This document shows positions 1 through 64,000 of a stretch of DNA of 64,000 nucleotides, piece after piece (the first letter of the stretch is position 1; the number at the start of each line of letters is the position of its first letter). Source of the DNA: Algoriphagus sp. TR-M9 (GTDB lineage: Bacteria > Bacteroidota > Bacteroidia > Cytophagales > Cyclobacteriaceae); the NCBI RefSeq assembly GCF_027594545.1, contig NZ_CP115160.1, positions 2,241,001-2,305,000 on the forward strand, given 5' to 3'. Under the pieces are notes generated by a model that saw nothing but the letters and a program-made list of their open reading frames with translations, made no database searches and had not been told where the DNA came from. The position numbers and the translations under genes are program-made.

Positions 1-654
1 CAACTCCAACCTGACCTTATCCCCTGCTTCAAAATCATAATTCAACTCAAGCCCTTCTTCAAAAAATGTCAACCCAAAGGTATCGTCGAACAGCAAGTAA
101 TCGTCCCTATCGTTTTTTAAGGTGTCGTTTTCTATAACCCGAATCCGATAGAAATTATCTTCGGTAAAAGGAATTTTCCCATACACTTTTATATAGTATC
201 CTTCGTCCCGAAAAATCCGGTCTTCCTGGTATTCATAGGTCACGCTATCCACTGTAGGCGGCTCCAAAAGTCTGCCACTTGATTCAAAACGCAATCCCTC
301 CCACAGTACATTCAGTTGATAGTTTTCACCTACCTGAGCCACTTCGTTGGGGTAAACCGGCACATAGCTTTCAGACTTGGGGCTATAGACAAAGCGGACC
401 CGCCTTTGCTTCCCCGGAACAGTGATGAAAACCTGAGCATCATTGATGACTTGAGTGCCCGTGGTATCATAGTAATTTTTAGCTAAGCTAATTTTGACCT
501 CATTGTAATAAGACTCATTAGTCCAGGTAGCCTCTATGACAGGAATTTCCCCATCTATAGTAGCCAAAGGCAAGTTCACCTCCTCCTGACAGGAGAATAA
601 AGTGATGCAGAAAATAACAATCCAAAATCTATTCATCTTAATCAGCTTATTCAT
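1..654 (-). CDS. DUF4249-like outer-membrane lipoprotein, partial (3' end outside window)
   Basis: The reading frame is open from the ATG at 654 to the window edge (218 codons), so the C-terminus is missing. The N-terminus is a lipoprotein signal: a short basic start, a hydrophobic stretch and a lipobox LFSC with the acceptor Cys at residue 22. An in-frame ATG at 636 is an alternative start that keeps the lipobox. The mature part has the beta-rich look of the DUF4249 family (VFITVPG, YQLNV, TVDSVTYEY). DUF4249 proteins commonly sit beside TonB-dependent receptors in Bacteroidota, and one lies 194 nt upstream here on the same strand. The likely role is a surface or periplasm-facing partner of that receptor; the ligand is unknown. 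Family assignment is by recognition of sequence style plus context. Confidence 0.72.
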   Translation of the reverse strand, partial: MNKLIKMNRFWIVIFCITLFSCQEEVNLPLATIDGEIPVIEATWTNESYYNEVKISLAKNYYDTTGTQVINDAQVFITVPGKQRRVRFVYSPKSESYVPVYPNEVAQVGENYQLNVLWEGLRFESSGRLLEPPTVDSVTYEYQEDRIFRDEGYYIKVYGKIPFTEDNFYRIRVIENDTLKNDRDDYLLFDDTFGLTFFEEGLELNYDFEAGDKVRLEL

Positions 655-847
655 AGAAAGTTGAGAATTCCCTTGGCTTCAGGTCATTTCTTAGCTGCAT
701 GGCTGTCATTACCCCTAATATCATGGGTTTAAATTTTGTTTATAAACGGTCGGATAGCCGGCTCCTTTCTCCTCGGTGGATCGGGTGAATCCGGCTTGAT
801 TGATATTCATCCCAGTGTGTGTCGTATGCAGCATGCTCGGTTTCATC

Positions 848-3247
848 TCAAAATTCGAAATTATACGTGATGGAAGGCAGGTAAGTAAAGAGATAGGTCA
901 TCACTATCCCTTGTCTTGTAGAGGTGATAGGCCCATCTTCACTACTGCTGTACTGGAAGTCATCGTTATAAATTTCCCTGAATTCATAGGCAAAGGGATT
1001 TTTCCTGCCATACAGATTATATATGCTAAAGTTCCAGCTTCCACGCCATTTTCTACCTTTATCTGCATTCTTCCAGGTTACTGACAAATCCATACGATGA
1101 TAATCCGGGAATCTATCCATATTTCTAAATTCCGGATATAATGGCACAGATTGATAATCCAACTCATAAACCCCAACAGGAAATGAGACGGCTTGCCCAG
1201 TGGTATAAATGAAAGTTAACCCAGCCGACCAGGATGGAGAAAACTCATGGTTCAGCACCAGCGTGACATCGTGGGGTCGGTCAAATCTGGGATTATAACG
1301 TTGATTTTGGGAGATCCCATCAATCTGCCTCCATGCTCTCGAATAGGTATAGGCCAGCCAACCTGTGGTTTTACCGATATTTTTGCGAAGCAGAAACTCA
1401 GCTCCATACGAAGAGCCTACACCGGTGAGCAACTCCGTCTCTACTTGATCTGTAAAAAGCACCTGAGCACCATTCCTTAGATCGATTACATTATCTAAAG
1501 ATTTATAGTACCCTTCCACTGAGAGTTCCCAGCGGTTATTGTCAAAATTATGAAATAAGCCCAGGGAATACTGGTCTGATTTTACTGGAGAGACATATCT
1601 TCCGGATAGAATCCATCGGTCTATCGGCAATCCCGCTGAGCTATTGGAAGCAATCTGCACATATTGATAGTTTCTATTGTAGGCGGCTTTGACTGAAAAC
1701 TCCTCATTGATCAAGTAGCGGAGCGCGATCCTGGGCTCCAAACCTTGATAAAATTTCATGTTTTGAAATCTTTCATACTTCAAGGTATCTGTCACCGGCA
1801 CATCCGGCCCCACCTCGCCATCTGCATATTCATAATCCACTCCTTCGCCTATTAGGTTGAAAAAACTCCAGCGAAGTCCACCCTCTGCACTCAAGCGCGG
1901 GCTGATGGTGTATGTGCCTCCGGCAAACAAACTATTGAGAAAGCCATTTTTAGCATTGGTGTTCACTGGTTCAATATTGCTTTGGGCCGCTGGGTTTATT
2001 TCTATAGGTGAAAAATGATAAAGCTGACTGTGAACTCCCCAGTAGGTTTGTAATTCCTCACTGTTCAGCAAAGTCCATTCTGCTTTTACACCCGTTTCCG
2101 AAAGTCTGTTTGTCCACTCAAAACCATTTTCCGGATCTTCAAATTCCACATTGTATTTATACCTGGAGTGATAGCCCTGCATGTCAAAAAACAGATTTTC
2201 GGAAATATTTCTATTCCACTGGGCAGAAGAAACCCAATTGGTCCAACCTAACCCAAACTCGTCATCAAGTCCCAGGAAATCTCTGCCCTGATAACTGGAA
2301 AAAGTCAGTTTATCTCTATCCCCAAGTCTGAAGGTGAATTTTCCGCTGAGGTCATGGAAATTCAGCTTGTTGTTGTTCAAATCATCATCATTTGAAAGTT
2401 TCAGAAATACATCTGCATAAGTTCTTCTTCCAGAAACCACGAAAGTAGATTGATCTGAAAATAAGGGCCCGTCTAGGGTTATTCTGGAAGAAATACTCCC
2501 TATTCCACCTTCTCCATGAATCTGTTCGGTATTGCCTTCCCGCAAAGTCACATCAATGAGTGACGATATCCTTCCACCATAGGAGGCCGGCATATTGCCT
2601 TTGTAAAGCTCCACTTGGTCTAAGGCATCAGGATTAAAAACAGAGAAAAAACCGAAGAAATGAGATGGATTATAAATAGGCGCCCCATCGAGCTGCACCA
2701 AATTCTGATCTGCAGACCCTCCCCGCACAAATAATCCTGTGGTTCCTTCCCCCGCTGTTTGCACTCCTGGTAGCAGCTGCAAACTTCTCAATAGGTCTAC
2801 CTCCCCAAATAATGCCGGAATATTCTTGATCGTAGCTATGGGAATGGTGGCTTTGCCAGTTTCCAAATTCCTCACCTGCTCATCTGGCCTACGCTCCTGA
2901 ATGATGATTTCATCCAGAGACATTTCTTCCGCTTTTAAATAAAATCGCTGGAGTTTCTGAACGTCCTTGGCACCCAATTCCCGAATGGAAGTCTCAAAAC
3001 CAATGAATGAAACCACTAGTCTAGCCGGCAGATTCTGAACCTTGATTTCAAAGTTACCTTCCAGATCTGCGACCACCCCTGAGCTGATATCGCCCTCCCA
3101 ATAAACATTGGCTCCGGGAAGCGCCTCTGAATTGCTTACATCTATTACCTGACCTTTAAGGGTAGGCACTTGTGCTAAAAGTAGTTGGGAATTACTGAAG
3201 AAAACCAGTAGGAAAATGAAAAGCCCTACTTTGCCGATTGGCCACAT
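848..3247 (-). CDS. TonB-dependent receptor with carboxypeptidase-like regulatory domain
   Basis: This is a 799-residue outer-membrane active transporter. Residues 1-26 are a signal peptide ending LLLAQ. Residues about 28-110 form a carboxypeptidase-D regulatory-like (CarboxypepD_reg) beta sandwich (KGQVIDVSNSEALPGANV). Residues about 118-230 are the plug, with the typical LLRSLQLLPGVQ, GLFVRGGSADQNLVQLDG and YGGRISSLIDV segments. The rest is a beta-barrel ending in Phe, as expected for outer-membrane insertion. The length and the downstream DUF4249 lipoprotein match a common Bacteroidota pair distinct from SusC/SusD, which are longer and partnered by SusD. The substrate (metal chelate, peptide or other) cannot be read from the sequence. 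The gene is divergent from the VWA gene at 3392. Confidence 0.92.
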   Translation of the reverse strand: MWPIGKVGLFIFLLVFFSNSQLLLAQVPTLKGQVIDVSNSEALPGANVYWEGDISSGVVADLEGNFEIKVQNLPARLVVSFIGFETSIRELGAKDVQKLQRFYLKAEEMSLDEIIIQERRPDEQVRNLETGKATIPIATIKNIPALFGEVDLLRSLQLLPGVQTAGEGTTGLFVRGGSADQNLVQLDGAPIYNPSHFFGFFSVFNPDALDQVELYKGNMPASYGGRISSLIDVTLREGNTEQIHGEGGIGSISSRITLDGPLFSDQSTFVVSGRRTYADVFLKLSNDDDLNNNKLNFHDLSGKFTFRLGDRDKLTFSSYQGRDFLGLDDEFGLGWTNWVSSAQWNRNISENLFFDMQGYHSRYKYNVEFEDPENGFEWTNRLSETGVKAEWTLLNSEELQTYWGVHSQLYHFSPIEINPAAQSNIEPVNTNAKNGFLNSLFAGGTYTISPRLSAEGGLRWSFFNLIGEGVDYEYADGEVGPDVPVTDTLKYERFQNMKFYQGLEPRIALRYLINEEFSVKAAYNRNYQYVQIASNSSAGLPIDRWILSGRYVSPVKSDQYSLGLFHNFDNNRWELSVEGYYKSLDNVIDLRNGAQVLFTDQVETELLTGVGSSYGAEFLLRKNIGKTTGWLAYTYSRAWRQIDGISQNQRYNPRFDRPHDVTLVLNHEFSPSWSAGLTFIYTTGQAVSFPVGVYELDYQSVPLYPEFRNMDRFPDYHRMDLSVTWKNADKGRKWRGSWNFSIYNLYGRKNPFAYEFREIYNDDFQYSSSEDGPITSTRQGIVMTYLFTYLPSITYNFEF

Positions 3248-3391
3248 TCGCTAAATATTTGAATTGAATCTCCAAAGCTAGACGATTTCAAAAAATTAAT
3301 GTTTGTTAATTATTAAAAAACATTGAAGATATAGATCAACACTTATACGAATAGGGCTTTCAAAGTAAGCTTTATTTTATAATTTCAGGCC

Positions 3392-4357
3392 ATGATTTGG
3401 GCATATCCGGACGTAAAACTCACACTCCTGCTGGCCGGCATTTTCGGTCTTCTGTATTTTATTTACCTGTTCAGGTATTGGAAAATCAATCGTAAGCTGG
3501 ACGTACAGAAGCGAAGGCTTTTCACTAAAATAGTGATCAGGACTACTTATTTCGCACTATTTCTAGTGGCCTTTGCTGGGCCTTCAATAGGCACATCCCT
3601 GAAGGAAATCAAGGAGGAGGGAAAAGACATTTTTATCGCCGTGGATCTATCGCAGTCTATGAATGCCACCGACATAGGCCCGTCCAGACTCCAGCGAATC
3701 AAGTTTGAATTGAAAAACCTGACAAAGAGTTTTCCATCCGACCGGATCGGTTTGATTATTTTCAGTTCGGAAGCCTTTATGCAATGCCCCCTGACATTTG
3801 ATCAAAGTGTCCTACAACTTTACATCGATGGGCTGAACACCGGTTTGGTGCCCAATTATGGTACCGACCTCAACGGTCCGCTCCGCATGGCTTTGGAAAG
3901 ATTTCAAAATGATGAAGGACAGGAAATCAAGTCTAAATCCATTATTTTGATCTCCGATGGAGAGAATTTCGGAGATGACCTGGAAGATATTGCCGCTCAA
4001 TTGAGCGAACTCGGAGTGAAAGTGTTTAGTCTTGGCATAGGAACTGAAGGCGGCAGCAGCATTCCTAGAGGAAATGGACTGGTGATAGACCCGCAGACCG
4101 GACAGCCTGCACAGACCGTATTGGACCCGGACCCACTGCGGCAAATCGCCGCTGAGACCAATGGCCAATATTTTGAGATTTCAGATCAAGTACAGGAGAT
4201 AGGCGACCTCATCGGAGCACTAGAACGAGTGGAAGGTGGAGTCACAGGATCCAGAGTTGTAGAAGCTTCTGCTAATAAGTACTTTTATTTCTTGCTGGCA
4301 GGGCTGGTCTTATCCTTGCTGGACATGATGTTACCAATTAAAACCATCAAATTATAA
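3392..4357 (+). CDS. VWA domain membrane protein, BatB-like
   Basis: This is a 321-residue inner-membrane protein with two N-terminal membrane segments (about 10-28 and 51-68), a von Willebrand factor A domain (about 78-285) and a C-terminal membrane segment (about 298-316). The metal-binding MIDAS motif is visible as D85-L-S87-Q-S89, with a later ISDGEN. This architecture is that of BatA/BatB of the Bacteroidota aerotolerance (Bat) cluster, thought to act in the envelope through protein-protein contacts. The next two genes start at 0 nt spacing and with an 11-nt overlap and look like BatC-type TPR partners. MoxR, DUF58 and BatD genes that usually complete a Bat cluster are not here. Confidence 0.88.
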   Translation: MIWAYPDVKLTLLLAGIFGLLYFIYLFRYWKINRKLDVQKRRLFTKIVIRTTYFALFLVAFAGPSIGTSLKEIKEEGKDIFIAVDLSQSMNATDIGPSRLQRIKFELKNLTKSFPSDRIGLIIFSSEAFMQCPLTFDQSVLQLYIDGLNTGLVPNYGTDLNGPLRMALERFQNDEGQEIKSKSIILISDGENFGDDLEDIAAQLSELGVKVFSLGIGTEGGSSIPRGNGLVIDPQTGQPAQTVLDPDPLRQIAAETNGQYFEISDQVQEIGDLIGALERVEGGVTGSRVVEASANKYFYFLLAGLVLSLLDMMLPIKTIKL

Positions 4358-5002
4358 ATGAGCTGGACTAAATTTACATTGGCGATTTTTCTTTTGATCC
4401 CTGCCTCATGGACCAGGGTATCGAGACTAAACGACGCAATAGATCTAGCAAGTGAAAGTTACAGTAAAGCGGAGTATGAGCAATCCATCACCAATCACCA
4501 AGCGCTCATCGATCAATTCCAGTATTCCTCCTCAGCTTTGGATTATAACCTGGGTCTGAGCAATCAATATGCAGAAAAACCAGACGAGGCTAGTGCTTAT
4601 TACGATCAGGTCACCACATCTCCGGACAAAACCCTGGCCTCTTTTGCATTTAATCAAAGTGGGGTAATATTGGGAAATAAGGAGGAATACGAAGCCGCAC
4701 TGAGCAAATTCAAATCCGCTCTCATCAAAGATCCCAATAACGAAGTAGCCAGATACAATTATGAAATGCTGGCTAGATGGTTGCAAAGAGATGAGGAACG
4801 CAAAAATCAAGATGAGGACAAACCGGAGCCATCTGACTTTGCGAAGCGCAAAAAAGCAGAAGCAGACCGAATGGTGGAACAATTCCGCTTCCGGGATGCG
4901 TTTAACCTAATGAATGAAGCTTTGCAGCAAGATGAGACCGTTGCTGCATACCAACAGTTTATGACCAGTCTTCAAGAAATCACCGAAATCGATGAAAAAT
5001 AA
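4358..5002 (+). CDS. TPR protein, BatC-like
   Basis: This is a 214-residue protein whose ATG directly follows the stop of the VWA gene (TAAATG), so translation is probably coupled. The N-terminus has a hydrophobic segment (residues about 5-18) that could be a signal or anchor. Residues about 27-135 show tetratricopeptide spacing (ASESYSKAEYEQSI, ALSKFKSALIKDPNNEVARYN). A charged linker rich in Glu, Lys and Asp follows, then another helical repeat pair. TPR proteins in Bat clusters are presumed scaffolds for VWA partners. Assignment as BatC-like rests on position and TPR content, not on a diagnostic motif. Confidence 0.72.
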   Translation: MSWTKFTLAIFLLIPASWTRVSRLNDAIDLASESYSKAEYEQSITNHQALIDQFQYSSSALDYNLGLSNQYAEKPDEASAYYDQVTTSPDKTLASFAFNQSGVILGNKEEYEAALSKFKSALIKDPNNEVARYNYEMLARWLQRDEERKNQDEDKPEPSDFAKRKKAEADRMVEQFRFRDAFNLMNEALQQDETVAAYQQFMTSLQEITEIDEK

Positions 5003-5618
5003 ATTTCTAGCATTACTGGGTTTTGTATGTGCACTTTGCTTGAATGAAACTATAGCCCAGACTTCAGGCGAGTACTTTAATCGAGCCGCCCGATCCTATG
5101 TCAAAACTGAAAAAGAACAGGCTTTGGCCACGGTAAATGATGGGCTTTCTAAATATCCTTCCGATGCCAAACTTCAGGCTTTGAAAGAAAAACTGGAACA
5201 AGAGCAGGAACAGGAAAAACAGGAGCAAGAGCAGAAGCAAAATCAAGAGCAGCAAAACCAAGAACAGAAGGAGCAACAAGAAGACCAGCAAAGTCAGGGC
5301 GAAGAAGGAGAACAGCAGGAATCTAAGGAAGACGGCGACAAAACCAATGAGGATAAAGCCGAGGAATCCCAGGAAGGTGACCCTTCGGAGCAAAACGAAG
5401 ATAAACCTGGCGAAAATGCCAACGACCAAATGGATGCCGATCTAGCTGATAGACAAAAGGCAATGGAGGAGTTCAAAGAAAAACTGAAAGCCATGAATCT
5501 CACTCCGGAGCAGGCCGCCCAGATACTCGAAAGCATGAATGCCGCCGAACTTCGCTATATCCAGCAAAACAAGAAAAAGCCAACAGAACGTCCCAAACGA
5601 GGGCTTCCTGATTGGTAA
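4992..5618 (+). CDS. exported TPR / Glu-Gln-rich protein, second BatC-like
   Basis: This is a 208-residue protein overlapping the previous gene by 11 nt. It has a signal peptide (about 1-22, ending ETIAQ), a short TPR-like part (residues 25-62), then a long low-complexity Glu/Gln tract (about 65-145) with almost no hydrophobic residues, and a helical C-terminus with a run of Met, Ala and Glu (about 150-195). The tract resembles the acidic, Gln-rich tails seen on many Bat-cluster TPR proteins. It is probably periplasmic and works with the VWA protein two genes upstream. The repetitive CAA/GAA codons also create a long antisense open frame that I treat as an artefact. Confidence 0.7.
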   Translation: MKNKFLALLGFVCALCLNETIAQTSGEYFNRAARSYVKTEKEQALATVNDGLSKYPSDAKLQALKEKLEQEQEQEKQEQEQKQNQEQQNQEQKEQQEDQQSQGEEGEQQESKEDGDKTNEDKAEESQEGDPSEQNEDKPGENANDQMDADLADRQKAMEEFKEKLKAMNLTPEQAAQILESMNAAELRYIQQNKKKPTERPKRGLPDW

Positions 5619-5830
5619 AATCTAGAAGCTAGACTTAAGATTGTAGACTTTAGAATCTGCAAAATTTGATATCTAGTGGTCATTAAAATTCTTTGTCACT
5701 TTGTGATTTACAAGATTTTAAATTCATTACTCTAATTCCAAGACTCTTGATTCTAACTTCTTGGTTCTTGGTTCTAAAATCCAATGTCTAGCGTCTTAAA
5801 TCTAGCATCTTAATTTAAACCCAAATATCC
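5619..5830. repeat. degenerate AT-rich tandem-like repeat tract between genes
   Basis: This 212-nt gap is filled with near-copies of short words: TCTAGAAGCTAGAC near 5621, CTTCTTGGTTCTTGGTTCT near 5757, and TCTAGCGTCTTAAATCTAGC near 5786. Words of the type TCTTGATTCT, GGTTCT and TCTAGCATCT recur at irregular spacing, as in a decayed minisatellite. I see no ORF and no convincing terminator in it. Confidence 0.5.
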
Positions 5831-7012
5831 ATGATTAAAGAAGTATATATAGTTTCCGCCGTGAGGACTCCTCTGGGGAGTTTTGGAGGAAAACTGGCCG
5901 GATTGACAGCTGTAGAACTAGGCAGCACAGCCATAAAAGGAGCGCTGGAAAAAAGCGGAGTGAAAGCCGAAGCGGTTCAAGAAGTTTTTATGGGGAATGT
6001 GATTTCTGCCAATCTCGGTCAGGCTCCCGCCAGGCAAGCTGCAATTGGCGCAGGTATAGGCTATCAGGTTCCTTGCACCACAGTCAACAAAGTTTGCGCT
6101 TCAGGCATGAAAGCTGTAATGTTTGGTGCACAATCCATCATGCTGGGCGTCAATGATGTAGTCGTAGCAGGAGGCATGGAAAGCATGTCCAATGTCCCTT
6201 TTTATGTTCCTAAGGCAAGATTTGGCTATAAATATGGAAACGCGGAATTCGTAGATGGATTAGTGAAAGATGGGCTTTTCGAAGTCTATTACAAATTCCC
6301 CATGGGAAATTGCGCGGATAATACGGCCAAGGAGATGAAGATTTCCCGCGAAGATCAAGACGCTTATGCAATCCAATCCTACCAAAGATCGGCGGATTCC
6401 TGGGCTAAGGGCTATTTCAAAGACGAGGTAGTACCCGTGGAGATGAAAGGCCGAAAAGGTGAAACTATTCTCATCGATGAAGACGAGGAATATAAGAATG
6501 TCATGTTTGACAAAATCCCTTCGCTAAGACCGGTTTTCGGCAAAGAAGGCACAGTCACCGCTGCCAATGCATCCACCATGAATGACGGTGCATCTGCCTT
6601 GGTATTGGTAAGTAAAGAAAAAGCAGAAGAGCTGGGTCTAAAGCCTTTGGCCAAGATCAGAGGATTTGCAGACGCGGCCACCGATCCACTTTGGTTTACC
6701 ACTGCTCCTGCCCTGGCCATACCAAAGGCGATCCAACATGCAGGCTTGAAATCTGAAGACGTGGATTTCTATGAAATCAACGAAGCTTTTTCAGCAGTTG
6801 CCCTGGCTAACCAAAGAGAATTAAACCTGGACAATGACAAAGTAAATGTCTTTGGAGGAGCAGTATCACTAGGCCATCCACTCGGAGCATCAGGGGCAAG
6901 AATCATCAGCACATTGAACTCTGTGCTCCATCAGAAAAGCGGCAAAATAGGAGTTGCCGGGATTTGCAATGGAGGAGGCGGAGCATCGGCGATAGTACTG
7001 GAAAAAATGTAA
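5831..7012 (+). CDS. acetyl-CoA C-acyltransferase (thiolase)
   Basis: This is a 393-residue cytosolic thiolase, the normal length for the acetoacetyl-CoA thiolase/3-ketoacyl-CoA thiolase family. The three catalytic elements are intact: nucleophile Cys89 in NKVCASGMKA, His349 in SLGHPLGASGAR, and Cys379 in the C-terminal GICNGGGGAS motif. The N-terminal SAVRTPLGSFGG segment is also typical. It catalyses condensation of two acetyl-CoA or the reverse thiolytic cleavage. No fatty-acid oxidation partner is adjacent, so direction and chain length are not settled by context. A strong intrinsic terminator follows at 7030. Confidence 0.94.
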   Translation: MIKEVYIVSAVRTPLGSFGGKLAGLTAVELGSTAIKGALEKSGVKAEAVQEVFMGNVISANLGQAPARQAAIGAGIGYQVPCTTVNKVCASGMKAVMFGAQSIMLGVNDVVVAGGMESMSNVPFYVPKARFGYKYGNAEFVDGLVKDGLFEVYYKFPMGNCADNTAKEMKISREDQDAYAIQSYQRSADSWAKGYFKDEVVPVEMKGRKGETILIDEDEEYKNVMFDKIPSLRPVFGKEGTVTAANASTMNDGASALVLVSKEKAEELGLKPLAKIRGFADAATDPLWFTTAPALAIPKAIQHAGLKSEDVDFYEINEAFSAVALANQRELNLDNDKVNVFGGAVSLGHPLGASGARIISTLNSVLHQKSGKIGVAGICNGGGGASAIVLEKM

Positions 7013-7029
7013 TTGAAATTAATAAGCTA

Positions 7030-7062
7030 CCGTAAAGCATCGTGCTTTGCGGTTTCTTTTTT
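7030..7062 (+). terminator. intrinsic terminator after thiolase gene
   Basis: A 10-bp stem, CCGTAAAGCA (7030-7039) with TGCTTTGCGG (7043-7052, one G-T pair), has a 3-nt loop and is followed by a T-rich run to 7062. It separates the thiolase gene from the next gene and argues against a GTG start at 7042 inside it. Confidence 0.85.
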
Positions 7063-7065
7063 CCC

Positions 7066-8145
7066 ATGAAAAAATTCCTTCTTCTTATTTGTGGATTGAC
7101 AGCCAATTATGCGATGGCACAAGACACCATCAGGACCTATTACGATCTGGAGGAAACCATGCTGAAGGAAGTTTATGTAATGGTAAATGGCCAGGCAAAT
7201 GGTCCGATCAAGCGCTTCGATGAAGTAGGAAATCTGGTACAGATAGGACACTTGAAAGACGATCAAAAGCACGGCGATTTTTATGAATTAGCTCCAAACA
7301 CAGGAGATACCTTAAGAATTACTCCATTTCTAAATAATAAGCGCTCCGGACTTGGAGTAAGCTTTTATTCCAGTGGGAAAATCCGGCAGGAATTAACCTA
7401 TGAGGATAATTTAATCCAAGGCTTGGTGAGTACCTATTATGAAAATGGCCAGATCGAAGACCGAACTACTTTTAAGAACAATAAGCCTGATGGACTGAGT
7501 GAGAAATTCTATGAAACTGGCGACCCCGCTTCAAAAATCTATTACAGTGAAGGTACATTAGATGGCCCCTATCAGGAGTTTTATCCCAATGGCAATCCAG
7601 AAGTCATCAGCAATTATGTAAATGGGCAATTGGAAGGAAGAGAGACAGTCTATTTTGAAAACGGGGAAATCGAGGGAGTCAGAGAATTTAGAAATGGGGA
7701 ACTGCACGGGGTTTATACCCTGAATTACCCGAGTGGCAAACCACATAGAAGAGGTGAATTCAAGAAAGGACTTGCCGAAGGCGAGCTCTTAGTTTACTAT
7801 GAGTCTGGAGAAATCCGAGAAAAAGGACAGTATAAAAAAGGAGTTGCTGTAGCACCATATATGGAATATTACCAATCTGGTAAGTTAAAGTCCAAACAAA
7901 ATTTCACCCCGCAGGGATACCCTTCCAGCAAGATTGCCTATTTCGAAAACGGTCAGATTAATTACGAGATAAACTATAGCAAGGGGGAAATTGAAGGGGA
8001 AGTAAGGGTATATCGGGAAGATGGAAGCTTGGAAGAAGTCAGACGATATACCAATGGCGAACTTACTGGCAAGCAGGAATTTTATGATGAAGAAGGAAAT
8101 CTCATACGGACAGAATCTTTTGAAAAAAATTTTAAAAAGCAGTAA
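7066..8145 (+). CDS. exported MORN-variant repeat protein (YwqK-like)
   Basis: Starting at the ATG at 7066 gives 359 residues; an upstream in-frame GTG at 7042 lies in the terminator and is rejected. Residues 1-19 are a signal peptide (KFLLLICGLTANYAMAQ). The rest is an array of about ten MORN_2-type units of 20-24 residues with the pattern YYENGQIEDRTTFKNNKPDG, each giving a beta hairpin. Databases often label such proteins YwqK-family antitoxin, but there is no toxin gene beside it, and the signal peptide points to the periplasm or outer membrane. The function is unknown; a scaffold or surface-associated role is plausible. Confidence 0.8.
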   Translation: MKKFLLLICGLTANYAMAQDTIRTYYDLEETMLKEVYVMVNGQANGPIKRFDEVGNLVQIGHLKDDQKHGDFYELAPNTGDTLRITPFLNNKRSGLGVSFYSSGKIRQELTYEDNLIQGLVSTYYENGQIEDRTTFKNNKPDGLSEKFYETGDPASKIYYSEGTLDGPYQEFYPNGNPEVISNYVNGQLEGRETVYFENGEIEGVREFRNGELHGVYTLNYPSGKPHRRGEFKKGLAEGELLVYYESGEIREKGQYKKGVAVAPYMEYYQSGKLKSKQNFTPQGYPSSKIAYFENGQINYEINYSKGEIEGEVRVYREDGSLEEVRRYTNGELTGKQEFYDEEGNLIRTESFEKNFKKQ

Positions 8146-8183
8146 TAATTGAAATGTGAAGGCAAGAAAGGAAAACCTTTTTC

Positions 8184-8191
8184 TATTTTTG
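8184..8191 (+). promoter_or_regulatory. putative -7 element of purC
   Basis: TATTTTTG fits the Bacteroidota -7 consensus TAnnTTTG and lies 16 nt before the purC ATG. No TTTG is found at the expected -33 spacing, so this is a partial match. Confidence 0.4.
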
Positions 8192-8207
8192 CCAAAACGA
8201 AAAAAGG

Positions 8208-9146
8208 ATGAGTAACGCGATTAAAGAAACCCATTTTCAATTCCCGGGACAGCAGGGCTTTTATAAAGGCAAGGTCCGTGACGTGTATATTTTTGAAAAA
8301 GAGCTGGTAGTGGTAGCTTCAGACAGAATCTCGGCTTTTGATGTAGTGCTCCCAAGACCTATTCCATACAAAGGCCAGGTATTGAACCAGATCGCTGCGA
8401 AATTCCTGGAAGCTACCTCAGACATCGTCCCAAACTGGGTGACATCCACCCCAGACCCCAATGTGACCATAGGTACTAAATGCGAACCTTTCAAAGTGGA
8501 AATGGTCATCCGAGGCTATATGTCTGGGCATGCAGCTAGAGAGTACAAGGCAGGCAAACGCTCCATCTGCGGAGTACCCATGCCAGAAAATCTGCGTGAA
8601 AACGACCCTTTCCCGGAGCCAATCATCACTCCTACTACCAAGGCAGACCAAGGACACGATGAAGACATATCCCGTGAGGAGATTTTGAAGCAAGGTATAG
8701 TGTCTGAGCAAGACTACCTTCAACTCGAAAAATACACCCGAGCTCTCTACCAAAGAGGTCAGGAAATGGCTGAAAAAATGGGTCTGATCCTAGTAGACAC
8801 CAAATATGAATTTGGCAAGGTGGGAGATCAGATTTTACTCATCGATGAAATCCATACTCCCGATTCTTCACGCTATTTCTATGCAGATGGCTATGAGGAA
8901 AATCAGCTCAAAGGACTTCCGCAAAAACAACTTTCCAAAGAATTTGTTAGACAATGGCTGATATCGAATGGATTTCAAGGTAAGGATGGACAATCTGTGC
9001 CTGAAATGACTGACGAAATTGTAGAAAGCATCTCAGATCGCTATATTGAGCTATTCGAAAAGATAACAGGAGAAAAATTCCAAAAAGCTAATACCACTGA
9101 AATTGAAACTAGAATTGAACAGGCTATCCTCGCTCAACTAGACTAA
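8208..9146 (+). CDS. purC: phosphoribosylaminoimidazole-succinocarboxamide synthase
   Basis: This is a 312-residue SAICAR synthase, which ligates aspartate to CAIR with ATP in de novo purine synthesis. It starts with the typical GKVRDVYIF nucleotide-binding hairpin and continues with [23 protein letters not shown] and VDTKYEFGK, all hallmark PurC segments. It is longer than the roughly 237-residue E. coli enzyme and resembles the long ADE1-like form usual in Bacteroidota. No other pur genes are adjacent, so it is probably transcribed alone. Nothing appears truncated. Confidence 0.95.
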
Positions 9147-9165
9147 TATAAGATCATTTTAAAAC

Positions 9166-9278
9166 CAGAAATCGAGTCTGCCTAGTCAGTAGACAGGCAT
9201 CACCAACAAGTTACCCACTGGAATGATTATAGCAAAGGCAAGATTCCGTGTGACCATTTAAAAACAAATTATAAACAG
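9166..9278 (+). repeat. 92-nt leader module, copy A (with 21-nt palindromic insertion)
   Basis: This copy ends exactly at the ATGAAA start of the STAS gene (9279). Its last 59 nt plus ATGAAA match the copy at 39555 at 48 of 65 hand-counted positions without gaps. The upstream part matches after removing a 21-nt palindromic stretch (9179-9199, TGCCT...AGGCA); 113 minus 21 is exactly 92. See the related copies at 39555, 39647 and 45855. Confidence 0.65.
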
Positions 9279-9659
9279 ATGAAATATTCTATTGATAAAA
9301 AAGAGCAGTACGTCATCTTCACCCCACAGGAAGACAAATTAGACTCATTGCTAGCCCCTGTATTGAAATCCGAATTGCTTACCATACATGCAGAAGGATT
9401 TGAAAATTTGGTTTTGGACATGAGTCAAGTAAAGTATGTGGACTCTTCGGGACTGAGTGCATTACTAGTAGGAGATAGAGAATTTGGGAAAAATGGAGGA
9501 GTTTTCATTATTTCCAACGTGCAGGATCACGTCATGAAATTGCTAAAGATCTCCATGCTTGATAAGAAGCTGAACCTGGTAAGTTCCCTTGAAGAGGCCA
9601 GTGAAGCTATTTTCATGCATACTATAGAAAATGGTGAAGAAGAGGAGGAGGAAGGTTGA
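9279..9659 (+). CDS. STAS-domain anti-sigma-factor-antagonist-like protein
   Basis: This is a 126-residue single-domain STAS protein (SpoIIAA/RsbV fold). The conserved loop VKYVDSSGLSALL places the phosphorylatable Ser at residue 56 or 57 after Asp55, as in anti-anti-sigma factors that are switched by a serine kinase. The C-terminus is a short Glu-rich tail. No RsbW-type kinase or sigma gene is adjacent. Instead it is followed, with a 4-nt overlap, by rnz, so co-transcription with RNase Z is likely. Its leader is copy A of a repeated 92-nt module. The partner and signal are unknown. Confidence 0.85.
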   Translation: MKYSIDKKEQYVIFTPQEDKLDSLLAPVLKSELLTIHAEGFENLVLDMSQVKYVDSSGLSALLVGDREFGKNGGVFIISNVQDHVMKLLKISMLDKKLNLVSSLEEASEAIFMHTIENGEEEEEEG

Positions 9660-10573
9660 TCACGGACTTTGAAGTCACCATATTAGGAAACACCTCCTCC
9701 ATCCCAGTTCATGGAAGACATCACACTGCCCAAGTCGTTAGATTTGGGCAGGATTTTTTGTTATTGGACTGCGGGGAAGCCATGCAGCTTCAGGCCCGAG
9801 CTTTCAAGATTAAAGTTTCGAAGATCAACCACATTTTTATTTCTCACCTACATGGAGACCATTATTACGGATTAATTGGTTTGCTCTCCAGCTATAGTTT
9901 AGGCAAACGAACCACCCCGCTCCATATTTATGGGCCTAAAGGACTAGATGACATCATCACTACCAATTTCCGGTACAGCAATACGAAGCTTCCCTTTCCG
10001 CTCCACTTTATAGAGACCAAGGATAATGGGCTAAACCTCCTTTTAGACGAAAAAAAGTATGCTATTTACAGCTTTCCGCTCAAGCACCGGCTTCCCACCA
10101 CGGGTTTCCTGATCCGAGAAAAGGTAGGCTTGAGAAGTATGGTCAAAGAGAAATTACAAAAGGCTCCCCTCCCCTATGAAGCCATTAAATCCTTACGGGA
10201 TGGGAAGCATTTTACAGACGAAAACGGTAAAACATATAGTGTAGAAGAGTTTACACACCCATTACCAGCTTTGCGAAGCTATGCCTATTGCTCTGACACC
10301 ATCTTTCATCCAGAACTGAAAGCTTATCTGGAAAATGTGGATCTGCTTTACCACGAATCCACTTTTATGGAGGACAATTTGGAAAGAGCAAAAACCACCT
10401 TTCACAGTACGGCAAAACAAGCAGCTGAAATCGCTAAATTATCTCAGGTAAAAAGGTTGCTTCTGGGACATTTCAGCTCCAGATACACCCAGCTGGATCC
10501 CCTGCTACATGAAGCCCAAAGTGTTTTCCCTAATAGTATTCTAAGCGAAGAAGGCCAGACCTATGCCCTATGA
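9656..10573 (+). CDS. rnz: ribonuclease Z
   Basis: This is a 305-residue metallo-beta-lactamase-fold nuclease that trims tRNA 3' ends. The zinc motif HLHGDH is at residues 64-69, and the family's exosite and C-terminal zinc ligands are visible (HRLPTTGF, YCSDT, LLYHESTF, HSTAKQAAEIA, LLGHFSSRY). The start is a TTG at 9656 overlapping the stop of the STAS gene (TTGA); no ATG exists nearby that would keep the first beta strand, so TTG is preferred. The stop overlaps the next gene by ATGA. The three genes probably form one operon. Confidence 0.93.
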   Translation: MITDFEVTILGNTSSIPVHGRHHTAQVVRFGQDFLLLDCGEAMQLQARAFKIKVSKINHIFISHLHGDHYYGLIGLLSSYSLGKRTTPLHIYGPKGLDDIITTNFRYSNTKLPFPLHFIETKDNGLNLLLDEKKYAIYSFPLKHRLPTTGFLIREKVGLRSMVKEKLQKAPLPYEAIKSLRDGKHFTDENGKTYSVEEFTHPLPALRSYAYCSDTIFHPELKAYLENVDLLYHESTFMEDNLERAKTTFHSTAKQAAEIAKLSQVKRLLLGHFSSRYTQLDPLLHEAQSVFPNSILSEEGQTYAL

Positions 10574-11361
10574 ACAAGCCAGAAAACTCCCGTAAAACTA
10601 ACCTCTTCATCATTTTGGGAGGGATTTTTTTAACCAACGCCATCCTGGCAGAAATCATAGGGGTAAAGATTTTCTCAGCCGAGAAAACTTTAGGATTTAC
10701 CCCTGTGAACTGGTCATTTTTCGGAGAGTACATCCTTGATTTTAATTTGACTGCAGGAGCGGTGATTTGGCCGGTAGTATTTATCACTACAGATATTATC
10801 AATGAATATTTTGGAAAAAAAGGTGTCCGGAAAATCTCCTTTTTAACGGCAGGACTTATTGCCTATGCTTTTGTTGTCATCAGTCTGGTCACTGCTTTGA
10901 CTCCGGCGGACTTTTGGCTGGACGTAAATGCCACCACACCTGATGGAGATAATTTTGATATAAGCTATGCATTCAACACTATTTTCAGACAGGGATTAGG
11001 GATTATTATAGGTTCTTTGACCGCTTTTCTTCTAGGGCAGTTGATTGATGTATATGTGTTTCAAAAACTCAGGTCGATCACCGGTGAGAACAAGATTTGG
11101 CTTCGTGCTACTGGCTCTACTTTGGTCAGTCAGTTTATAGATTCTTTTGTGGTACTTGGAATCGCATTTTACGTTTTTGGTAACTGGAGCCTAAGTCAGA
11201 TTATTGCCGTAGGCATCATGAATTACATTTACAAGATGACGGTAGCGATAGTGCTGACTCCCCTACTCTATGTAGGGCATGGCCTCATTGATAAGTACCT
11301 GGGCAAAGAGCTTTCTGCAGAGATGATAGCAGAGGCAAGCGAGGATAAATCATTTCTGTGA
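10570..11361 (+). CDS. queuosine precursor transporter (YhhQ/DUF165 family)
   Basis: This is a 263-residue inner-membrane protein with about six hydrophobic helices. Family segments include LTNAILAEIIGVKIF near the start, VWPVVFITTDIINEYFGKKGVRK-like residues around 60-84, and a late SQFIDSFVVLGIAFY helix. YhhQ-type proteins import queuosine precursors for tRNA modification. It overlaps rnz by 4 nt (ATGA), giving an operon that joins tRNA 3'-end processing with tRNA modification supply. It is longer than E. coli YhhQ because of an insert between helices 3 and 4 (FWLDVNATTPDGDNFD). Confidence 0.88.
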   Translation: MNKPENSRKTNLFIILGGIFLTNAILAEIIGVKIFSAEKTLGFTPVNWSFFGEYILDFNLTAGAVIWPVVFITTDIINEYFGKKGVRKISFLTAGLIAYAFVVISLVTALTPADFWLDVNATTPDGDNFDISYAFNTIFRQGLGIIIGSLTAFLLGQLIDVYVFQKLRSITGENKIWLRATGSTLVSQFIDSFVVLGIAFYVFGNWSLSQIIAVGIMNYIYKMTVAIVLTPLLYVGHGLIDKYLGKELSAEMIAEASEDKSFL

Positions 11362-11668
11362 TCGGGGACGGGGAGATTATTATACTGGTCATGTATTCAT
11401 TCCCGAAAATGGAATTATAGAAGGATCACTATTCAAATAAAGCTATACAGAATATTTCACGGCCGGGATGTGACGCAAAAGAACCCCGCAGCATGATCCC
11501 CCGAATCTTATAATGTAAAGTTGCTTTTCGGGTAGCAAAGCGTATCCAGCTATAGTTGAACCCCCAAAATAATCCTTGGGAATCCTAAGCTACTTTACTC
11601 AAAACGAAATATTTTTCTCCTAAATCGCTCAAATTTTACCGATTATTCTAAATAACTTTGAAGTACAG
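11362..11668. other. intergenic region, no gene seen
   Basis: About 300 nt lie between the transporter gene and the helicase promoter. There are small inverted words such as CCCGAA (11502) with TTCGGG (11527), and a G-rich start. No ORF of note, tRNA or clear terminator is visible. Confidence 0.5.
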
Positions 11669-11700
11669 TTTGGAATTCCAAATTATTAATCATACTTTTG
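11669..11700 (+). promoter_or_regulatory. Bacteroidota-type promoter of the DEAD-box helicase gene
   Basis: TTTG at 11669-11672 is followed after 20 nt by TACTTTTG at 11693-11700, an exact match to the -33/-7 consensus at proper spacing. Transcription would start near 11705 and give a leader of about 100 nt, long for this window, which could carry post-transcriptional (for example cold-responsive) control. Confidence 0.75.
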
Positions 11701-11804
11701 CACCGTCAATAAGACATAGAACAATTTTTCGTGCCGTGAATTCCTTACTGTCGCTTGTCGGGATATTTACTAGGACCGAATGGCAGGGAAATTAAGGAAA
11801 CATC

Positions 11805-13535
11805 ATGGATCAAACACTCAAGTTCTCAGACTTGGGAATTTCTGCGGAAATTCTTAAGTCCGTGGAAGAGATGGGCTATACCCAACCTTCCCCAATTCAA
11901 TCACAAGCTATCCCTTTCGTATTGCAAGGTAGAGATGTCATCGGACAGGCTCAGACCGGTACTGGTAAAACAGCAGCTTTTTCTATTCCAATCATCGACC
12001 TAGTCGATCCGGATTTCAACAAACCTCAGGCTATTATCCTTTGCCCTACCCGCGAACTTGCTGTTCAGGTAGAAGGAGAAATCCAGAAATTGGCAAAATA
12101 CCACCGCGCAATCAATTCAGTGGCGATTTACGGAGGTGAGTCTATCGACCGTCAGATCAGGGTACTGCGCAAAGGCGTACAGATCGTGGTAGGAACTCCA
12201 GGCCGTGTGCAGGATCACATCAACCGTGGTACTTTAAAACTAGACACGGTAGGTATCCTAGTATTGGACGAAGCAGATGAAATGCTGGATATGGGCTTTA
12301 GAGACGATATCGAAGCGATTTTGCAAGAGATGCCTGAAGAAAGACAAACCGTTTTCTTCTCCGCCACCATGGCCAAGCCTATCATGGACTTGACCAGAAA
12401 ATATCAGACTAATCCTGAAATCGTTAAGATTGCCAAAAAGGAGCTGACGGTATCCAATATCGAGCAAACTTATTATGAAGTCAAAAATCCTTTGAAACTG
12501 GAATTGATGGCTCGCTTGATGAACGTACACAACATCAATCTCAGCGTAGTATTTTGTAACACGAAACGCATGGTGGATGAAGTTACGGAAGGTTTGATGT
12601 CAAGAGGCATTGCAGCCGATGCCCTTCATGGCGACCTTTCGCAGGCTCAGCGTGATAAAGTAATGAACAAATTCCGTAAAGGACTTTGCTCCGTACTAGT
12701 GGCTACAGACGTAGCAGCAAGAGGTATAGATGTGGATAACGTGGAAGCTGTATTCAATTATGACCTGCCTCTTGATGAAGAATATTACGTGCACAGAATC
12801 GGTCGTACCGGCCGGGCAGGTAGAGATGGTAAGGCGATCAACTTCGTGACTGGTCGTAGAGATGGATTCAAAATGCGTGACCTAGAGCGCTATACCAAAG
12901 CGACCATTACCAAAATGTCCCCTCCTTCCATGGCAGAACTGATTGAGTTGAAAAAAACACAATTGGTAAAAGACGTGGCTACTCAGTTGGAAAAAGAAGA
13001 AGACAACCAGCTATTCGAAGAGACTATAGGACAGATGCTTGCAGAAGGAATGACGCTTGACCAAGTGGCTGTAGGACTAGCCAAATTGGTTATGGGAGAT
13101 TCTGTAAAAGAAATGAAAGAGCAGAACTTCAGCCTTGAATCTTTTGGAGACAGAAGAAGAGAAGGCGGACGCGATGGCGGACGTTTTGAAAGAGGTGGCC
13201 GTGGCGAAAGAGGCGGAAGGCCCGAAAGAGGCGGAGAAAGAAGAAGAGAGTTCAGCAGCAGAGAAGGTGGTAGAAAACCTCAGCGTGTTCGCGAGGCGAA
13301 TATGACCAGACTTTTCTTGAACCTAGGCAAAAAAGACAGAATCCGTCCAAATGATATCGTAGGTGCGATTGCTGGTGAAACTGGCGTACCTGGGCGTAGC
13401 ATTGGCGGTATAGATATATATGACAACTTTTCCTTTGTGGACGTACCTTCAAAAGACGCCGATCAGGTGATTAAAGGCATGAAGAACAATACCATCAAAG
13501 GCAAGAATGTCAACATGGAAATATCAAAAGGTTAA
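11805..13535 (+). CDS. DEAD-box ATP-dependent RNA helicase with DbpA-type RNA-binding domain
   Basis: This 576-residue helicase has a Q motif near GYTQPSPIQSQ, Walker A AQTGTGKT (49-56), DEAD (155-158), SAT (186-188) and the C-terminal HRIGRTGRAGR motif. A Gly/Arg-rich linker (about 445-490) is followed by a DbpA RNA-binding domain (about 495-573). This is the CsdA/DeaD layout used in ribosome assembly and RNA decay, especially in the cold. DbpA itself is specific for 23S helix 92, but the domain alone does not prove that target. The gene has its own strong promoter and an intrinsic terminator, so it is monocistronic. Confidence 0.93.
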   Translation: MDQTLKFSDLGISAEILKSVEEMGYTQPSPIQSQAIPFVLQGRDVIGQAQTGTGKTAAFSIPIIDLVDPDFNKPQAIILCPTRELAVQVEGEIQKLAKYHRAINSVAIYGGESIDRQIRVLRKGVQIVVGTPGRVQDHINRGTLKLDTVGILVLDEADEMLDMGFRDDIEAILQEMPEERQTVFFSATMAKPIMDLTRKYQTNPEIVKIAKKELTVSNIEQTYYEVKNPLKLELMARLMNVHNINLSVVFCNTKRMVDEVTEGLMSRGIAADALHGDLSQAQRDKVMNKFRKGLCSVLVATDVAARGIDVDNVEAVFNYDLPLDEEYYVHRIGRTGRAGRDGKAINFVTGRRDGFKMRDLERYTKATITKMSPPSMAELIELKKTQLVKDVATQLEKEEDNQLFEETIGQMLAEGMTLDQVAVGLAKLVMGDSVKEMKEQNFSLESFGDRRREGGRDGGRFERGGRGERGGRPERGGERRREFSSREGGRKPQRVREANMTRLFLNLGKKDRIRPNDIVGAIAGETGVPGRSIGGIDIYDNFSFVDVPSKDADQVIKGMKNNTIKGKNVNMEISKG

Positions 13536-13557
13536 TAGGTTATAAGGTTTATTTGGT

Positions 13558-13594
13558 TTAAAGCACTTTTCTTCACTGAAAAGTGCTTTTTTTG
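13558..13594 (+). terminator. intrinsic terminator after helicase gene
   Basis: An 11-bp perfect stem, AAAGCACTTTT (13560-13570) with AAAAGTGCTTT (13579-13589), has an 8-nt loop and is followed by a T-run. Confidence 0.88.
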
Positions 13595-13613
13595 TGCTTT
13601 AGTTTAAGTGAAC

Positions 13614-14318
13614 ATGCAGCTTTTTTTTCAAGAAAACATCAATACGCCCACGTTTGATCTGGAACCGGATGAGTCGAAACACTTATGCAGGGTGCTGCGC
13701 AAAAAAACCGGAGATCAGGTCTTTGTCACAGATGGAAATGGGCAGTTATTCGAATGCATGATTATAGATGCCAATCCCAAGAGAACATCCTTGGAAGTTC
13801 GTAGGCATCATGAAGTGCCCGCAGACAGTTTCCATATACACCTCGCCATAGCTCCTACCAAAAGTCCGGACCGAATGGAATGGATGGTGGAGAAAATCAC
13901 AGAAATCGGCGTTCATGAAATTACCCTTTTCGAAAGTACTAATTCTGAGCGTAGCTATCTGAAAACAGATCGCCTAGAGAAAAAGATCAAGGCGGCCTGC
14001 AAGCAAAGCTTAAAATACCGAGTGCCTACGCTTAATCCGATCAGAAAATTAAGTGAGATTTTGGAATCAGCAGAATTTAACGAAGGGCAAAAATTCATCG
14101 CCTACGTGGATGAAAATCACGATAATCACCTGTTGGATTTGGCGGAGCCAAATTCATCCTATCTCATTCTGATCGGTCCAGAAGGTGATTTTGATGAGAA
14201 AGAAATCAATACAGCGATAGAAAACGGCTTCAAACCAATATCTTTAGGTAAGTCTAGATTGCGAACGGAGACCGCAGGACTCTCAGCTGTGCAAATGCTG
14301 CAAACACTAAACCGCTGA
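13614..14318 (+). CDS. rsmE: 16S rRNA (uracil-1498 N3)-methyltransferase
   Basis: This is a SPOUT-class methyltransferase of 234 residues from the ATG at 13614; a GTG two codons earlier is possible. An N-terminal PUA-like domain (DESKHLCRVLRKKTGDQ) leads into the knotted SAM-binding domain, with KSPDRMEWMVEKITEIGV, LIGPEGDFDEKE and LGKSRLRTETAGLSAVQML. It modifies U1498 of 16S rRNA in the decoding centre. It sits between a terminator and the MerR gene 85 nt downstream. Confidence 0.93.
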   Translation: MQLFFQENINTPTFDLEPDESKHLCRVLRKKTGDQVFVTDGNGQLFECMIIDANPKRTSLEVRRHHEVPADSFHIHLAIAPTKSPDRMEWMVEKITEIGVHEITLFESTNSERSYLKTDRLEKKIKAACKQSLKYRVPTLNPIRKLSEILESAEFNEGQKFIAYVDENHDNHLLDLAEPNSSYLILIGPEGDFDEKEINTAIENGFKPISLGKSRLRTETAGLSAVQMLQTLNR

Positions 14319-14403
14319 AAAATTCGTTTTTTAGCCAGCGATAGAAGATAGTTGTGAAAAAGTAGCGCATTTTCATTAATTTAGAATTTAGCCAATTTTT
14401 ACC

Positions 14404-14757
14404 GTGCCGTACAAAGAGCGAGAAATAGAAAAAAAATACCACTCCATAGGAGAAGTTGCCCAGATGTTCAAGGTAGCTCCATCTCTCATTCGATATTGGG
14501 AAGGGGAATTTGACATCATACGCCCCAAAAAAGACCGGAAAGGAAACCGTCGATACACCAAGGTAGATATCCAAAAAATCAAGTACATCTACCATCTGGT
14601 CAAGGAGAAGGGCTATACCTTACAGGGGGCTCAGGAAGTCATCAAATCTGGAAAGGAAGCAGGCTTTGACAAGGTACAGGCGGTTCAAAAGCTACAAGAA
14701 ATCAAGGATTTTTTAATCGGTATTCGGGATCAGTTTAATGCAAAACCAGGAGCTTGA
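14404..14757 (+). CDS. MerR-family transcriptional regulator
   Basis: This is a 117-residue protein with a MerR-type winged helix (about 12-80): YHSIGEVAQMFKVAPSLIRY followed by the wing RPKKDRKGNRRYTKVDIQKI. A short helical tail follows and no ligand-binding domain. The start is GTG; the next in-frame ATG would remove half of the helix-turn-helix. The stop lies 20 nt inside dprA, so the two are translated from one message. Such MerR-dprA pairs are frequent in Bacteroidota as far as I recall. The regulon is unknown. Confidence 0.85.
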   Translation: MPYKEREIEKKYHSIGEVAQMFKVAPSLIRYWEGEFDIIRPKKDRKGNRRYTKVDIQKIKYIYHLVKEKGYTLQGAQEVIKSGKEAGFDKVQAVQKLQEIKDFLIGIRDQFNAKPGA

Positions 14758-15856
14758 GGATTTACGCTACTATTTAGCACTTGCCCTTGCTCCTAAAATC
14801 GGTCCTGGAGTATTCAAAGCCATTATTGCATACTCAGGTTCGGCCCAGCATTTCTTCAAACTTCCTAAAGGAAAGGTATCCAAAACTCCCAAAGTCGGCG
14901 AAAAACTAATTGCTCTTCGAAATCAAGAACATGAACTGCTCCGCAAAGCTGACGAATTGATTTCGGTCTCCCTCAAGAAGGATTTTACCATCCTCACTCC
15001 TTCACATCCTAGCTTTCCGAACCGGTTTAAGCAGCAGGAGGACAGTCCTATTGTTCTATTTTCCCAGGGGCAAAGTAACTTGAATTTTGAGCGATCAGTA
15101 GGCATAGTAGGTACACGGAGCGCCACTTCCTACGGAAAAACTGCTACCCGAAAAATCATTGAAGATCTGGCTATTTATCAGCCTACCATAATTTCAGGCT
15201 TAGCTTACGGGATAGACATAGAAGCACATCGGGCCGCATTGGCTTTAGGATTACCTACGATCGCAGTACTTGGTTCGCCCATAGGGCGCATTTACCCCGC
15301 AGTACATAAAAAAACTGCCGAGGCTATCCTAGATACTGGCGCGGTCATCAGTGAATATCCGCCCGATAGCAGCATGGTTCCGGGAAATTTCCCTGCTAGA
15401 AACCGAATCATCGCAAGCCTCTCGGATGCCCTGATCGTGGTAGAGGCGGCAGAGAAAGGAGGTGCATTAATCACCGCAGAAATAGCCTATAGCTATGACA
15501 AAGATGTTTTTGCTGTACCGGGAAATCTACAATCCCAATATAGCGAAGGCTGTAACCTGCTCATCAAAAAAATGAAGGCAAACATCTACACCGGCCCTAA
15601 TGATGTGGCAGAAGCATTATTCTGGAGTAAACCCGGAGAGGTGAAAGCCCAAAAGCCTAAACTGAATCTCAGCAATAGAGATAAAGATGAGGTCACTATT
15701 TTGACTTTGCTTCAAGAGCAAAGTGAATTGGAAATTGATAGCCTGAGTATAGCATCCGAAATTCCTCTGGGTTTGCTCTCATCAAAACTGTTAGCCCTGG
15801 AGTTTGAAGGAATAGTGAAATCTTTGCCCGGCAAAAAATATAAATTACTACTTTAG
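14738..15856 (+). CDS. dprA: DNA-processing protein DprA
   Basis: This is a 372-residue single-strand-DNA-binding protein that loads RecA on incoming DNA during natural transformation. It has an N-terminal helical region (YYLALALAPKIGPGVFK), the DprA Rossmann core with SVGIVGTRSATSYGK, ISGLAYGIDIEAHRAAL and PGNFPARNRIIASLSD, and a C-terminal winged-helix segment (about 305-370). The core is complete. It overlaps the MerR gene and meets the HMG-CoA lyase gene tail to tail with no spacer. Confidence 0.94.
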   Translation: MQNQELEDLRYYLALALAPKIGPGVFKAIIAYSGSAQHFFKLPKGKVSKTPKVGEKLIALRNQEHELLRKADELISVSLKKDFTILTPSHPSFPNRFKQQEDSPIVLFSQGQSNLNFERSVGIVGTRSATSYGKTATRKIIEDLAIYQPTIISGLAYGIDIEAHRAALALGLPTIAVLGSPIGRIYPAVHKKTAEAILDTGAVISEYPPDSSMVPGNFPARNRIIASLSDALIVVEAAEKGGALITAEIAYSYDKDVFAVPGNLQSQYSEGCNLLIKKMKANIYTGPNDVAEALFWSKPGEVKAQKPKLNLSNRDKDEVTILTLLQEQSELEIDSLSIASEIPLGLLSSKLLALEFEGIVKSLPGKKYKLLL

Positions 15857-16708
15857 TCAAGGGTTAAACACAAAAGGGATCAGCTTCATCGCTTCTGCCA
15901 ATTCAGCTTTGTTCAGCTCCAGCTGCTGTCCTCTTGATTCCAAAAATTCAATTAAAGATTCGGTAGGCAGATTTCCTACTAGATCATCTTCAGCCATAGG
16001 ACAACCTCCAAATCCTTGCAGCGCACCATCAAATCTAAGACATCCTCCTAGCAAGGCAGCAGAGACCTTCTCTTCAATTTTTTCTGGCCTGCTGTGTAAA
16101 TGAGCTCCAAACTCAATCTGTGGAAAAGCATTTACCTGCACGGAAAACAACTCAGTGATCAACTCAGGAGTGGCCACACCAACTGTATCCGAAAGTGAAA
16201 TGATCTTGATACCTAATTGATTTAGTTTTTGGACAAATTCAGCAACCAATTCAGCAGAATAAGGATCACCATAAGGATTCCCAAAGCCCATGCTCAAGTA
16301 AACCACCATAGTTTTACCGGCCACCTCACAGCGGTTTTGGATTTCTTCAACCGTTATTAATGCCTCCTGAATACTTGCATTAGTATTCCGCTTCTGAAAA
16401 GTCTCCGACACGGAAAGCGGGAAGCCCAAAAAATCAATTTCCGGAAATAGCATTGCATCCTCAGCTCCTCGAAGATTAGCCACAATAGCTAACAACTTAC
16501 TCTTAGAATGATGCAAATCCAATAAGCTAAGCACTTCCTCCGTATCGCGCATCTGCGGGACTGCCTTTGGGCTTACAAAACTCCCAAAGTCAATCGTATC
16601 AAATCCAACTTCCAGTAATTGATTGATATAAGCCGCTTTGATGGCAGTATCTATAAAAACAGAAATTCCCTGCATCGCATCCCGCGGGCATTCAATAATT
16701 TTAACCAT
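15857..16708 (-). CDS. hydroxymethylglutaryl-CoA lyase
   Basis: This is a 283-residue HMGL-like TIM-barrel enzyme that cleaves HMG-CoA to acetoacetate and acetyl-CoA, the last step of leucine degradation. It starts ECPRDAMQGI, aligned with the usual ExxRDG(L/M)Q metal-binding start. The divalent-metal pair HxH is seen in FGAHLHSRPE, and the active-site Cys loop in QGFGGCPMAEDDLVGN. Its last base abuts the stop of dprA on the other strand. A family relative such as a homocitrate-type synthase is less likely because of the short length and the GGCP motif. Confidence 0.9.
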   Translation of the reverse strand: MVKIIECPRDAMQGISVFIDTAIKAAYINQLLEVGFDTIDFGSFVSPKAVPQMRDTEEVLSLLDLHHSKSKLLAIVANLRGAEDAMLFPEIDFLGFPLSVSETFQKRNTNASIQEALITVEEIQNRCEVAGKTMVVYLSMGFGNPYGDPYSAELVAEFVQKLNQLGIKIISLSDTVGVATPELITELFSVQVNAFPQIEFGAHLHSRPEKIEEKVSAALLGGCLRFDGALQGFGGCPMAEDDLVGNLPTESLIEFLESRGQQLELNKAELAEAMKLIPFVFNP

Positions 16709-17037
16709 ACCCGAAGATACTAATCTTAGATTTACCCGGAATTAATACAAAGATGAATCATTCCAAATGGACGGTAAATACGCTGAACTCTTATTGAGAT
16801 CTGACCTAAAATGGGGAAATATGGGTAATATTTTTCATGTTCCGTGCAATCAATCGAAGGTCTAAGATTCTGACAACACAATACAACTTAACACAATAAC
16901 CACTGATTATCAGCGATTTAATAAATTACCACATCAAATCTACCCGCTCCAACGACATATTGGAGCCTGTATTGCACCTTAGCAAATAGATTTAACCACT
17001 AAAAACCAAAAGTTTAAATACTAAACCAATCTAAAAA
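16709..17037. other. intergenic region between divergent genes
   Basis: This 329-nt stretch should hold the promoters of the HMG-CoA lyase gene (-) and the lipoprotein gene (+). I find no convincing TTTG/TAnnTTTG pair; TGTATTGCACC near 16971 is only a weak -7 candidate. There is no ORF, RNA gene or clear repeat. Confidence 0.45.
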
Positions 17038-17559
17038 ATGAAAACTCAAGCAACACTACTTATCGGAGCAGCCGTGCTGGCAGTCACATCCTGCGATACT
17101 AAAAATTACACAGAAGAAGATCGTGTCCGTGTGACTACAAATCTTGAAAATTATGTAGATAGCGTAGAAAACGCGGTGCAGTTTGTCCCTGTTCATAACT
17201 GGGAAAAAATAGATGAGCGCTACGATAGTCTAGATGACAGAGCAGAAAAAGTTTACAACGACCTGAAGGCAGAAGACGATAACCTGGAAATGATTGAGGA
17301 GCGTTACGAAACCATGGTAAAAAACGCCAAAACTGAATCAGAAAACTTCGAAAGAACAGCCGAAATGCACATGAACAATGTGGAAACCTGGTGGGATAAA
17401 ACTACTGCTGACGTAGAAAAAGGCACTAAAAACACCGCTGAAGACATAGAAGATGCTACCCAAGAAAGCTTGGACTGGCTAGAGAAAAACTTTGACAAAC
17501 TAGGAGATGAAACCAAAAAGAAATACGAAGAAATCTCCATGAAATTAAACAAAGACTAA
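17038..17559 (+). CDS. small acidic helical lipoprotein, function unknown
   Basis: This is a 173-residue protein with a lipoprotein signal and lipobox AVTSC (Cys19). The mature part is highly charged and predicted almost wholly helical, with Glu/Lys heptad-like runs and several Trp (VHNWEKI, VETWWDKT, SLDWLEKNF), suggesting a coiled-coil or membrane-surface helix. I do not recognise the family. It stands alone between a long upstream gap and a strong bidirectional terminator. Confidence 0.75.
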   Translation: MKTQATLLIGAAVLAVTSCDTKNYTEEDRVRVTTNLENYVDSVENAVQFVPVHNWEKIDERYDSLDDRAEKVYNDLKAEDDNLEMIEERYETMVKNAKTESENFERTAEMHMNNVETWWDKTTADVEKGTKNTAEDIEDATQESLDWLEKNFDKLGDETKKKYEEISMKLNKD

Positions 17560-17576
17560 CCAACCTTTTACCATGC

Positions 17577-17614
17577 AAAAAGCCTTCTGATCCATCTCAG
17601 AAGGCTTTTTTTTT
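17577..17614. terminator. bidirectional intrinsic terminator
   Basis: A 14-bp perfect stem, AAAAAGCCTTCTGA (17577-17590) with TCAGAAGGCTTTTT (17597-17610), has a 6-nt loop, a T-run on the + side and A-runs that serve the - side. It ends the lipoprotein gene and probably also the metH-metF operon, whose last stop is at 17634. Confidence 0.88.
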
Positions 17615-17633
17615 GATAGTTCAGCCTGGGTTC

Positions 17634-18587
17634 CTAAAATATTTCCTTGGCAATTTTATAAGTAGTCTGAGCCTTACTCATGGTATAAAAGTGCAGCGAT
17701 GGTACATTTTTACTCACCAGCTCTTTGCACTGCTGTATAGCCCACTCTATTCCGACTTCTCTCACTTCAGCATTGTTTGTACACTTCTCCAGTTCATCCA
17801 TTAGCTCATCAGGAAGATCCAAAAAGAACGTCCTTGGCAGCATGGTAATCTGGCCTAGCGTAGAAATAGGTTTGATGCCTGGAATAATAGGCACATCAAT
17901 ACCCGCTGCTCTCACCTGATCCACAAACTCAAAGTATTTTTTGTTGTCAAAGAACATTTGAGTTACAATATATTCTGCTCCCCTCTCTACTTTTTCCTTC
18001 AGATACTTCAGATCAAATTTCATAGAAGGCGCCTCGAAGTGCTTCTCAGGATACCCGGCCACTCCTACACAAAAATCCGTTTGAAAACCAATTTCAGTCT
18101 CTTCGTGGAGATACCTACCTTCGTTCATTCTCATGATCTGCTCTACCAGTTCACTCGCATAGCTATGCCCTTCGGCTTCAGGTATGAATTTGCCTTCAGT
18201 CTTAGGTGCATCGCCTCGCAGGGCCAGTACATTTTCCACACCTATGAAATTGAGGTCAATCAGCGCGTTTTCTGTTTCTTCTTTGGTAAATCCTCCGCAT
18301 AGTATGTGTGGAACTGCATCTACCTGAAATCTATTCATGATAGCTGCACAGATCCCCACAGTCCCGGGACGCTTTTTCGTGCTTACTTTTTCCAGAAGAC
18401 CACTGGGGTGCTTTTTATAGATGTATTCCTCCCGGTGATAAGTCACATCTACAAAAGGGGGCTTAAAATCCATCAAAGGAGCTATCCCCTCTAGCAATTC
18501 ATTTAGACTTTGGCCTTTTAGAGGCGGTAATATTTCAAAGGAAAAAAGCGTTTTATCGGCTTTTTCCAGATGCTCAGTAATTTTCAT
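17634..18587 (-). CDS. metF: methylenetetrahydrofolate reductase
   Basis: This is a 317-residue flavoprotein that reduces 5,10-methylene-THF to 5-methyl-THF, the methyl donor for MetH. The TIM-barrel start [11 protein letters not shown] carries the catalytic Glu; further family segments are [26 protein letters not shown] and [11 protein letters not shown]. The ATG overlaps the stop of the large MetH gene by 4 nt (ATGA), so it is the third gene of the riboswitch-controlled operon. Confidence 0.95.
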
Positions 18588-21280
18588 GAAGTAGTTTCTA
18601 CTAAGGTTAGGTTAGGTTGATAGGCTAAATTTGGAGAAAGCAATCGCTCAGCATCTCTGAGGGAAATCCCTTTCCGTTCTGCATAACTTGCGACTTGATC
18701 CGCTCCTATTTTGCCTAGTCCAAAGTATTTGCTTTCCGGGTTGGCAAAGAAATAGCCAGAAACCGACGAGGTCGGGTACATCGCGTAGCTAGAGGTCAAC
18801 TGGATCCCTGCTTCCTTTTCCATATCCAATAGTTTGGAAATGGTTTCCTTCTCGGAGTGTTCAGGGCAAGCAGGATAGCCGGGAGCAGGACGTATTCCTA
18901 CATATTTTTCACGGATCAAGGAATCATTTTCCAGGTTTTCGGTAGGAGCATAACCCCAATATTCTTTTCTCACCAATTCATGTAAGTACTCCGCTGCAGC
19001 CTCTGCTAAGCGATCTGCTACAGCTTTGAACATTATATCATTGTAGTCATCACCAGCTTTCTGAAACTCCTCCAGCTTTTTCTCCATTCCTATTCCAGAG
19101 GTCACTGCAAAACAACCAAGGTAATCCTGCTTCTCCGGATGCAGGTAGTCTGCTAAAGAGCGGTTTGGAACTCCCTTGCCTTTTTTACCTTGCTGGCGCA
19201 AAAAGTGAAAGGAAGCCGTTTGGTCTCCATTTTCATCCAATACAGCTACGTCATCGGCTGAGCGCTGCACCGGATAAATACCAAAGACAGCATTGGCCGA
19301 AAGCCATTTCTCTGCGATCGCCTGATCCAGCATGGCATTGGCTTCATCAAAGACTTTTTTAGCCTCATTTCCAACTGTAGGATCATTGAAAATCTTAGGA
19401 TATTTACCACTAAGCATCCAAGTGCTAAAGAAAGGTGTCCAGTCTATGTATGCTCTTACCTTATTCAGATCCAGATCCGTAAGTACAGTCTTGCCGAGTT
19501 TTTTAGGAACTTGAACCTCATTCAAACCCCAATCTATTTCTACCGGATTTGCCTTGGCTTCCTCGTAGGAAACCAGTTGTTTTACGGATTGCTTGGCTTC
19601 GTGATCAACGCGGAGTTGACGGTAAATCTCTTTATATTTTAGCCTGTATGCTTCCTTAGTTTCCTCAGAGATTGCTTCTCCGGCTATAGGCACAGACTTA
19701 CTTGCATCCATCACATGGATCACCGTACCGGAATAAACCGGATCAATCTTTACTGCAGTATGGATTCTGGAAGTAGTAGCTCCACCGATCAAAAGCGGGA
19801 TTTTGATTCCCTGACGCTCCATTTCAGAGGCTACATTGACCATTTCGTCCAAAGATGGAGTGATCAGACCACTTAGACCTATGATATCCACTTTGTTTTT
19901 TACAGCCTCATCTATAATCTTCTGTGCATCTACCATCACTCCCAGATCTATGATCTGATAGCTATTACAAGCCAAAACAACCCCTACTATATTTTTACCA
20001 ATATCATGCACATCTCCTTTCACTGTAGCCAGTAGAATTTTTTTCAAAGAAGATTCTTCCTGCCCTTCCTCTGGCAAAGGCATAAATGGCTCCAGGTAAG
20101 CTACTGCTTTTTTCATCACACGGGCAGATTTTACTACCTGAGGAAGGAACATCTTGCCCTCACCAAATAGGTCGCCCACCACGTTCATTCCATCCATTAG
20201 AGGCCCTTCTATTACTTTTAAGGGATTCTTCAGTTCCAGTCTTGCCTCCTCAGTATCCTCTATGATATAATCCAGAATACCTTTCACCAAAGCATGCTCC
20301 ATACGCTTAGCTACGGGCTCTGATCTCCAAGCTTCATCCGCTACAGCCTTTTTTCCGGAAGATTTCACTGTCTCAGCAAAGTCCAAAAGACGTTCTGTGG
20401 CATCCTCTCTGCGGTCAAAAAGCACATCCTCTACCCGTTCCAAAAGATCCTTTGGAATATCATCGTATACCTCAAGCATGGTGGGGTTTACGATACCCAT
20501 ATCCATTCCGCTTTTGATGGCGTGGTAAAGAAATGCCGCATGCATTGCCTCCCGTACAGGATTATTCCCTCGGAAGGAAAAACTCACATTACTCACTCCC
20601 CCGCTGACTTTAGCCCCTGGAAGATTAGCTTTGATCCACTGGGTAGCTTCAAAAAAGTCTAGGGCATTTCTTCTGTGCTCATCCATTCCGGTCGCAACCG
20701 GAAAAATATTGGGATCAAAAATGATATCCTGACAGTTGAATTTGACCTGATCGACCAGTATTCTATAGCTTCGCTCACAGATTTCAATTCTCCGCTCATA
20801 GGTATCTGCTTGTCCAGCCTCATCAAATGCCATCACTACCACAGCTGCTCCAAATTTCTTGATTGTTTTTGCCTGCTGTACAAATTCCTCCTCTCCATTC
20901 TTCAGAGAGATAGAGTTGACTATTCCTTTGCCCTGCACACATTTCAGACCAGCCAAAATAATCTTCCATTTGGAACTATCGATCATGATCGGTATCCGGC
21001 TGATTTCAGGTTCGGATGCGATCAAGTTCAGGAATTTCACCATGGCAAATTCCCCATCAAGCATACCCTCATCCATGCAAACATCCAGCACCTGCGCGCC
21101 ACCTCTCACTTGATCCAGGGCCACTTCCAGCGCTTCATCGTAATTCCCATTCAAAATCAGACGGGCAAATTTCTTCGAACCTGTAATATTGGTCCGCTCG
21201 CCAACATTTACAAAGTTGATTTCGGGTGTGAACACTAAGGGCTCCAGGCCCGATAGCTTCAAATAATTATTACTTTCCAT
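18584..21280 (-). CDS. metH: methionine synthase, large part (pterin, cobalamin and activation domains)
   Basis: This 898-residue protein is MetH without the homocysteine domain. Residues about 12-285 are the pterin-binding domain ([13 protein letters not shown]). About 320-570 are the cobalamin cap and Rossmann modules, with the axial His425 in [10 protein letters not shown] and the SGLITPS and GGATTS loops. About 600-898 are the SAM-binding activation domain ([15 protein letters not shown]). The homocysteine half is encoded just upstream (4-nt gap). The two together equal a standard MetH of about 1230-1250 residues, so this is a split enzyme rather than a truncation. Confidence 0.95.
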
Positions 21281-21284
21281 CTTC

Positions 21285-22337
21285 TCAGTCCAACGTTTCT
21301 TCTAATTCTTCTTGATTTAATTTTCTAGGCTGATAATTGCCTGCCAGCTGCGCCAAAGCTGAAATATGCTCAGGTGTAGTGCCACAGCAGCCTCCTAAAA
21401 TATTCAGCATGCCTTCTTTCAAAAAGTCCCTGACCTGACTAGCCATTTCTTCGGCATTTTGATCATACTGGCCAAACTCATTAGGCAGTCCCGCATTAGG
21501 ATATGCACTCACATAAAAAGGTGCCTTATTAGCCAAAACTTTCAAATAGGGTCTCAATTCTTTGGCTCCCAAAGCACAGTTTAAGCCTACAGAAAGTAAG
21601 GGCACATGCGATACGGAGATTAAAAATGCCTCTGTAGTCTGACCGGATAAGGTGCGTCCAGATGCGTCTGTGATGGTACCTGAAATCATAATCGGAATCC
21701 CGCCTTCCCTTGGATCAAGCGGAATTTCTCTTTCTTCAAAAACCTCCTGAATAGCATACAAAGCTGCTTTTGCATTCAGGGTATCAAATATGGTTTCAAC
21801 CAACAAAATATCAGAACCTCCATCCAATAAGCCTCTTACCTGCTCTGAATAGGCCTCTGCCAATTGGTCAAAAGTAATGGCTCTATAGCCCGGGTCATTG
21901 ACATCGGGAGACAGAGAAGCTGTCCTATTGGTAGGGCCTATAGCACCTGCCACAAACCTAGGTTGATCTGGATTCTTTTTGGTAAATTCCTCCGTAATCT
22001 CTCTGGCTATTTTGGCTGACTCCAGATTAATGGCGTAGGCAAAATCCGAAAGATCATAATCAGCCTGGGCAATGGTAGTAGCTGAAAATGTATTGGTTTC
22101 TATGATATCCGAGCCGGCCTTGAGGTATTCAGCGTGGATGGCTTTGATAATATCTGGACGACTTAATGACAGCAAATCATTATTCCCCTTCAGAGCTTTG
22201 GGATGATCTGCCAGCTCCGGAGTTCTGAAATCCTCCTCCGTCAGCGTATAGCGCTGAATCATAGTCCCCATAGCTCCATCAAGGATCAAGACTCGTTTTG
22301 AAAGTTGCTGAAGTAGGGATTCCGTTCTGTTTTGCAT
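21285..22337 (-). CDS. metH: methionine synthase, homocysteine-binding part
   Basis: This 350-residue protein is the homocysteine S-methyltransferase TIM barrel that forms the N-terminal module of MetH. The three zinc ligands are intact: Cys254 in [11 protein letters not shown], and Cys317 and Cys318 in [10 protein letters not shown]. The start [12 protein letters not shown] is typical of MetH. The protein ends about 30 residues after the zinc site, where the linker to the pterin domain would be, and the next gene continues with that domain. It is preceded by a SAM-I riboswitch, which sets it as first gene of the operon. Confidence 0.94.
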
Positions 22338-22355
22338 TTTGTAATTTTGTTAATC

Positions 22356-22501
22356 AAAAAGCTAATCGAGCAAAACACGGAGGTGAGTACGAGGTACCTG
22401 TCCGCTCATCTGTTCCCGGATTTCCGAGATGGGAGTTAGCACCTTGTTTACAGGTTGCTAAGACGTCGTTGGGCCCTTCCCTCAGTCTTTCTCGATAAGC
22501 T
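22356..22501 (-). ncRNA. SAM-I (S-box) riboswitch in the metH leader
   Basis: Read on the minus strand, the segment carries the S-box core in order: CTTATCGAGA, GAGGGAAGGGCCC, TTAGCAACC, AAGGTGCTAACTCCC and AGATGAGCGGA. P1 is formed by AGCTTATCGAG (22501-22491) and CTCGATTAGCT (22370-22360) with one mismatch, and a U-run follows at once (to 22356). SAM binding would therefore stabilise a helix that itself resembles an intrinsic terminator. The first ORF (metH N-part) starts 19 nt further on. Expected effect: repression of metH and metF when SAM is abundant. Confidence 0.9.
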
Positions 22502-22504
22502 GCT

Positions 22505-22512
22505 CAAAGTTA
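22505..22512 (-). promoter_or_regulatory. putative -7 element of the metH operon
   Basis: On the minus strand this reads TAACTTTG, matching TAnnTTTG. A start a few bases downstream would coincide with the first base of riboswitch helix P1. The -33 region is only T-rich. Confidence 0.6.
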
Positions 22513-22592
22513 ATAGCATTTTAGAAATAAAACAGCCTTATTAGACAAAAGGGTAATTATATCAGGCCGCAAAAGGCTCGCAGCTCTAGGCG

Positions 22593-23909
22593 TCAGGGCC
22601 TTACCCCAATTCCAAAGGACAAGTATGGAGCTGAAATGTAGCTGGCCATATCGACTTCGGCTAGTCTATATCTCCCGAGAGGAAGTTCATAACCTGCAGC
22701 AGCGGTAAATACCAGGTCAAAAAACTTACGCTTGGTCATCGGCAATCCATATTCTACAAAAACTTCAGGCTTGAGCATTAATCCACTGTTTTTCAGATAG
22801 CCATCGAAATACCGCTGTTCAAAAAGCTCTGCAAAATCAGGTTTATCCGTACTCAGATTCGTATATCGGATATTGCCATATCCTAATCCTGCCAAAGCTC
22901 CAATACCAAAATTCCGGTATTGAATGGGCTTGTATCCCATATTGGCATATACTCTAAGACTGTTTAGGGAATGCTTCTTAGTGGAATTTGCATCTCCACT
23001 CAAAGCCAGATTGTACAGCTCCGCACCGTAAAGCAAGCCTTTTGTTTCTCCGGTAATTTTTAGTCCCCAGTTAGAAGGCATCCCATCTAGTGGCTCCAGA
23101 TCAGCTTCTTCCAAATACGCGTTAAACTTCTCTGCATGAGTAAAATGGATCCCTCTTATTAAAGAGATACCAATACCGGCGTCTTTGTAGAAGAAATTTC
23201 GGTCTGGCAAGGTAATTCCAGCTCCGACTCGTATAAAAGCGCCACTTTGAGTATTGTCAAAAGCCACCCCAGCCATCTCCCAGTTACCTTCTATAGGGCT
23301 AAACGAATAACCGAGCTGACTGATGATCTGAAGAGCCTCTGGTCGTCCGGGTAAATCAAAATCATAGGATAGCTGAAAACCAATTTCAGTTAGAAAATTG
23401 CCGTAATGCTGGCTTCCTTTTTGGATGTCCTGCTCACGGAGAATAAATCCTTCTTCAGGGGAGATTAAAAATTCCTGTAAATTATCCGGCTGCTCTTTGG
23501 GCATCATCTGGAAATTCAGATACCCCACCCCCATGGACATGTAATGAATCAACTGGAAATTTGACTCTTCTGTGAGGGCATAGCCGATATTCAGCATAGC
23601 TCTGGAGGTTCTATAGTTTATCCTGAACTGGTCAAACTCACTCACAGCTCCCCTATTATGCAGTAGTTCCAATCCTAGCACAAAGTCATTGATTCTGGCC
23701 TGATAGCCTAACCCCAGCGTGTTATACCTATTTCTAAGACCAGATAATCCCCGATCGGCTAGCATATCATCTATCTGATTCAGCTTGGCCCCCGAGGTAC
23801 CAATCACCGTATAGAAGGTGGATCTTTTGGTAAGCAACTTCTGGGCAGAAGCTGAAACACTGATCAGGATGAAAAAAATCAGAAAATTAATTCTTTTAAA
23901 AAGAGGCAT
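22593..23909 (-). CDS. exported beta-rich protein, probable outer-membrane barrel, function unknown
   Basis: This is a 438-residue protein with a signal peptide (residues 1-22, ending SASAQ). The rest alternates short amphipathic strands with turns (YNTLGLGYQARINDFVLGLE, GVGYLNFQMM, YFLQLSYDF-like patterns), as in outer-membrane barrels and PorV/OmpA-like Bacteroidota proteins. It has no recognisable plug, TPR or peptidoglycan-binding motif. It is flanked by the kinase gene upstream and the SAM riboswitch downstream and has its own -7 element at 23955. The family is not recognised. Confidence 0.65.
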   Translation of the reverse strand: MPLFKRINFLIFFILISVSASAQKLLTKRSTFYTVIGTSGAKLNQIDDMLADRGLSGLRNRYNTLGLGYQARINDFVLGLELLHNRGAVSEFDQFRINYRTSRAMLNIGYALTEESNFQLIHYMSMGVGYLNFQMMPKEQPDNLQEFLISPEEGFILREQDIQKGSQHYGNFLTEIGFQLSYDFDLPGRPEALQIISQLGYSFSPIEGNWEMAGVAFDNTQSGAFIRVGAGITLPDRNFFYKDAGIGISLIRGIHFTHAEKFNAYLEEADLEPLDGMPSNWGLKITGETKGLLYGAELYNLALSGDANSTKKHSLNSLRVYANMGYKPIQYRNFGIGALAGLGYGNIRYTNLSTDKPDFAELFEQRYFDGYLKNSGLMLKPEVFVEYGLPMTKRKFFDLVFTAAAGYELPLGRYRLAEVDMASYISAPYLSFGIGVRP

Positions 23910-23954
23910 TGAGTAATTGATAGTTGTTTAGTCAGCAAGACTTTGTCCTTGGGG

Positions 23955-23962
23955 CAAAATTA
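23955..23962 (-). promoter_or_regulatory. putative -7 element
   Basis: On the minus strand this reads TAATTTTG, matching TAnnTTTG, 46 nt before the ATG at 23909 and downstream of the kinase stop. It suggests that the barrel gene is transcribed independently of the kinase gene. No TTTG lies at the right -33 distance. Confidence 0.45.
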
Positions 23963-23976
23963 ATGCTAAACCGCTC

Positions 23977-26900
23977 TCAATTCTGATCTTTTGTATGAAG
24001 ATATTCGGTTAATTTTTCATAGAGGGTTTCCGGGGTAAATGGTTTAGGTACAAAATCATTAATTCCTATTTCCATCATTTCCTCACTTATTTCGTGATAG
24101 GAAGCCGCCGAAAGCAAAAGTATAGGAACATTTTTTTTATCATCGTCAGCATGTTCCCGAATTAATCTTGCTGTAGAAAAACCATCCAAAACAGGCATTT
24201 GAATATCCAAAAGCACTATATCAAACTTTTCTTGCTCAAATACATCTATTGCTTCTTGCCCGTTAGAGGTTACCACCAGATTACCGGAGTTCCACTTTTT
24301 AAGGAATTTTTTGATCAAGATCTGATTGACCATATTATCCTCAGCCACCAAAATAGATGCTTGCGGCAAAGCTTTAGCTGTATTCATTTCTTTTTTGGAC
24401 TCCTGGCCCACTGAATCATCCACTTTTCTAAATTTCAATTCAAATTTAAATGTAGTTCCAACACCAAGGCTGGAATGCACATCGATCTTGGACTCATGAA
24501 GCTCGAGTAGTTTATTGACTATGGTTAGCCCTAAGCCGGTACCCCCAAACTTTCTGGTAATCGAAGACGATGCCTGTGTAAAGGCCTCAAATATAGTAGG
24601 GATTTTAGATTCAGGAATACCTATGCCTGAATCCTTTACACTAAATCTGATCTTTAAGCCGGCTTTCCAAGCGTCTACCAGTTCTAATTTGATTTCGATC
24701 TGTCCCTTTTCTGTAAACTTTATGGCGTTTGACAGTAAGTTATTGATGATTTGACCGATACGCACCGGGTCCCCTACTACTTGTCTTGGAATTTTATCAT
24801 CAATCAGCGCCAGTACCTTCAGATTCTTTTCTTTGGCCTGAAAACTATGTGTATGCACAATTCTATTCATGCTTAACCTGAGGTCAAAAGGCACATGCTC
24901 CAGACTTACCTTGCCGGATTCTATCTTACTGAAATCAAGAATATCATTGATCAATCCCATCAGGTTTTCAGCAGAAAACTGCAAGGTTTGCAGATTTTCC
25001 ATTTGGTCGGGTCTAGGGTCTTCTTCCATTAGAAAGTGCGCTAAACCTATCACCGCATTCATTGGAGTACGAATTTCATGCGTCATTACTGATAGAAACT
25101 GGGATTTGGCCTTTAATGCCTGTTCCGCATTTTCCTTTGCCTTATAGAGATCTTTTTGTGCCTGTTTCAGTTCAGAAATATCCCTGGCTATGCCGGTATA
25201 GAAATTGCCCTCTCCTCCTTTACCGGGGACTAATCTTCCGTTAGAATTGAAAACCCTGAACTGTCCGTTTTTATGCATCAGCCTGAATTCCAGAAACTGA
25301 TTTTCCTGCAGAAATTTCTTAGAGTCTGACAGCATATCGTTGAATACACTCAAATCCTCAGGGTTCAGATATTGGAAAATGGATGTCCCTATGACCTCTT
25401 CTGCCTCATACCCCAGAAATTGTTGGACATTGGGAGACACATAGTACAATTCAAAAGTCTCTGTCAGGGAAAAGATAATTTCTGTCGACTCTTCCACTAA
25501 GCTTCTATACTTTTCTTCAGAATAGACCAGATTTTCTTTCGCCTCGAACTCATCGGTAATATCCCTGACCAAGCTGAGTACAAACTTCACTTCATCATTT
25601 TCAATTATGGGCCGGAGTGTTCGGTGGTAATGGCGATCCTTGAAAGGAAACTCCGTTTCCACGATTTCCCTTTTGAAATAAACTCTATCTAAAATGGGGG
25701 CCAAATTCGAAGCGCCCGTGACAGAAGCTTCAGTGATCAGCTTCCCTTCAAAGTCTTCGGGGGATAGATTCCAAAAATCGAAATTCGTCCCTTCTGCCAA
25801 AATGTACCTTCGGTCACCATCCAGCAGAAAAACATTCGTTTTCGGAATATTTGATGCCAAGATCCTATACTGCTTATCTTTTTCCCGACGCAGTTCCTCC
25901 AGTCTTTTTCTATCGGTAATATCCTGAAAATAGCCCTGATGGAGAATAATCCGATCTGCATCTTCGCGGATATCCACAGTTCGGTCTTCTACCCAAGTAA
26001 AGGTCCCATCCGGCTTCATAATTCTATACTCTCCGGAAAATGAAGGAATATTGGAATCAGATTCAAGTTTAGAGGTGTATTCTTGGATTTTGGCCACGTC
26101 TTCCGGATGAAGCAATTCGAGCAGAGATTTCCCTAGTAAGTGCTCGGCTGAATAACCATACTGACTGATATTTTCAGATATATAGCTGATTTCAAAGTTT
26201 CGCTCTGGCTTTACGCTGAATAGTACAGCAGGGCTGTTTTCCACTATCAGCTGTGCCTTCCTGGCGATTTTCTCGCTTTCGTACTTGTCAGATAAATCCC
26301 TCATTATAAATGAGTAACCAATCCTATCACCAAGTTCAGATTGAATAGATTTTATAGATATTTCAAATGGACTAGACTGTGGGCCATTTTCTATATAGCG
26401 TACATTTTTCCAAATGTGCCCATTGACTAAAGCGCCGACTAAATCAGGTAAGGATTCATTTTCCTTAAACAGGATCTGGATCAGATTGGTCAGATAGGGC
26501 TTGCCCTCCAAATCACCTTTGGATCCCCAAATGCTTTCAGCTGCCTCATTTTTATAAATCACATGAAGTCCTAGATCAGTCACAAGTATAGGATCGCTGA
26601 CCTGGGCTAATATCTGGCTTTGGAGTTTAAGATACTCCTCCGAAGCCCGCTTATGCGTGACATCATTGCAAAACCCGAAAACCTCAATCGTCTTGGTCAA
26701 ATGGTTTTGCTCTGCATCAATTTCAAAGTGTATATAGGAGGTTTTCCCTTCGGCACTGGTAATTTCAAAATCACCCGATGATTTCACTCCTTCGTTGATG
26801 GCCAACTTGAGCTTGCTCACAAACTCCACCCGAGTGGATTTATCAATTTTATAGACCAACGTAGCAAAGTCCGCTGAGTCCAAATCACCTTCAAAGCCAA

Positions 26901-28233
26901 ACAACCTTGAAAGACCTGGCGAAATGTAAAAGCGTTGTTTGGAGGTACTAAAACGCCAAGAACCAGACTTGGAAAGTAATTCAGTAGTCGCCAACAACTT
27001 CTCGTTTCGCTCCATTCTTTGCGTGAGCGAATAGTTGTCATAAGTACCCGCAAGCATGTCTGCAAGCTGTCGTAAAGCCCGCACATCTTCATTTTCTATT
27101 TTTTCTCCTTGCGGACAAAGGACGATTACACCTCGCAGTTGCTGATTGGCAAACATAGGGATCAAGGACACCTGAAGCCCCTTTAACAAGGTAGAGATAA
27201 CAGTGGAGTCCTTTAAAGCCTCCAGGTTTTCACGGACCAAAAGCCTTAAGGATAACTTCACGCTGGATTCTGGAAAGCTCCCCGCCTCAGACAGCATTTC
27301 CAGCCTTTGAGTATCTAAGTTTGAAACCAAGATCTGAGCATATCTAGCCTGCACATATTCTATGAGGTATTGCAGGGATTCCTGGAATAAATCCCCCATT
27401 GACTTTGAGCGGGATTTCAACAGAATGACAGAAATTTGACTGAGAAAATTCTCACTTTTCAATCTACGCTCCAGCGCTTGATCTGCCTGCACATACTCGG
27501 TGATATCTCGGGAACTCAGCAATACTCCATTAACTATAGGGTCATCCAGTAGATTTTTGGCATAGGATTCCAGGTATATTTTTTTTCCATGTTTATTCAG
27601 AAACCAAAGATCAATAGTGAGTTCACCCTTGGTCTGAAATACCTCCTCCAAGTCTCCTTTGACCACTTTTAGGTCTCCTGAGTCCATAAAACTCCAGATA
27701 CTTTTTCCTAACAAATCCTTGGCAGGAAACCCTAGCCGCTCACTGGCAATGGCGCTGATAAACTTGAATTTCCCATTTTCATCAAGAATTGAGGTCAAGT
27801 CGTGGCTATTGGAAATAATCCCTTGGACATAATGCAGCGCTTTGTAAAAGTCCACCTGCGAATGGAGTAGTTCCGGTTCTTTTTCTGCAATTCTAGGGTT
27901 TGAAACTTCATGACCCCTTACGATCATGAACCGATCGGAATAGCTAGAGGGAAGATTGATAAAAGCCCATTCTATTCCCCTCAGGTTTCCTTCTTTATCC
28001 GGCAAAGGTTTGTATAAGTGTTTGGTCGGCGCCACACCGCCATTAAAAAAAATGTCTAAAAGCTCCTCAATTTCCTCCGATGCAAAAAGTGCTCTCCATG
28101 AATCCCCAATAGGTTTATATTGCTCGGTGAAGTACTTATTACAAAAAATTACCTCCTCAGAATCTATAATAAACAGGGGATCCTTTATTTCATTGAATAC
28201 ATCTGAAATATCAAACTGCTTAAATATACTCAT
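23977..28233 (-). CDS. multi-PAS hybrid sensor histidine kinase with receiver domain
   Basis: This 1418-residue protein has no obvious membrane segment and is probably cytosolic. I read, in order: two PAS-like domains (about 10-250), a GAF-like region (about 265-400), five further PAS/PAC domains (about 410-1030, with motifs such as GYSAEHLLGKSLLELLHPED and FLGYEAEEVIGTS), HisKA with phospho-acceptor His1052 in MTHEIRTPMNAV, HATPase (about 1150-1265; GSGIG-type DSGIGIPES and GGTGLGL) and a receiver with Asp1343 in LLDIQMP. No response regulator or target gene is adjacent, so the output is either phosphotransfer to a distant partner or direct receiver signalling. PAS boundaries are approximate. 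Confidence 0.93.
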   Translation of the reverse strand: MSIFKQFDISDVFNEIKDPLFIIDSEEVIFCNKYFTEQYKPIGDSWRALFASEEIEELLDIFFNGGVAPTKHLYKPLPDKEGNLRGIEWAFINLPSSYSDRFMIVRGHEVSNPRIAEKEPELLHSQVDFYKALHYVQGIISNSHDLTSILDENGKFKFISAIASERLGFPAKDLLGKSIWSFMDSGDLKVVKGDLEEVFQTKGELTIDLWFLNKHGKKIYLESYAKNLLDDPIVNGVLLSSRDITEYVQADQALERRLKSENFLSQISVILLKSRSKSMGDLFQESLQYLIEYVQARYAQILVSNLDTQRLEMLSEAGSFPESSVKLSLRLLVRENLEALKDSTVISTLLKGLQVSLIPMFANQQLRGVIVLCPQGEKIENEDVRALRQLADMLAGTYDNYSLTQRMERNEKLLATTELLSKSGSWRFSTSKQRFYISPGLSRLFGFEGDLDSADFATLVYKIDKSTRVEFVSKLKLAINEGVKSSGDFEITSAEGKTSYIHFEIDAEQNHLTKTIEVFGFCNDVTHKRASEEYLKLQSQILAQVSDPILVTDLGLHVIYKNEAAESIWGSKGDLEGKPYLTNLIQILFKENESLPDLVGALVNGHIWKNVRYIENGPQSSPFEISIKSIQSELGDRIGYSFIMRDLSDKYESEKIARKAQLIVENSPAVLFSVKPERNFEISYISENISQYGYSAEHLLGKSLLELLHPEDVAKIQEYTSKLESDSNIPSFSGEYRIMKPDGTFTWVEDRTVDIREDADRIILHQGYFQDITDRKRLEELRREKDKQYRILASNIPKTNVFLLDGDRRYILAEGTNFDFWNLSPEDFEGKLITEASVTGASNLAPILDRVYFKREIVETEFPFKDRHYHRTLRPIIENDEVKFVLSLVRDITDEFEAKENLVYSEEKYRSLVEESTEIIFSLTETFELYYVSPNVQQFLGYEAEEVIGTSIFQYLNPEDLSVFNDMLSDSKKFLQENQFLEFRLMHKNGQFRVFNSNGRLVPGKGGEGNFYTGIARDISELKQAQKDLYKAKENAEQALKAKSQFLSVMTHEIRTPMNAVIGLAHFLMEEDPRPDQMENLQTLQFSAENLMGLINDILDFSKIESGKVSLEHVPFDLRLSMNRIVHTHSFQAKEKNLKVLALIDDKIPRQVVGDPVRIGQIINNLLSNAIKFTEKGQIEIKLELVDAWKAGLKIRFSVKDSGIGIPESKIPTIFEAFTQASSSITRKFGGTGLGLTIVNKLLELHESKIDVHSSLGVGTTFKFELKFRKVDDSVGQESKKEMNTAKALPQASILVAEDNMVNQILIKKFLKKWNSGNLVVTSNGQEAIDVFEQEKFDIVLLDIQMPVLDGFSTARLIREHADDDKKNVPILLLSAASYHEISEEMMEIGINDFVPKPFTPETLYEKLTEYLHTKDQN

Positions 28234-28446
28234 AGGGTGGTAAACCGTGCTCTAGTGTGTTCATACAAAGTCTTGAGACAAGAATCTAATCCAATATCGT
28301 AAATTCAATGAAAGATTTTAACAATTCTTTCCCAAAAACAACTAAAAACATATATCCGTATTGTTGTTTTTTTATTGGACAACTAAGTTTGGCTCCCTGC
28401 TCGATTCCTTTGGATTTCAATTCTTAGAAAACTTCATGCGTATATC
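28234..28446. other. intergenic region upstream of the hybrid kinase
   Basis: The gap between the kinase gene and the YbjQ gene is 480 nt long. Its first 210 nt are AT-rich with no ORF or clear promoter. The following part is a dispersed repeat listed separately (28447-28589). The word TATATCCG occurs here (28350s and 28441) and also beside the second repeat copy. Confidence 0.4.
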
Positions 28447-28589
28447 CGCTTTTACGGCAGTAAAGAGCCTAAAGTAAAATAGGGTATGCTAAACTTAAGA
28501 ATAGAGGCTACTTCAGCCTGTCCCGCTACTGCGGGAGTCTTCAGTCTTCTGACCAGCTGAGCAAAGAGATAGTAGTTACTGGCATCATT
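28447..28589. repeat. 115-nt dispersed module, copy R1 (with 28-nt insertion)
   Basis: This copy aligns with 35422-35536. The first 68 nt (from CGCTTTT to ACTTC) have identical length in both copies, and the last 47 nt (from GTCTTC to TGG.ATCATT) also have identical length. Between them this copy has 28 extra nt (28515-28542) centred on the palindrome TCCCGCTACTGCGGGA. It is non-coding in all frames I checked. Confidence 0.6.
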
Positions 28590-28713
28590 CCGTATATCCA
28601 TGAAATTTTTTCCGTCCCAGAATACCTAGAAACTAACTCCCATATTTTTTGGGAAATCTTTTTTTTAGCATTTTCGTGAAGATTCTTGACATTTTTCACT
28701 AAAATAAAACAAC

Positions 28714-29034
28714 ATGATTGTCACTACCACAAACTCACTGGATGGCTATTCCATCACAGATTACCTTGGAATAGTATCCGGCGAAACCATCATCGGAGCC
28801 AATGTATTTAAGGACTTTTTCGCTAGCATCACGGATATCGTAGGTGGAAGATCAGCCGCATACGAGCGTGTGCTGAGAGAAGCAAAGGCTACGGCCATGT
28901 CCGAAATGGAAATGCAGGCCCGGGCTTTTGGCGCCAATGCAATAATAGGAATAGACTTGGATTACGAGACTATACGCGACGGCATGCTTATGGTCACTGC
29001 AAGCGGTACAGCCGTAAAAATCCTTAAGTCATAA
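28714..29034 (+). CDS. YbjQ / heavy-metal-binding-domain (UPF0145) protein
   Basis: This is a 106-residue protein matching the YbjQ family over its full length: [40 protein letters not shown], an amphipathic helix with [16 protein letters not shown], and [12 protein letters not shown]. The family forms pentamers; the physiological role is not established and the metal-binding label is an old annotation. It is monocistronic, with a bidirectional terminator directly after the stop. Confidence 0.9.
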
Positions 29035-29039
29035 ACCAT

Positions 29040-29067
29040 AAAAGTCCTGATTGTTCAGGACTTTTTT
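29040..29067. terminator. bidirectional intrinsic terminator
   Basis: AAAAGTCCTGA (29040-29050) pairs with TCAGGACTTTT (29055-29065) around a 4-nt loop, with a T-run on the + side. The stop codon of the convergent ferredoxin-like gene (29055) lies within the stem. Confidence 0.85.
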
Positions 29068-29297
29068 AGTTGTACCATTACTTTATCCACGTCGGTTTTT
29101 TTACAAAAATGATCCCCGACGATCACATTGGGAGCTGTCTTGCACATGTCCATGCATTTGGTTTTGATCAACTTGCAAGTGCCTTTTAACCCAGTAGAAT
29201 TGCACTGGCTTTTGAGTTCCTTCCCAAGCTTTTTTGCACCCGCTTTTTTACAATCTGAACCGTTGCAAATAAATATCAATTTTCTACTGTGCTTCAT
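29055..29297 (-). CDS. small (2Fe-2S) ferredoxin-like protein, thioredoxin-like fold
   Basis: From the ATG at 29297 this is an 80-residue protein; the ATG shares one base with the stop of the upstream gene (TAATG), which fixes the start better than frames reaching back to 29333. Cysteines occur as FICNGSDCKK, then SQCNST, GTCKLIKTKCMDMC and FCKK. The first Cys plus the CxxxC-type cluster later fit the thioredoxin-like [2Fe-2S] ferredoxin family (related to the NuoE C-terminal domain), though spacing should be checked. It follows a DUF819 membrane protein in the same transcript. Confidence 0.8.
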   Translation of the reverse strand: MKHSRKLIFICNGSDCKKAGAKKLGKELKSQCNSTGLKGTCKLIKTKCMDMCKTAPNVIVGDHFCKKTDVDKVMVQLKKS

Positions 29298-30550
29298 TAC
29301 CCTCCTGCTACTGCCTGCATCATCAATCCACATAGATATGCGCCATAAGTCCCTGCTGCGTATCCTATCACTGCTAGTAGTACGCCCACCGGTGCCAAAG
29401 AAGCATCAAATGCAGCTGCCACAATAGGAGCCGAAGCTGCCCCACCCACGTTAGCCTGAGAGCCCACCGCCACATAAAAGAACGGTGCTTTGATAATAAA
29501 TGCCACTATTAGCATAATCAAAATATGGAATATCATCCAAATAATCCCAACCACGAAAAGTAGTGGATTATCCAGTACCGCACCCAAATCCATCTGCATA
29601 CCTATAGTAGCTACCAGCACATAGAGTAATACACTACCCATCCTAGATGCCCCTGCCCCTTCCAGATTCCTGGCTTTGGTAAACGAAAGCATCAGACCTG
29701 AGGTGGTAGCAATTACCACAATCCAGAAAAAAGCTGAATCCAATGAGTATTGCTTCAGGGAGGGATAATTTTCAGCGATGAAAGGAGCAATCTGATCAGC
29801 TATCAAATGTGCCAAGCCGGTGACTCCAAACCCAACTCCCAGGATAGTCATGGTATCGGCAAGTGTAGGGATTTTCATTATACCTTTGCGAAACTCCTCG
29901 ATTCTGTCTCTTAGCGTATATATTTTAGAGGAATCAGCCTTGAAAAGCTTATCGACTACTTCTGGCTTCGCTGCCCAGTATAAAAGCACAGCCATCCATA
30001 AATTGGCCACTAAAACATCCACAGCAATCATCTGGCTGAAAAGGGCTGGACTAGGGCCAAAAACCTCGAGCATGGCCGTTTGATTAGCGCCTCCTCCTAT
30101 CCATGAACCCGCAATGGTGGACAAGCCTCGCCAGACTTCCTCTGGCCCGCTACCCCCTAGCAGCTCAGGTGCAAAAGTCCCCACAGTAAGCAAAGCAAGT
30201 GGTCCGCCCAGCATAATGCCCAGCGTCCCTGCCAAAAACATGGTGATCGCCTTCGGCCCTAATTTCAAAACTGCCTTGATATCTATACTAATGGTGAAAA
30301 GAACCAAGGAAGCTGGCAACAAATAGCGACTTGCTACGGCATATAAACCGGAGGATTCGCCTGAAATCAGTCCAAAAGTATTGGCTAAGGCAGGGATAAA
30401 ATAGCAAAGCAGAACGGTAGGTACTACACTATAAAACTTTTTCCAATAGTTATTGCTACTGGCTGAAGTGGCGAAAATCAATGCCAGTATGGCCATTAAT
30501 AAGCCAAAAACCACGGCATCGTTCGTGAGCAAGGGAGTTTGTTCTTCCAT
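29297..30550 (-). CDS. DUF819 family integral membrane protein
   Basis: This 417-residue protein has about ten to eleven hydrophobic helices. Family-typical segments are SNNYWKKFYSVVPTVLLCYF, SRYLLPASLVLFTISIDI, GTLGIMLGGPLALL, SWIGGGANQTAMLE and SQANVGGAASAPIVAAAF, the two Gly/Ala/Asn-rich re-entrant-like stretches typical of DUF819 (YjcL-like). A transport function is likely by fold similarity to sodium-coupled symporters, but the substrate is unknown. It overlaps the ferredoxin-like gene by one base. Confidence 0.88.
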   Translation of the reverse strand: MEEQTPLLTNDAVVFGLLMAILALIFATSASSNNYWKKFYSVVPTVLLCYFIPALANTFGLISGESSGLYAVASRYLLPASLVLFTISIDIKAVLKLGPKAITMFLAGTLGIMLGGPLALLTVGTFAPELLGGSGPEEVWRGLSTIAGSWIGGGANQTAMLEVFGPSPALFSQMIAVDVLVANLWMAVLLYWAAKPEVVDKLFKADSSKIYTLRDRIEEFRKGIMKIPTLADTMTILGVGFGVTGLAHLIADQIAPFIAENYPSLKQYSLDSAFFWIVVIATTSGLMLSFTKARNLEGAGASRMGSVLLYVLVATIGMQMDLGAVLDNPLLFVVGIIWMIFHILIMLIVAFIIKAPFFYVAVGSQANVGGAASAPIVAAAFDASLAPVGVLLAVIGYAAGTYGAYLCGLMMQAVAGG

Positions 30551-30607
30551 TTATAGTTGGGTAAGGGACTGCAACATTACCAACAAAAGCGCAAAAAGCC
30601 CAAAATT

Positions 30608-31246
30608 CTACCCCTTTCCATTTTCGAAGATCCCCAGCAATTCACTTAAGATCATCGCTGTAGCGCCCCAAACGACTTCTTGATCCACTTCGAAATAAGG
30701 CGTGTCCAATTTAAAATTATTACTGAGCGTAAGAATTTTCTTTTTTCGGTAGCTTGGCTCGAACAGTGTTTTGACCGAAGCTTGAATGATTCGCTCCACT
30801 TCCCGCTCTTCCGGCACAAAATCCGGGATCTCCTCGCTAAAGCCTATTACCGGACTGACCAAAAAATTGCTAGCTGGAATGAAAAGATCACTCATCTGAC
30901 CTATAATTTCCACACTATCAGGCTTAACCCCCACTTCTTCATTTGCTTCGCGCAGTGCTGTGGCTATGATATCCGCATCAAAATCTTCCATTTTTCCTCC
31001 TGGCAAGGCAATCTGCCCACTATGTACTCCAGGGTACTCCGGTCGCTTGATCAGGGGAAATAAGGCCTGATTTTGATCTGGATAAAAAAGTATCAAAACA
31101 GCCCCTTTTCTATGGTAAGCAGGTAAATTCTCTTCAAATCTCCTTTGATCCACCGGCATTGGAGACATCTTGACCTGAGCAGACTTTCCTGGGAGTGGGT
31201 AGCTCATTCCTTTGATAAGCAAGTCTTTTACCAGTCCAAACTCCAT
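30608..31246 (-). CDS. CoA pyrophosphatase-type Nudix hydrolase
   Basis: This is a 212-residue protein. The CoA-specific (UPF0035) signature precedes the Nudix box: LIKRPEYPGVHSGQIALPGG, then KMEDFDADIIATALREANEEVGV, the Asp-containing Nudix variant seen in the NudL/CoAse group. Expected reaction: hydrolysis of (oxidised) coenzyme A to phosphopantetheine and 3',5'-ADP. Its ATG shares one base with the stop of the upstream lipoprotein gene (TAATG), so the two are co-translated. Confidence 0.88.
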   Translation of the reverse strand: MEFGLVKDLLIKGMSYPLPGKSAQVKMSPMPVDQRRFEENLPAYHRKGAVLILFYPDQNQALFPLIKRPEYPGVHSGQIALPGGKMEDFDADIIATALREANEEVGVKPDSVEIIGQMSDLFIPASNFLVSPVIGFSEEIPDFVPEEREVERIIQASVKTLFEPSYRKKKILTLSNNFKLDTPYFEVDQEVVWGATAMILSELLGIFENGKG

Positions 31247-31929
31247 TAGCTCAAGTCTAGTCTATTGATTTTCTTATCTATATAGGAGGCATGCTCGTAG
31301 ATTTCCGCTGATTTATTCAGTTGAAACTGCTTTAAGACATGATTTTCTACATCAATAATCCAGGCCATGGGTCTGTACCCATCCACACCTTCAAAATACC
31401 CCAAAACCAAAAACTCGTTATCATTGAGCCACATCCCCTCTTCAAACATCCCGGAAGGCCCCATAAATAATAAGCGCTCCCGCATACCATCGCCCCTGTA
31501 CCAAACTACTTCCGAATCAGGATTCAGAAAAGGCGTATCTATATTTTCCTGCGCTTCTATTTTATAGCTATAAATATCAACTGTACCATTGCCAGATGGA
31601 TGTGGAAACTGATAGGGAAAAAGTGGATCTCCCTTCAAAATCGGGTTTCGTTCTGGCATCTCCATGGGATCTAAAGAATCTGTCATGGCCAGCTCAAAAG
31701 TAGAAGCATCAAACTCTCCCACTTTCTCCTGCCAGTGTGCTCTCCATTCCCCTTTTTGAAATAAGCCCCTATCGATTTCTGCTCGGTTTCTATTTAGTTC
31801 AGCCTCATTGGTAGCGAAAGACTCTGAAGATTCTTCTTCCGTGGATTCATCACTTCCGCAGGAGGTGAACATACTTAGTACTAAGCCGAAAACGACAATT
31901 TTCGAAAGATCTTTTAGAGGGCTCCCCAT
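31246..31929 (-). CDS. lipoprotein of unknown function
   Basis: From the ATG at 31929 (a TTG two codons earlier is rejected) this is a 227-residue protein with lipobox MFTSC and a following Asp/Glu-rich linker (residues about 25-45). The mature domain is beta-rich with many Trp and Tyr (EWRAHWQEKVGEF, YSYKIEAQENIDTPFLNPDS, GYFEGVDGYRPMAWIIDVE). I do not recognise a family. It lies first in a two-gene unit with the CoA-type Nudix gene, but the pairing suggests no obvious common task. Its leader contains an unusual hairpin (31970-32008). Confidence 0.7.
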   Translation of the reverse strand: MGSPLKDLSKIVVFGLVLSMFTSCGSDESTEEESSESFATNEAELNRNRAEIDRGLFQKGEWRAHWQEKVGEFDASTFELAMTDSLDPMEMPERNPILKGDPLFPYQFPHPSGNGTVDIYSYKIEAQENIDTPFLNPDSEVVWYRGDGMRERLLFMGPSGMFEEGMWLNDNEFLVLGYFEGVDGYRPMAWIIDVENHVLKQFQLNKSAEIYEHASYIDKKINRLDLS

Positions 31930-31969
31930 AAACAAATGATTTGAGAAGGTTAAGCTAAGTCAGGACGGC

Positions 31970-32008
31970 TAAAAAACAAAAAAGGTTGGGACATTGACCC
32001 AACCTTTT
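31970..32008 (-). terminator. terminator-like hairpin in the leader of the lipoprotein gene
   Basis: On the minus strand an 11-bp perfect stem (AAAAGGTTGGG/CCCAACCTTTT, 7-nt loop) is followed by a T-rich run. It lies 40-80 nt upstream of the lipoprotein start, and no minus-strand gene precedes it until 33969, so it may be an attenuator or the terminator of an unseen transcript. Confidence 0.6.
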
Positions 32009-32244
32009 CCAGCTCTCAAACCTATTAAACCTATTGTAGATATTCATAATCTGAATATGCTCGAAAAGTATAAAATGTTTTCATATCCTCCAAACAATCG
32101 ATTGCGAAAGATTTTCAAAATTTTATTTCCCGAAAGATTTTGACTTATAACAGCTTAAAAATCAATGAAATCATATCTTAGTATTTAGGAAAAAAAATTT
32201 ATCAAAGTCACCGCTTTTCATCCAGTAAATTCCCCTTGTTTCGA

Positions 32245-33972
32245 ATGAATTTATCTCTTGCTAATCAGCTTGCCGACAAAATCCTTTCCGGCTACATCAC
32301 CTACATGGAAATGTTCAACATTTACACCCGGTTAGCTCCCCGATATTTCAGTGAAAAAGCCTGGCATGCAATCCAGCTCAACCACAAGCAAAGACTCAGA
32401 CTCTACAAGGATTTACTTTTCCCACTTGCTGCAGAATGCAAGGATATGCTTCAAGATAAAGTAGCCGATGTAGAGTTATGGAAAGCAGTGAAACATGAAT
32501 TTAGCCACTTAGTCTGCGAAAGATCGGACATAGAACTGGCAGAAACTTTTTTCAATTCTGCTATCCGGAAGATTTTCCCGAAAATGACAGTCGATCAGGA
32601 TCTGATGTTTGTCATGGAAGGCTATGAATCCTGTTCCATTTTAGAGTCCAGTGATCTGATCCGAACCTACCCTACTTCCCTTGGACTGGAGAAGGTGCTG
32701 CGCAAAATCCTAGATGATTATGACTTTGGTGCACCCTTTATGGATAAGGAGCAGGATATCAAATTCCTTACTGAGAGTGTACGCAAGGTGATTTTGACTA
32801 GATACAGGGTAGCACCAGATACCAAAACCCAGATCCTGAAATCTGTGTTTTACAGAAATAAAGCTGCTTATTTGATAGGAAGGACATTTTTGGGACATAA
32901 GTGGATGCCCTTTATCATTCCTGTCATGCATGGTCCCAAAGGAGTATTTGTGGACACCTTGATTTTTGATCCAAATTTGATGAGTAGCATGTTCAGCTTT
33001 ACCCGATCCTACTTTATGGTGGAAGCGGAAGTACCTTCGCAGATCGTAGGTTTTTTGAACTCTGTGATTCCGCACAAAAAAATCCACGAGCTCTATAATG
33101 CCATAGGCTTTAATAAACATGGAAAAACACTCTTTTATAGGGATTTTCTTCACCACTTAAACACGAGTGAGGACAAATTTGAAGTTGCTCCCGGAATCAA
33201 AGGCATGGTGATGACTGTGTTTACCTTGCCTTCTTTGAATATAGTTTTTAAGCTGATCAAGGATCACTTCGAGCCGCCGAAAAACATGACCAGACAAGAA
33301 GTGAAGGATAAGTACAAATTGGTATCCCTGCACGACAGGGTGGGAAGAATGGCCGACACCCACGAATTTGAATACTTCAGCATCCCACTGGACCGGGTGA
33401 GTGAGGAACTCATGATAGAACTCCGCAAAACCACCAATTCTCTGCTAAAAATCGATGGGGATCAGCTGGTCATCAAGCACCTGTACACCGAGCGTAAAAT
33501 GGAACCGCTAAACATGTTTCTGGAGCATTGTGATACAGAAGATGGTATCAGAGCAGTCAAAGGTTACGGCCGAGCCATTCTGCAGCTCGCTCAGGCCAAT
33601 ATCTTCCCGGGTGATATGATGACCAAAAACTTTGGGCTTACCCGACAGCGGAGGGTTATTTTTTATGATTACGATGAGATTGAGTTTTTGACCGATATGA
33701 ACTTCCGGGCCAAGCCCAAAGCCGAAACCTATGAGCAGATCTACGCCTCTGAGCCTTGGTATGACATTGCCAAAAACGACGTGTTCCCGGAAGATTTCAG
33801 GCGCTGGATGATAGGCAGAAAGGACATTAAAGAGGAGTTCATTTCCTATCACGAAAAGCTCTTTGATCCGAAACACTGGCAGGAAATCCAGCAGAAAATC
33901 AGAAATGGTGAACTGCTACATGCCTTTCCCTATCCGGAAGAAATCCGATTCAGACCGGAAGAAAAAATTTAA
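32245..33972 (+). CDS. aceK: isocitrate dehydrogenase kinase/phosphatase
   Basis: From the ATG at 32245 (a TTG at 32236 is rejected) this gives 575 residues, against 578 in E. coli. The bifunctional enzyme phosphorylates and dephosphorylates isocitrate dehydrogenase to divert flux to the glyoxylate bypass. Positions that matter in E. coli AceK fall at the same numbers here: Lys336 in VFKLIKDHF, Asp371 in DRVGRMAD, Asp457 in NIFPGDMMTKNFG and Asp475 in FYDYDEIEF. The signature YRNKAAYLIG and EPWYDIAKNDVFPEDF are also kept. No aceA or aceB is in the window. It overlaps the convergent gene by 4 nt. Confidence 0.93.
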   Translation: MNLSLANQLADKILSGYITYMEMFNIYTRLAPRYFSEKAWHAIQLNHKQRLRLYKDLLFPLAAECKDMLQDKVADVELWKAVKHEFSHLVCERSDIELAETFFNSAIRKIFPKMTVDQDLMFVMEGYESCSILESSDLIRTYPTSLGLEKVLRKILDDYDFGAPFMDKEQDIKFLTESVRKVILTRYRVAPDTKTQILKSVFYRNKAAYLIGRTFLGHKWMPFIIPVMHGPKGVFVDTLIFDPNLMSSMFSFTRSYFMVEAEVPSQIVGFLNSVIPHKKIHELYNAIGFNKHGKTLFYRDFLHHLNTSEDKFEVAPGIKGMVMTVFTLPSLNIVFKLIKDHFEPPKNMTRQEVKDKYKLVSLHDRVGRMADTHEFEYFSIPLDRVSEELMIELRKTTNSLLKIDGDQLVIKHLYTERKMEPLNMFLEHCDTEDGIRAVKGYGRAILQLAQANIFPGDMMTKNFGLTRQRRVIFYDYDEIEFLTDMNFRAKPKAETYEQIYASEPWYDIAKNDVFPEDFRRWMIGRKDIKEEFISYHEKLFDPKHWQEIQQKIRNGELLHAFPYPEEIRFRPEEKI

Positions 33973-34736
33973 AACTTCTCCTCTACCCCTAATCCAAATA
34001 GCGCAAAATCATATTTGACAGGGTCCTCAGGATCAAATTCACGTAGCCGTTCGGTCAACTCCATAGCCGTAAGCCAGTCGGTTTGCTTTCGCTGAATTAG
34101 GCCAAGTTTACGTGCCACACGGTCTACATGCAGGTCACATGGACAGACCAGCTGGGCAGGTGAGATTCGTTTCCAAAGCCCAAAATCCACTCCCTGAGCG
34201 TCCTGGCGCACCATCCACCTCAGGTACATATTGATCCTTTTGCAAGCGGACTTTCTAGCTGGAGAAGCAATATGCTTTTGGGTGCGCACTGGAGCCTCCG
34301 GAAGGGAAAAGAAATACTCCTTGAACTCGATCAACATATTCTCCATAGCGTTCTGAGTCCCGTTTTGTCCCAAAATAAATGCATCCTCCAAGGAAGTATG
34401 TCTTCGATAGAACCAGCTCAGAAAGTGAATGAAATAAAGGGCATCTATGTCATTGAACGTTCTATGTTTGAAATTGAGAAAAACTTTCAGATCACTTTCC
34501 TGATGATGAAGCAAAAAATCATGGGGAGCATCGTCCATCATTCTGAACAGCTCAAGGCACTTATTAATGATAGTTTTTCTTTGGCCCCAGGCCAAAATGG
34601 AAGCAAAAAAACCGGTGATTTCTATATCCTCTCTTTTCGAAAATCTATGGGGAATGGAAATCGGATCCAGAGGAATAAATCCGGGCTGATTGTATTGCCC
34701 TACTTTCTCATCCAAAAAACCCTTCAGATCCTGCAT
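33969..34736 (-). CDS. TIGR02757/DUF2400 family protein
   Basis: This is a 255-residue protein from the ATG at 34736, which shares one base with the upstream stop (TGATG). Characteristic stretches are PHRFSKREDIEITGFFASIL, WGQRKTIINKC, KHRTFNDIDALYFIHFL, CKRINMYLRWMVRQD and PCDLHVDRVARKLGL. The last two resemble a helix-hairpin-helix DNA-glycosylase-like C-terminal part, and a nucleic-acid role has been suggested for the family but not, as far as I know, shown. It is widespread as a single-copy gene in Bacteroidota. It converges on aceK. Confidence 0.88.
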   Translation of the reverse strand: MQDLKGFLDEKVGQYNQPGFIPLDPISIPHRFSKREDIEITGFFASILAWGQRKTIINKCLELFRMMDDAPHDFLLHHQESDLKVFLNFKHRTFNDIDALYFIHFLSWFYRRHTSLEDAFILGQNGTQNAMENMLIEFKEYFFSLPEAPVRTQKHIASPARKSACKRINMYLRWMVRQDAQGVDFGLWKRISPAQLVCPCDLHVDRVARKLGLIQRKQTDWLTAMELTERLREFDPEDPVKYDFALFGLGVEEKF

Positions 34737-35290
34737 CAAAGCGCTACTTTTACCTCTCCGCCTTGAGTTCCGTCAAACCACTTGAAAAAGAGCTCATTCT
34801 CTACTTTTTCAGAAACGTGCCAATCAAAGCACTTGATATTGGTGAGAGATCTCAGTGAGTCCTCATCGGGATTGTACAAGCAGATATCGAAATCCGGAAG
34901 ATCCTTAGACTCGGTACTGTTCCACTTTTCCAGCAAAAATCCTTCTTCGAGAACCCTTACTTTCTTACCGAAAACGAAATCACTCAAAACGGTAGGCACC
35001 CCGTCTTTTCTCCGAAACTGGAATGCAGAGGGACCAAAAACAATCTGCTTGATCATTTTGGCTTCCAGGAGTTCATTGGAATAAGGGAGCTCCTCCCACT
35101 CTGATTCCTTGAGTACTACTTTCTTTCCCTCTGGCTTTAGTCTGGCCAGAAAACTAGACAGCAATGAAAAAACATAGGTAAACCCTATGAACAACAAACC
35201 AAAACTCGCCAGTATGGGATAGGAAATGATGAAAATCAAATTCCAGATAAATTTGAAAGTCTGGTGGAAGAAATATTGAACCTTGTTCAT
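34736..35290 (-). CDS. membrane-anchored protein of unknown function
   Basis: From the ATG at 35290 this is a 184-residue protein; the frame extends to 35311 through a GTG but the first hydrophobic helix is complete with the ATG. Residues about 8-50 form one or two membrane helices (FIWNLIFIISYPILASFGLL), followed by a cytosolic or periplasmic domain of about 130 residues with EEG, WNST and WFDGTQGGEVK. The family is not recognised. The one-base overlap with the TIGR02757 gene implies co-translation. Confidence 0.65.
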   Translation of the reverse strand: MNKVQYFFHQTFKFIWNLIFIISYPILASFGLLFIGFTYVFSLLSSFLARLKPEGKKVVLKESEWEELPYSNELLEAKMIKQIVFGPSAFQFRRKDGVPTVLSDFVFGKKVRVLEEGFLLEKWNSTESKDLPDFDICLYNPDEDSLRSLTNIKCFDWHVSEKVENELFFKWFDGTQGGEVKVAL

Positions 35291-35364
35291 AGCCGCTGAG
35301 GTGGAGCACAAAATTAGTGGCTAGTCTATAGGAAAGCAAAGTTCCACCCTAAAACCTAGCCCAC

Positions 35365-35398
35365 AAAAAAACCATCCGCCCTAAGGAAGATGGTTTTT
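35365..35398 (-). terminator. intrinsic terminator (minus strand)
   Basis: On the minus strand AAAAACCATC pairs with GATGGTTTTT around a 12-nt loop, followed by more T. It probably ends transcripts from the LysM gene, whose stop is at 35619; the repeat R2 would then be in its 3' UTR. Confidence 0.7.
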
Positions 35399-35421
35399 CA
35401 AATTAGTATTTTCTGATTATT

Positions 35422-35536
35422 CGCTTTTCTGCCAGTAAGTAGGCTAAAGCAATATATCACATGTTAAATTTTAGAATTGAGGCCACTTCGGTCTTCCGAC
35501 CGGATAAGCGAAGGATCTAAGGTGACTGGAATCATT
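35422..35536. repeat. 115-nt dispersed module, copy R2
   Basis: This is the uninterrupted partner of the copy at 28447. It includes a small perfect hairpin, CGGTC/GACCG, with a TTCC loop near 35489. No reading frame is conserved between the copies. The rest of the gap up to 35618 shows nothing definable. Confidence 0.6.
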
Positions 35537-35618
35537 GGGGATAACCATAATGTATTTTATGTATATCCGTTATTCTCTCCGTAAAATAACATAGGACATT
35601 ACGGACCATCATTTTATT

Positions 35619-36770
35619 TTAATACATCACTTCCACAGGGAATCTGCTATTGACCGCTTTCAATTGGTCAAAAGCAGCTTGGGAAAGCTTAATGACCAAT
35701 TTGCCATTGTCGCCTGTTTCTGGAAGCGTGCCTACCACACGGGCAAAAATAGTGATGTCATTTTCTTCATTTTTCACCCTCATGATTGTACCTACCGGAG
35801 CTGTGCGGTGCAGAACCAAGTACTTTTTATGTCCTCCAGTGCCTTCGATCAACTCTGCCTGTCCGGTTTCTTTGATGTTTTTGAATCCTCCAGAGGCATT
35901 TTCATCAGCTGGCTCCACCATCATTTCGTCCACGGAATTAACTACTTTGGGCTGCCCAATCACAGGAACGGTAGAAACTTGTACATCACCTCTTCCCACT
36001 TTTAATACTTGTCCTTCCTGAAGATTATTGGAGGTCAGAGCATTCCAAGTAATCAAATCTTCCACGCGTGCCTCATACCTGCTGGCGATAGAAAAAAGCG
36101 TTTCGCCTACCTGTACTTCATGCGAAACCCAATCACCCTGTACCATAGGTTCGCTGGTCTGAACTGGTTCGCTAGCAGCTTTTTTCTCTACAGGCGCAGG
36201 CTTTTCTTCCGGCTTAGCTTTCTTTGGAGCAGGTTCGGCTTTTTTCTCAGGAGCAGGTGTTGATTTCACCACCTCCGTCGAGGTTGCTACCGCCACAACT
36301 GGTTCTGGAGCTTCAGCCGGTGTTTCTGCCACAGCTTTTTCAATGATCAGTGATTGGCCTACACTCAAGTCGTTTCCTTTCAGCTCATTGGACTTCATCA
36401 CTTCATCCACGGTCACACCATATTTTTTAGAAATACTGAAAAGGGTCTCACCTGGGACCACCTTATGCAATACTGCACCCGCTGGAAGTTCTGACTTTGG
36501 GATAAAAGGAACTCTGATGGTCTGACCGATTTTCAAACCGCTCTTTAATACCGGGTTTGCATCGACTATATCTCCTACAGGAGCCTGATATCTTCTAGAA
36601 ATCCCAAACAGTGTTTCCTTTGGCTCTACTTCGTGAATGATGAATGATTGGTCACCTACGCGCTCCACTCCTACAGAGTCTGCAGATACTAGGCTAGACG
36701 CCATTGCTAGAGAAGAAGAAAGGAGAAATGAGAGGATAAATGACCAGATGATCTTTGCTCTATTATTCAT
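35619..36770 (-). CDS. LysM-repeat protein with RlpA-like C-terminal domain
   Basis: Starting at the ATG at 36770 gives 383 residues with a clean signal peptide (about 1-25); the frame extends further upstream but without a plausible start. There are three LysM domains: HEVEPKETLFGISRRYQAPV, HKVVPGETLFSISKKYGVTV and, after a Pro/Ala/Lys-rich linker, HEVQVGETLFSIASRYEARV. The last 70 residues (YLVLHRTAPVGTIMRVKNEE, ARVVGTLPETGDN) resemble the double-psi beta-barrel of RlpA-type proteins. It is likely a periplasmic peptidoglycan-binding protein; whether the C-terminal domain is enzymatic is uncertain. Confidence 0.88.
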   Translation of the reverse strand: MNNRAKIIWSFILSFLLSSSLAMASSLVSADSVGVERVGDQSFIIHEVEPKETLFGISRRYQAPVGDIVDANPVLKSGLKIGQTIRVPFIPKSELPAGAVLHKVVPGETLFSISKKYGVTVDEVMKSNELKGNDLSVGQSLIIEKAVAETPAEAPEPVVAVATSTEVVKSTPAPEKKAEPAPKKAKPEEKPAPVEKKAASEPVQTSEPMVQGDWVSHEVQVGETLFSIASRYEARVEDLITWNALTSNNLQEGQVLKVGRGDVQVSTVPVIGQPKVVNSVDEMMVEPADENASGGFKNIKETGQAELIEGTGGHKKYLVLHRTAPVGTIMRVKNEENDITIFARVVGTLPETGDNGKLVIKLSQAAFDQLKAVNSRFPVEVMY

Positions 36771-37084
36771 AGAAATTGCTGAAATTGGGAATAAACGTGT
36801 TTGAAATGCAAGATTAATTTTCATAGCCGTGAGTCGCAAGAATTATGCTAGAAAAGAATAGATTCGAAATCTCATCAATTATTCCGATTTAATGAAAAGA
36901 ATCAGTTTTTACGCGTATTTCGTATCTTTTACTATTCTTTGGGCTTAAATTTCCAAAGCATGAAGCTGAGCTAAAAAAGTTAGGAATGAAATTCAAATGT
37001 TGCTTTATCCATGGGGTACCATAAATCCGCAAGATATTACCGAAATGTGCTCAGTATGGCAAATGAATCATCAACAAACCACAA
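36771..37084. other. intergenic region between divergent genes
   Basis: This 314-nt stretch should carry the promoters of the LysM gene (-) and the NfeD gene (+). I only find imperfect -7 candidates, such as TATTCTTTG near 36933 (+, one base too long) and TAATCTTG near 36813 (-, one mismatch). No ORF or repeat is clear. Confidence 0.4.
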
Positions 37085-38437
37085 ATGAAAAACACCCTCA
37101 GCTTAATCTTTATTTTCCTATTTTCTCTACAGTTCGGCATTGCTCAGGAGAATTCAACCGGAAGGAAAACCATATTCACATTCAAAATCGATGAGAATAT
37201 AGATCCGGCCATGAACCGAAGAGTTCAATTGGCACTAGAAGCTGCAGATGAGAAAAAAGCCGATTTGATTTTCATAGAAATGAATACCTATGGAGGCGCT
37301 GTGAATGATGCAGACGAAATCCGAACGATGATTTTGGAGTGTCCCATCCCCATTTATGTTTTTATTGACAAAAATGCAGCCTCTGCAGGTGCATTGATAT
37401 CTATCGCCACAGATAGTATCTACATGGCTCCAGGGTCTAGCATAGGAGCAGCCACTGTGGTCAATGGAGCCGATGGAGCTGCAGCTCCGGACAAATATCA
37501 ATCCTACATGCGGTCCATGATGAGAAGTACCGCAGAGGCACAAGGCAGAGACCCTAAAATCGCAGAAGCCATGGTCGATGAAAAGATTGCGATCGAAGGC
37601 ATTACCGAAGAAGGCTCGGTGGTCACTTTCTCTGCTTCTGAGGCAGAAAAATTTGGCTTCAGTGAAGGACAATTTGATAACATAAACGACATCCTAATCG
37701 CTCAGAATCTAGAAAATGCAGCGTTGATTGAATACGAGATCTCTACTACAGAGCAGATTATTGCCTTTTTTCTGAATCCGGCAGTGAGTGGTTTTTTGAT
37801 TCTTATTATTATCGGAGGGCTGTATTTTGAGCTTCAGACTCCCGGGGTAGGTTTTCCTATTTTAGCCTCATTGATAGCTGTAGTACTTTATTTTATCCCC
37901 TACTATCTCAATGGTATCGCTGAAAACTGGGAGATTCTGATCTTTTTTATCGGAATTATTTTACTGGCTATTGAGCTTTTTGTCATACCAGGTTTTGGGG
38001 TTTTTGGTGTGCTGGGAATCATCTGCATTATGGCAGGTCTGGTTCTGGGCATGGTTCCCAATCAGAATTTTAACTTTGACTTCGTGCCGGCTGCCGATCT
38101 GTTTGCCGCATTGCTGACGGTGATTATTGCTGCCATTGTTTCGGTGGGCTTGGTCTTCTGGCTGACGCCCAAAGTCAATGAATGGGGAGCTTTCAAACAT
38201 GTTACTTTAGCAAGTACCCAGCAAAGAAGCGAAGGATTCACCTCGAGCTTTTATGCCGAAAATCTAAATGGTAAAACGGGCAAAGTTCACTCTAGACTCC
38301 GACCAAGCGGAAAAATAGAAATCGAAGGGGATGTGTACGATGCTTACAGCCGGGGGGAGTTTCTAGATGAAGGGGAGCCGGTAATCGTAATTTCCACAGA
38401 AGGAACTTCTCTTAAAGTGAAAAAGTGGGAGGCTTAG
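37085..38437 (+). CDS. NfeD-family membrane-bound serine protease
   Basis: This 450-residue protein has a signal peptide (1-20), a ClpP-like protease domain (about 28-215), four or five membrane helices (about 235-365) and a C-terminal OB-fold NfeD domain (about 385-450). The catalytic Ser-Lys pair seen in archaeal PH1510 matches Ser100 (KNAASAGALIS) and Lys137 (PDKYQSYMRS). The family cleaves membrane-associated partners such as stomatin-like proteins. No stomatin/SPFH gene is adjacent. This is the long NfeD1b form rather than the short NfeD. Confidence 0.9.
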   Translation: MKNTLSLIFIFLFSLQFGIAQENSTGRKTIFTFKIDENIDPAMNRRVQLALEAADEKKADLIFIEMNTYGGAVNDADEIRTMILECPIPIYVFIDKNAASAGALISIATDSIYMAPGSSIGAATVVNGADGAAAPDKYQSYMRSMMRSTAEAQGRDPKIAEAMVDEKIAIEGITEEGSVVTFSASEAEKFGFSEGQFDNINDILIAQNLENAALIEYEISTTEQIIAFFLNPAVSGFLILIIIGGLYFELQTPGVGFPILASLIAVVLYFIPYYLNGIAENWEILIFFIGIILLAIELFVIPGFGVFGVLGIICIMAGLVLGMVPNQNFNFDFVPAADLFAALLTVIIAAIVSVGLVFWLTPKVNEWGAFKHVTLASTQQRSEGFTSSFYAENLNGKTGKVHSRLRPSGKIEIEGDVYDAYSRGEFLDEGEPVIVISTEGTSLKVKKWEA

Positions 38438-38459
38438 GAGTTTTTGATAAGTTTGCGGC

Positions 38460-38834
38460 ATGAATGAGTCCCAGTCCATCTATGAATTGATCGGAGAAGA
38501 TCAAATCCGGCAGCTTACTTCGCATTTCTACAAGGAAGTAGCAGAAAACAAAGCGTTAAGTGCACTTTATCCCGAAGACCTGGCTTCGGCTGAAAACCGT
38601 CTATTTTTGTTCCTTCTTCAGGTTTTTGGAGGACCTAGCACCTATTCCGAGCAGCGTGGGCATCCGAGACTCCGCATGCGCCATCTGAAATGGCAGATCG
38701 ATGGGAAAATGCGGGATCACTGGATGAATGCGATGCTTAAAGCTTTGGACAACTTGAAACTGGACACGAATATCAAAGAAGCCATGCTGAGCTATTTCGT
38801 CAAAGCAGCCAACCACATGGTCAATCAGCCCTAA
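38460..38834 (+). CDS. group II-type truncated hemoglobin
   Basis: This is a 124-residue globin. Diagnostic sequence: FGGPSTYSEQRGHPRLRMRH, with the proximal heme ligand His75, and the group II marker Trp88 in DHWMNAM. The N-terminal helix (SIYELIGEDQIRQLTSHFY) is also typical. Proteins of this group bind O2 and are linked to oxidative or nitrosative stress or to respiration, but the physiological role varies. It lies 22 nt after the protease gene and 4 nt before the acyltransferase gene. Confidence 0.92.
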   Translation: MNESQSIYELIGEDQIRQLTSHFYKEVAENKALSALYPEDLASAENRLFLFLLQVFGGPSTYSEQRGHPRLRMRHLKWQIDGKMRDHWMNAMLKALDNLKLDTNIKEAMLSYFVKAANHMVNQP

Positions 38835-38838
38835 ACAG

Positions 38839-39558
38839 ATGGATAGAATATACACCATTTATGCAGGGGTACTCTTCATACTTACTTTTCTGCTCATATT
38901 TCCGTTTTTCTTGATTTGCATCTGGGTACCAGGCTGGAATAAATATGGAAGAAAAATCAATAGATACTGGGCAAGAGCTTATTTTACCTTGATTTACATG
39001 CCTGTGAAAATCGAGAATCACTCCCAATACCAAAAAGGCAAACCATACATATATCTCGCCAATCACTTTAGCTATCTGGATATTGCGATGATGGGTTTTA
39101 TCCCCGGAGATGTACTTTTTGTAGGTAAAGCATCCATTCGCAAAGCCCCCTTATTTGGGTACTATTTCAGAAACCTGCATATAGCCGTAGACCGCGGCAG
39201 ACTGAGGAGCAGAGCTGAAACCATGAAAAGAGCCGGTGAAGCCTTGGATGCAGGGAGTAGCATAATTATTTTCCCAGAAGGCGGAATCTATACCCAAAAC
39301 CCACCTGAGATGTTTCCCTTTAAAAATGGTGCCTTTCGCCTAGCTAAAGAGAAACAAATCCCAATCATACCTGTCACTTTATCTTATAATCATCTAATTT
39401 TGCCAGACGACGGTAAATTGCTGCTCCATCGCAGACCGGCCAAAATGGTCTTGCACGAGCAGCTGATTCCTTCGGAAAGTGATTCTGATCTAGACTTGAA
39501 AAGTAAGTGTTTTGAAGTCATCCAAAATCAGTTAACCATAGACAATACCTTAACATGA
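38839..39558 (+). CDS. 1-acyl-sn-glycerol-3-phosphate acyltransferase
   Basis: This is a 239-residue PlsC-type enzyme of phosphatidic acid synthesis. An N-terminal membrane helix (about 8-30) precedes the acyltransferase motifs: NHFSYLD (75-81, catalytic His76 and Asp81), a GK.S/R motif in VGKASIRKAPLFGYYF, and IIFPEGGIYT. Its stop codon overlaps the first ATGAAA of the tandem 92-nt repeat (ATGA). The repeat separates it from gatC, which was probably once directly coupled to it. Confidence 0.92.
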   Translation: MDRIYTIYAGVLFILTFLLIFPFFLICIWVPGWNKYGRKINRYWARAYFTLIYMPVKIENHSQYQKGKPYIYLANHFSYLDIAMMGFIPGDVLFVGKASIRKAPLFGYYFRNLHIAVDRGRLRSRAETMKRAGEALDAGSSIIIFPEGGIYTQNPPEMFPFKNGAFRLAKEKQIPIIPVTLSYNHLILPDDGKLLLHRRPAKMVLHEQLIPSESDSDLDLKSKCFEVIQNQLTIDNTLT

Positions 39559-39646
39559 AATCGAGCATGTCGGAAGCGACACACAGAGGGATGATTATCT
39601 CCCAAGCGAAATTCCATATGGCCTTTATAAGACAAATTATAATCAT
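39555..39646 (+). repeat. 92-nt leader module, copy B1
   Basis: This is the first of two tandem units that start and end at ATGAAA; the period between the three ATGAAA words (39555, 39647, 39739) is exactly 92 nt. Its ATG overlaps the acyltransferase stop. Conserved words are GAAATCGAGC, GGGATGATTAT, GCGAAATTCCAT and AAATTATAA. Related copies lie at 9166 and 45855. Confidence 0.75.
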
Positions 39647-39738
39647 ATGAAATCAAGCATGACCCGAAGCGACACACAGAGGGATGATTATAATTCATGC
39701 GAAGATTCCATGTGACCTTAAAAAAAAATTATAAACAC
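39647..39738 (+). repeat. 92-nt leader module, copy B2
   Basis: This is the second tandem unit. Its first 45 nt are nearly identical to B1 (identical AGCGACACACAGAGGGATGA); the second half diverges but keeps GATTCCATGTGACC and AAATTATAAACAC. It ends directly at the gatC ATG. A frame inside it (ATG at 39647) has only 22 codons. Confidence 0.75.
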
Positions 39739-40026
39739 ATGAAAATAGATCAAAATTCCATCAAAAAAATTGCTCACCTAGCCCGACTGGAATTTGACGA
39801 AAGCAGTGCGGAAAAAATGTCCAAAGACATGAGCCAAATTCTGGATTGGGTGGAGCAGCTCAATGAGCTAGATACCAAAGATGTAGAACCGCTCACGACC
39901 ATGTCTTCAGAAACAAACGTGATGAGAGAAGATAAAATGACCTCTCACCTGGATCACGAAGCTGGGTTGAAAAATGCCCCCAAACGTGATGAAGACTATT
40001 TCCGCGTACCCAAGGTATTAGAATAA
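39739..40026 (+). CDS. gatC: Asp-tRNA(Asn)/Glu-tRNA(Gln) amidotransferase subunit C
   Basis: From the ATG at 39739 this is a 95-residue GatC, the small stabilising subunit of the GatCAB transamidosome; an upstream in-frame ATG at 39697 lies inside the repeat and would add non-homologous residues. Family segments are IKKIAHLARLEFDE, ILDWVEQLNELDTKDVEPLT and the C-terminal KNAPKRDEDYFRVPKVLE. The gatA and gatB genes are not here, as is common in Bacteroidota where they are scattered. Its stop shares one base with the next ATG (TAATG). Confidence 0.95.
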   Translation: MKIDQNSIKKIAHLARLEFDESSAEKMSKDMSQILDWVEQLNELDTKDVEPLTTMSSETNVMREDKMTSHLDHEAGLKNAPKRDEDYFRVPKVLE

Positions 40027-42815
40027 TGCCCCAATCACAGCATCCTAAAAGCTCCGTTTTTCTGAAAGTACTCGCCCTTCTATTGCTTATCCCGGGAGGG
40101 CTTTTTGCACTTTACTACTTAATTTTTGATCCACAACCTTATCTCAATTTAGCTCCGGCAAGCTTTCTAGATACGGTAGCCATTCCGTTTGATTGGGTAC
40201 AGATCGGCCCCATATCCTTTCCCATCAAAGTGGATAATTTTCTGGTCTTTCAAGAATTCAAATCACTCGCCCCAAGTCTGCAAGGCAAGCAATCCCTAGT
40301 ATTTGCAGGAATAGTGTGGCTGATCAGCGTAGCAGCTTTGACCGTACTCAGCGAGTTCAAAAGACTGTATTTTATTATTGGTGGAGTGATTTGGATAGTC
40401 CTTCTTACCCTCAGTGATTTCAACGCGCTAAATATTTATGGTCAAAACACCACCTTTCCGCTGATGATCTTAATGGCAGGCACCTTGATTCCTGTTATTA
40501 CATTAAACATCTGGGGAACGTATATCCCACTTTTTTTCAAAGGATTACTCCTATTCTCCAGCACTATACTTTCACTCGCTCTGGTACTTTGGCTAAGTCC
40601 CATCAAACATCCGGAAATCTACCTCTCCGAGCACTCTTTACTGCTTGGATTTGGGATGGCTATTGCCTGGGTTTTCTGGAACGGGCATAGCGTGATTTCT
40701 GGTATTTACATCCTCCTGGCCAGAGCCAACCGCAATATCAAGCTAAATATAGCTGTTCAAATAGCGCTGATCACCTTGGTCTATATTGCCACGCTGATCT
40801 TTATTTTACAAGAACTACAAGGAGAGTTAAACCTTCCATTTCCTACTTTCTCCCCTCTATTTCTACTCATCCCTATGGGTGTTTTGGGTTGGATTTCTAT
40901 CCAAGAAAAAACCAAGCAGAGTGAGCAGTTGATCAGTAGCCCCATGGTGATCAAAACACTTCATATCCTTGGTTTTGGGATGGCTCTCTGGATGGTTTGG
41001 AAATTCAAAATCTCCGGAAACCAGCCTGCTGAAGAGCTTTTTAAACATTTATTGACTTATAGTCAGATCGGCTTTTCCCTATTCTTCACCGTTTACCTAT
41101 TTGCCAATTTCACCTCCATTATGAATTCTGGACAGGCGGTTGAAAAAGTCCTTTACAAACCCTATTCCTTGGTTTACTATCACGTCAGAATCGGAGGATT
41201 AATCGGAATGCTGGTGTTGACTACCTATGCGGAAGGCATCATAGGAGTACAGGCTAACGCTATGTCCAGCAACATATTGGCTGATTATTTCTATGAAACT
41301 GACCAAAAACTTGAGGCTGGGATCATGTATGAAAATGCATGGATGCGCTATAGAAAAAACCCCAAAGCAAAGAATGCTGTAGCTCATTTGCTATTGGAAC
41401 AAAATCAACCTTCCCAGGCAAAACTTCATCTGGAGGAAAGCTTTTCGGATGCTCCGCAGGTAGAAAATATCATGCTGCTGAGTGACCGATTGCATCAGGA
41501 AAACAATGTAATAGACGCGGCATATTACCTGGAAAGAGGCCTCGCTATTTTTCCAAACAGCCCTCATTTGGCAAATAACCTGAGTTTATTACTTACCAAG
41601 CTCAATAAAACAGAACAGGCATTGGCAGTGCTGGAAAGTCTGGAAACAAAAAACCCAGTGCTCCACGCCAATACTTTAGCCCTCAAAACAAAACTTGGTC
41701 AGCCATCCATCAGTGCCACTTCAAGCGATGATTTCATCTCCCAGATCAATGAATTGGCCACTTCAAATGCACTGGCGAATAATCCGGCCCAAGAACTTTT
41801 ACTGGCTTTGAAAGAGAAAGCAGAATCTTCGGACTCACCTATGTTGATTCAGGCGGCTTTGAGAAATGTGTTTTCGCAGAAAAACAGAGAAAACCCTACA
41901 GCAGACCTGGCCCTACTGGATAGCCTAGGACAAAAGGAAGAGATGAATCTGTACTTGATGGACATGCAAGAAACAGCTGTGATCAGAAGTCTGGGAGCTG
42001 GTCGTGTAACTGAAGCAGTCAAAAACCTCAACGGATTAGCATTCAGAAACCCAAATGATGCAGGTTATTATTTGCAGCTCTCAGGAAGCATTCTTGCGCA
42101 AAACCTGGATTTTCAGAAGTCTGCCAATGAATTTATTGCTGCTGAGGAAAAGGGATTTCAGGCATTTGACACGCAGCATTGGAGTATATTTGGACTGGCT
42201 GGCATGCCGGACAAGGCCGTAGAAATCCGGGAAAAATATCAGGTACTACTGCCTACCTACCTCACAGAGGAAGGCCCTATTGTGCCGGAATATTTAAACA
42301 GCATCAGCACTTTTCACCAGAGTTTACCTGAGAAACTGTACCAACAATGGCAGACAAGTGCCGATTCTGATCTGAAAACGGACATGGCTATTCGGATTAT
42401 TTCTCATAAAGCTCACGGACTTTCCCAAGGTCAACTGAGAGATTTGGCAGCTTATATCCAAGCAAAAATCGGAGAACAGCAGAACCTACAATCCTTTGTT
42501 TCCAATCCTGACTTAGGAAATACAGAATCTATAAAAGCCTTCATCTCCTGGCTGAACACCGGGGAAGAAGCAGCCGCAAACCCATACCTTACACCCTTGA
42601 TTTTCAGTAAATTAAAATCTTTAAACGACCCTCTCGAACAATATGAACTGCTCAATGCTGCCTCTGAGTTTAACCGGGATCCTATTCTCTGGAAGCATAA
42701 AATAGAAGCAGCGCTCGCAGTAGGACTGGACAATTACGCCCAGGCAGCCATAGAGGAATTGGCACTTTGGGTAGCTGAAAACGACCTGAAAGAACTCTTA
42801 CAGTCAACAAATTGA
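40026..42815 (+). CDS. large polytopic membrane protein with C-terminal TPR domain, function unknown
   Basis: This 929-residue protein is coupled to gatC by TAATG. Residues about 12-410 contain ten to twelve hydrophobic helices separated by short loops. Residues about 425-929 form a TPR-like helical-repeat domain (KLEAGIMYENAWMRYRKNPK, VIDAAYYLERGLAIFPNSP, QALAVLESLETKNP). The layout recalls TPR-tailed membrane proteins in some glycosylation and envelope systems, but I see no O-antigen-ligase or oligosaccharyltransferase motif. I do not recognise the family; a lineage-specific Bacteroidota protein is likely. Confidence 0.7.
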   Translation: MPQSQHPKSSVFLKVLALLLLIPGGLFALYYLIFDPQPYLNLAPASFLDTVAIPFDWVQIGPISFPIKVDNFLVFQEFKSLAPSLQGKQSLVFAGIVWLISVAALTVLSEFKRLYFIIGGVIWIVLLTLSDFNALNIYGQNTTFPLMILMAGTLIPVITLNIWGTYIPLFFKGLLLFSSTILSLALVLWLSPIKHPEIYLSEHSLLLGFGMAIAWVFWNGHSVISGIYILLARANRNIKLNIAVQIALITLVYIATLIFILQELQGELNLPFPTFSPLFLLIPMGVLGWISIQEKTKQSEQLISSPMVIKTLHILGFGMALWMVWKFKISGNQPAEELFKHLLTYSQIGFSLFFTVYLFANFTSIMNSGQAVEKVLYKPYSLVYYHVRIGGLIGMLVLTTYAEGIIGVQANAMSSNILADYFYETDQKLEAGIMYENAWMRYRKNPKAKNAVAHLLLEQNQPSQAKLHLEESFSDAPQVENIMLLSDRLHQENNVIDAAYYLERGLAIFPNSPHLANNLSLLLTKLNKTEQALAVLESLETKNPVLHANTLALKTKLGQPSISATSSDDFISQINELATSNALANNPAQELLLALKEKAESSDSPMLIQAALRNVFSQKNRENPTADLALLDSLGQKEEMNLYLMDMQETAVIRSLGAGRVTEAVKNLNGLAFRNPNDAGYYLQLSGSILAQNLDFQKSANEFIAAEEKGFQAFDTQHWSIFGLAGMPDKAVEIREKYQVLLPTYLTEEGPIVPEYLNSISTFHQSLPEKLYQQWQTSADSDLKTDMAIRIISHKAHGLSQGQLRDLAAYIQAKIGEQQNLQSFVSNPDLGNTESIKAFISWLNTGEEAAANPYLTPLIFSKLKSLNDPLEQYELLNAASEFNRDPILWKHKIEAALAVGLDNYAQAAIEELALWVAENDLKELLQSTN

Positions 42816-42892
42816 GGGGAGTTAACGTTTTTTGTACCCATACCTTCTGATTTTTATCCATTGAAACCTTATCTTAAGCAAAATTTTCTACC

Positions 42893-43609
42893 ATGACCAA
42901 GATTATAGAAACCCACGAACTTAATAAAACCTACAAAATGGGATCTGAGATTATTCAGGCCCTCAAGTCCGTCTCCATTTCAGTAAACAAAGGAGAATAT
43001 GTGGCGTTCATGGGACCTTCTGGCTCTGGAAAATCCACCTTGATGAATATCATCGGTTGCTTGGACACCCCTACTTCCGGCACTTATGTCTTGAATAACA
43101 AGGACGTTTCTGATATGACTGAAAATGAATTGGCAGAAATCAGAAACAAAGAGATTGGGTTTGTATTTCAGACGTTCAACCTATTGCCTAGAGCAAGTTG
43201 TTTGGAAAATGTAGCTCTTCCTTTGGTATACGCGGGCTTGAGCAAGGCCGAACGCGAGGAAATAGCCTTTCAGGCCTTAAGTAATGTAGGCTTAGGCGAC
43301 CGTACGCAGCACCGCCCCAATGAACTTTCAGGTGGACAGCGACAGCGTGTCGCCATTGCCAGAGCGCTAGTGAACAATCCCAGTATTATTTTAGCGGATG
43401 AGCCTACCGGTAACTTGGATACCAAAACCTCCTATGACATCATGGAGCTTTTCCATGACCTTCACTCCAAAGGCAACACCATCATCATGGTGACGCACGA
43501 GGATGACATCGCCCACTACGCACACAGAATAGTAAGATTAAGGGATGGACTAGTAGAAACTGACACGGTCAATCCTAATCCTACACGAGGAGCAGCAATG
43601 CAAGTCTAA
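42893..43609 (+). CDS. ABC transporter ATP-binding protein (LolD/MacB type)
   Basis: This is a 238-residue ATPase. Walker A is GPSGSGKST (41-49), the Q-loop lies in [12 protein letters not shown], the signature is [15 protein letters not shown], Walker B is [11 protein letters not shown], and the H-loop is [13 protein letters not shown]. The NLLPR and GNLD features place it in the LolD/MacB/FtsE group that drives mechanotransmission or lipoprotein release. No MacB/FtsX-type permease is next to it, so the partner must be encoded elsewhere. Confidence 0.92.
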
Positions 43610-43636
43610 ACAGGCATATAAATTCAAATAGATTCT

Positions 43637-43644
43637 TATTTTTG
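43637..43644 (+). promoter_or_regulatory. putative -7 element of the adenosyltransferase gene
   Basis: TATTTTTG matches TAnnTTTG and lies 25 nt before the ATG at 43670. There is no matching -33 TTTG. No cobalamin riboswitch is visible in the short gap. Confidence 0.4.
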
Positions 43645-43669
43645 TCCTTAGAGAAGCAAGGGCAAATCA

Positions 43670-44218
43670 ATGAAAATCTATACAAAAACCGGTGATGAAG
43701 GTCAAACTTCCCTTTTGGGAGGTACTAGGGTTCCTAAATTTGATGTAAGAATCGATGCTTATGGCACCGTGGATGAGCTTAATTCCCACATTGGCATGCT
43801 CAAAGACCAGGAAGTAAACTGGATGCGTGCTGAGGTCTTGAAGGAAATCCAAGATAGACTCTTCACCATAGGGGCTGATCTGGCGACGGATCCCGCCAAA
43901 CAAAACGTGAAAAAACCGGATTTACTGGAGTCAGATATCGAAATGCTGGAAAAGCAAATCGATGAAATGGAAAAACCGCTTCCCCCATTAAAGTCGTTTA
44001 TACTTCCTGGAGGACACCCTTCAGTATCATTTGGCCATCTGGCCCGTACCGTTTGCAGAAGGTGTGAAAGAATCGTAAGTGAGCTGGCAGCGATGGAAGA
44101 AGTCTCAGAATTAGTCATCAAGTACTTAAATAGACTTTCAGATTACCTTTTTGTCTTGTGCCGCAAAATGGCCCAAGAGCTCAACGTAAATGAAATAACC
44201 TGGAATCCCAGAAAATAA
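43670..44218 (+). CDS. cob(I)yrinic acid a,c-diamide adenosyltransferase, PduO type
   Basis: This is a 182-residue ATP:cob(I)alamin adenosyltransferase. The ATP-binding N-terminus KIYTKTGDEGQTSLLGG and the YGTVDELNSHIG helix are the family signature, as are FILPGGHP, ARTVCRRCER and LNRLSDYLFVLCRKMA. It makes adenosylcobalamin, needed for example by methylmalonyl-CoA mutase. The MetH pathway in this window uses methylcobalamin, so the link is only through the shared cobalamin pool. The gene is 41 nt before ilvE. Confidence 0.94.
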   Translation: MKIYTKTGDEGQTSLLGGTRVPKFDVRIDAYGTVDELNSHIGMLKDQEVNWMRAEVLKEIQDRLFTIGADLATDPAKQNVKKPDLLESDIEMLEKQIDEMEKPLPPLKSFILPGGHPSVSFGHLARTVCRRCERIVSELAAMEEVSELVIKYLNRLSDYLFVLCRKMAQELNVNEITWNPRK

Positions 44219-44259
44219 TAATTAGCTATCTTGGCACAGCCAGATTAAAGGCAAAACAA

Positions 44260-45327
44260 ATGAAGACACAACTTGCCCTACCGATAACTAAAGTTCAGAA
44301 CTCTAGACTATCCCAAACAGACTTTTCCAACTTAGCTTTTGGACGCACCATCAGTGACCACATGTTTGTGGCAGATTATAAAAATGGTGAATGGACAGAC
44401 TTGCGCATTGAGCCCTATGGCCCATTGAGTTTAAATCCTGCCAATGCCACGCTACATTACGGACAGTCTATCTTTGAAGGCTTAAAAGCCTATAGAGATG
44501 AAAATGGTAAAATCCTGGTCTTTAGGGCCGATGCCAACTGGAGAAGGTTGAATGAGTCAGCCGAGCGAATGTGTATGCCTGAGCTGCCACAAGAAATCTT
44601 CATGGAAGGCCTTACCCAGCTTATAGATTTAGATAGAGGTTGGGTACCTACTGCCAAAGGAGCTTCATTATATGTGCGACCTTATATGTTTGCCACAGAT
44701 GATTACATAGGAGTGAAACCTTCAGACACCTACAAATTCATCATCTTGACCTGCCCGGTAGGCAACTACTACAGCAAGCCTGTAAGCGTAAAAGTAGAAA
44801 CTAACTTCACCAGAGCAACTGAAGGAGGTACAGGAGCTGCTAAAACTGCTGGCAATTATGCCGCATCCCTCTACCCTGCTCTCCAAGCTCAAAAAGCCGG
44901 ATATGACCAGCTGCTCTGGACCGATGGCAAAAGCCATAGCAAGATAGAAGAAAGTGGCACCATGAACATCATGTTCAAAATCAACGGTACACTGATCACT
45001 GCCCCTACCAATACAGGGACCATACTGAAAGGAATCACCAGAGATTCCGTGATCCAGTTGGCGGCAGATTGGAACCAACCCTTAGAAGAGCGGTTTTTGA
45101 CTGTATCTGAACTGGAGACAGCACTAATCGAAGGCACCTTAGAGGAAGCCTTTGGCACAGGTACTGCAGCCACCATAGCACATGTACAGCGCATCAACGT
45201 AAATGGAAAGGACTACCTCTTGCCGGAAAAACCTCAGGATGCATTTTCTCACAGGGTATTGGCCGAGCTAGACGGAATCAAATATGGGCAGGTAGCCGAT
45301 CCGCATAATTGGATCATAGCTATCTGA
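44260..45327 (+). CDS. ilvE: branched-chain amino acid aminotransferase
   Basis: This is a 355-residue fold-type IV PLP enzyme of the larger BCAT2-like class. The PLP lysine is Lys195 in TGAAKTAGNYAASL. Other marks are HYGQSIFEGLKAYRDENG, LYVRPYMFATDDYIGVKPS, DGKSHSKIEESGTMNIMF and GITRDSVIQLA. It performs the last step of Leu, Ile and Val synthesis or the first step of their breakdown, which could feed the leucine pathway whose HMG-CoA lyase is at 15857. A strong terminator follows. Confidence 0.95.
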   Translation: MKTQLALPITKVQNSRLSQTDFSNLAFGRTISDHMFVADYKNGEWTDLRIEPYGPLSLNPANATLHYGQSIFEGLKAYRDENGKILVFRADANWRRLNESAERMCMPELPQEIFMEGLTQLIDLDRGWVPTAKGASLYVRPYMFATDDYIGVKPSDTYKFIILTCPVGNYYSKPVSVKVETNFTRATEGGTGAAKTAGNYAASLYPALQAQKAGYDQLLWTDGKSHSKIEESGTMNIMFKINGTLITAPTNTGTILKGITRDSVIQLAADWNQPLEERFLTVSELETALIEGTLEEAFGTGTAATIAHVQRINVNGKDYLLPEKPQDAFSHRVLAELDGIKYGQVADPHNWIIAI

Positions 45328-45344
45328 TATAAGTTTAACCAATT

Positions 45345-45381
45345 AAAAAAGGCTGTCTATTAAAAATAGGCAGCCTTTTTT
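45345..45381 (+). terminator. intrinsic terminator after ilvE
   Basis: A long stem of AAAAAAGGCTGTCTATT (45345-45361) with AATAGGCAGCCTTTTTT (45365-45381), one mismatch and a 3-nt loop, ends in a T-run. Confidence 0.9.
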
Positions 45382-45435
45382 ACATTCAGCGCAGCTGGTA
45401 GAGAAGCGTACATCATCTGCTATAAACCCGTCTTT

Positions 45436-45610
45436 TGCATTAGGTTTCGTTATGAGGGCAGCAATTGCAATAAAATCAGGCTGTTTGGAGACTAAGGCAT
45501 CCCATACTTAAGGGATGGTGCCCCTGCCTGACCGGTAGGCAGGGGCACAAACGGCAACGTAGCATCTGATTTTGAAGTAATTACTAGCCCTAAAAGAATC
45601 GCAAATGCAT
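45436..45610. repeat. 175-bp imperfect inverted repeat with nested palindromes (MITE-like)
   Basis: The left arm 45436-45479 (TGCATTAGG...AAAATCAG) and the reverse complement of the right arm 45566-45610 (TGCATTTGC...AAAATCAG) are 44 and 45 nt long and clearly related, sharing TGCATT, AGGGC, AATT and AAAATCAG in the same order. Between them lie a CATCCC/GGGATG hairpin (about 45489-45507) and a 12-bp perfect stem, GTGCCCCTGCCT/AGGCAGGGGCAC (45519-45549), with a 7-nt loop. It is non-coding. It resembles a non-autonomous element or a REP-type composite. Confidence 0.6.
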
Positions 45611-45854
45611 AAGGTAGGTTAAAAGCCATAAGCCTTCTAGAATCTGGTAAGTAAGGAATAGCTGCTTGGGTCTGCTGAGCAGATGAGACAAGGTGTGAAG
45701 CTAACCTGCAAATCTGAGCATAGCCCTTATTGAGACACCGTATTGAAGTAAAATAAAAGAACTATGCAGAATTTATCCTGTAAAATTGAACGAATTATTA
45801 AATTTTAAGAAAATACAGCATGATTCTTTACTCATTTTACATTTATTTAGAGTA
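45611..45854. other. intergenic region, no gene seen
   Basis: This part of the 619-nt gap between ilvE and the next gene holds one small palindrome (TCTGCTGAGCAGA near 45676) and becomes very AT-rich toward its end, probably promoter DNA. I see no RNA gene or ORF. Confidence 0.4.
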
Positions 45855-45946
45855 ATGAATCTGAGCACCATAAACCACCCAAATGAAGGGACAACTATCA
45901 AGCAAGCGAGATTTCATGTGGTTTATCTTTCTCCAAATTTAAGCGC
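45855..45946 (+). repeat. 92-nt leader module, copy C
   Basis: This copy ends exactly at the ATGAAA start codon of the next gene and begins 92 nt earlier at an ATGAAT. Its last 59 nt plus ATGAAA match copy B1 at 42 of 65 hand-counted ungapped positions. The upstream 44 nt have the same length as in B1 and keep GAGC and GGGA. It is the most diverged copy. Confidence 0.6.
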
Positions 45947-46453
45947 ATGAAATATCTAGTAGTTTTTTTCCTTTTATTCGCCGCTTCTTTCTCCGGATTC
46001 GCCCAGTCTACCGATTTTGTATTATTGAAAAGAGGAGCCAACCAAAAATCTCAGATCCGCTATTATCCAGGAGAGGAAATCACTTACAAAAGCACAAAAA
46101 TCGATTACTTCATCACAGATGTCATCGTGAGCATAGATCAGAATTTCATCTACCTGCGTGAAAACATCCTTTCACCTGATGCCATTACTGAAATCGATAT
46201 TCGCAAAAAGGATAAACGAAACGGAACCTTGGGTGCCATGAATGCGCTTGTACTCGGCGCCGGAGTGATTTTTCTAGGTGCAGAATCCATCAACAGCATC
46301 TACCACGACAAGGAGTTTTCCATAGATAAAGGAGTGGGACTCACCTCGGCCATTCTGATCGGTACCGGTCTGGCCATGTTGCCCTTACGCTACAAAATCT
46401 TCAAAAACCAGGGCAGAAACAAGATCCAGCTGATCCAAATGCGCATGGATTAA
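45947..46453 (+). CDS. exported protein of unknown function
   Basis: This 168-residue protein has a signal peptide (1-19, ending SGFAQ). The first half of the mature protein is beta-rich (FVLLKRGANQKSQIRYYPGE, ITDVIVSIDQNFIYLRE); the second half has two hydrophobic helices (about 95-110 and 130-147), probably membrane-inserted. I do not recognise a family. Its leader is copy C of the 92-nt module. The next gene is prfB, 68 nt downstream. Confidence 0.7.
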   Translation: MKYLVVFFLLFAASFSGFAQSTDFVLLKRGANQKSQIRYYPGEEITYKSTKIDYFITDVIVSIDQNFIYLRENILSPDAITEIDIRKKDKRNGTLGAMNALVLGAGVIFLGAESINSIYHDKEFSIDKGVGLTSAILIGTGLAMLPLRYKIFKNQGRNKIQLIQMRMD

Positions 46454-46521
46454 TCGAACTTAACTGGCAAAAGCGGATATTTTTTCTGACTTTTGCAACC
46501 TAAATTTTACACCCTAGACAG

Positions 46522-47623
46522 ATGACTTCAGAACAACTGAAAGACTTGAAAGCCCGCACTTCGGCTTTGAGGAGGTATCTTTGACTACGATCGTAAGAAA
46601 GTAGAAATAGAAGACCTAGAGGCCGTATCGGCACAGCCGGAATTCTGGAACGACCCAGATGAGGCAGAAAAAACCATGAAACAGATTCAGGCCAGAAAAG
46701 CCTGGACAGGAGCCTTCGAAAATTTGAATAAAATCATCGAAGACCTAGACGTGCTCTATGAATTTTATAGCGCTGAGGAGGTCTCTGAAGAGGAAATCAA
46801 ATCTGAATACGCCAAGGCAGAAGATGCTGTTCAAGAACTGGAACTGAAAAAAATGCTTTCCTCTCAGGAAGATCAGCTCAATGCTGTCCTGGAGATCAAC
46901 CCCGGAGCTGGAGGCACTGAGTCAAACGATTGGGCTTCCATCCTGATGCGTATGTACATCATGTGGGGCGAAAAGAATGGCTATAAAGTGAAAGAAGTAG
47001 ATGTGCAGCCAGGCGAGGTGGCAGGAATCAAATCCTGTACACTGGAATTCGAAGGGCCGCTTGCCTATGGATTTCTAAAATCCGAAACAGGCGTACACCG
47101 CTTGGTAAGGATCTCCCCTTTTGACTCTGGCGGAAGACGACATACTTCCTTTGCCTCCGTCTATGCCTACCCTGAAGTGGATGACTCCATAGAGATAGAA
47201 ATCAACCCTGCCGATGTTGAGCTGCATACCTCCCGCTCTGGCGGTGCAGGTGGACAGAATGTAAACAAGGTAGAAACCAAGGTGCAGTTGACCCATAAGC
47301 CCACCGGAATCGTGGTAGTCTGCCAGATCGAGCGTTCGCAGCTAGCCAACCGGGAAAAAGCCATGCAAATGCTAAAATCCAGGCTGTATCAGCTAGAACT
47401 GGAGAAAAGAAATGCAGAAATCGCCAAAATAGAATCCTCCAAAATGCGTGTGGATTTTGGGAGCCAGATCCGGAACTATGTCCTTCACCCCTATAAACTG
47501 GTGAAAGACAACCGAACCGGACATGAAACTTCCGATACCCAGCATGTGCTGGATGGAGGTTTGAATGAGTTTATGAAGGCATTCTTGCTGGCGCAAAGCG
47601 AAGAACAGGCGAGTAAAGAGTAG
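46522..47623 (+). CDS. prfB: peptide chain release factor 2, with programmed +1 frameshift
   Basis: Translation begins at ATG 46522; after 20 codons it meets an in-frame TGA (46582-46584) in the context AGGAGG-TAT-CTT-TGA-C. Shifting +1 at CTT (skipping T46582) continues in the long frame to 47623, giving 366 residues. This is the classical RF2 autoregulatory site: low RF2 lets the ribosome pause and shift. The Shine-Dalgarno-like AGGAGG lies at the same distance as in E. coli. The SPF codon-recognition motif (RISPFDSGG) and the catalytic GGQ (GGAGGQNVN) are intact. It is not a pseudogene. Confidence 0.95.
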
Positions 47624-47662
47624 GTGGTTTGCTACCTCAGACTTATTTCAATTAACATAGCA

Positions 47663-47688
47663 AGGCCGGGGTAACTCCCGGCTTTTCT
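47663..47688 (+). terminator. intrinsic terminator after prfB
   Basis: GCCGGG (47665-47670) pairs with CCCGGC (47677-47682) around a 6-nt loop, with flanking A and a TTTT run. The stem is short but GC-only. Confidence 0.7.
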
Positions 47689-47733
47689 TGTTTATTATAG
47701 CTTGGTCGCCTTCGGATCTGCCTTTTGAGAACA

Positions 47734-47912
47734 GGGTCGTGGGGTTGATCAGCTCCTTTATCTGCCATGGGTTGCACCCATGGTTATTGAGAGGTTTGAT
47801 CCCTTCGGGATCGTTTGATCGGCATGGTTTTTCGCCTGCGACCCACGACCACGAAGTGGTCCAACTTTTCAATACCTGTGCGCTGTGGCGTAACCGCGGG
47901 TGCAACCCGTGG
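47734..47912. repeat. cluster of four perfect or near-perfect palindromes
   Basis: Within 180 nt lie CCATGGGT/ACCCATGG (47765-47783), GATCCC/GGGATC (47798-47812), GACCAC/GTGGTC (47847-47861) and CCGCGGGT/ACCCGTGG (47894-47912), all with 3-nt loops. A longer-range pair, GGGTCGTGGG (47734) with CCCACGACC (47842), also occurs. The pattern is that of a REP/BIME composite. No ORF is credible across it; the rest of the gap to 48014 is AT-rich. Confidence 0.65.
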
Positions 47913-48014
47913 ATCTGGGAATAATGATGGGACATGGCACCATCAAAAGGTTGGAGGTTCTTTACTATGGGTACTTTAAGCTAGCTACTAATTTTTCTTA
48001 TTTTCGTGCCATAC

Positions 48015-49181
48015 ATGCGAAAACCACATTCCTTTTTCAGCCTTGATTTTTCTTTGCTCTGCCTGAGTTCATTTCTCTTTTTCGCTTCTTTCAATATGAT
48101 TATCCCGGAGCTGCCGGCGTATCTGGATAACATGGGCGGCGCGGAATATAAAGGCTTGATTATTTCTCTTTTCACACTTTCGGCAGGATTGTCTAGGCCT
48201 TTCAGCGGGAAACTGGCAGACAAAATCGGGAGAATCCCTGTGATGATGATCGGAGCTTCTGTGTGCTTTGTGGTAGGTTTGCTTTATCCTTTGCTCAGCT
48301 TCGTAGGTGGGTTTCTTTTCCTCAGGTTTGTGCATGGTTTCTCTACGGGCTTCACCCCTACTGGTGCTTCGGCGTATGTGGCAGACCTGGTTCCCTATCA
48401 GAAACGTGGAGAAGCTATGGGACTGTTTTCTCTTTTTGGGTCGCTAGGAATGGCCGCAGGACCGGCTGTAGGTGGATATTTGGCGACCATATTTACTATA
48501 GATACCGTTTTCTATGTCTCTGCATTCACTGCTATATTTTCGATTTTGATCTTATGGAGATTGAAGGAAACCCTTCCCCGCAAGGAAGCAATTTCCTGGA
48601 AAATGCTTCAGTTGAACAGAGATGAGATTATCGAGAAAAGGGTGCTTGTTCCTTCCGAGATACTTTTCTTATGCTGTTTTTCTTTTGGAGTGGTCCTGAC
48701 CATCATCCCTGATTTTTCAACCTATCTGGGAATAGCTAATAAAGGCTTGTTTTTCGGGATTTTCACTCTTTCCTCCCTGGGAATCAGATTACTGGCAGGA
48801 AAAACCTCTGATCGCTTTGGACGGGTCCCCGTTATGCGTGCAGCATGTTTTACACTGGTCTGCGCCATGCTGTTACTTGGATTGTCAGACAGCAAAGTCC
48901 TAATGATGTGCTCCGGGGTTCTTTTTGGATGTGCCGTGGGTATGTACTCTCCCACTACGGCAGCTTGGGTGGTGGACCTTTCCATTAACGAATTTAGAGG
49001 CAGAGCATTGGCTACCATGTACATATTCTTGGAGGCAGGCATAGGAATAGGAGCGCTGGCCTCAGGCTTTCTTTTTGCAAACAATCCTGAAAACTTCCAG
49101 CTCGTGTTTTTTACCAGTGCCGGATTTGCTGGACTGGCATTTGTGGCTTTGTTTTTTGTAAGAAGATCCCCGGTGAATTGA
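48015..49181 (+). CDS. MFS transporter
   Basis: The protein has 388 residues from the ATG at 48015; a GTG three codons upstream (48006) is an equally possible start. There are twelve hydrophobic helices. The MFS signature between helices 2 and 3 reads GKLADKIGRIPVMMIG, with a second copy after helix 8 (GKTSDRFGRVPVMRA), as in the drug-H+ antiporter DHA1 group. Helix 5 has a Gly/Pro-rich stretch (GSLGMAAGPAVGGYLA) typical of drug antiporters. The substrate is unknown. Confidence 0.9.
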   Translation: MRKPHSFFSLDFSLLCLSSFLFFASFNMIIPELPAYLDNMGGAEYKGLIISLFTLSAGLSRPFSGKLADKIGRIPVMMIGASVCFVVGLLYPLLSFVGGFLFLRFVHGFSTGFTPTGASAYVADLVPYQKRGEAMGLFSLFGSLGMAAGPAVGGYLATIFTIDTVFYVSAFTAIFSILILWRLKETLPRKEAISWKMLQLNRDEIIEKRVLVPSEILFLCCFSFGVVLTIIPDFSTYLGIANKGLFFGIFTLSSLGIRLLAGKTSDRFGRVPVMRAACFTLVCAMLLLGLSDSKVLMMCSGVLFGCAVGMYSPTTAAWVVDLSINEFRGRALATMYIFLEAGIGIGALASGFLFANNPENFQLVFFTSAGFAGLAFVALFFVRRSPVN

Positions 49182-49190
49182 TGGTGTTAT

Positions 49191-49298
49191 TTCCCGCAGA
49201 TTTACTCAGATCTAAATCGTAGGTTGACGCAGTTTTTTTGATAATCCAATACAATCTCAGCGATTATCTGCCACTTTTTCTGCGAATATCTGCGGGAA
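49191..49298. repeat. inverted repeat TTCCCGCAGAT ... ATCTGCGGGAA with internal CGCAG words
   Basis: The 11-nt ends (49191-49201 and 49288-49298) are perfect inverted copies. Inside, CGCAG and its complement recur several times, as in dispersed repeats of this type that I recall from other bacterial genomes. It lies between the convergent MFS and peptidase genes and may also act in termination. Confidence 0.55.
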
Positions 49299-49307
49299 GA
49301 AAATCTC

Positions 49308-50660
49308 TCAGTAGCCCAAGTACGAGCTAACTCTCGGTATTGGTATGATCTCTTGCTGTCTCCCATTGTAATAGGTCACTTTTTGACCGTCAAACAGGGC
49401 TCCTTCTTCCAGCATTATTCTCACATCCTTGTTCCACTCCGGCACAAAAACCACTGCATTCAATTCTATCGCATAGCCAGTATAGGCATGCAAAGAAAAA
49501 TCTCCTGCCCCTGGGGTATCGCCTTGATTATCCCACATGCCAATGGTGGGACCCGCAGAATGCCCATAAAACCCCAAAGGATGGGTATAAATACTTCCTC
49601 GTATGCCTTCTTCATCCATTGCTTTGCGTGAGGCTCTAAGGATTTCATTCCCTGTTCTTCCTGTCACAAAATTGGAAGTCAGAATATCCTGAACCCGGTT
49701 CCCCTGCTTAAAGGCTTTTTGCAAGTAGTCCGGCACCTGGGTTTCTCCCGCTTTCAGCACATAGGCCATTTCCTGCGTATCAGTATTTAACCTTAGGTAA
49801 GAAATCCCAAAGTCCACATGGAGCAAGTCTCCTGGCATAATCACAGAATCAGGTGCCTTGCTCGCAAAGTCTCTGTTTTGCTCCTTATTTTCCGGATCTG
49901 CTCGCTGAATATCCACCGATGGATGAAACCAAGTATCCAGTTTCAGTTCTTTGATCCTCTCCCGGTACCACCAGACCACATCATCGGTAGTGGTCACTCC
50001 GGGAGTAATCACTGCTTCGGAAAGCCCCTCTGCCACGATGGCATGGGCGATTTCTTGAATGTGCTTGTAAGTAGCCATTTCAGGCTGAGTTCTAGTCTCT
50101 AACCAGCGAACAGCCAAGGTCTGCGCGGAAACCACCTTTGATTGGAGGTTTTCTGGCAAGTATTTTAGAAAAACCTGATGCTCATGGGTGGTCAAACCGT
50201 CCGCATGACCATAGTCTTTGGAATAGTTCAAGCCGATCTTCTTTGGATTTTTCGAGGAAATCAAGTCCATTAGAGCTTGCCATTGATCAGGTTGGCTCTC
50301 CGGATCCCAAGCTCTTTTGAAAGATTTGCCTACGTCGTAGCGAGCCACTGCATAAGTTTCCACAGGAGCATTTGCCGCAGGCTGGTACATCACCAAAATA
50401 GTACGTCTTCTTGCTGCATGCCAGGTGGCAGGAAGCATGGTTCGGATTACCGGATCTTCGTTGTACTCCCGGGAAATCACCACCCACATATCCACCTCTG
50501 TCTCCGTCATCAGCTCCGGCAGTAGGTTCTCAATCCGGTATTCCAGCCAGTTATCTATCACCTCTGCTTGCTCCCGCTGGGTGAGAACTGCACTATCTTG
50601 TGCATATACAAGGGAGGAAATCAATAAAACTGAGCAAAGGTGGAGTAACTTTTTGATCAT
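49308..50660 (-). CDS. exported M24-family metallopeptidase (Xaa-Pro aminopeptidase-like)
   Basis: Starting at the ATG at 50660 gives 450 residues with a signal peptide (1-20, ending SLVYAQ); the frame runs further upstream but only through non-homologous residues. A creatinase-like N-terminal domain is followed by the pita-bread domain. Metal ligands are expected in LLHVDFGI, in the His of THPLGFYGHSAG, and in the acidic residues of AIELNAVV and LEEGALFD. The pattern departs from canonical M24 enzymes in having DFG and a widened loop, so activity should be treated as probable, not certain. It is periplasmic. Confidence 0.85.
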   Translation of the reverse strand: MIKKLLHLCSVLLISSLVYAQDSAVLTQREQAEVIDNWLEYRIENLLPELMTETEVDMWVVISREYNEDPVIRTMLPATWHAARRRTILVMYQPAANAPVETYAVARYDVGKSFKRAWDPESQPDQWQALMDLISSKNPKKIGLNYSKDYGHADGLTTHEHQVFLKYLPENLQSKVVSAQTLAVRWLETRTQPEMATYKHIQEIAHAIVAEGLSEAVITPGVTTTDDVVWWYRERIKELKLDTWFHPSVDIQRADPENKEQNRDFASKAPDSVIMPGDLLHVDFGISYLRLNTDTQEMAYVLKAGETQVPDYLQKAFKQGNRVQDILTSNFVTGRTGNEILRASRKAMDEEGIRGSIYTHPLGFYGHSAGPTIGMWDNQGDTPGAGDFSLHAYTGYAIELNAVVFVPEWNKDVRIMLEEGALFDGQKVTYYNGRQQEIIPIPRVSSYLGY

Positions 50661-50727
50661 AAGACGGTGGATTAGTCCTGAAGATAAAACAAAAAAGCTA
50701 GAATTGCGGAAAGGGTAAAAAAGTGCA

Positions 50728-52086
50728 TCAAGATACCGGAACTGCAGGATCATTTGCTTGGATCATGCGATTACTCAATTTATGAAACCTGTAAAACAAC
50801 ACCACTGCTGTCACACTCAGACCGATCAGCAGCCCGTACCAGATTCCCCGTTCAGCAAAACCTAGTTTGAATGCCAAAATATAGCCCAATGGAAGGCCTA
50901 TCACCCAGTAAGCTACCAAGGTAATCAAAGTAGGAAACCGCACGTCTTCCATTCCTCTAAGCACCCCCAACCCTGCGACCTGTATCCCATCCGAAAGCTG
51001 GAACATCCCCGCTATAATCAGCAAGGAAGCAGATAAGGCAATGACTTCAGCATTGTCTATATAGAGCGTGGGAAGGTAAAATCTCATTAAAATGAAAATC
51101 AATCCTGTGATGGCCATAAACACCAAAACCATCCCAAAAACCACCATCCCAGCCTCTCTCATACTTTTGAAATTAGCCCGGCCAATTTGGTTACTGACAC
51201 GGATCATGCCTGCGGTACTAAGCCCAGACACCATCATGTAGCTTACAGATGCCAGATTGATCGCGATCTGATGAGCAGCCAGAGCATTGACACCTATCCA
51301 CCCCATCATGATGGCAGCCGTACTGAATGCACTAACCTCAAAGATGTACTGAAACCCTGTGGGAACGCCTATTTTCAAAATTCTATTGAGCAGCAAAAAG
51401 CGTAGTTTCCCTATACCCAGTTGAAGGTTAAACACGCGATACCGTTTAGAGCGCATCACGTATATACCCATGGCAAAGGGCATCATGACTCTGGAGATCA
51501 AAGTGGCCAAGCCTGCACCATTCAAACCCATTTCCGGTGCGCCCAGGTTACCGTATATCAACACCCAGTTGAGAAAAACATTGACCAGATTGCAGAGAAT
51601 CGTGACATACATGGCCTGCTTGGTCTGGGATATACCCTCCGCCAACTGCTTAAATGACTGGAAAATCATAAATGGCAGAAGAGACGCTGTGATGATGAAC
51701 AAGTAAGGCACGGTCAGCTTCACCACCTCCTCAGGCTGATCCAAAAAATGTAATCCTTGAGCCAAGCCCACCACTACTACTGTCAGCAAAATGGCTGTGG
51801 TAATGTTGATCCAAAGCCCATGCTGAAACAGGTGACCGATTCGCTTGAACTTCCCCTTTCCTTCCGCCACAGATACCAATGGAGTAATCCCCATAGAAAT
51901 CCCCATTCCAAACATCATGATGACAAAAAATATGCTATTTCCCAGAGAAGCCGCCGCCAAAGGAACTGCCCCCAAGCGCCCCACCATCATACTATCCGCA
52001 ACACCTACCAATACCTGCCCCAGTTGGCTGAGTACCACCGGAAAAGCCAGCGTAAAAGTGGTTTTAAAATGATCCTTGATTGTCAT
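50728..52086 (-). CDS. MATE-family efflux transporter
   Basis: This 452-residue protein has twelve membrane helices. N-terminal family residues are FPVVLSQLGQVLVGVADSMM and GRLGAVPLAAASLGN; the second half repeats the pattern with FSTAAIMMGWIGVNALAAHQ. It is of the NorM type, exporting cationic compounds in exchange for Na+ or H+. It begins one base after the stop of the Nudix gene, so the two genes are co-transcribed. Confidence 0.93.
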   Translation of the reverse strand: MTIKDHFKTTFTLAFPVVLSQLGQVLVGVADSMMVGRLGAVPLAAASLGNSIFFVIMMFGMGISMGITPLVSVAEGKGKFKRIGHLFQHGLWINITTAILLTVVVVGLAQGLHFLDQPEEVVKLTVPYLFIITASLLPFMIFQSFKQLAEGISQTKQAMYVTILCNLVNVFLNWVLIYGNLGAPEMGLNGAGLATLISRVMMPFAMGIYVMRSKRYRVFNLQLGIGKLRFLLLNRILKIGVPTGFQYIFEVSAFSTAAIMMGWIGVNALAAHQIAINLASVSYMMVSGLSTAGMIRVSNQIGRANFKSMREAGMVVFGMVLVFMAITGLIFILMRFYLPTLYIDNAEVIALSASLLIIAGMFQLSDGIQVAGLGVLRGMEDVRFPTLITLVAYWVIGLPLGYILAFKLGFAERGIWYGLLIGLSVTAVVLFYRFHKLSNRMIQANDPAVPVS

Positions 52087-52087
52087 G

Positions 52088-52630
52088 CTAAAGCTCTAGT
52101 AATCTTGCTGCCTTGAGAACTCCTGCTATGCTAATAGCATCGGTAATCCTCCCATCCATTACCATTTCCAGCACATCAGCAAATGGTAGTTTCCTAATCT
52201 TCAAAACCTCAGTTTCCTCAAATTCAGTTTCACCCTGGGTCAGTTCTTGTGCTAGATACACAAATCCCACCTCGTCGGTTACGGAGTTGGAAGTATGGAT
52301 TTTCATGATTTCAGTCCATTTTCCTGCGGTCAGGCCCGTTTCCTCCTTTAACTCCCGCTTGGCACTGTCTAGCTGATCCTCTTCTAAAGGCCCTCCTCCC
52401 ATGGGGATTTCCCAGGCATACTCATCTAGAGTATATCTATACTGACCTATTATCCAGGTGTTATTATCCGCATCTATAGGAATTATGCCCATCGCCCGGT
52501 TTTTGAAATGCACCTTGCCATAGACCCCTGCATTCCCGGCAGGATTGATGATGTTGTGATGCTCCACTTGGATCCATGGATTTTCATAGATCTGGGTTAT
52601 TTTTTGCGTTTTCCAGGGGTTTTCCTCCAT
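52088..52630 (-). CDS. Nudix hydrolase, ADP-ribose pyrophosphatase-like
   Basis: This is a 180-residue protein from the ATG at 52630; an earlier ATG at 52663 lies within the terminator of the lrp gene and is rejected. The complete Nudix box is GGGPLEEDQLDSAKRELKEETGL. The beta-strand preceding it (IGQYRYTLDEYAWEIPMG) is typical of ADP-ribose/NDP-sugar hydrolases. Downstream SNSVTDEVGFVYLAQEL fits the same group. The exact substrate is not determinable. Confidence 0.88.
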   Translation of the reverse strand: MEENPWKTQKITQIYENPWIQVEHHNIINPAGNAGVYGKVHFKNRAMGIIPIDADNNTWIIGQYRYTLDEYAWEIPMGGGPLEEDQLDSAKRELKEETGLTAGKWTEIMKIHTSNSVTDEVGFVYLAQELTQGETEFEETEVLKIRKLPFADVLEMVMDGRITDAISIAGVLKAARLLEL

Positions 52631-52635
52631 TTTTT

Positions 52636-52668
52636 TCAAAAAAAAAGGGTGACAAAAAGCCACCCTTT
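52636..52668 (-). terminator. intrinsic terminator of the Lrp-type gene
   Basis: On the minus strand AAAGGGTGGC pairs with GTCACCCTTT around a TTTTT loop, followed by a long T-run. It begins 20 nt after the lrp stop codon. Confidence 0.85.
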
Positions 52669-52687
52669 AGCATTTATTACTGACTGA

Positions 52688-53182
52688 TTAAGCCGGGATT
52701 GGCATTACTTTAGAATCCTTAAAAGTAGAAAGAATCACCATGGATTGCATGGAATCTACTTCTTTGATTTCGGACACTTTTTCAAGCATCAGCTTCTGAT
52801 AGGCTGTGATGTCTTTGGCGATGATTTTCAAAATAAAGTCACCAGTACCGGTGATGTGATGACACTCAATCACCTCTGGAATAGTATTGATTTCACGCAT
52901 GAAAGCATCAATATTTGCTTTGTTGTGACCGATCAAGCTCACTAGAACAAAAGTACTCACGCCCAATCCGATTTTTTCAGGGTCTAGTTTAGCATGATAG
53001 CTTTTGATGATTCCTGACTGCTCTAGCTTCTTGACACGCTCCAGCGTGGGAGCAGGAGAAAGTCCTATATCCTTGGAAAGCTGAGCATTGGTGATTTTGG
53101 CATTGGCCTGAAGGATTTCAAGTATCCTTCTATCTATTTTATCAAACTTTATTCTTACGCTATGATCCATGATCTCTTGCAT
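52688..53182 (-). CDS. Lrp/AsnC-family transcriptional regulator
   Basis: This is a 164-residue protein (160 if it starts at the second ATG, 53170). An N-terminal winged helix-turn-helix (KIDRRILEILQANAKITNAQ, LSPAPTLERVKKLEQSGII) is followed by a RAM/ACT-like effector domain (VSLIGHNKANIDAFMREI, ECHHITGTGDFILKIIAKD). It is expected to sense an amino acid and to bind DNA as an oligomer. It has its own promoter upstream and a strong terminator, so it is monocistronic. The regulon is unknown. Confidence 0.93.
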   Translation of the reverse strand: MQEIMDHSVRIKFDKIDRRILEILQANAKITNAQLSKDIGLSPAPTLERVKKLEQSGIIKSYHAKLDPEKIGLGVSTFVLVSLIGHNKANIDAFMREINTIPEVIECHHITGTGDFILKIIAKDITAYQKLMLEKVSEIKEVDSMQSMVILSTFKDSKVMPIPA

Positions 53183-53202
53183 TTACAAAATTTTATATGG
53201 TG

Positions 53203-53233
53203 CAAAATTAATATAAATGATGATTGTTTTAAA
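53203..53233 (-). promoter_or_regulatory. promoter of the Lrp-type gene
   Basis: On the minus strand TTTA (53233-53230, one mismatch to TTTG) is followed after 19 nt by TAATTTTG (53210-53203), an exact TAnnTTTG. The -7 element is 20 nt from the ATG. Confidence 0.55.
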
Positions 53234-53379
53234 CCATTCATCAGAATTTTAAACAGGATTATCGAAATTTTCTAAATAATTATCTCTAATTGAGCGAACA
53301 ATCCTACTAAAATTCAGTGCTCACTGAGAAAAATTCAAATTTTCTCCTGTTCTAAGTTCTTAAAACGTCGAGACCGGAA

Positions 53380-54573
53380 TTAAAGTTTATTCTTTTTGAT
53401 AAATTCCCGGGCTTCCTTGTGAGCAGGGTGCTTACGCTTGGCATATTTCTTCACCTTTTTGAAGTAATCTTTGGCCAAGTCTTTCTGTCCATCCTCACTC
53501 GCCATTTTGCCCAGCTGAACCAAGGAATAGAGGTAATACCCACTTTCCTGTGATTCTGATTCCTCACCGAAAGAAAGGGTTCTGAGGTAAAATCTTTTGG
53601 CTTCTTCACGATTCCCCATCCGCTCATTGAACTGAGCCAGGTAGAAAGCTGCATACCGACCGCTGTTTGATTCATAGCCAAAGGTATTTGAATCTATTCT
53701 TTCCAATATCTGCTCAGATTCCTCCACTGCTTCTATCCATCTCCCCACTGTATAAAGGTGCCTGGCATAGGACCTGTGGAAATAGGGGTTATTTGGAAAC
53801 TTATGATGCAAATATTCTGAGATCTGAAGGGCTTTGAAAGGTTCCTTTTCCTCAGAAGCATAAAGCCTGAACAAAAAGTACTGCGCTTCCACCCGGGTGT
53901 AAAAGGCATTGTTTGCAACTTGCTCTAGCTGCTGTAGCCCAAGTTCCTTGCTACCTTTCGGGAATAAAGCCATGACAGGTTTCAGCAAAGGATAATTATC
54001 CGGAATCCACACTGAGAAATAATTAAAAAGCGCATCCCCTAGAAGCAATTCAGGATTAAACTCCTCTTCCCCCCTGCTCAGGTCCATGTATTTCAGGGCA
54101 TTTCTTCCGGCCCAGGCCGCTTTGGTCCAGCTTTTCCGCTCAGAATATAATCTGGATTGAAAACCATAAGATGCCGCAAGGAAAAAAGCGGCCTCTTTGT
54201 TGCTTTCATCTGCATCAAACATCGCCTCTGCTTTTTCTATGGCTCTGTCCAGGTATTTGACGAATATCTCGTCATACTTTTCATTGGAAACGTCCACCTC
54301 TATTCTCCACCAATAGCCCAAGGCTACCAGAAACTCGGGAAGTGGGTGATTAGGGTATTGGTGGGCAAGCACAGCAAAATCGCGCTCAGCCGTAGCAAAA
54401 TCAAAGTTGTACATGCTGTTGATGGCCGTGGTAATCCTAAATTGCAGACCTTTATCTAGGAGCAGGTACTTAGGAGAGGAAGAAATGAGAGAATCCTCCG
54501 TGTCTGCCTGCGCAAAAACACCTACCATCCCGGCGAACCACATAACTACCAATAAGCCTACTCTTTTCAACAT
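53380..54573 (-). CDS. exported TPR-repeat protein, function unknown
   Basis: This is a 397-residue protein with a signal peptide (1-22, ending GVFAQ). The rest is helical with TPR-like spacing (FATAERDFAVLAHQYPNHPL, ALQISEYLHHKFPNNPYF, ARHLYTVGRWIEAVEESEQI, GQKDLAKDYFKKVKKYAK). The C-terminus is Lys-rich. It is divergently transcribed from the membrane protein at 54653. I recognise no specific family; similar periplasmic TPR proteins are common in Cytophagales. Confidence 0.75.
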   Translation of the reverse strand: MLKRVGLLVVMWFAGMVGVFAQADTEDSLISSSPKYLLLDKGLQFRITTAINSMYNFDFATAERDFAVLAHQYPNHPLPEFLVALGYWWRIEVDVSNEKYDEIFVKYLDRAIEKAEAMFDADESNKEAAFFLAASYGFQSRLYSERKSWTKAAWAGRNALKYMDLSRGEEEFNPELLLGDALFNYFSVWIPDNYPLLKPVMALFPKGSKELGLQQLEQVANNAFYTRVEAQYFLFRLYASEEKEPFKALQISEYLHHKFPNNPYFHRSYARHLYTVGRWIEAVEESEQILERIDSNTFGYESNSGRYAAFYLAQFNERMGNREEAKRFYLRTLSFGEESESQESGYYLYSLVQLGKMASEDGQKDLAKDYFKKVKKYAKRKHPAHKEAREFIKKNKL

Positions 54574-54595
54574 AGTAATCTTTCCAATTAAGCGC

Positions 54596-54633
54596 CAAAA
54601 TTAGTTCTAATCCCAAACAAAATTTTAGATTTG
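54596..54633. promoter_or_regulatory. divergent -7 elements
   Basis: On the minus strand TAATTTTG (54603-54596) serves the TPR gene; on the plus strand TAGATTTG (54626-54633) serves the membrane-protein gene. Both match TAnnTTTG but neither has a clear -33 TTTG. Confidence 0.45.
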
Positions 54634-54652
54634 ACCAAGATTCCTCCTAAAA

Positions 54653-55303
54653 ATGGCTAAAACTCTTTCTCCAGAAGCACAACGTCTGAAAGACCTGATA
54701 GATTTCGATAAACGGATTTATTTTTTCGTCCTGGTATTTCTCTTCCTTTTGATCCGCTATTTGACTAATAGTCTGATCATTGAGGCCATACCCGATTCTC
54801 AAAACCTGGAAGCCAGAGGAGATTTTATGATTTTTCACATTTTCAATGCGCTCAATTACCTCTGGACACCATTTGCCTTACTTTGGAAATTTACCGTCAT
54901 CGCATTTCTGTTTTGGCTGGGCGCATTTATGATAGGTTATAAAGTTCCCTATAAGGAGCTCTGGCAGTTTGCGCTGATTGCTGAGCTGGTTTTTGTATTC
55001 CCAGAGCTCATTCGTCTCTTGGTCTATATCGCACCTGACTCCTCGGTCACTTATATGGAAATCGATGAATACAGGCCACTATCCTTACTGGCACTGCTAG
55101 GGCCGGTAAATGTCTCCCCACAGTTTCATTATGCTTTTGCTACTATCAATATCTTCGAAATCATGTACGGGATTCTCTGGATGTATGGATTTCATATGAT
55201 CAGTAGAAGGCCGCTATCCCAGAGCGCAATAGTGGTTGCCATTAGCTATTTCTTACCACTGGCCATCTGGCTCACCTGGTATATAATGGTGTATAGAGGC
55301 TAG
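54653..55303 (+). CDS. polytopic membrane protein, function unknown
   Basis: This is a 216-residue protein with five hydrophobic helices (about 22-42, 62-85, 90-115, 150-175, 190-212). The first 20 residues are cytosolic and basic. The arrangement resembles Yip1-like proteins, but without their DP motif I would not assign it. A region around 125-145 (SSVTYMEIDEYRPLSLLALL) would face outside. It stands alone between divergent and convergent genes. Confidence 0.65.
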   Translation: MAKTLSPEAQRLKDLIDFDKRIYFFVLVFLFLLIRYLTNSLIIEAIPDSQNLEARGDFMIFHIFNALNYLWTPFALLWKFTVIAFLFWLGAFMIGYKVPYKELWQFALIAELVFVFPELIRLLVYIAPDSSVTYMEIDEYRPLSLLALLGPVNVSPQFHYAFATINIFEIMYGILWMYGFHMISRRPLSQSAIVVAISYFLPLAIWLTWYIMVYRG

Positions 55304-55425
55304 CAAATGGGTTTTGAGCCTAAAGCATGCCAGCATTTCACACCTGTCTTCGCCCTACTGGCTAGTTGTACAAGGAAATTTGGATTACTGGAAACTTGCG
55401 GAGCATCAGTTAATTTTATTTCTAC

Positions 55426-55758
55426 TTACTTAAAACCTAACTGCTCCATCTTGCTTCGCTGGCCAAGGCTGACTGCAACATTGATCCTGTTCCCTGTGGT
55501 GCAAAAACACGCTTCGCAATCTTGCTGGCCCCCTTCATCTGTAATGGAAATCACTCTGGCCCCCTTTATGCCTTCAGCAAGCAAGTAGTCCTCTACAGCT
55601 TCTATAAGCTCTCCTTGGGTACTGCTGGAACTCGAAATCCAGGGATCAGAACAGGCCGTTTGATCATAATAGAATTCTTCTACATTTAAGGGGCTTTCAT
55701 CTTGACAGCTTTGGAAAAGAAGGAAGCAAAACAGGAAAAGTACTAGCTGATATTTCAT
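55426..55758 (-). CDS. small lipoprotein, function unknown
   Basis: The ATG at 55758 gives 110 residues with a lipoprotein signal and lipobox LFQSC; the frame upstream of it has no role because it overlaps the terminator of the neighbouring gene. The mature part has four further Cys (TACSDP and QQDCEACFC), which could form disulfides or bind metal, and a helical stretch with GELIEAVEDYLLAEGIKGAR. The pattern CEACFCTTGNRI recurs in small Bacteroidota lipoproteins, but I do not know a function. Confidence 0.65.
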   Translation of the reverse strand: MKYQLVLFLFCFLLFQSCQDESPLNVEEFYYDQTACSDPWISSSSSTQGELIEAVEDYLLAEGIKGARVISITDEGGQQDCEACFCTTGNRINVAVSLGQRSKMEQLGFK

Positions 55759-55781
55759 GGATACGCTTTTTACCTCAAGAC

Positions 55782-55813
55782 GAAAAAAAAGGCTGAACGC
55801 TACTGTCCAGCCT
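55782..55813 (-). terminator. intrinsic terminator after the DUF6909-like gene
   Basis: On the minus strand AGGCTG pairs with CAGCCT around a 12-nt loop, followed by a T8 run. It is just after the stop at 55826 and before the lipoprotein start. Confidence 0.75.
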
Positions 55814-55825
55814 GAATACTTGGGT

Positions 55826-57493
55826 TTAACCAAAAAGCTTCTCCAAAATCTTATACGTAATCAGATAGGTAGGTCTTACTCCCTCCATACCCAAAGCGCC
55901 TGAAGCAAGTGTACTCCCTGTTTCCAGGGGATTGTCTGAGGCATAGTAGGCATAAAGCACTTTTACATTGCTGCGGATGGATCTCCTGATTTTTGATGCG
56001 GATTGAATGGCTTTTTGGTAATGAGCTCCTTCCATTTCCAAACCGACCACCTTCCAGGAAGATTGCATGAAATAGGTAAGGATATCTTTATTCTGCAGTG
56101 AGGTACCCAAAACAGTAATCATAGGTCCGGAATAAACGCCTAAACCAAAGCCTTCGAAATCAGCCTTTTTAAATTCATTTCGGAATGGATAGTTATCTGC
56201 AGTTCCTTCAAAAACGTGGGCATTGGGAATCATCAGATCTCCCTTGCCACCATACAGAATACCGGCTTTGCCCATGATAGCCGTAGATATCACATCTAGA
56301 GGAATGGATTTACCATCTTTTTCATAAGGCTTCAGCAATTCATCAAAACACTCATAAGCCTGCTCTCCAAAGGCATAATCCATGACCACGAATACCGGTC
56401 GCTTTTCTTTTTCCAGGGGCAATTTGACACCAGGAATCAACTCTTCCTGCTCTAGCTGAGCAGTATCGATGATCTGGGCTCCTATATTTGTCCCTGACAA
56501 GTCTGGCAAATCAATAAACCCATGTTTCTTGGCATAAGTTGAAATTGCCCTTCCTTTATTGTTTTTGGCATTAACTGAGATATCCATCACCACCGATTCC
56601 AGCTCCTCATAGTCTTTTAGACCCAAAAGCTGTACTCCATAAATCGTATTGACTACAGAGTGAAGATTAGCTGAGATAATATGAATCGGCCGCTCTAAAA
56701 GGTCATTTTCATCCAGAGCCTGCTTGATTCTACCTGCCCACTGTTCCCCGTACACGTGATGCCCTACTCGCTCTCTCAGTGTGGTGGAAAATGAAATTTC
56801 CCGATCCAATCCCTTATTGCTTTCTTCCTGGGCCAGTTTGCCCATGTGGTAGATGATGGAAAACAAGCTATTGGAATTACTGCTTTTTTCGAATTTATCT
56901 ACAGCCTTGATGGTTTCTTCATAAGTTCTACCTATCAAATGGCTGAGGTAGGCACTTGCTGCCTCCTTTTCAAATTCCTCACCGGCTTTTTCCTTTTGCA
57001 CAAACTCCTCCAGCATCAGCCAGTTATTGGAAATCTTACCTTTTGGATCTGTACTGTTGGCAAAAATCTTATTGGATTCTATATACAGAAAAGTGAGGTG
57101 AGTCAGGATATCGTAGATATCAGAGCGTCCGCGGGTCATCTCCACATACATGACCTGATCATCCAGCCTATAGCAATTCCGTTTTCTTTTGGAGGGAACT
57201 ATGGCCTCCATTTTAGAAGATTCGTATCCCTCTCTGCTGATGAGACGTACCAGCCTACACTCTTCTATGCCTCTAGGTAGGCGCTCCATCACGTATAGCA
57301 GCCCATCTAGCTCGACCTTTTCTTGATCAGTGACCAATCCATAGATTTCAGGACTCAAAATCCGTAAAGCATCAACCAGACTTTCACCGGATATCCCCAT
57401 AGGCTTGTAACTGCCGCGGGTAAAAAGATGTCTCATGGTGATGTACAATCGCTCGATAGCGGCTCTAGATTCGTGGGCTCTAGTTCTTTCCAT
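55826..57493 (-). CDS. DUF6909-like protein with nucleoside-phosphorylase-like C-terminal region
   Basis: This is a 555-residue cytosolic protein. The N-terminal half is helical (residues about 1-260) with basic segments. The C-terminal half (about 360-555) has features of the PNP/UDP phosphorylase superfamily: a Gly-rich early loop (GLGVYSGPMITVLGTSL), the marker VVGLEMEGAHYQKAIQSA that corresponds to the EMEGAA nucleoside-binding motif of MTA/SAH and AMP nucleosidases, and a following YAYYASDNPLETGS. I recall this family as a Bacteroidota DUF (6909). The activity is inference; AMP nucleosidase or a regulatory homologue are candidates. Confidence 0.65.
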   Translation of the reverse strand: MERTRAHESRAAIERLYITMRHLFTRGSYKPMGISGESLVDALRILSPEIYGLVTDQEKVELDGLLYVMERLPRGIEECRLVRLISREGYESSKMEAIVPSKRKRNCYRLDDQVMYVEMTRGRSDIYDILTHLTFLYIESNKIFANSTDPKGKISNNWLMLEEFVQKEKAGEEFEKEAASAYLSHLIGRTYEETIKAVDKFEKSSNSNSLFSIIYHMGKLAQEESNKGLDREISFSTTLRERVGHHVYGEQWAGRIKQALDENDLLERPIHIISANLHSVVNTIYGVQLLGLKDYEELESVVMDISVNAKNNKGRAISTYAKKHGFIDLPDLSGTNIGAQIIDTAQLEQEELIPGVKLPLEKEKRPVFVVMDYAFGEQAYECFDELLKPYEKDGKSIPLDVISTAIMGKAGILYGGKGDLMIPNAHVFEGTADNYPFRNEFKKADFEGFGLGVYSGPMITVLGTSLQNKDILTYFMQSSWKVVGLEMEGAHYQKAIQSASKIRRSIRSNVKVLYAYYASDNPLETGSTLASGALGMEGVRPTYLITYKILEKLFG

Positions 57494-57515
57494 AGTGCAA
57501 ATAGCTTTTGCAGGG

Positions 57516-57523
57516 CAAAAATA
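57516..57523 (-). promoter_or_regulatory. putative -7 element of the DUF6909-like gene
   Basis: On the minus strand TATTTTTG matches TAnnTTTG and lies 22 nt before the ATG at 57493. No -33 TTTG is found at normal spacing. Confidence 0.42.
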
Positions 57524-57602
57524 CAGAAATTATTCGTAGTTAGCTGTTGAATATTAACCTCAATAAACCTGCGGCAGGTATCCCTTCCCAAATTAATTTC
57601 CG

Positions 57603-58184
57603 CTACTCCTTTACTTTTTCAGCAAAAAACCGCTTGAGCTTATCCACTTTTGGCTGGATCACAAACTGGCAATAAGGCTGTGCTGCATTTTGGTTATAAA
57701 AATCCTGATGCTCCTTCTCGGCAGGGTAAAAATTAGAAAAGGGAGTAATCTCCGTCACGATTGCTTTGTCAAAAACACCGGCTTCATTGAGTTGCTTTTT
57801 TAGATTAGTGGCTATCTGCTGCTGCTCCGCAGTATGATAAAATATGGATGATCTGTACTGTGGTCCCTGGTCAGCTCCTTGTCTATTCAGTGTAGTGGGA
57901 TCGTGGGTAGCCCAGAAAACTTCCAATAGTTCTGTTAAGCTGATCGTTTTTGGGTCAAAAACAACTTGGATCACTTCGGCATGTCCTGTGGTTCCGCTGC
58001 AAACTGCATGATAACCCGGATTCTCTACAAATCCCCCGGCATAGCCAGAGATGACTTTGTCCACACCCTTCAATCGCTGAAAAACAGCCTCCACACACCA
58101 AAAACACCCAGCTCCAAGGGTGATTAGAGATTTTCCTGCCGGAATACTTACTGAAGTTTGGGGAAGGTTTAATTCGTTTTGCAT
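57603..58184 (-). CDS. msrA: peptide-methionine (S)-S-oxide reductase
   Basis: This is a 193-residue MsrA that repairs oxidised methionine. The catalytic motif GAGCFWCVEAVF holds the nucleophile Cys27 and a second Cys30. GVDKVISGYAGG, YHAVCSGTTGHAEVIQVVFD, FWATHDPTTLNRQGADQGPQ-type residues and QYRSSIFYH complete the family pattern. There is no MsrB domain. It is the last gene of a three-gene minus-strand run after the methyltransferase and the small unknown gene. Confidence 0.95.
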   Translation of the reverse strand: MQNELNLPQTSVSIPAGKSLITLGAGCFWCVEAVFQRLKGVDKVISGYAGGFVENPGYHAVCSGTTGHAEVIQVVFDPKTISLTELLEVFWATHDPTTLNRQGADQGPQYRSSIFYHTAEQQQIATNLKKQLNEAGVFDKAIVTEITPFSNFYPAEKEHQDFYNQNAAQPYCQFVIQPKVDKLKRFFAEKVKE

Positions 58185-58223
58185 GACTTTTTATCCTTTA
58201 GCCTAGCAACCCTACCTAAGCTT

Positions 58224-58469
58224 TTAAAGTTTAGATTTGGAACAAATTTTCTTATCCATTATAGCATGCCCGTTTGGTGCGACATCCCTAGGGAGTTTAA
58301 GAATTTCCAATAACCCCTCCTTTTCCATCTGAAGTAGTTCCAGCTCCAGCTCATCTAGAAATTGCTCCCAATCCTCAGGAAACATATTTTGCAATGGCTT
58401 TACTGCTGGAAAATCACGATTTCCACTAGCTCTGATGGTCTGAAGAATCGCTGTCCGAAGCACCTCCAT
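58224..58469 (-). CDS. small protein of unknown function
   Basis: This is an 81-residue protein beginning 7 nt after the stop of the methyltransferase gene, so it is probably real and co-transcribed. It is mostly helical with an acidic middle (EDWEQFLDELELELLQMEKEG) and a basic C-terminus with one Cys. No signal peptide or known motif is seen. Confidence 0.55.
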   Translation of the reverse strand: MEVLRTAILQTIRASGNRDFPAVKPLQNMFPEDWEQFLDELELELLQMEKEGLLEILKLPRDVAPNGHAIMDKKICSKSKL

Positions 58470-58476
58470 CGATGGA

Positions 58477-59019
58477 TTATTTACATACCATCACAAAGGC
58501 CGGAGGCAGATTCTTTAAAGTAAAACTCGTACTCACCTTATTAAAATGCTTTTTGAACAGATTTTTCAACAAGTAAGAATAACAAATCTGAATGAAGTAG
58601 CCACTTTGGCTTAACGCTGATTTTGAACTGGATAGAATGGCATCTTTCACATCCTGCGGAATAAAACTAAAAGGCAAGGATGACAAAATATAATCCGCCT
58701 TTTTACCATCTAAATACTTGTGGATATTTTCTGCTGAATCATTGATGATGCGGACATTGGACTGTGGGAATATTTTCTCCATAGAGTCACAAAATGATTT
58801 GCTGATCTCAAACACTAAAAGTTCCGCATCAGGATCCATTCGCTCTACTATTCCCTGAGTAATGCTACCATCTCCCCCTCCTAACTCCACTATGAGTTTG
58901 GCACCATTCAGCTGAGCATGTGATAACATCTTATTTACCAATGCCTTGGAGCTAAATGTGACCGCTCCCGTTGTGCTTAAATTGCTGTACAACTCCAGCA
59001 ATAAATCTGATTTACCCAT
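58477..59019 (-). CDS. class I SAM-dependent methyltransferase, PmtA-like
   Basis: This is a 180-residue Rossmann methyltransferase. Motif I is VELGGGDGSITQGIVERM, with the acidic residue ending strand 2 in LLVFEISKSF and the post-motif ADYILSSLPFSF. The SSLPF motif and the FIQICYSY strand are those of phospholipid N-methyltransferases (PmtA) and the related KsgA-like group, where E. coli-type rRNA adenine methyltransferases have NxPY. The likely substrate is a phospholipid head group such as phosphatidylethanolamine; a small-molecule target cannot be excluded. The gene is divergent from the sulfatase gene. Confidence 0.78.
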   Translation of the reverse strand: MGKSDLLLELYSNLSTTGAVTFSSKALVNKMLSHAQLNGAKLIVELGGGDGSITQGIVERMDPDAELLVFEISKSFCDSMEKIFPQSNVRIINDSAENIHKYLDGKKADYILSSLPFSFIPQDVKDAILSSSKSALSQSGYFIQICYSYLLKNLFKKHFNKVSTSFTLKNLPPAFVMVCK

Positions 59020-59099
59020 ATATTATTAAATTCTCCGCTTGAAGATACCCGATTTTGCCCTATCTTTTCAGCCATCACCCGAAAAGTTAACGAGTAAAT

Positions 59100-61106
59100 A
59101 TGGCCCAAAAGGCTGAAATACGTTCCCATCTACCCGCTAAAATTCAATCTACATTAACCAATTTCTGGTCTATGGGATTGGTTTTCTCCCTATTAGTCTT
59201 TGGGTTAAGAGCCATGGAAACCTTCGTGGTTTTCCGTTCACACCCATTGAAAATTTCCACTTGGGATATTTTGATCCCAGCTATCATAGAGGATCTGCAC
59301 TGGATCTTGTACTTTTTAGGGTTGCTGTTCATTTTCCATGTCATTCTATCGCTGATCAGTATCAGCATCGCGCGATGGTTCAGTTTAACCGGGATGATTT
59401 TGGCTGTTCTGATTCAGGCTTCCTTGATCCTATATTTTCAAAAAACACTGCTCCCTCTTGGCAAGGATATGTTTGCGTACAGTATGAGCGATATCCGGTT
59501 GATCTTAATGACCTCAGGGGTGCTTAATTTTTTCACCATTGCCGGCGCCATCCTGTTGATCGCTGGATTGGTGTTCCTTTTTAATAAGGTTAGAAAAAAA
59601 GCCTCCTTTCATTTGAAAACGGGTTTAGCTCTGAGCATAAGCACGTATTGGTTTCTGCTGGTGCTTTATTTTCTGCCCAATGCTGAATACGATAGTGCCA
59701 ATGAGACCAAGTTTAATATTGAGCTCAATAAGTCAAAATACCTTACCGAACAGACATTTGACTACCTGATGTACCCCAGCGAGTATTATTTTGATTTTTA
59801 TTTACAGCCATCTGGCAAGGGACTTTTTGTTCAAAAAGAATTTACCGATCCCAACTATCCTTTCCTGCACAAAGCAGCGTATCCAGATGTCTTGAGTCCT
59901 TTTTTTGACAGTTTGGACACTGCCCCCGACCTTGTATTTATTCTGGTAGAAAGTTTGGGAAAAGCCTACTCGGGCAAGGACGCCAATCTGGGAAGCTTCA
60001 CTCCTTTTCTGGACAGCCTGGAGCAGCATAGTCTAGTTTGGACCAATGCTATTTCCTCTACAGGAAGGACATTCGGGCTATTGCCTGGGGTATTTGCTGG
60101 ATTGCCCTTTGGGGAAAGAGGTTTTCTGGAGCTTTACGAAAATTACCCCCACCATGAGAGTCTGATCAGTATATTAAATCAGAATGGCTACGAAAGCAGT
60201 TTTTTCATAGGATCAGATCTGAAGTTTGATCACGAGGATAGTTTTCTGGAATACTCCAATCTAGACTTCACTATAGACTCCAAAAACTTTGGCAGTACTT
60301 ATGAAAAAATGCCTGCAAACAATGGCTTTAGCTGGGGGTATGGGGATAAGGAAATCTTCAGTATAGGGCTGGATTATTTCTCCGAACTAAGCGAAGCCCC
60401 ACAACTGAGAATATTCCAGACAATCACCTCACATGACCCCTATTTGGTGCCCGAGCGGGAAAGCTATCTCCGTAAATTTGACGAGCACATTAAATCCTAC
60501 CTGCAACTATCAGATCAGGAAATCACAGAATATACCCAATACAGGGATATCTACATGACCGTGATGTATGCGGATGATGCCATCAAAGATTTCATCACTT
60601 CATATAGCCAGTTGCCAGAATTCAACAACACCATATTTATAATCACCGGAGACCACAGGCTGCCGGAGATCCCCATGGCTTCACGTCTGGATAGATTTCA
60701 TGTGCCACTGATGATCTATTCCCCATTGATCCAAAGACCTACTTATTTTAAGGGATTGAGCAGTCATTTCGAGATTACACCTTCTTTATTGTCATTTCTA
60801 GATGCTCAGGTTGAAATTGATTTGCCGGAGCAAAATACCTGGATGGGACAGGTATTGGATACGGCTCAGGTATTTCAGTCCAACTTAGTGATGCCACTTA
60901 TGCGCAACAAAAACCAATTGGTGGACTTTTTGGATGGAAATTACTTCCTTTCAGACGATCAGCTATTTGTAATCACAGAAGGACTGAATATAGACCCGGT
61001 AGACGATCAATTAGTTAAAAATAAGCTGGTGGGAGAATTTGAAGACTTCAAAAACAAAAATAACTATACCATACAAACCCGAAAACTCCTTCCACCACAG
61101 TTTTAA
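59100..61106 (+). CDS. LtaS-like membrane sulfatase / phosphoglycerol transferase family protein
   Basis: This is a 668-residue protein with five N-terminal membrane helices (about 22-205) and an extracytoplasmic alkaline-phosphatase-fold domain (about 275-630). Key positions: Glu in ILVESLGKAYSG, the nucleophile Thr324 in GRTFG (LtaS has GKTSD), and the metal ligands in IITGDHR. The layout is that of lipoteichoic acid synthase and OpgB-type enzymes; in a Gram-negative the substrate is more likely a phosphoglycerol or phosphoethanolamine modification of glycans or glycolipids. It faces the glycan-type operon on the other strand with 2 nt between stops. Confidence 0.88.
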   Translation: MAQKAEIRSHLPAKIQSTLTNFWSMGLVFSLLVFGLRAMETFVVFRSHPLKISTWDILIPAIIEDLHWILYFLGLLFIFHVILSLISISIARWFSLTGMILAVLIQASLILYFQKTLLPLGKDMFAYSMSDIRLILMTSGVLNFFTIAGAILLIAGLVFLFNKVRKKASFHLKTGLALSISTYWFLLVLYFLPNAEYDSANETKFNIELNKSKYLTEQTFDYLMYPSEYYFDFYLQPSGKGLFVQKEFTDPNYPFLHKAAYPDVLSPFFDSLDTAPDLVFILVESLGKAYSGKDANLGSFTPFLDSLEQHSLVWTNAISSTGRTFGLLPGVFAGLPFGERGFLELYENYPHHESLISILNQNGYESSFFIGSDLKFDHEDSFLEYSNLDFTIDSKNFGSTYEKMPANNGFSWGYGDKEIFSIGLDYFSELSEAPQLRIFQTITSHDPYLVPERESYLRKFDEHIKSYLQLSDQEITEYTQYRDIYMTVMYADDAIKDFITSYSQLPEFNNTIFIITGDHRLPEIPMASRLDRFHVPLMIYSPLIQRPTYFKGLSSHFEITPSLLSFLDAQVEIDLPEQNTWMGQVLDTAQVFQSNLVMPLMRNKNQLVDFLDGNYFLSDDQLFVITEGLNIDPVDDQLVKNKLVGEFEDFKNKNNYTIQTRKLLPPQF

Positions 61107-61108
61107 AA

Positions 61109-62296
61109 TCAATGATCTTTTGCCTGATAAGCTCTCTCCAGCACTTGTGAAAGAAGCGGATAATAATAATTCCAGAAAAAGCTTCTTCGGTCCGTATAAT
61201 CTGTGACCAAGTAAAAACCTCTCCAAAAAACCGGCAACCCCATGAATCTAGCTGATCCAGCTGAGTTTCTCAGGTCAGCAAAATCTCCCGCAAAGTAATA
61301 ATGCTGCCCCTCGCCTAGATCTCTCACCACGGCAGCCGGGAAAAACCTTGGCAATCCCATATCTCTGAGCTTTTGCTGCCCTAGCGTAGTGGGAGAAATG
61401 TCGTAGTAAGAGATCACTTGGTACTCCCGCTCTATCAGGATAATATCAAACCAATCCGGGTAAGGCACCAGTTCAGGAAGCTTAAAACCATGTTGATTGA
61501 ACTGCTGTGTCCGGATCATAGGAGTTTCCCCTTCATAATCAATGGAATTGGAAAAAACCTCCACCTGACCATTTTCATGGACAAATACCAAGCCCGGGCC
61601 ATTTGGCACCCAGGTATTCTCATGCTGATCTACATATTGCTGAACTAGCCAATTTGGAAGATCTTGATTCACTGTAGTGTCCATCTCATCAAAATATCTG
61701 GCGATCCAGCCAGTCCATTTGAGTCCCATGAGGTTTTCAAATTCCGCACGAATGCCTGGCCTGGTCGGAGAGGCCATGGTATTAAATTCGGCAATGATAG
61801 TTTTCTTTTGTGCAATGCTTTCACGAATCAGGCTAATATCTGAGCGGTCCAGTCCACCATAGATTTTTTCAGATATTCCTTGACTGTTTTCGCTGTTAAA
61901 GTCTTCGGAGTAGACCCCATAGGTATCCGCTAGGTATAGCACATCCAGTTCCTTGGCTTTTTTCTGAATATCTCCTTCCGACCAATTAGAAAAATCCCAA
62001 ACCCGGCCATGCGAATCAGAATCATCCGGGTGAAAACCAAAATAATCCCTATCTGCTGACTTATATTCTCCTGCTTCACCGCTAAACTTCAAATGCTCTA
62101 TAGTCCAAAAAATAGACTGATGTTCCTGATAAGTAGCGCTGGGCACAGTTTTGTCTAGAACCACTATTTCCAGATTCTTCTCTGGAAAAACCAGCCAAAC
62201 AAAATAGCTCACCAAAGGCAGAACAATCACTAAGGCAAATAAAGGCCAAAGCTTGCTAAGATAAAGTTTGCTTTCTTCCGTAAGAATATTTCTCAT
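61109..62296 (-). CDS. membrane-anchored extracytoplasmic protein of unknown function
   Basis: The ATG at 62296 (overlapping the upstream stop as TGATG) gives 395 residues; a TTG at 62299 is rejected. One N-terminal membrane helix (about 14-36) is followed by a soluble domain outside the cytoplasm with many Trp, Tyr and Asp residues. Stretches such as ELDVLYLADTYGVYSEDF, TIIAEFNTMASPTRPGIRAE and QHYYFAGDFADLRN suggest an alpha/beta fold like those of putative glycan-processing or GATase-like sensor proteins, but no catalytic motif is certain. It is the third gene after the glycosyltransferase and the YaiO-like gene. Confidence 0.68.
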   Translation of the reverse strand: MRNILTEESKLYLSKLWPLFALVIVLPLVSYFVWLVFPEKNLEIVVLDKTVPSATYQEHQSIFWTIEHLKFSGEAGEYKSADRDYFGFHPDDSDSHGRVWDFSNWSEGDIQKKAKELDVLYLADTYGVYSEDFNSENSQGISEKIYGGLDRSDISLIRESIAQKKTIIAEFNTMASPTRPGIRAEFENLMGLKWTGWIARYFDEMDTTVNQDLPNWLVQQYVDQHENTWVPNGPGLVFVHENGQVEVFSNSIDYEGETPMIRTQQFNQHGFKLPELVPYPDWFDIILIEREYQVISYYDISPTTLGQQKLRDMGLPRFFPAAVVRDLGEGQHYYFAGDFADLRNSAGSARFMGLPVFWRGFYLVTDYTDRRSFFWNYYYPLLSQVLERAYQAKDH

Positions 62297-63525
62297 CAAA
62301 AACGGTATTCTGTGCCAATGGAAATATTTAAGTTGTTTCTGAAGCGGTCCGGCCCCAGCTCATCCCTAGAATAGCCTGTGAACCCAAAAATCTGAAACCT
62401 GTCTGTGATCATTTGTTGGTAGCCTAGTCTAACCCTGTAGGAGTTTAACAGCTGTGAAGGATCCCGGCTTTCTTCATCAGGAGATACTCCCGAGCTCAAT
62501 TGCAAACTGAAAAAATCCTCACCGGTCTTGAAATAATATCTAGTTTGGAAATTTGCAGATGTTCCCAAGCCAGAGTCTGTCCCGGGGATTAAATTTGCCC
62601 GTAAGTTAAACCACCAACTTCCTACATATTTGCCCACTGAAGCAGTGTAAATATTGGTAACCTCCGAAAATTTCAGATACCTATAGCCTCCTTCCACCTC
62701 CCAGGCATTGGGCAGATTGTAAAAAACTGAAATTCCCAAGCGGAAATTCGGAAAAAAACTAGCCCCCGATCCTCCCACATTCAAATAAGCATAAGCATTT
62801 TCGCCCAAGGAAGGGTATGCATCCAGCTCAAACAAAGTACCGTTCGCATCAAATCTGGAAGACTGGGTCACCCTGGCAATGAGCGATCCGGTGAGCTTGG
62901 TGCGTGTTCTTCCATAGAGAGAAAAAGTATTCCAGGGACTGATGTCTCCAAAGTAAGAATCGTAATCATAGGTTACCCCAACGGCACTATTTCTCCTCAA
63001 GCGCTGAAGAGTCTGCATAAAGCCCAACAATCCATCCACCTTCGCCTCTTTTTCAAATAATTCCTCGGTGATGTCATAGGAAGCGTCATAATCCTCCTGA
63101 TAATACAGCAACCTGGCTTTCTTGTACCTTAATCCATCGGGCAGTGGTTCCCCAAAATTATCCTTGGCTAAACCCAAAACTTCAGTGGCTCGATCATACT
63201 GCTCAGACCAAAACAGGTTATCCAAACTTGCAGCATAAGCATCCTCATAACCTGGCGAAGCTAAAATAGCCCGATCCAGATAAATCGAGGCGGAGTCATT
63301 TTTACCCTCCCACGCATAGCTTCTACCCACCAAAATAAGTATGTCTGCATACTCAGGATATTGATCCAAAGCCCGGAAAGCAATCTTGCGCCCTTCAATG
63401 TATTCTCCGTCTAGGATGAGCGTGCGCGCTTCAAAAAACAACTCATCAGGATCAAAGCTATCCTGGCCCATTACCAATGGAGAGAGGAAAAGGGAAAATA
63501 CCAAAAAGAGTAATGCTTTCTTCAT
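62296..63525 (-). CDS. YaiO-like outer-membrane beta-barrel protein with TPR domain
   Basis: The ATG at 63525, 2 nt after the glycosyltransferase stop, gives 409 residues with a signal peptide (1-20, ending LVMGQ). Residues about 22-170 form TPR-like repeats (KIAFRALDQYPEYADILILV, DSASIYLDRAILASPGYEDA). The C-terminal 220 residues are a beta-barrel ending EYRF, with YaiO-type strands (VGVTYDYDSYFGD, YAYLNVGGSGASFFPNFRLG, SLLNSYRVRLGYQQ-like). TPR plus barrel is the layout of exopolysaccharide export porins such as PgaA and BcsC, which fits its neighbour. Confidence 0.85.
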   Translation of the reverse strand: MKKALLFLVFSLFLSPLVMGQDSFDPDELFFEARTLILDGEYIEGRKIAFRALDQYPEYADILILVGRSYAWEGKNDSASIYLDRAILASPGYEDAYAASLDNLFWSEQYDRATEVLGLAKDNFGEPLPDGLRYKKARLLYYQEDYDASYDITEELFEKEAKVDGLLGFMQTLQRLRRNSAVGVTYDYDSYFGDISPWNTFSLYGRTRTKLTGSLIARVTQSSRFDANGTLFELDAYPSLGENAYAYLNVGGSGASFFPNFRLGISVFYNLPNAWEVEGGYRYLKFSEVTNIYTASVGKYVGSWWFNLRANLIPGTDSGLGTSANFQTRYYFKTGEDFFSLQLSSGVSPDEESRDPSQLLNSYRVRLGYQQMITDRFQIFGFTGYSRDELGPDRFRNNLNISIGTEYRF

Positions 63526-63527
63526 AT

Positions 63528-64000
63528 TCAGGAATTCGTAGTTGTCTTTAAATCCTTGTTTTCTTCTGACTTTGTGAAACCAGTTCGGATCATTTGTCCC
63601 CATCCCCCCTTGCCTTTGATAAAGTCCCAATGCCCTTTCAGCCCCCAAAGTACAATTTTAGGATGAATGAAAAACGGCTCTATCAGCACAGTAAATATCA
63701 GTGCATTCAGGTCCTTTCTGTCTTTGTAATTATTATAAGCAATCTGCTCATACAAAATACTAAAGGAGGATACTAAAATTGACAAGAGATACAGCACAGC
63801 AAATAACGCCACAAAGTAGAATGCTGAAAAATCCCCGATTATTATCAAAACCAACGTATAGAGTAATCCCAGAACTTCCAGAATTGGCGCCATCTTTTCG
63901 AAGATATTCCAAAAGGGATAAGAAACCATCCCCATGACCCCAAACCTTGGGTTCAATCGGGTCACACGGTGAAGCTGCAAGGTCTCTATGGTACCTCTGA
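63528..64000 (-). CDS. glycosyltransferase family 2 (processive, PgaC/BcsA-like), C-terminal part
   Basis: The frame is open to the window edge, so only the last 157 residues are visible. The first visible residues (GTIETLQLHRVTRLNPRFGV) correspond to the region just after the QxxRW motif of membrane GT2 enzymes (usually RGxxQxLxxHRxxxxNPxxG). Then come three membrane helices (about 45-110 of the fragment) and a cytosolic tail. The enzyme would polymerise and transport a sugar chain through the inner membrane. It is 2 nt from the YaiO-like gene. The truncation is due to the window edge, not to mutation. Confidence 0.85.
   Translation of the reverse strand, partial: RGTIETLQLHRVTRLNPRFGVMGMVSYPFWNIFEKMAPILEVLGLLYTLVLIIIGDFSAFYFVALFAVLYLLSILVSSFSILYEQIAYNNYKDRKDLNALIFTVLIEPFFIHPKIVLWGLKGHWDFIKGKGGWGQMIRTGFTKSEENKDLKTTTNS

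Follow-up and report, generated by a model that had tools for sequence, protein, structure and literature searches.

Small mobile elements of the genus Algoriphagus occupy ATGAAA hexamers, mostly at gene starts

The window analysed here is a stretch of 64,000 nt from the genome of Algoriphagus sp. TR-M9. On its forward strand an acyltransferase gene (38839..39558; PF01553), whose closest named relatives belong to Algoriphagus with no more than 78% identity, is followed by gatC (39739..40026; PF02686, E 6e-24), and the space between them is filled by two 92-nt units of the same strand. The hexamer ATGAAA was found at positions 39555, 39647 and 39739, that is with a spacing of 92 nt, as expected for the tandem module bounded by ATGAAA that the first-pass annotation had proposed. 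Unit 1 (39555..39646) is an older copy with a covariance model score of 100 bits (E 7e-19); its initial ATGA is shared with the acyltransferase gene, the TGA stop of which lies within it. Unit 2 (39647..39738) represents a young subfamily, and three other places of the genome are 100% identical to it, including ATGAAA. The right-hand ATGAAA (39739..39744) is the start of gatC. The ATGA overlap of the first ATG with the acyltransferase stop and the assignment of the last ATG as the real gatC start, both claimed before, agree with the protein families found on either side. In a gapped alignment the two units match well, while without gaps only 40 of 92 positions are identical, because small compensating indels separate them, and the equal length of 92 nt is therefore partly luck. 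Tandem Repeats Finder did not report the array at gatC; when up to 3 mismatches were allowed, the window contained two occurrences of a 27-nt stretch of the unit, and 100 shuffled sequences contained none. An Rfam search of positions 39000-40300 gave three matches, all far below gathering scores (E≥2), and thus no known structured RNA. Elsewhere in the window lie an older family copy (9187..9278, forward), whose right ATGAAA at 9279 starts a 126-aa ORF, a degenerate older copy with 34.5 bits (45855..45946, forward), whose right ATGAAA at 45947 starts a 168-aa ORF, and another degenerate older copy on the reverse strand (719..846), which ends in ATGATA, followed only by a 25-aa frame.

The family is abundant in the one-contig TR-M9 genome (4.82 Mb). 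BLAST with unit 2 plus ATGAAA as a 98-nt query gave 58 matches, 20 of which were 96-100% identical across all 98 nt, and four places were identical to the query. The head pattern had 48 exact occurrences and 19 with one mismatch; with up to two mismatches it was found 225 times versus 15 for the reversed pattern, and the tail pattern with up to one mismatch 76 times versus none. A covariance model built from 31 copies scored 150 of 1677 candidates and registered 107 matches at E≤0.1, of which 102 reached E≤0.001. For the census a script delimited 71 copies out of 79 listed places, seven of which had been dropped beforehand (six chance-like heads and one double) together with copy 1555983, whose right end lacks ATGAA; the classes of right flanks given below cover these 71. 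Among them 64 sequences are different, and one group consists of four identical copies. Some young units adjoin a gene, and others stand in front of an older unit, at its left ATGAAA (1623775, 2882479). Unpartnered heads and tails were also considered as a possible autonomous copy, and those inspected in TR-M9 look decayed or accidental, though the model could miss a long form.

The six bases following the copy are ATGAAA in 69 of the 71 delimited copies, and the two other hexamers are ATGAAT, at a gene that is sucC-like by eye, and ATGAAG, at the start of a degenerate unit. In the sucC-like case the left side is ATGAAATC and the right one ATGAAT, which suggests a joint somewhere in bases one to five of the hexamer. 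A wider set gave ATGAAA on the right in 151 of 156 copies, a value somewhat biased by the presence of this hexamer in the search model. Another unit follows in 11 of the 71 cases, and among the 60 copies that are last in their array 52 adjoin an ORF of at least 60 aa beginning with that very ATG, while 8 do not; listing the bases after each copy, the check proposed at the outset, thus favours insertion. For relatives, 73 copies were classified from 60 fetched stretches picked from the top of the score list (12 matches from L031-L053 excluded): 42 lead into an ORF of at least 60 aa, 11 into a unit of the first kind and 20 into neither. In ten of these 20 a unit of the second subfamily comes next, which leaves 42 of 52 terminal copies at ORF starts. 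According to a crude gene call, ATGAAA starts 11 of the 52 genes of the window, and of its 101 occurrences there about 10 are at gene starts, 15 intergenic and 76 intragenic. Judged against this placement, random landing would give far fewer than 52 of 60 copies at ORF starts, and the loss of intragenic sites alone would also give fewer.

The eight exceptional TR-M9 copies were examined by joining their flanks. Copy 3708603 is located in an open frame of 286 residues (HAD-like by eye), seven residues from its end, and 718402 within a frame of 64 residues. Copy 3703747 occupies the final codons of a Y1 transposase gene in antisense direction, 420896 falls into a frame of 110 residues and uncertain standing, 2560536 lies immediately upstream of a likely start ATGCGT and 546869 in a short antisense frame without clear meaning, while 2707778 and 3853246 span no long frame. 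Some copies thus reside at an ATGAAA that lies within another frame or on its opposite strand. The element therefore seems to aim for the hexamer itself, with which many genes begin, and not for the start codon. Of the idea of a small mobile element targeting start codons the mobile element is thus retained and the target has to be reworded. The plainest reading is insertion at ATGAAA followed by the loss of most gene-breaking insertions.

The gatC junction was then compared in the 23 named relatives in which it could be read. One unit is present in five of them (L034, L036, L037, L041 and L049, the last being Aquiflexum lacus, where the unit is recognised by sequence) and none in 17, while L047 is unclear, having a long leader without a model match. 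Within A. aquimarinus the site is filled in L041 and empty in L040. In all five filled relatives gatC starts with ATGAAA; ATGCAA, ATGAAT or ATGAAG begin the gene in six relatives (L031, L042-L046), all devoid of the unit. Relatives without a unit, for example A. chordae (L033) and A. antarcticus (L035), show the intact ATGA overlap. The junction thus carries none or one unit in relatives and two in TR-M9, and its empty sites retain the overlap, in agreement with the expectation formulated for an insertion. At a second gene, filled in genome G020, both flanks joined without the unit were used as a query against 23 chosen genomes, 18 of which matched. G018 contains an exact empty site, with 500 of 500 positions aligned at 90% identity and the junction read; matches in G064, G074, G016, G061, G058 and G027 were near full length, and G062 and G013 have other units at the same ATGAAA start. 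Genome copies, empty sites and tandem arrays together support the earlier proposal that an element was added to the junction and recreated ATGAAA each time.

In a search of 58 genomes with stricter filters and at most 61 candidates scored per genome, model matches were obtained in 33, namely in 32 of 36 genomes of the same genus and in one of 22 others. At least 40 matches were registered in each of 14 genomes including TR-M9, and none or one in fourteen genomes of the genus. G013 gave at least 61 matches, and seven copies read there are no more than 88% alike and may be relics. The 92-nt units are a real family of small mobile elements, common in one genus and having an unusual target.

Folded as single strands, short forms of the unit often give two adjacent hairpins (6 of 60 folds were inspected, and they are not all alike). 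In the left one AATC closes with GATT over GCATG:CATGC and further stems, in the right one CATXTG closes with CAYATG, and both copies of ATGAAA are thereby placed together at the base of the fold. In unit 2 these are the hairpins 39651..39707 (AATC 39651-39654 with GATT 39704-39707, enclosing GCATG:CATGC) and 39709..39741 (CATGTG 39709-39714 with CACATG 39736-39741), X being G 39712 and Y being C 39738, all on the forward strand. The segment 39704..39714 of the same strand, GATTCCATGTG, is guide-like: it is complementary to the left ATGAAATC as well as to the right junction CACATGAAA, bar one A.C mismatch at the fourth base of the hexamer, which is kept in nearly all copies.

X and Y correspond to columns 64 and 92 of the model, and Y directly precedes the right ATGAAA. 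Their mutual information, 0.94 bits in 84 distinct copies from relatives, exceeds that of every other filtered column pair, the next value being 0.25. Watson-Crick pairs were found in 97 of 112 short forms versus 38 expected from the margins, though these copies, being related, are no independent samples; the count leaves out the 43 long forms among the 156 copies and one short form in which X could not be read. The 15 exceptions are 11 A.G (nine of them in G024, G030, G031 and G034), two A.C, one C.C and one C.T. All three types of pairs coexist in G000, G018, G020, G022, G023 and G027. Parsimony requires 30 changes in X and 26 in Y on a weakly supported tree of copies, on which a sign test had no power. 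In long forms the X-Y pairing is often broken, and an extra hairpin lies between CCAT and XTG. Some of them (for instance G000:C1:3213178 and 4756753) carry the palindromes CCTGCCTGAGGCAGACAGG and CCCG..CGGG at fixed points, which are perhaps nested repeats. No dependence on X was seen for the host base that precedes ATGAAA on the left. X-Y is therefore a pair within the unit and gives no evidence for reading of the target.

For the left helix, relatives offer three compensating forms, TC:GA, TGCCC:GGGCA and TACCC:GGGTA. The second subfamily (subfamily B) pairs ATGAAATGCCC with GGGCATTCCAT, and one copy pairs ATGAAATACCC with GGGTATTCCAT; these compensations support the left helix with the host hexamer included. 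Mismatches in this helix are present in some subfamily-B copies, stem C shows several types of pairs, and in the 31 TR-M9 copies, where the columns hardly vary, no covariation above shuffled alignments was detected for helices 1 and 2. With DNA parameters the mean fold energy is alike on both strands (-8.0 and -7.6), with RNA parameters it is lower on the other strand (-16.0 versus -19.4), where the conserved A.C would be a G.T wobble.

Based on this data one can assume, with a probability of roughly 60%, a non-autonomous element that inserts at ATGAAA, folds into two hairpins, carries a built-in guide, is served in trans by an enzyme of Y1 or similar type and finds a safe harbour at start codons. 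The 92-nt unit enters ATGAAA and leaves an intact ATGAAA on either side, as is apparent from the genome copies, empty sites and tandem arrays. Its single strand can fold into AATC..GATT and CATXTG..CAYATG so that the two hexamers meet, and the internal GATTcCATXTG would pair with the cleavage sites and the target, as in IS200/IS605. For IS608, PMC5934647 describes guides within the element that recognise the cleavage sites and the target by pairing with them and that can be reset. A Y1-type (HUH) or similar single-strand enzyme presumably acts in trans, and intragenic insertions would mostly be lost. A gene would tolerate insertion at its start codon, since ATGAAA is restored and a new initiation region is provided by the AT-rich tail; this tail becomes the stretch directly upstream of the ATG of the gene, in line with the suggestion that the unit brings its own initiation context. 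Single-strand transposition of the IS200/IS605 kind in trans is likely, and the fold in which two ends meet may explain both how the unit moves and how it finds its target. A bolder view, which we hold only tentatively, is that of a self-guided DNA with its own address label. An internal segment would pair with ATGAAA and bring the element to this Met-Lys start hexamer, which it would rebuild and provide with a new initiation region, living at gene starts at little cost to the host and moved by an enzyme of an undescribed class or by a known one in an undescribed use.

The enzyme was sought in 80 Y1/RAYT loci (73 distinct places with genes matching PF01797 or NF047646), consisting of 6 Y1 loci of TR-M9, 29 Y1 loci of relatives, 30 RAYT loci and 15 further stretches. 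The element model found no element-like ends there: the one strong match is the copy at the 3' end of the transposase gene L055, that in L141 is weak (30 bits) and that in L310 is at chance level (E 0.43). In G013 a match to PF01797 is absent at E≤1e-5, and weak RAYT matches are present. RAYT-like genes were registered in all 25 genomes searched (E≤0.001), in 13 of them above the curated cut-off. Several features of these loci were noted in passing. In L055 (G000:C1:3703664-3703761) the antisense copy alters the C-terminus of the Y1 transposase. The Y1/RAYT genes L055-L060, L312 and L313 lie, by eye, amid palindromic repeats of their own that differ from gene to gene. RAYT-like genes with in-frame repeats or inserts are found in L300, L302, L303 and L307 (G013, G015, G001), and the DNA of L300 resembles a REP hairpin (GTAGGGACAACGCATGCGTTGTCCCTAC), as if REPs were inside the transposase gene.

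That no HUH gene could be linked to the units leaves room for another route, in which the mobile element is transferred by a site-specific recombinase acting on a folded strand, as with attC, or by an RNA-level or RNA-guided process, with ATGAAA as a shared core. In attC sites an unpaired spacer separates two paired boxes, and the unpaired GA/GA spacer between two paired boxes of the left hairpin recalls this architecture; the identical core at both sides fits core-to-core recombination, and the tandem arrays are cassette-like. However, the covarying right hairpin CATXTG:CAYATG has, to our knowledge, no counterpart in attC. ATGA is the target of HEARO/IscB; matches to RF02033 (HEARO) were found in none of 59 genomes, in a search whose control gave none as well and which thus weighs neither way. 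Such a route appears unlikely. Still less probably the unit is a regulatory leader, an attenuator or a translation control element, that selection has maintained and ordinary recombination has copied from gene to gene. Most copies do precede genes in gene orientation and form hairpins, and the former start of the gene now opens a short leader frame, such as MKSSM. Yet most relatives examined have the orthologous genes without the unit, the downstream genes appear functionally diverse as judged from first residues and names by eye, some copies are inside or antisense to other frames, and the leader frames vary, spanning 11-33 codons in 10 of 11 tandem cases and running into the gene in the eleventh. 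Local tandem duplication or an assembly artefact at gatC, which the equal 92-nt spacing might evoke, is refuted, as the unit recurs at some 100 further places of the one-contig genome and gave at least 40 matches in each of 13 other genomes.

If the preferred reading, insertion at ATGAAA by a guided single-strand mechanism, is correct, its guide logic should allow the target to be reprogrammed by altering bases of the element, a change already made in IS608 (PMC5934647). Mobile elements limit the harm they cause by means of safe sites. In the present case this role would fall to the start codon, a most sensitive position of a gene, which would be made safe by the restored hexamer and by the upstream region that the element carries with it. 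No fewer than 52 genes, gatC included, have had their 5' leaders rewritten by the element, and the old start can become a short leader frame. Leaders of several core genes seem to be among those rewritten by the units. Copies 1543587, 1293398 and 3614306 (G000) precede genes judged by their first residues to be sucC-, mscL- and ilvC-like.

In the literature covered, outside which most subscription papers and bioRxiv lie, no description of this element was found, and the units are best compared with known systems of similar size or behaviour. Integron attC cassettes use a folded single strand, have the core on both sides and form tandem arrays, all of which applies to the unit as well; in contrast to cassettes, the unit contains no ORF beyond short leader frames, is scattered over the genome and has a different core. 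Like MITEs of DDE transposases it is short, non-coding and non-autonomous, but terminal inverted repeats were absent by eye in the alignment of 64 distinct TR-M9 copies (left ATGAAATC.., right ..TTATAAACAY), and one target hexamer is used at nearly all sites. With REP elements of RAYT it shares small size, high copy number and hairpins. REPs are palindromes of 20-40 bp (PMC3733652), whereas the unit has about 92 nt and two hairpins and is located at ATGAAA; moreover, in the loci searched its copies do not flank RAYT genes, and the six Y1/RAYT genes of TR-M9 have other palindromes (by eye). The closest likeness is to IS200/IS605 and PATEs, which also lack terminal inverted repeats, have subterminal hairpins and a fixed orientation to a short target and contain internal segments complementary to the cleavage sites (PMC5934647). 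The differences are that no TnpA with matching ends was seen among the Y1/RAYT loci searched, that IS608 and ISDra2 have shorter targets than ATGAAA, namely TTAC and TTGAT (PMC5934647), and that the left and right sites of the unit are one and the same hexamer, a single internal segment being able to serve both. The unit may thus work like an IS200/IS605 derivative, though it is not filed as one.
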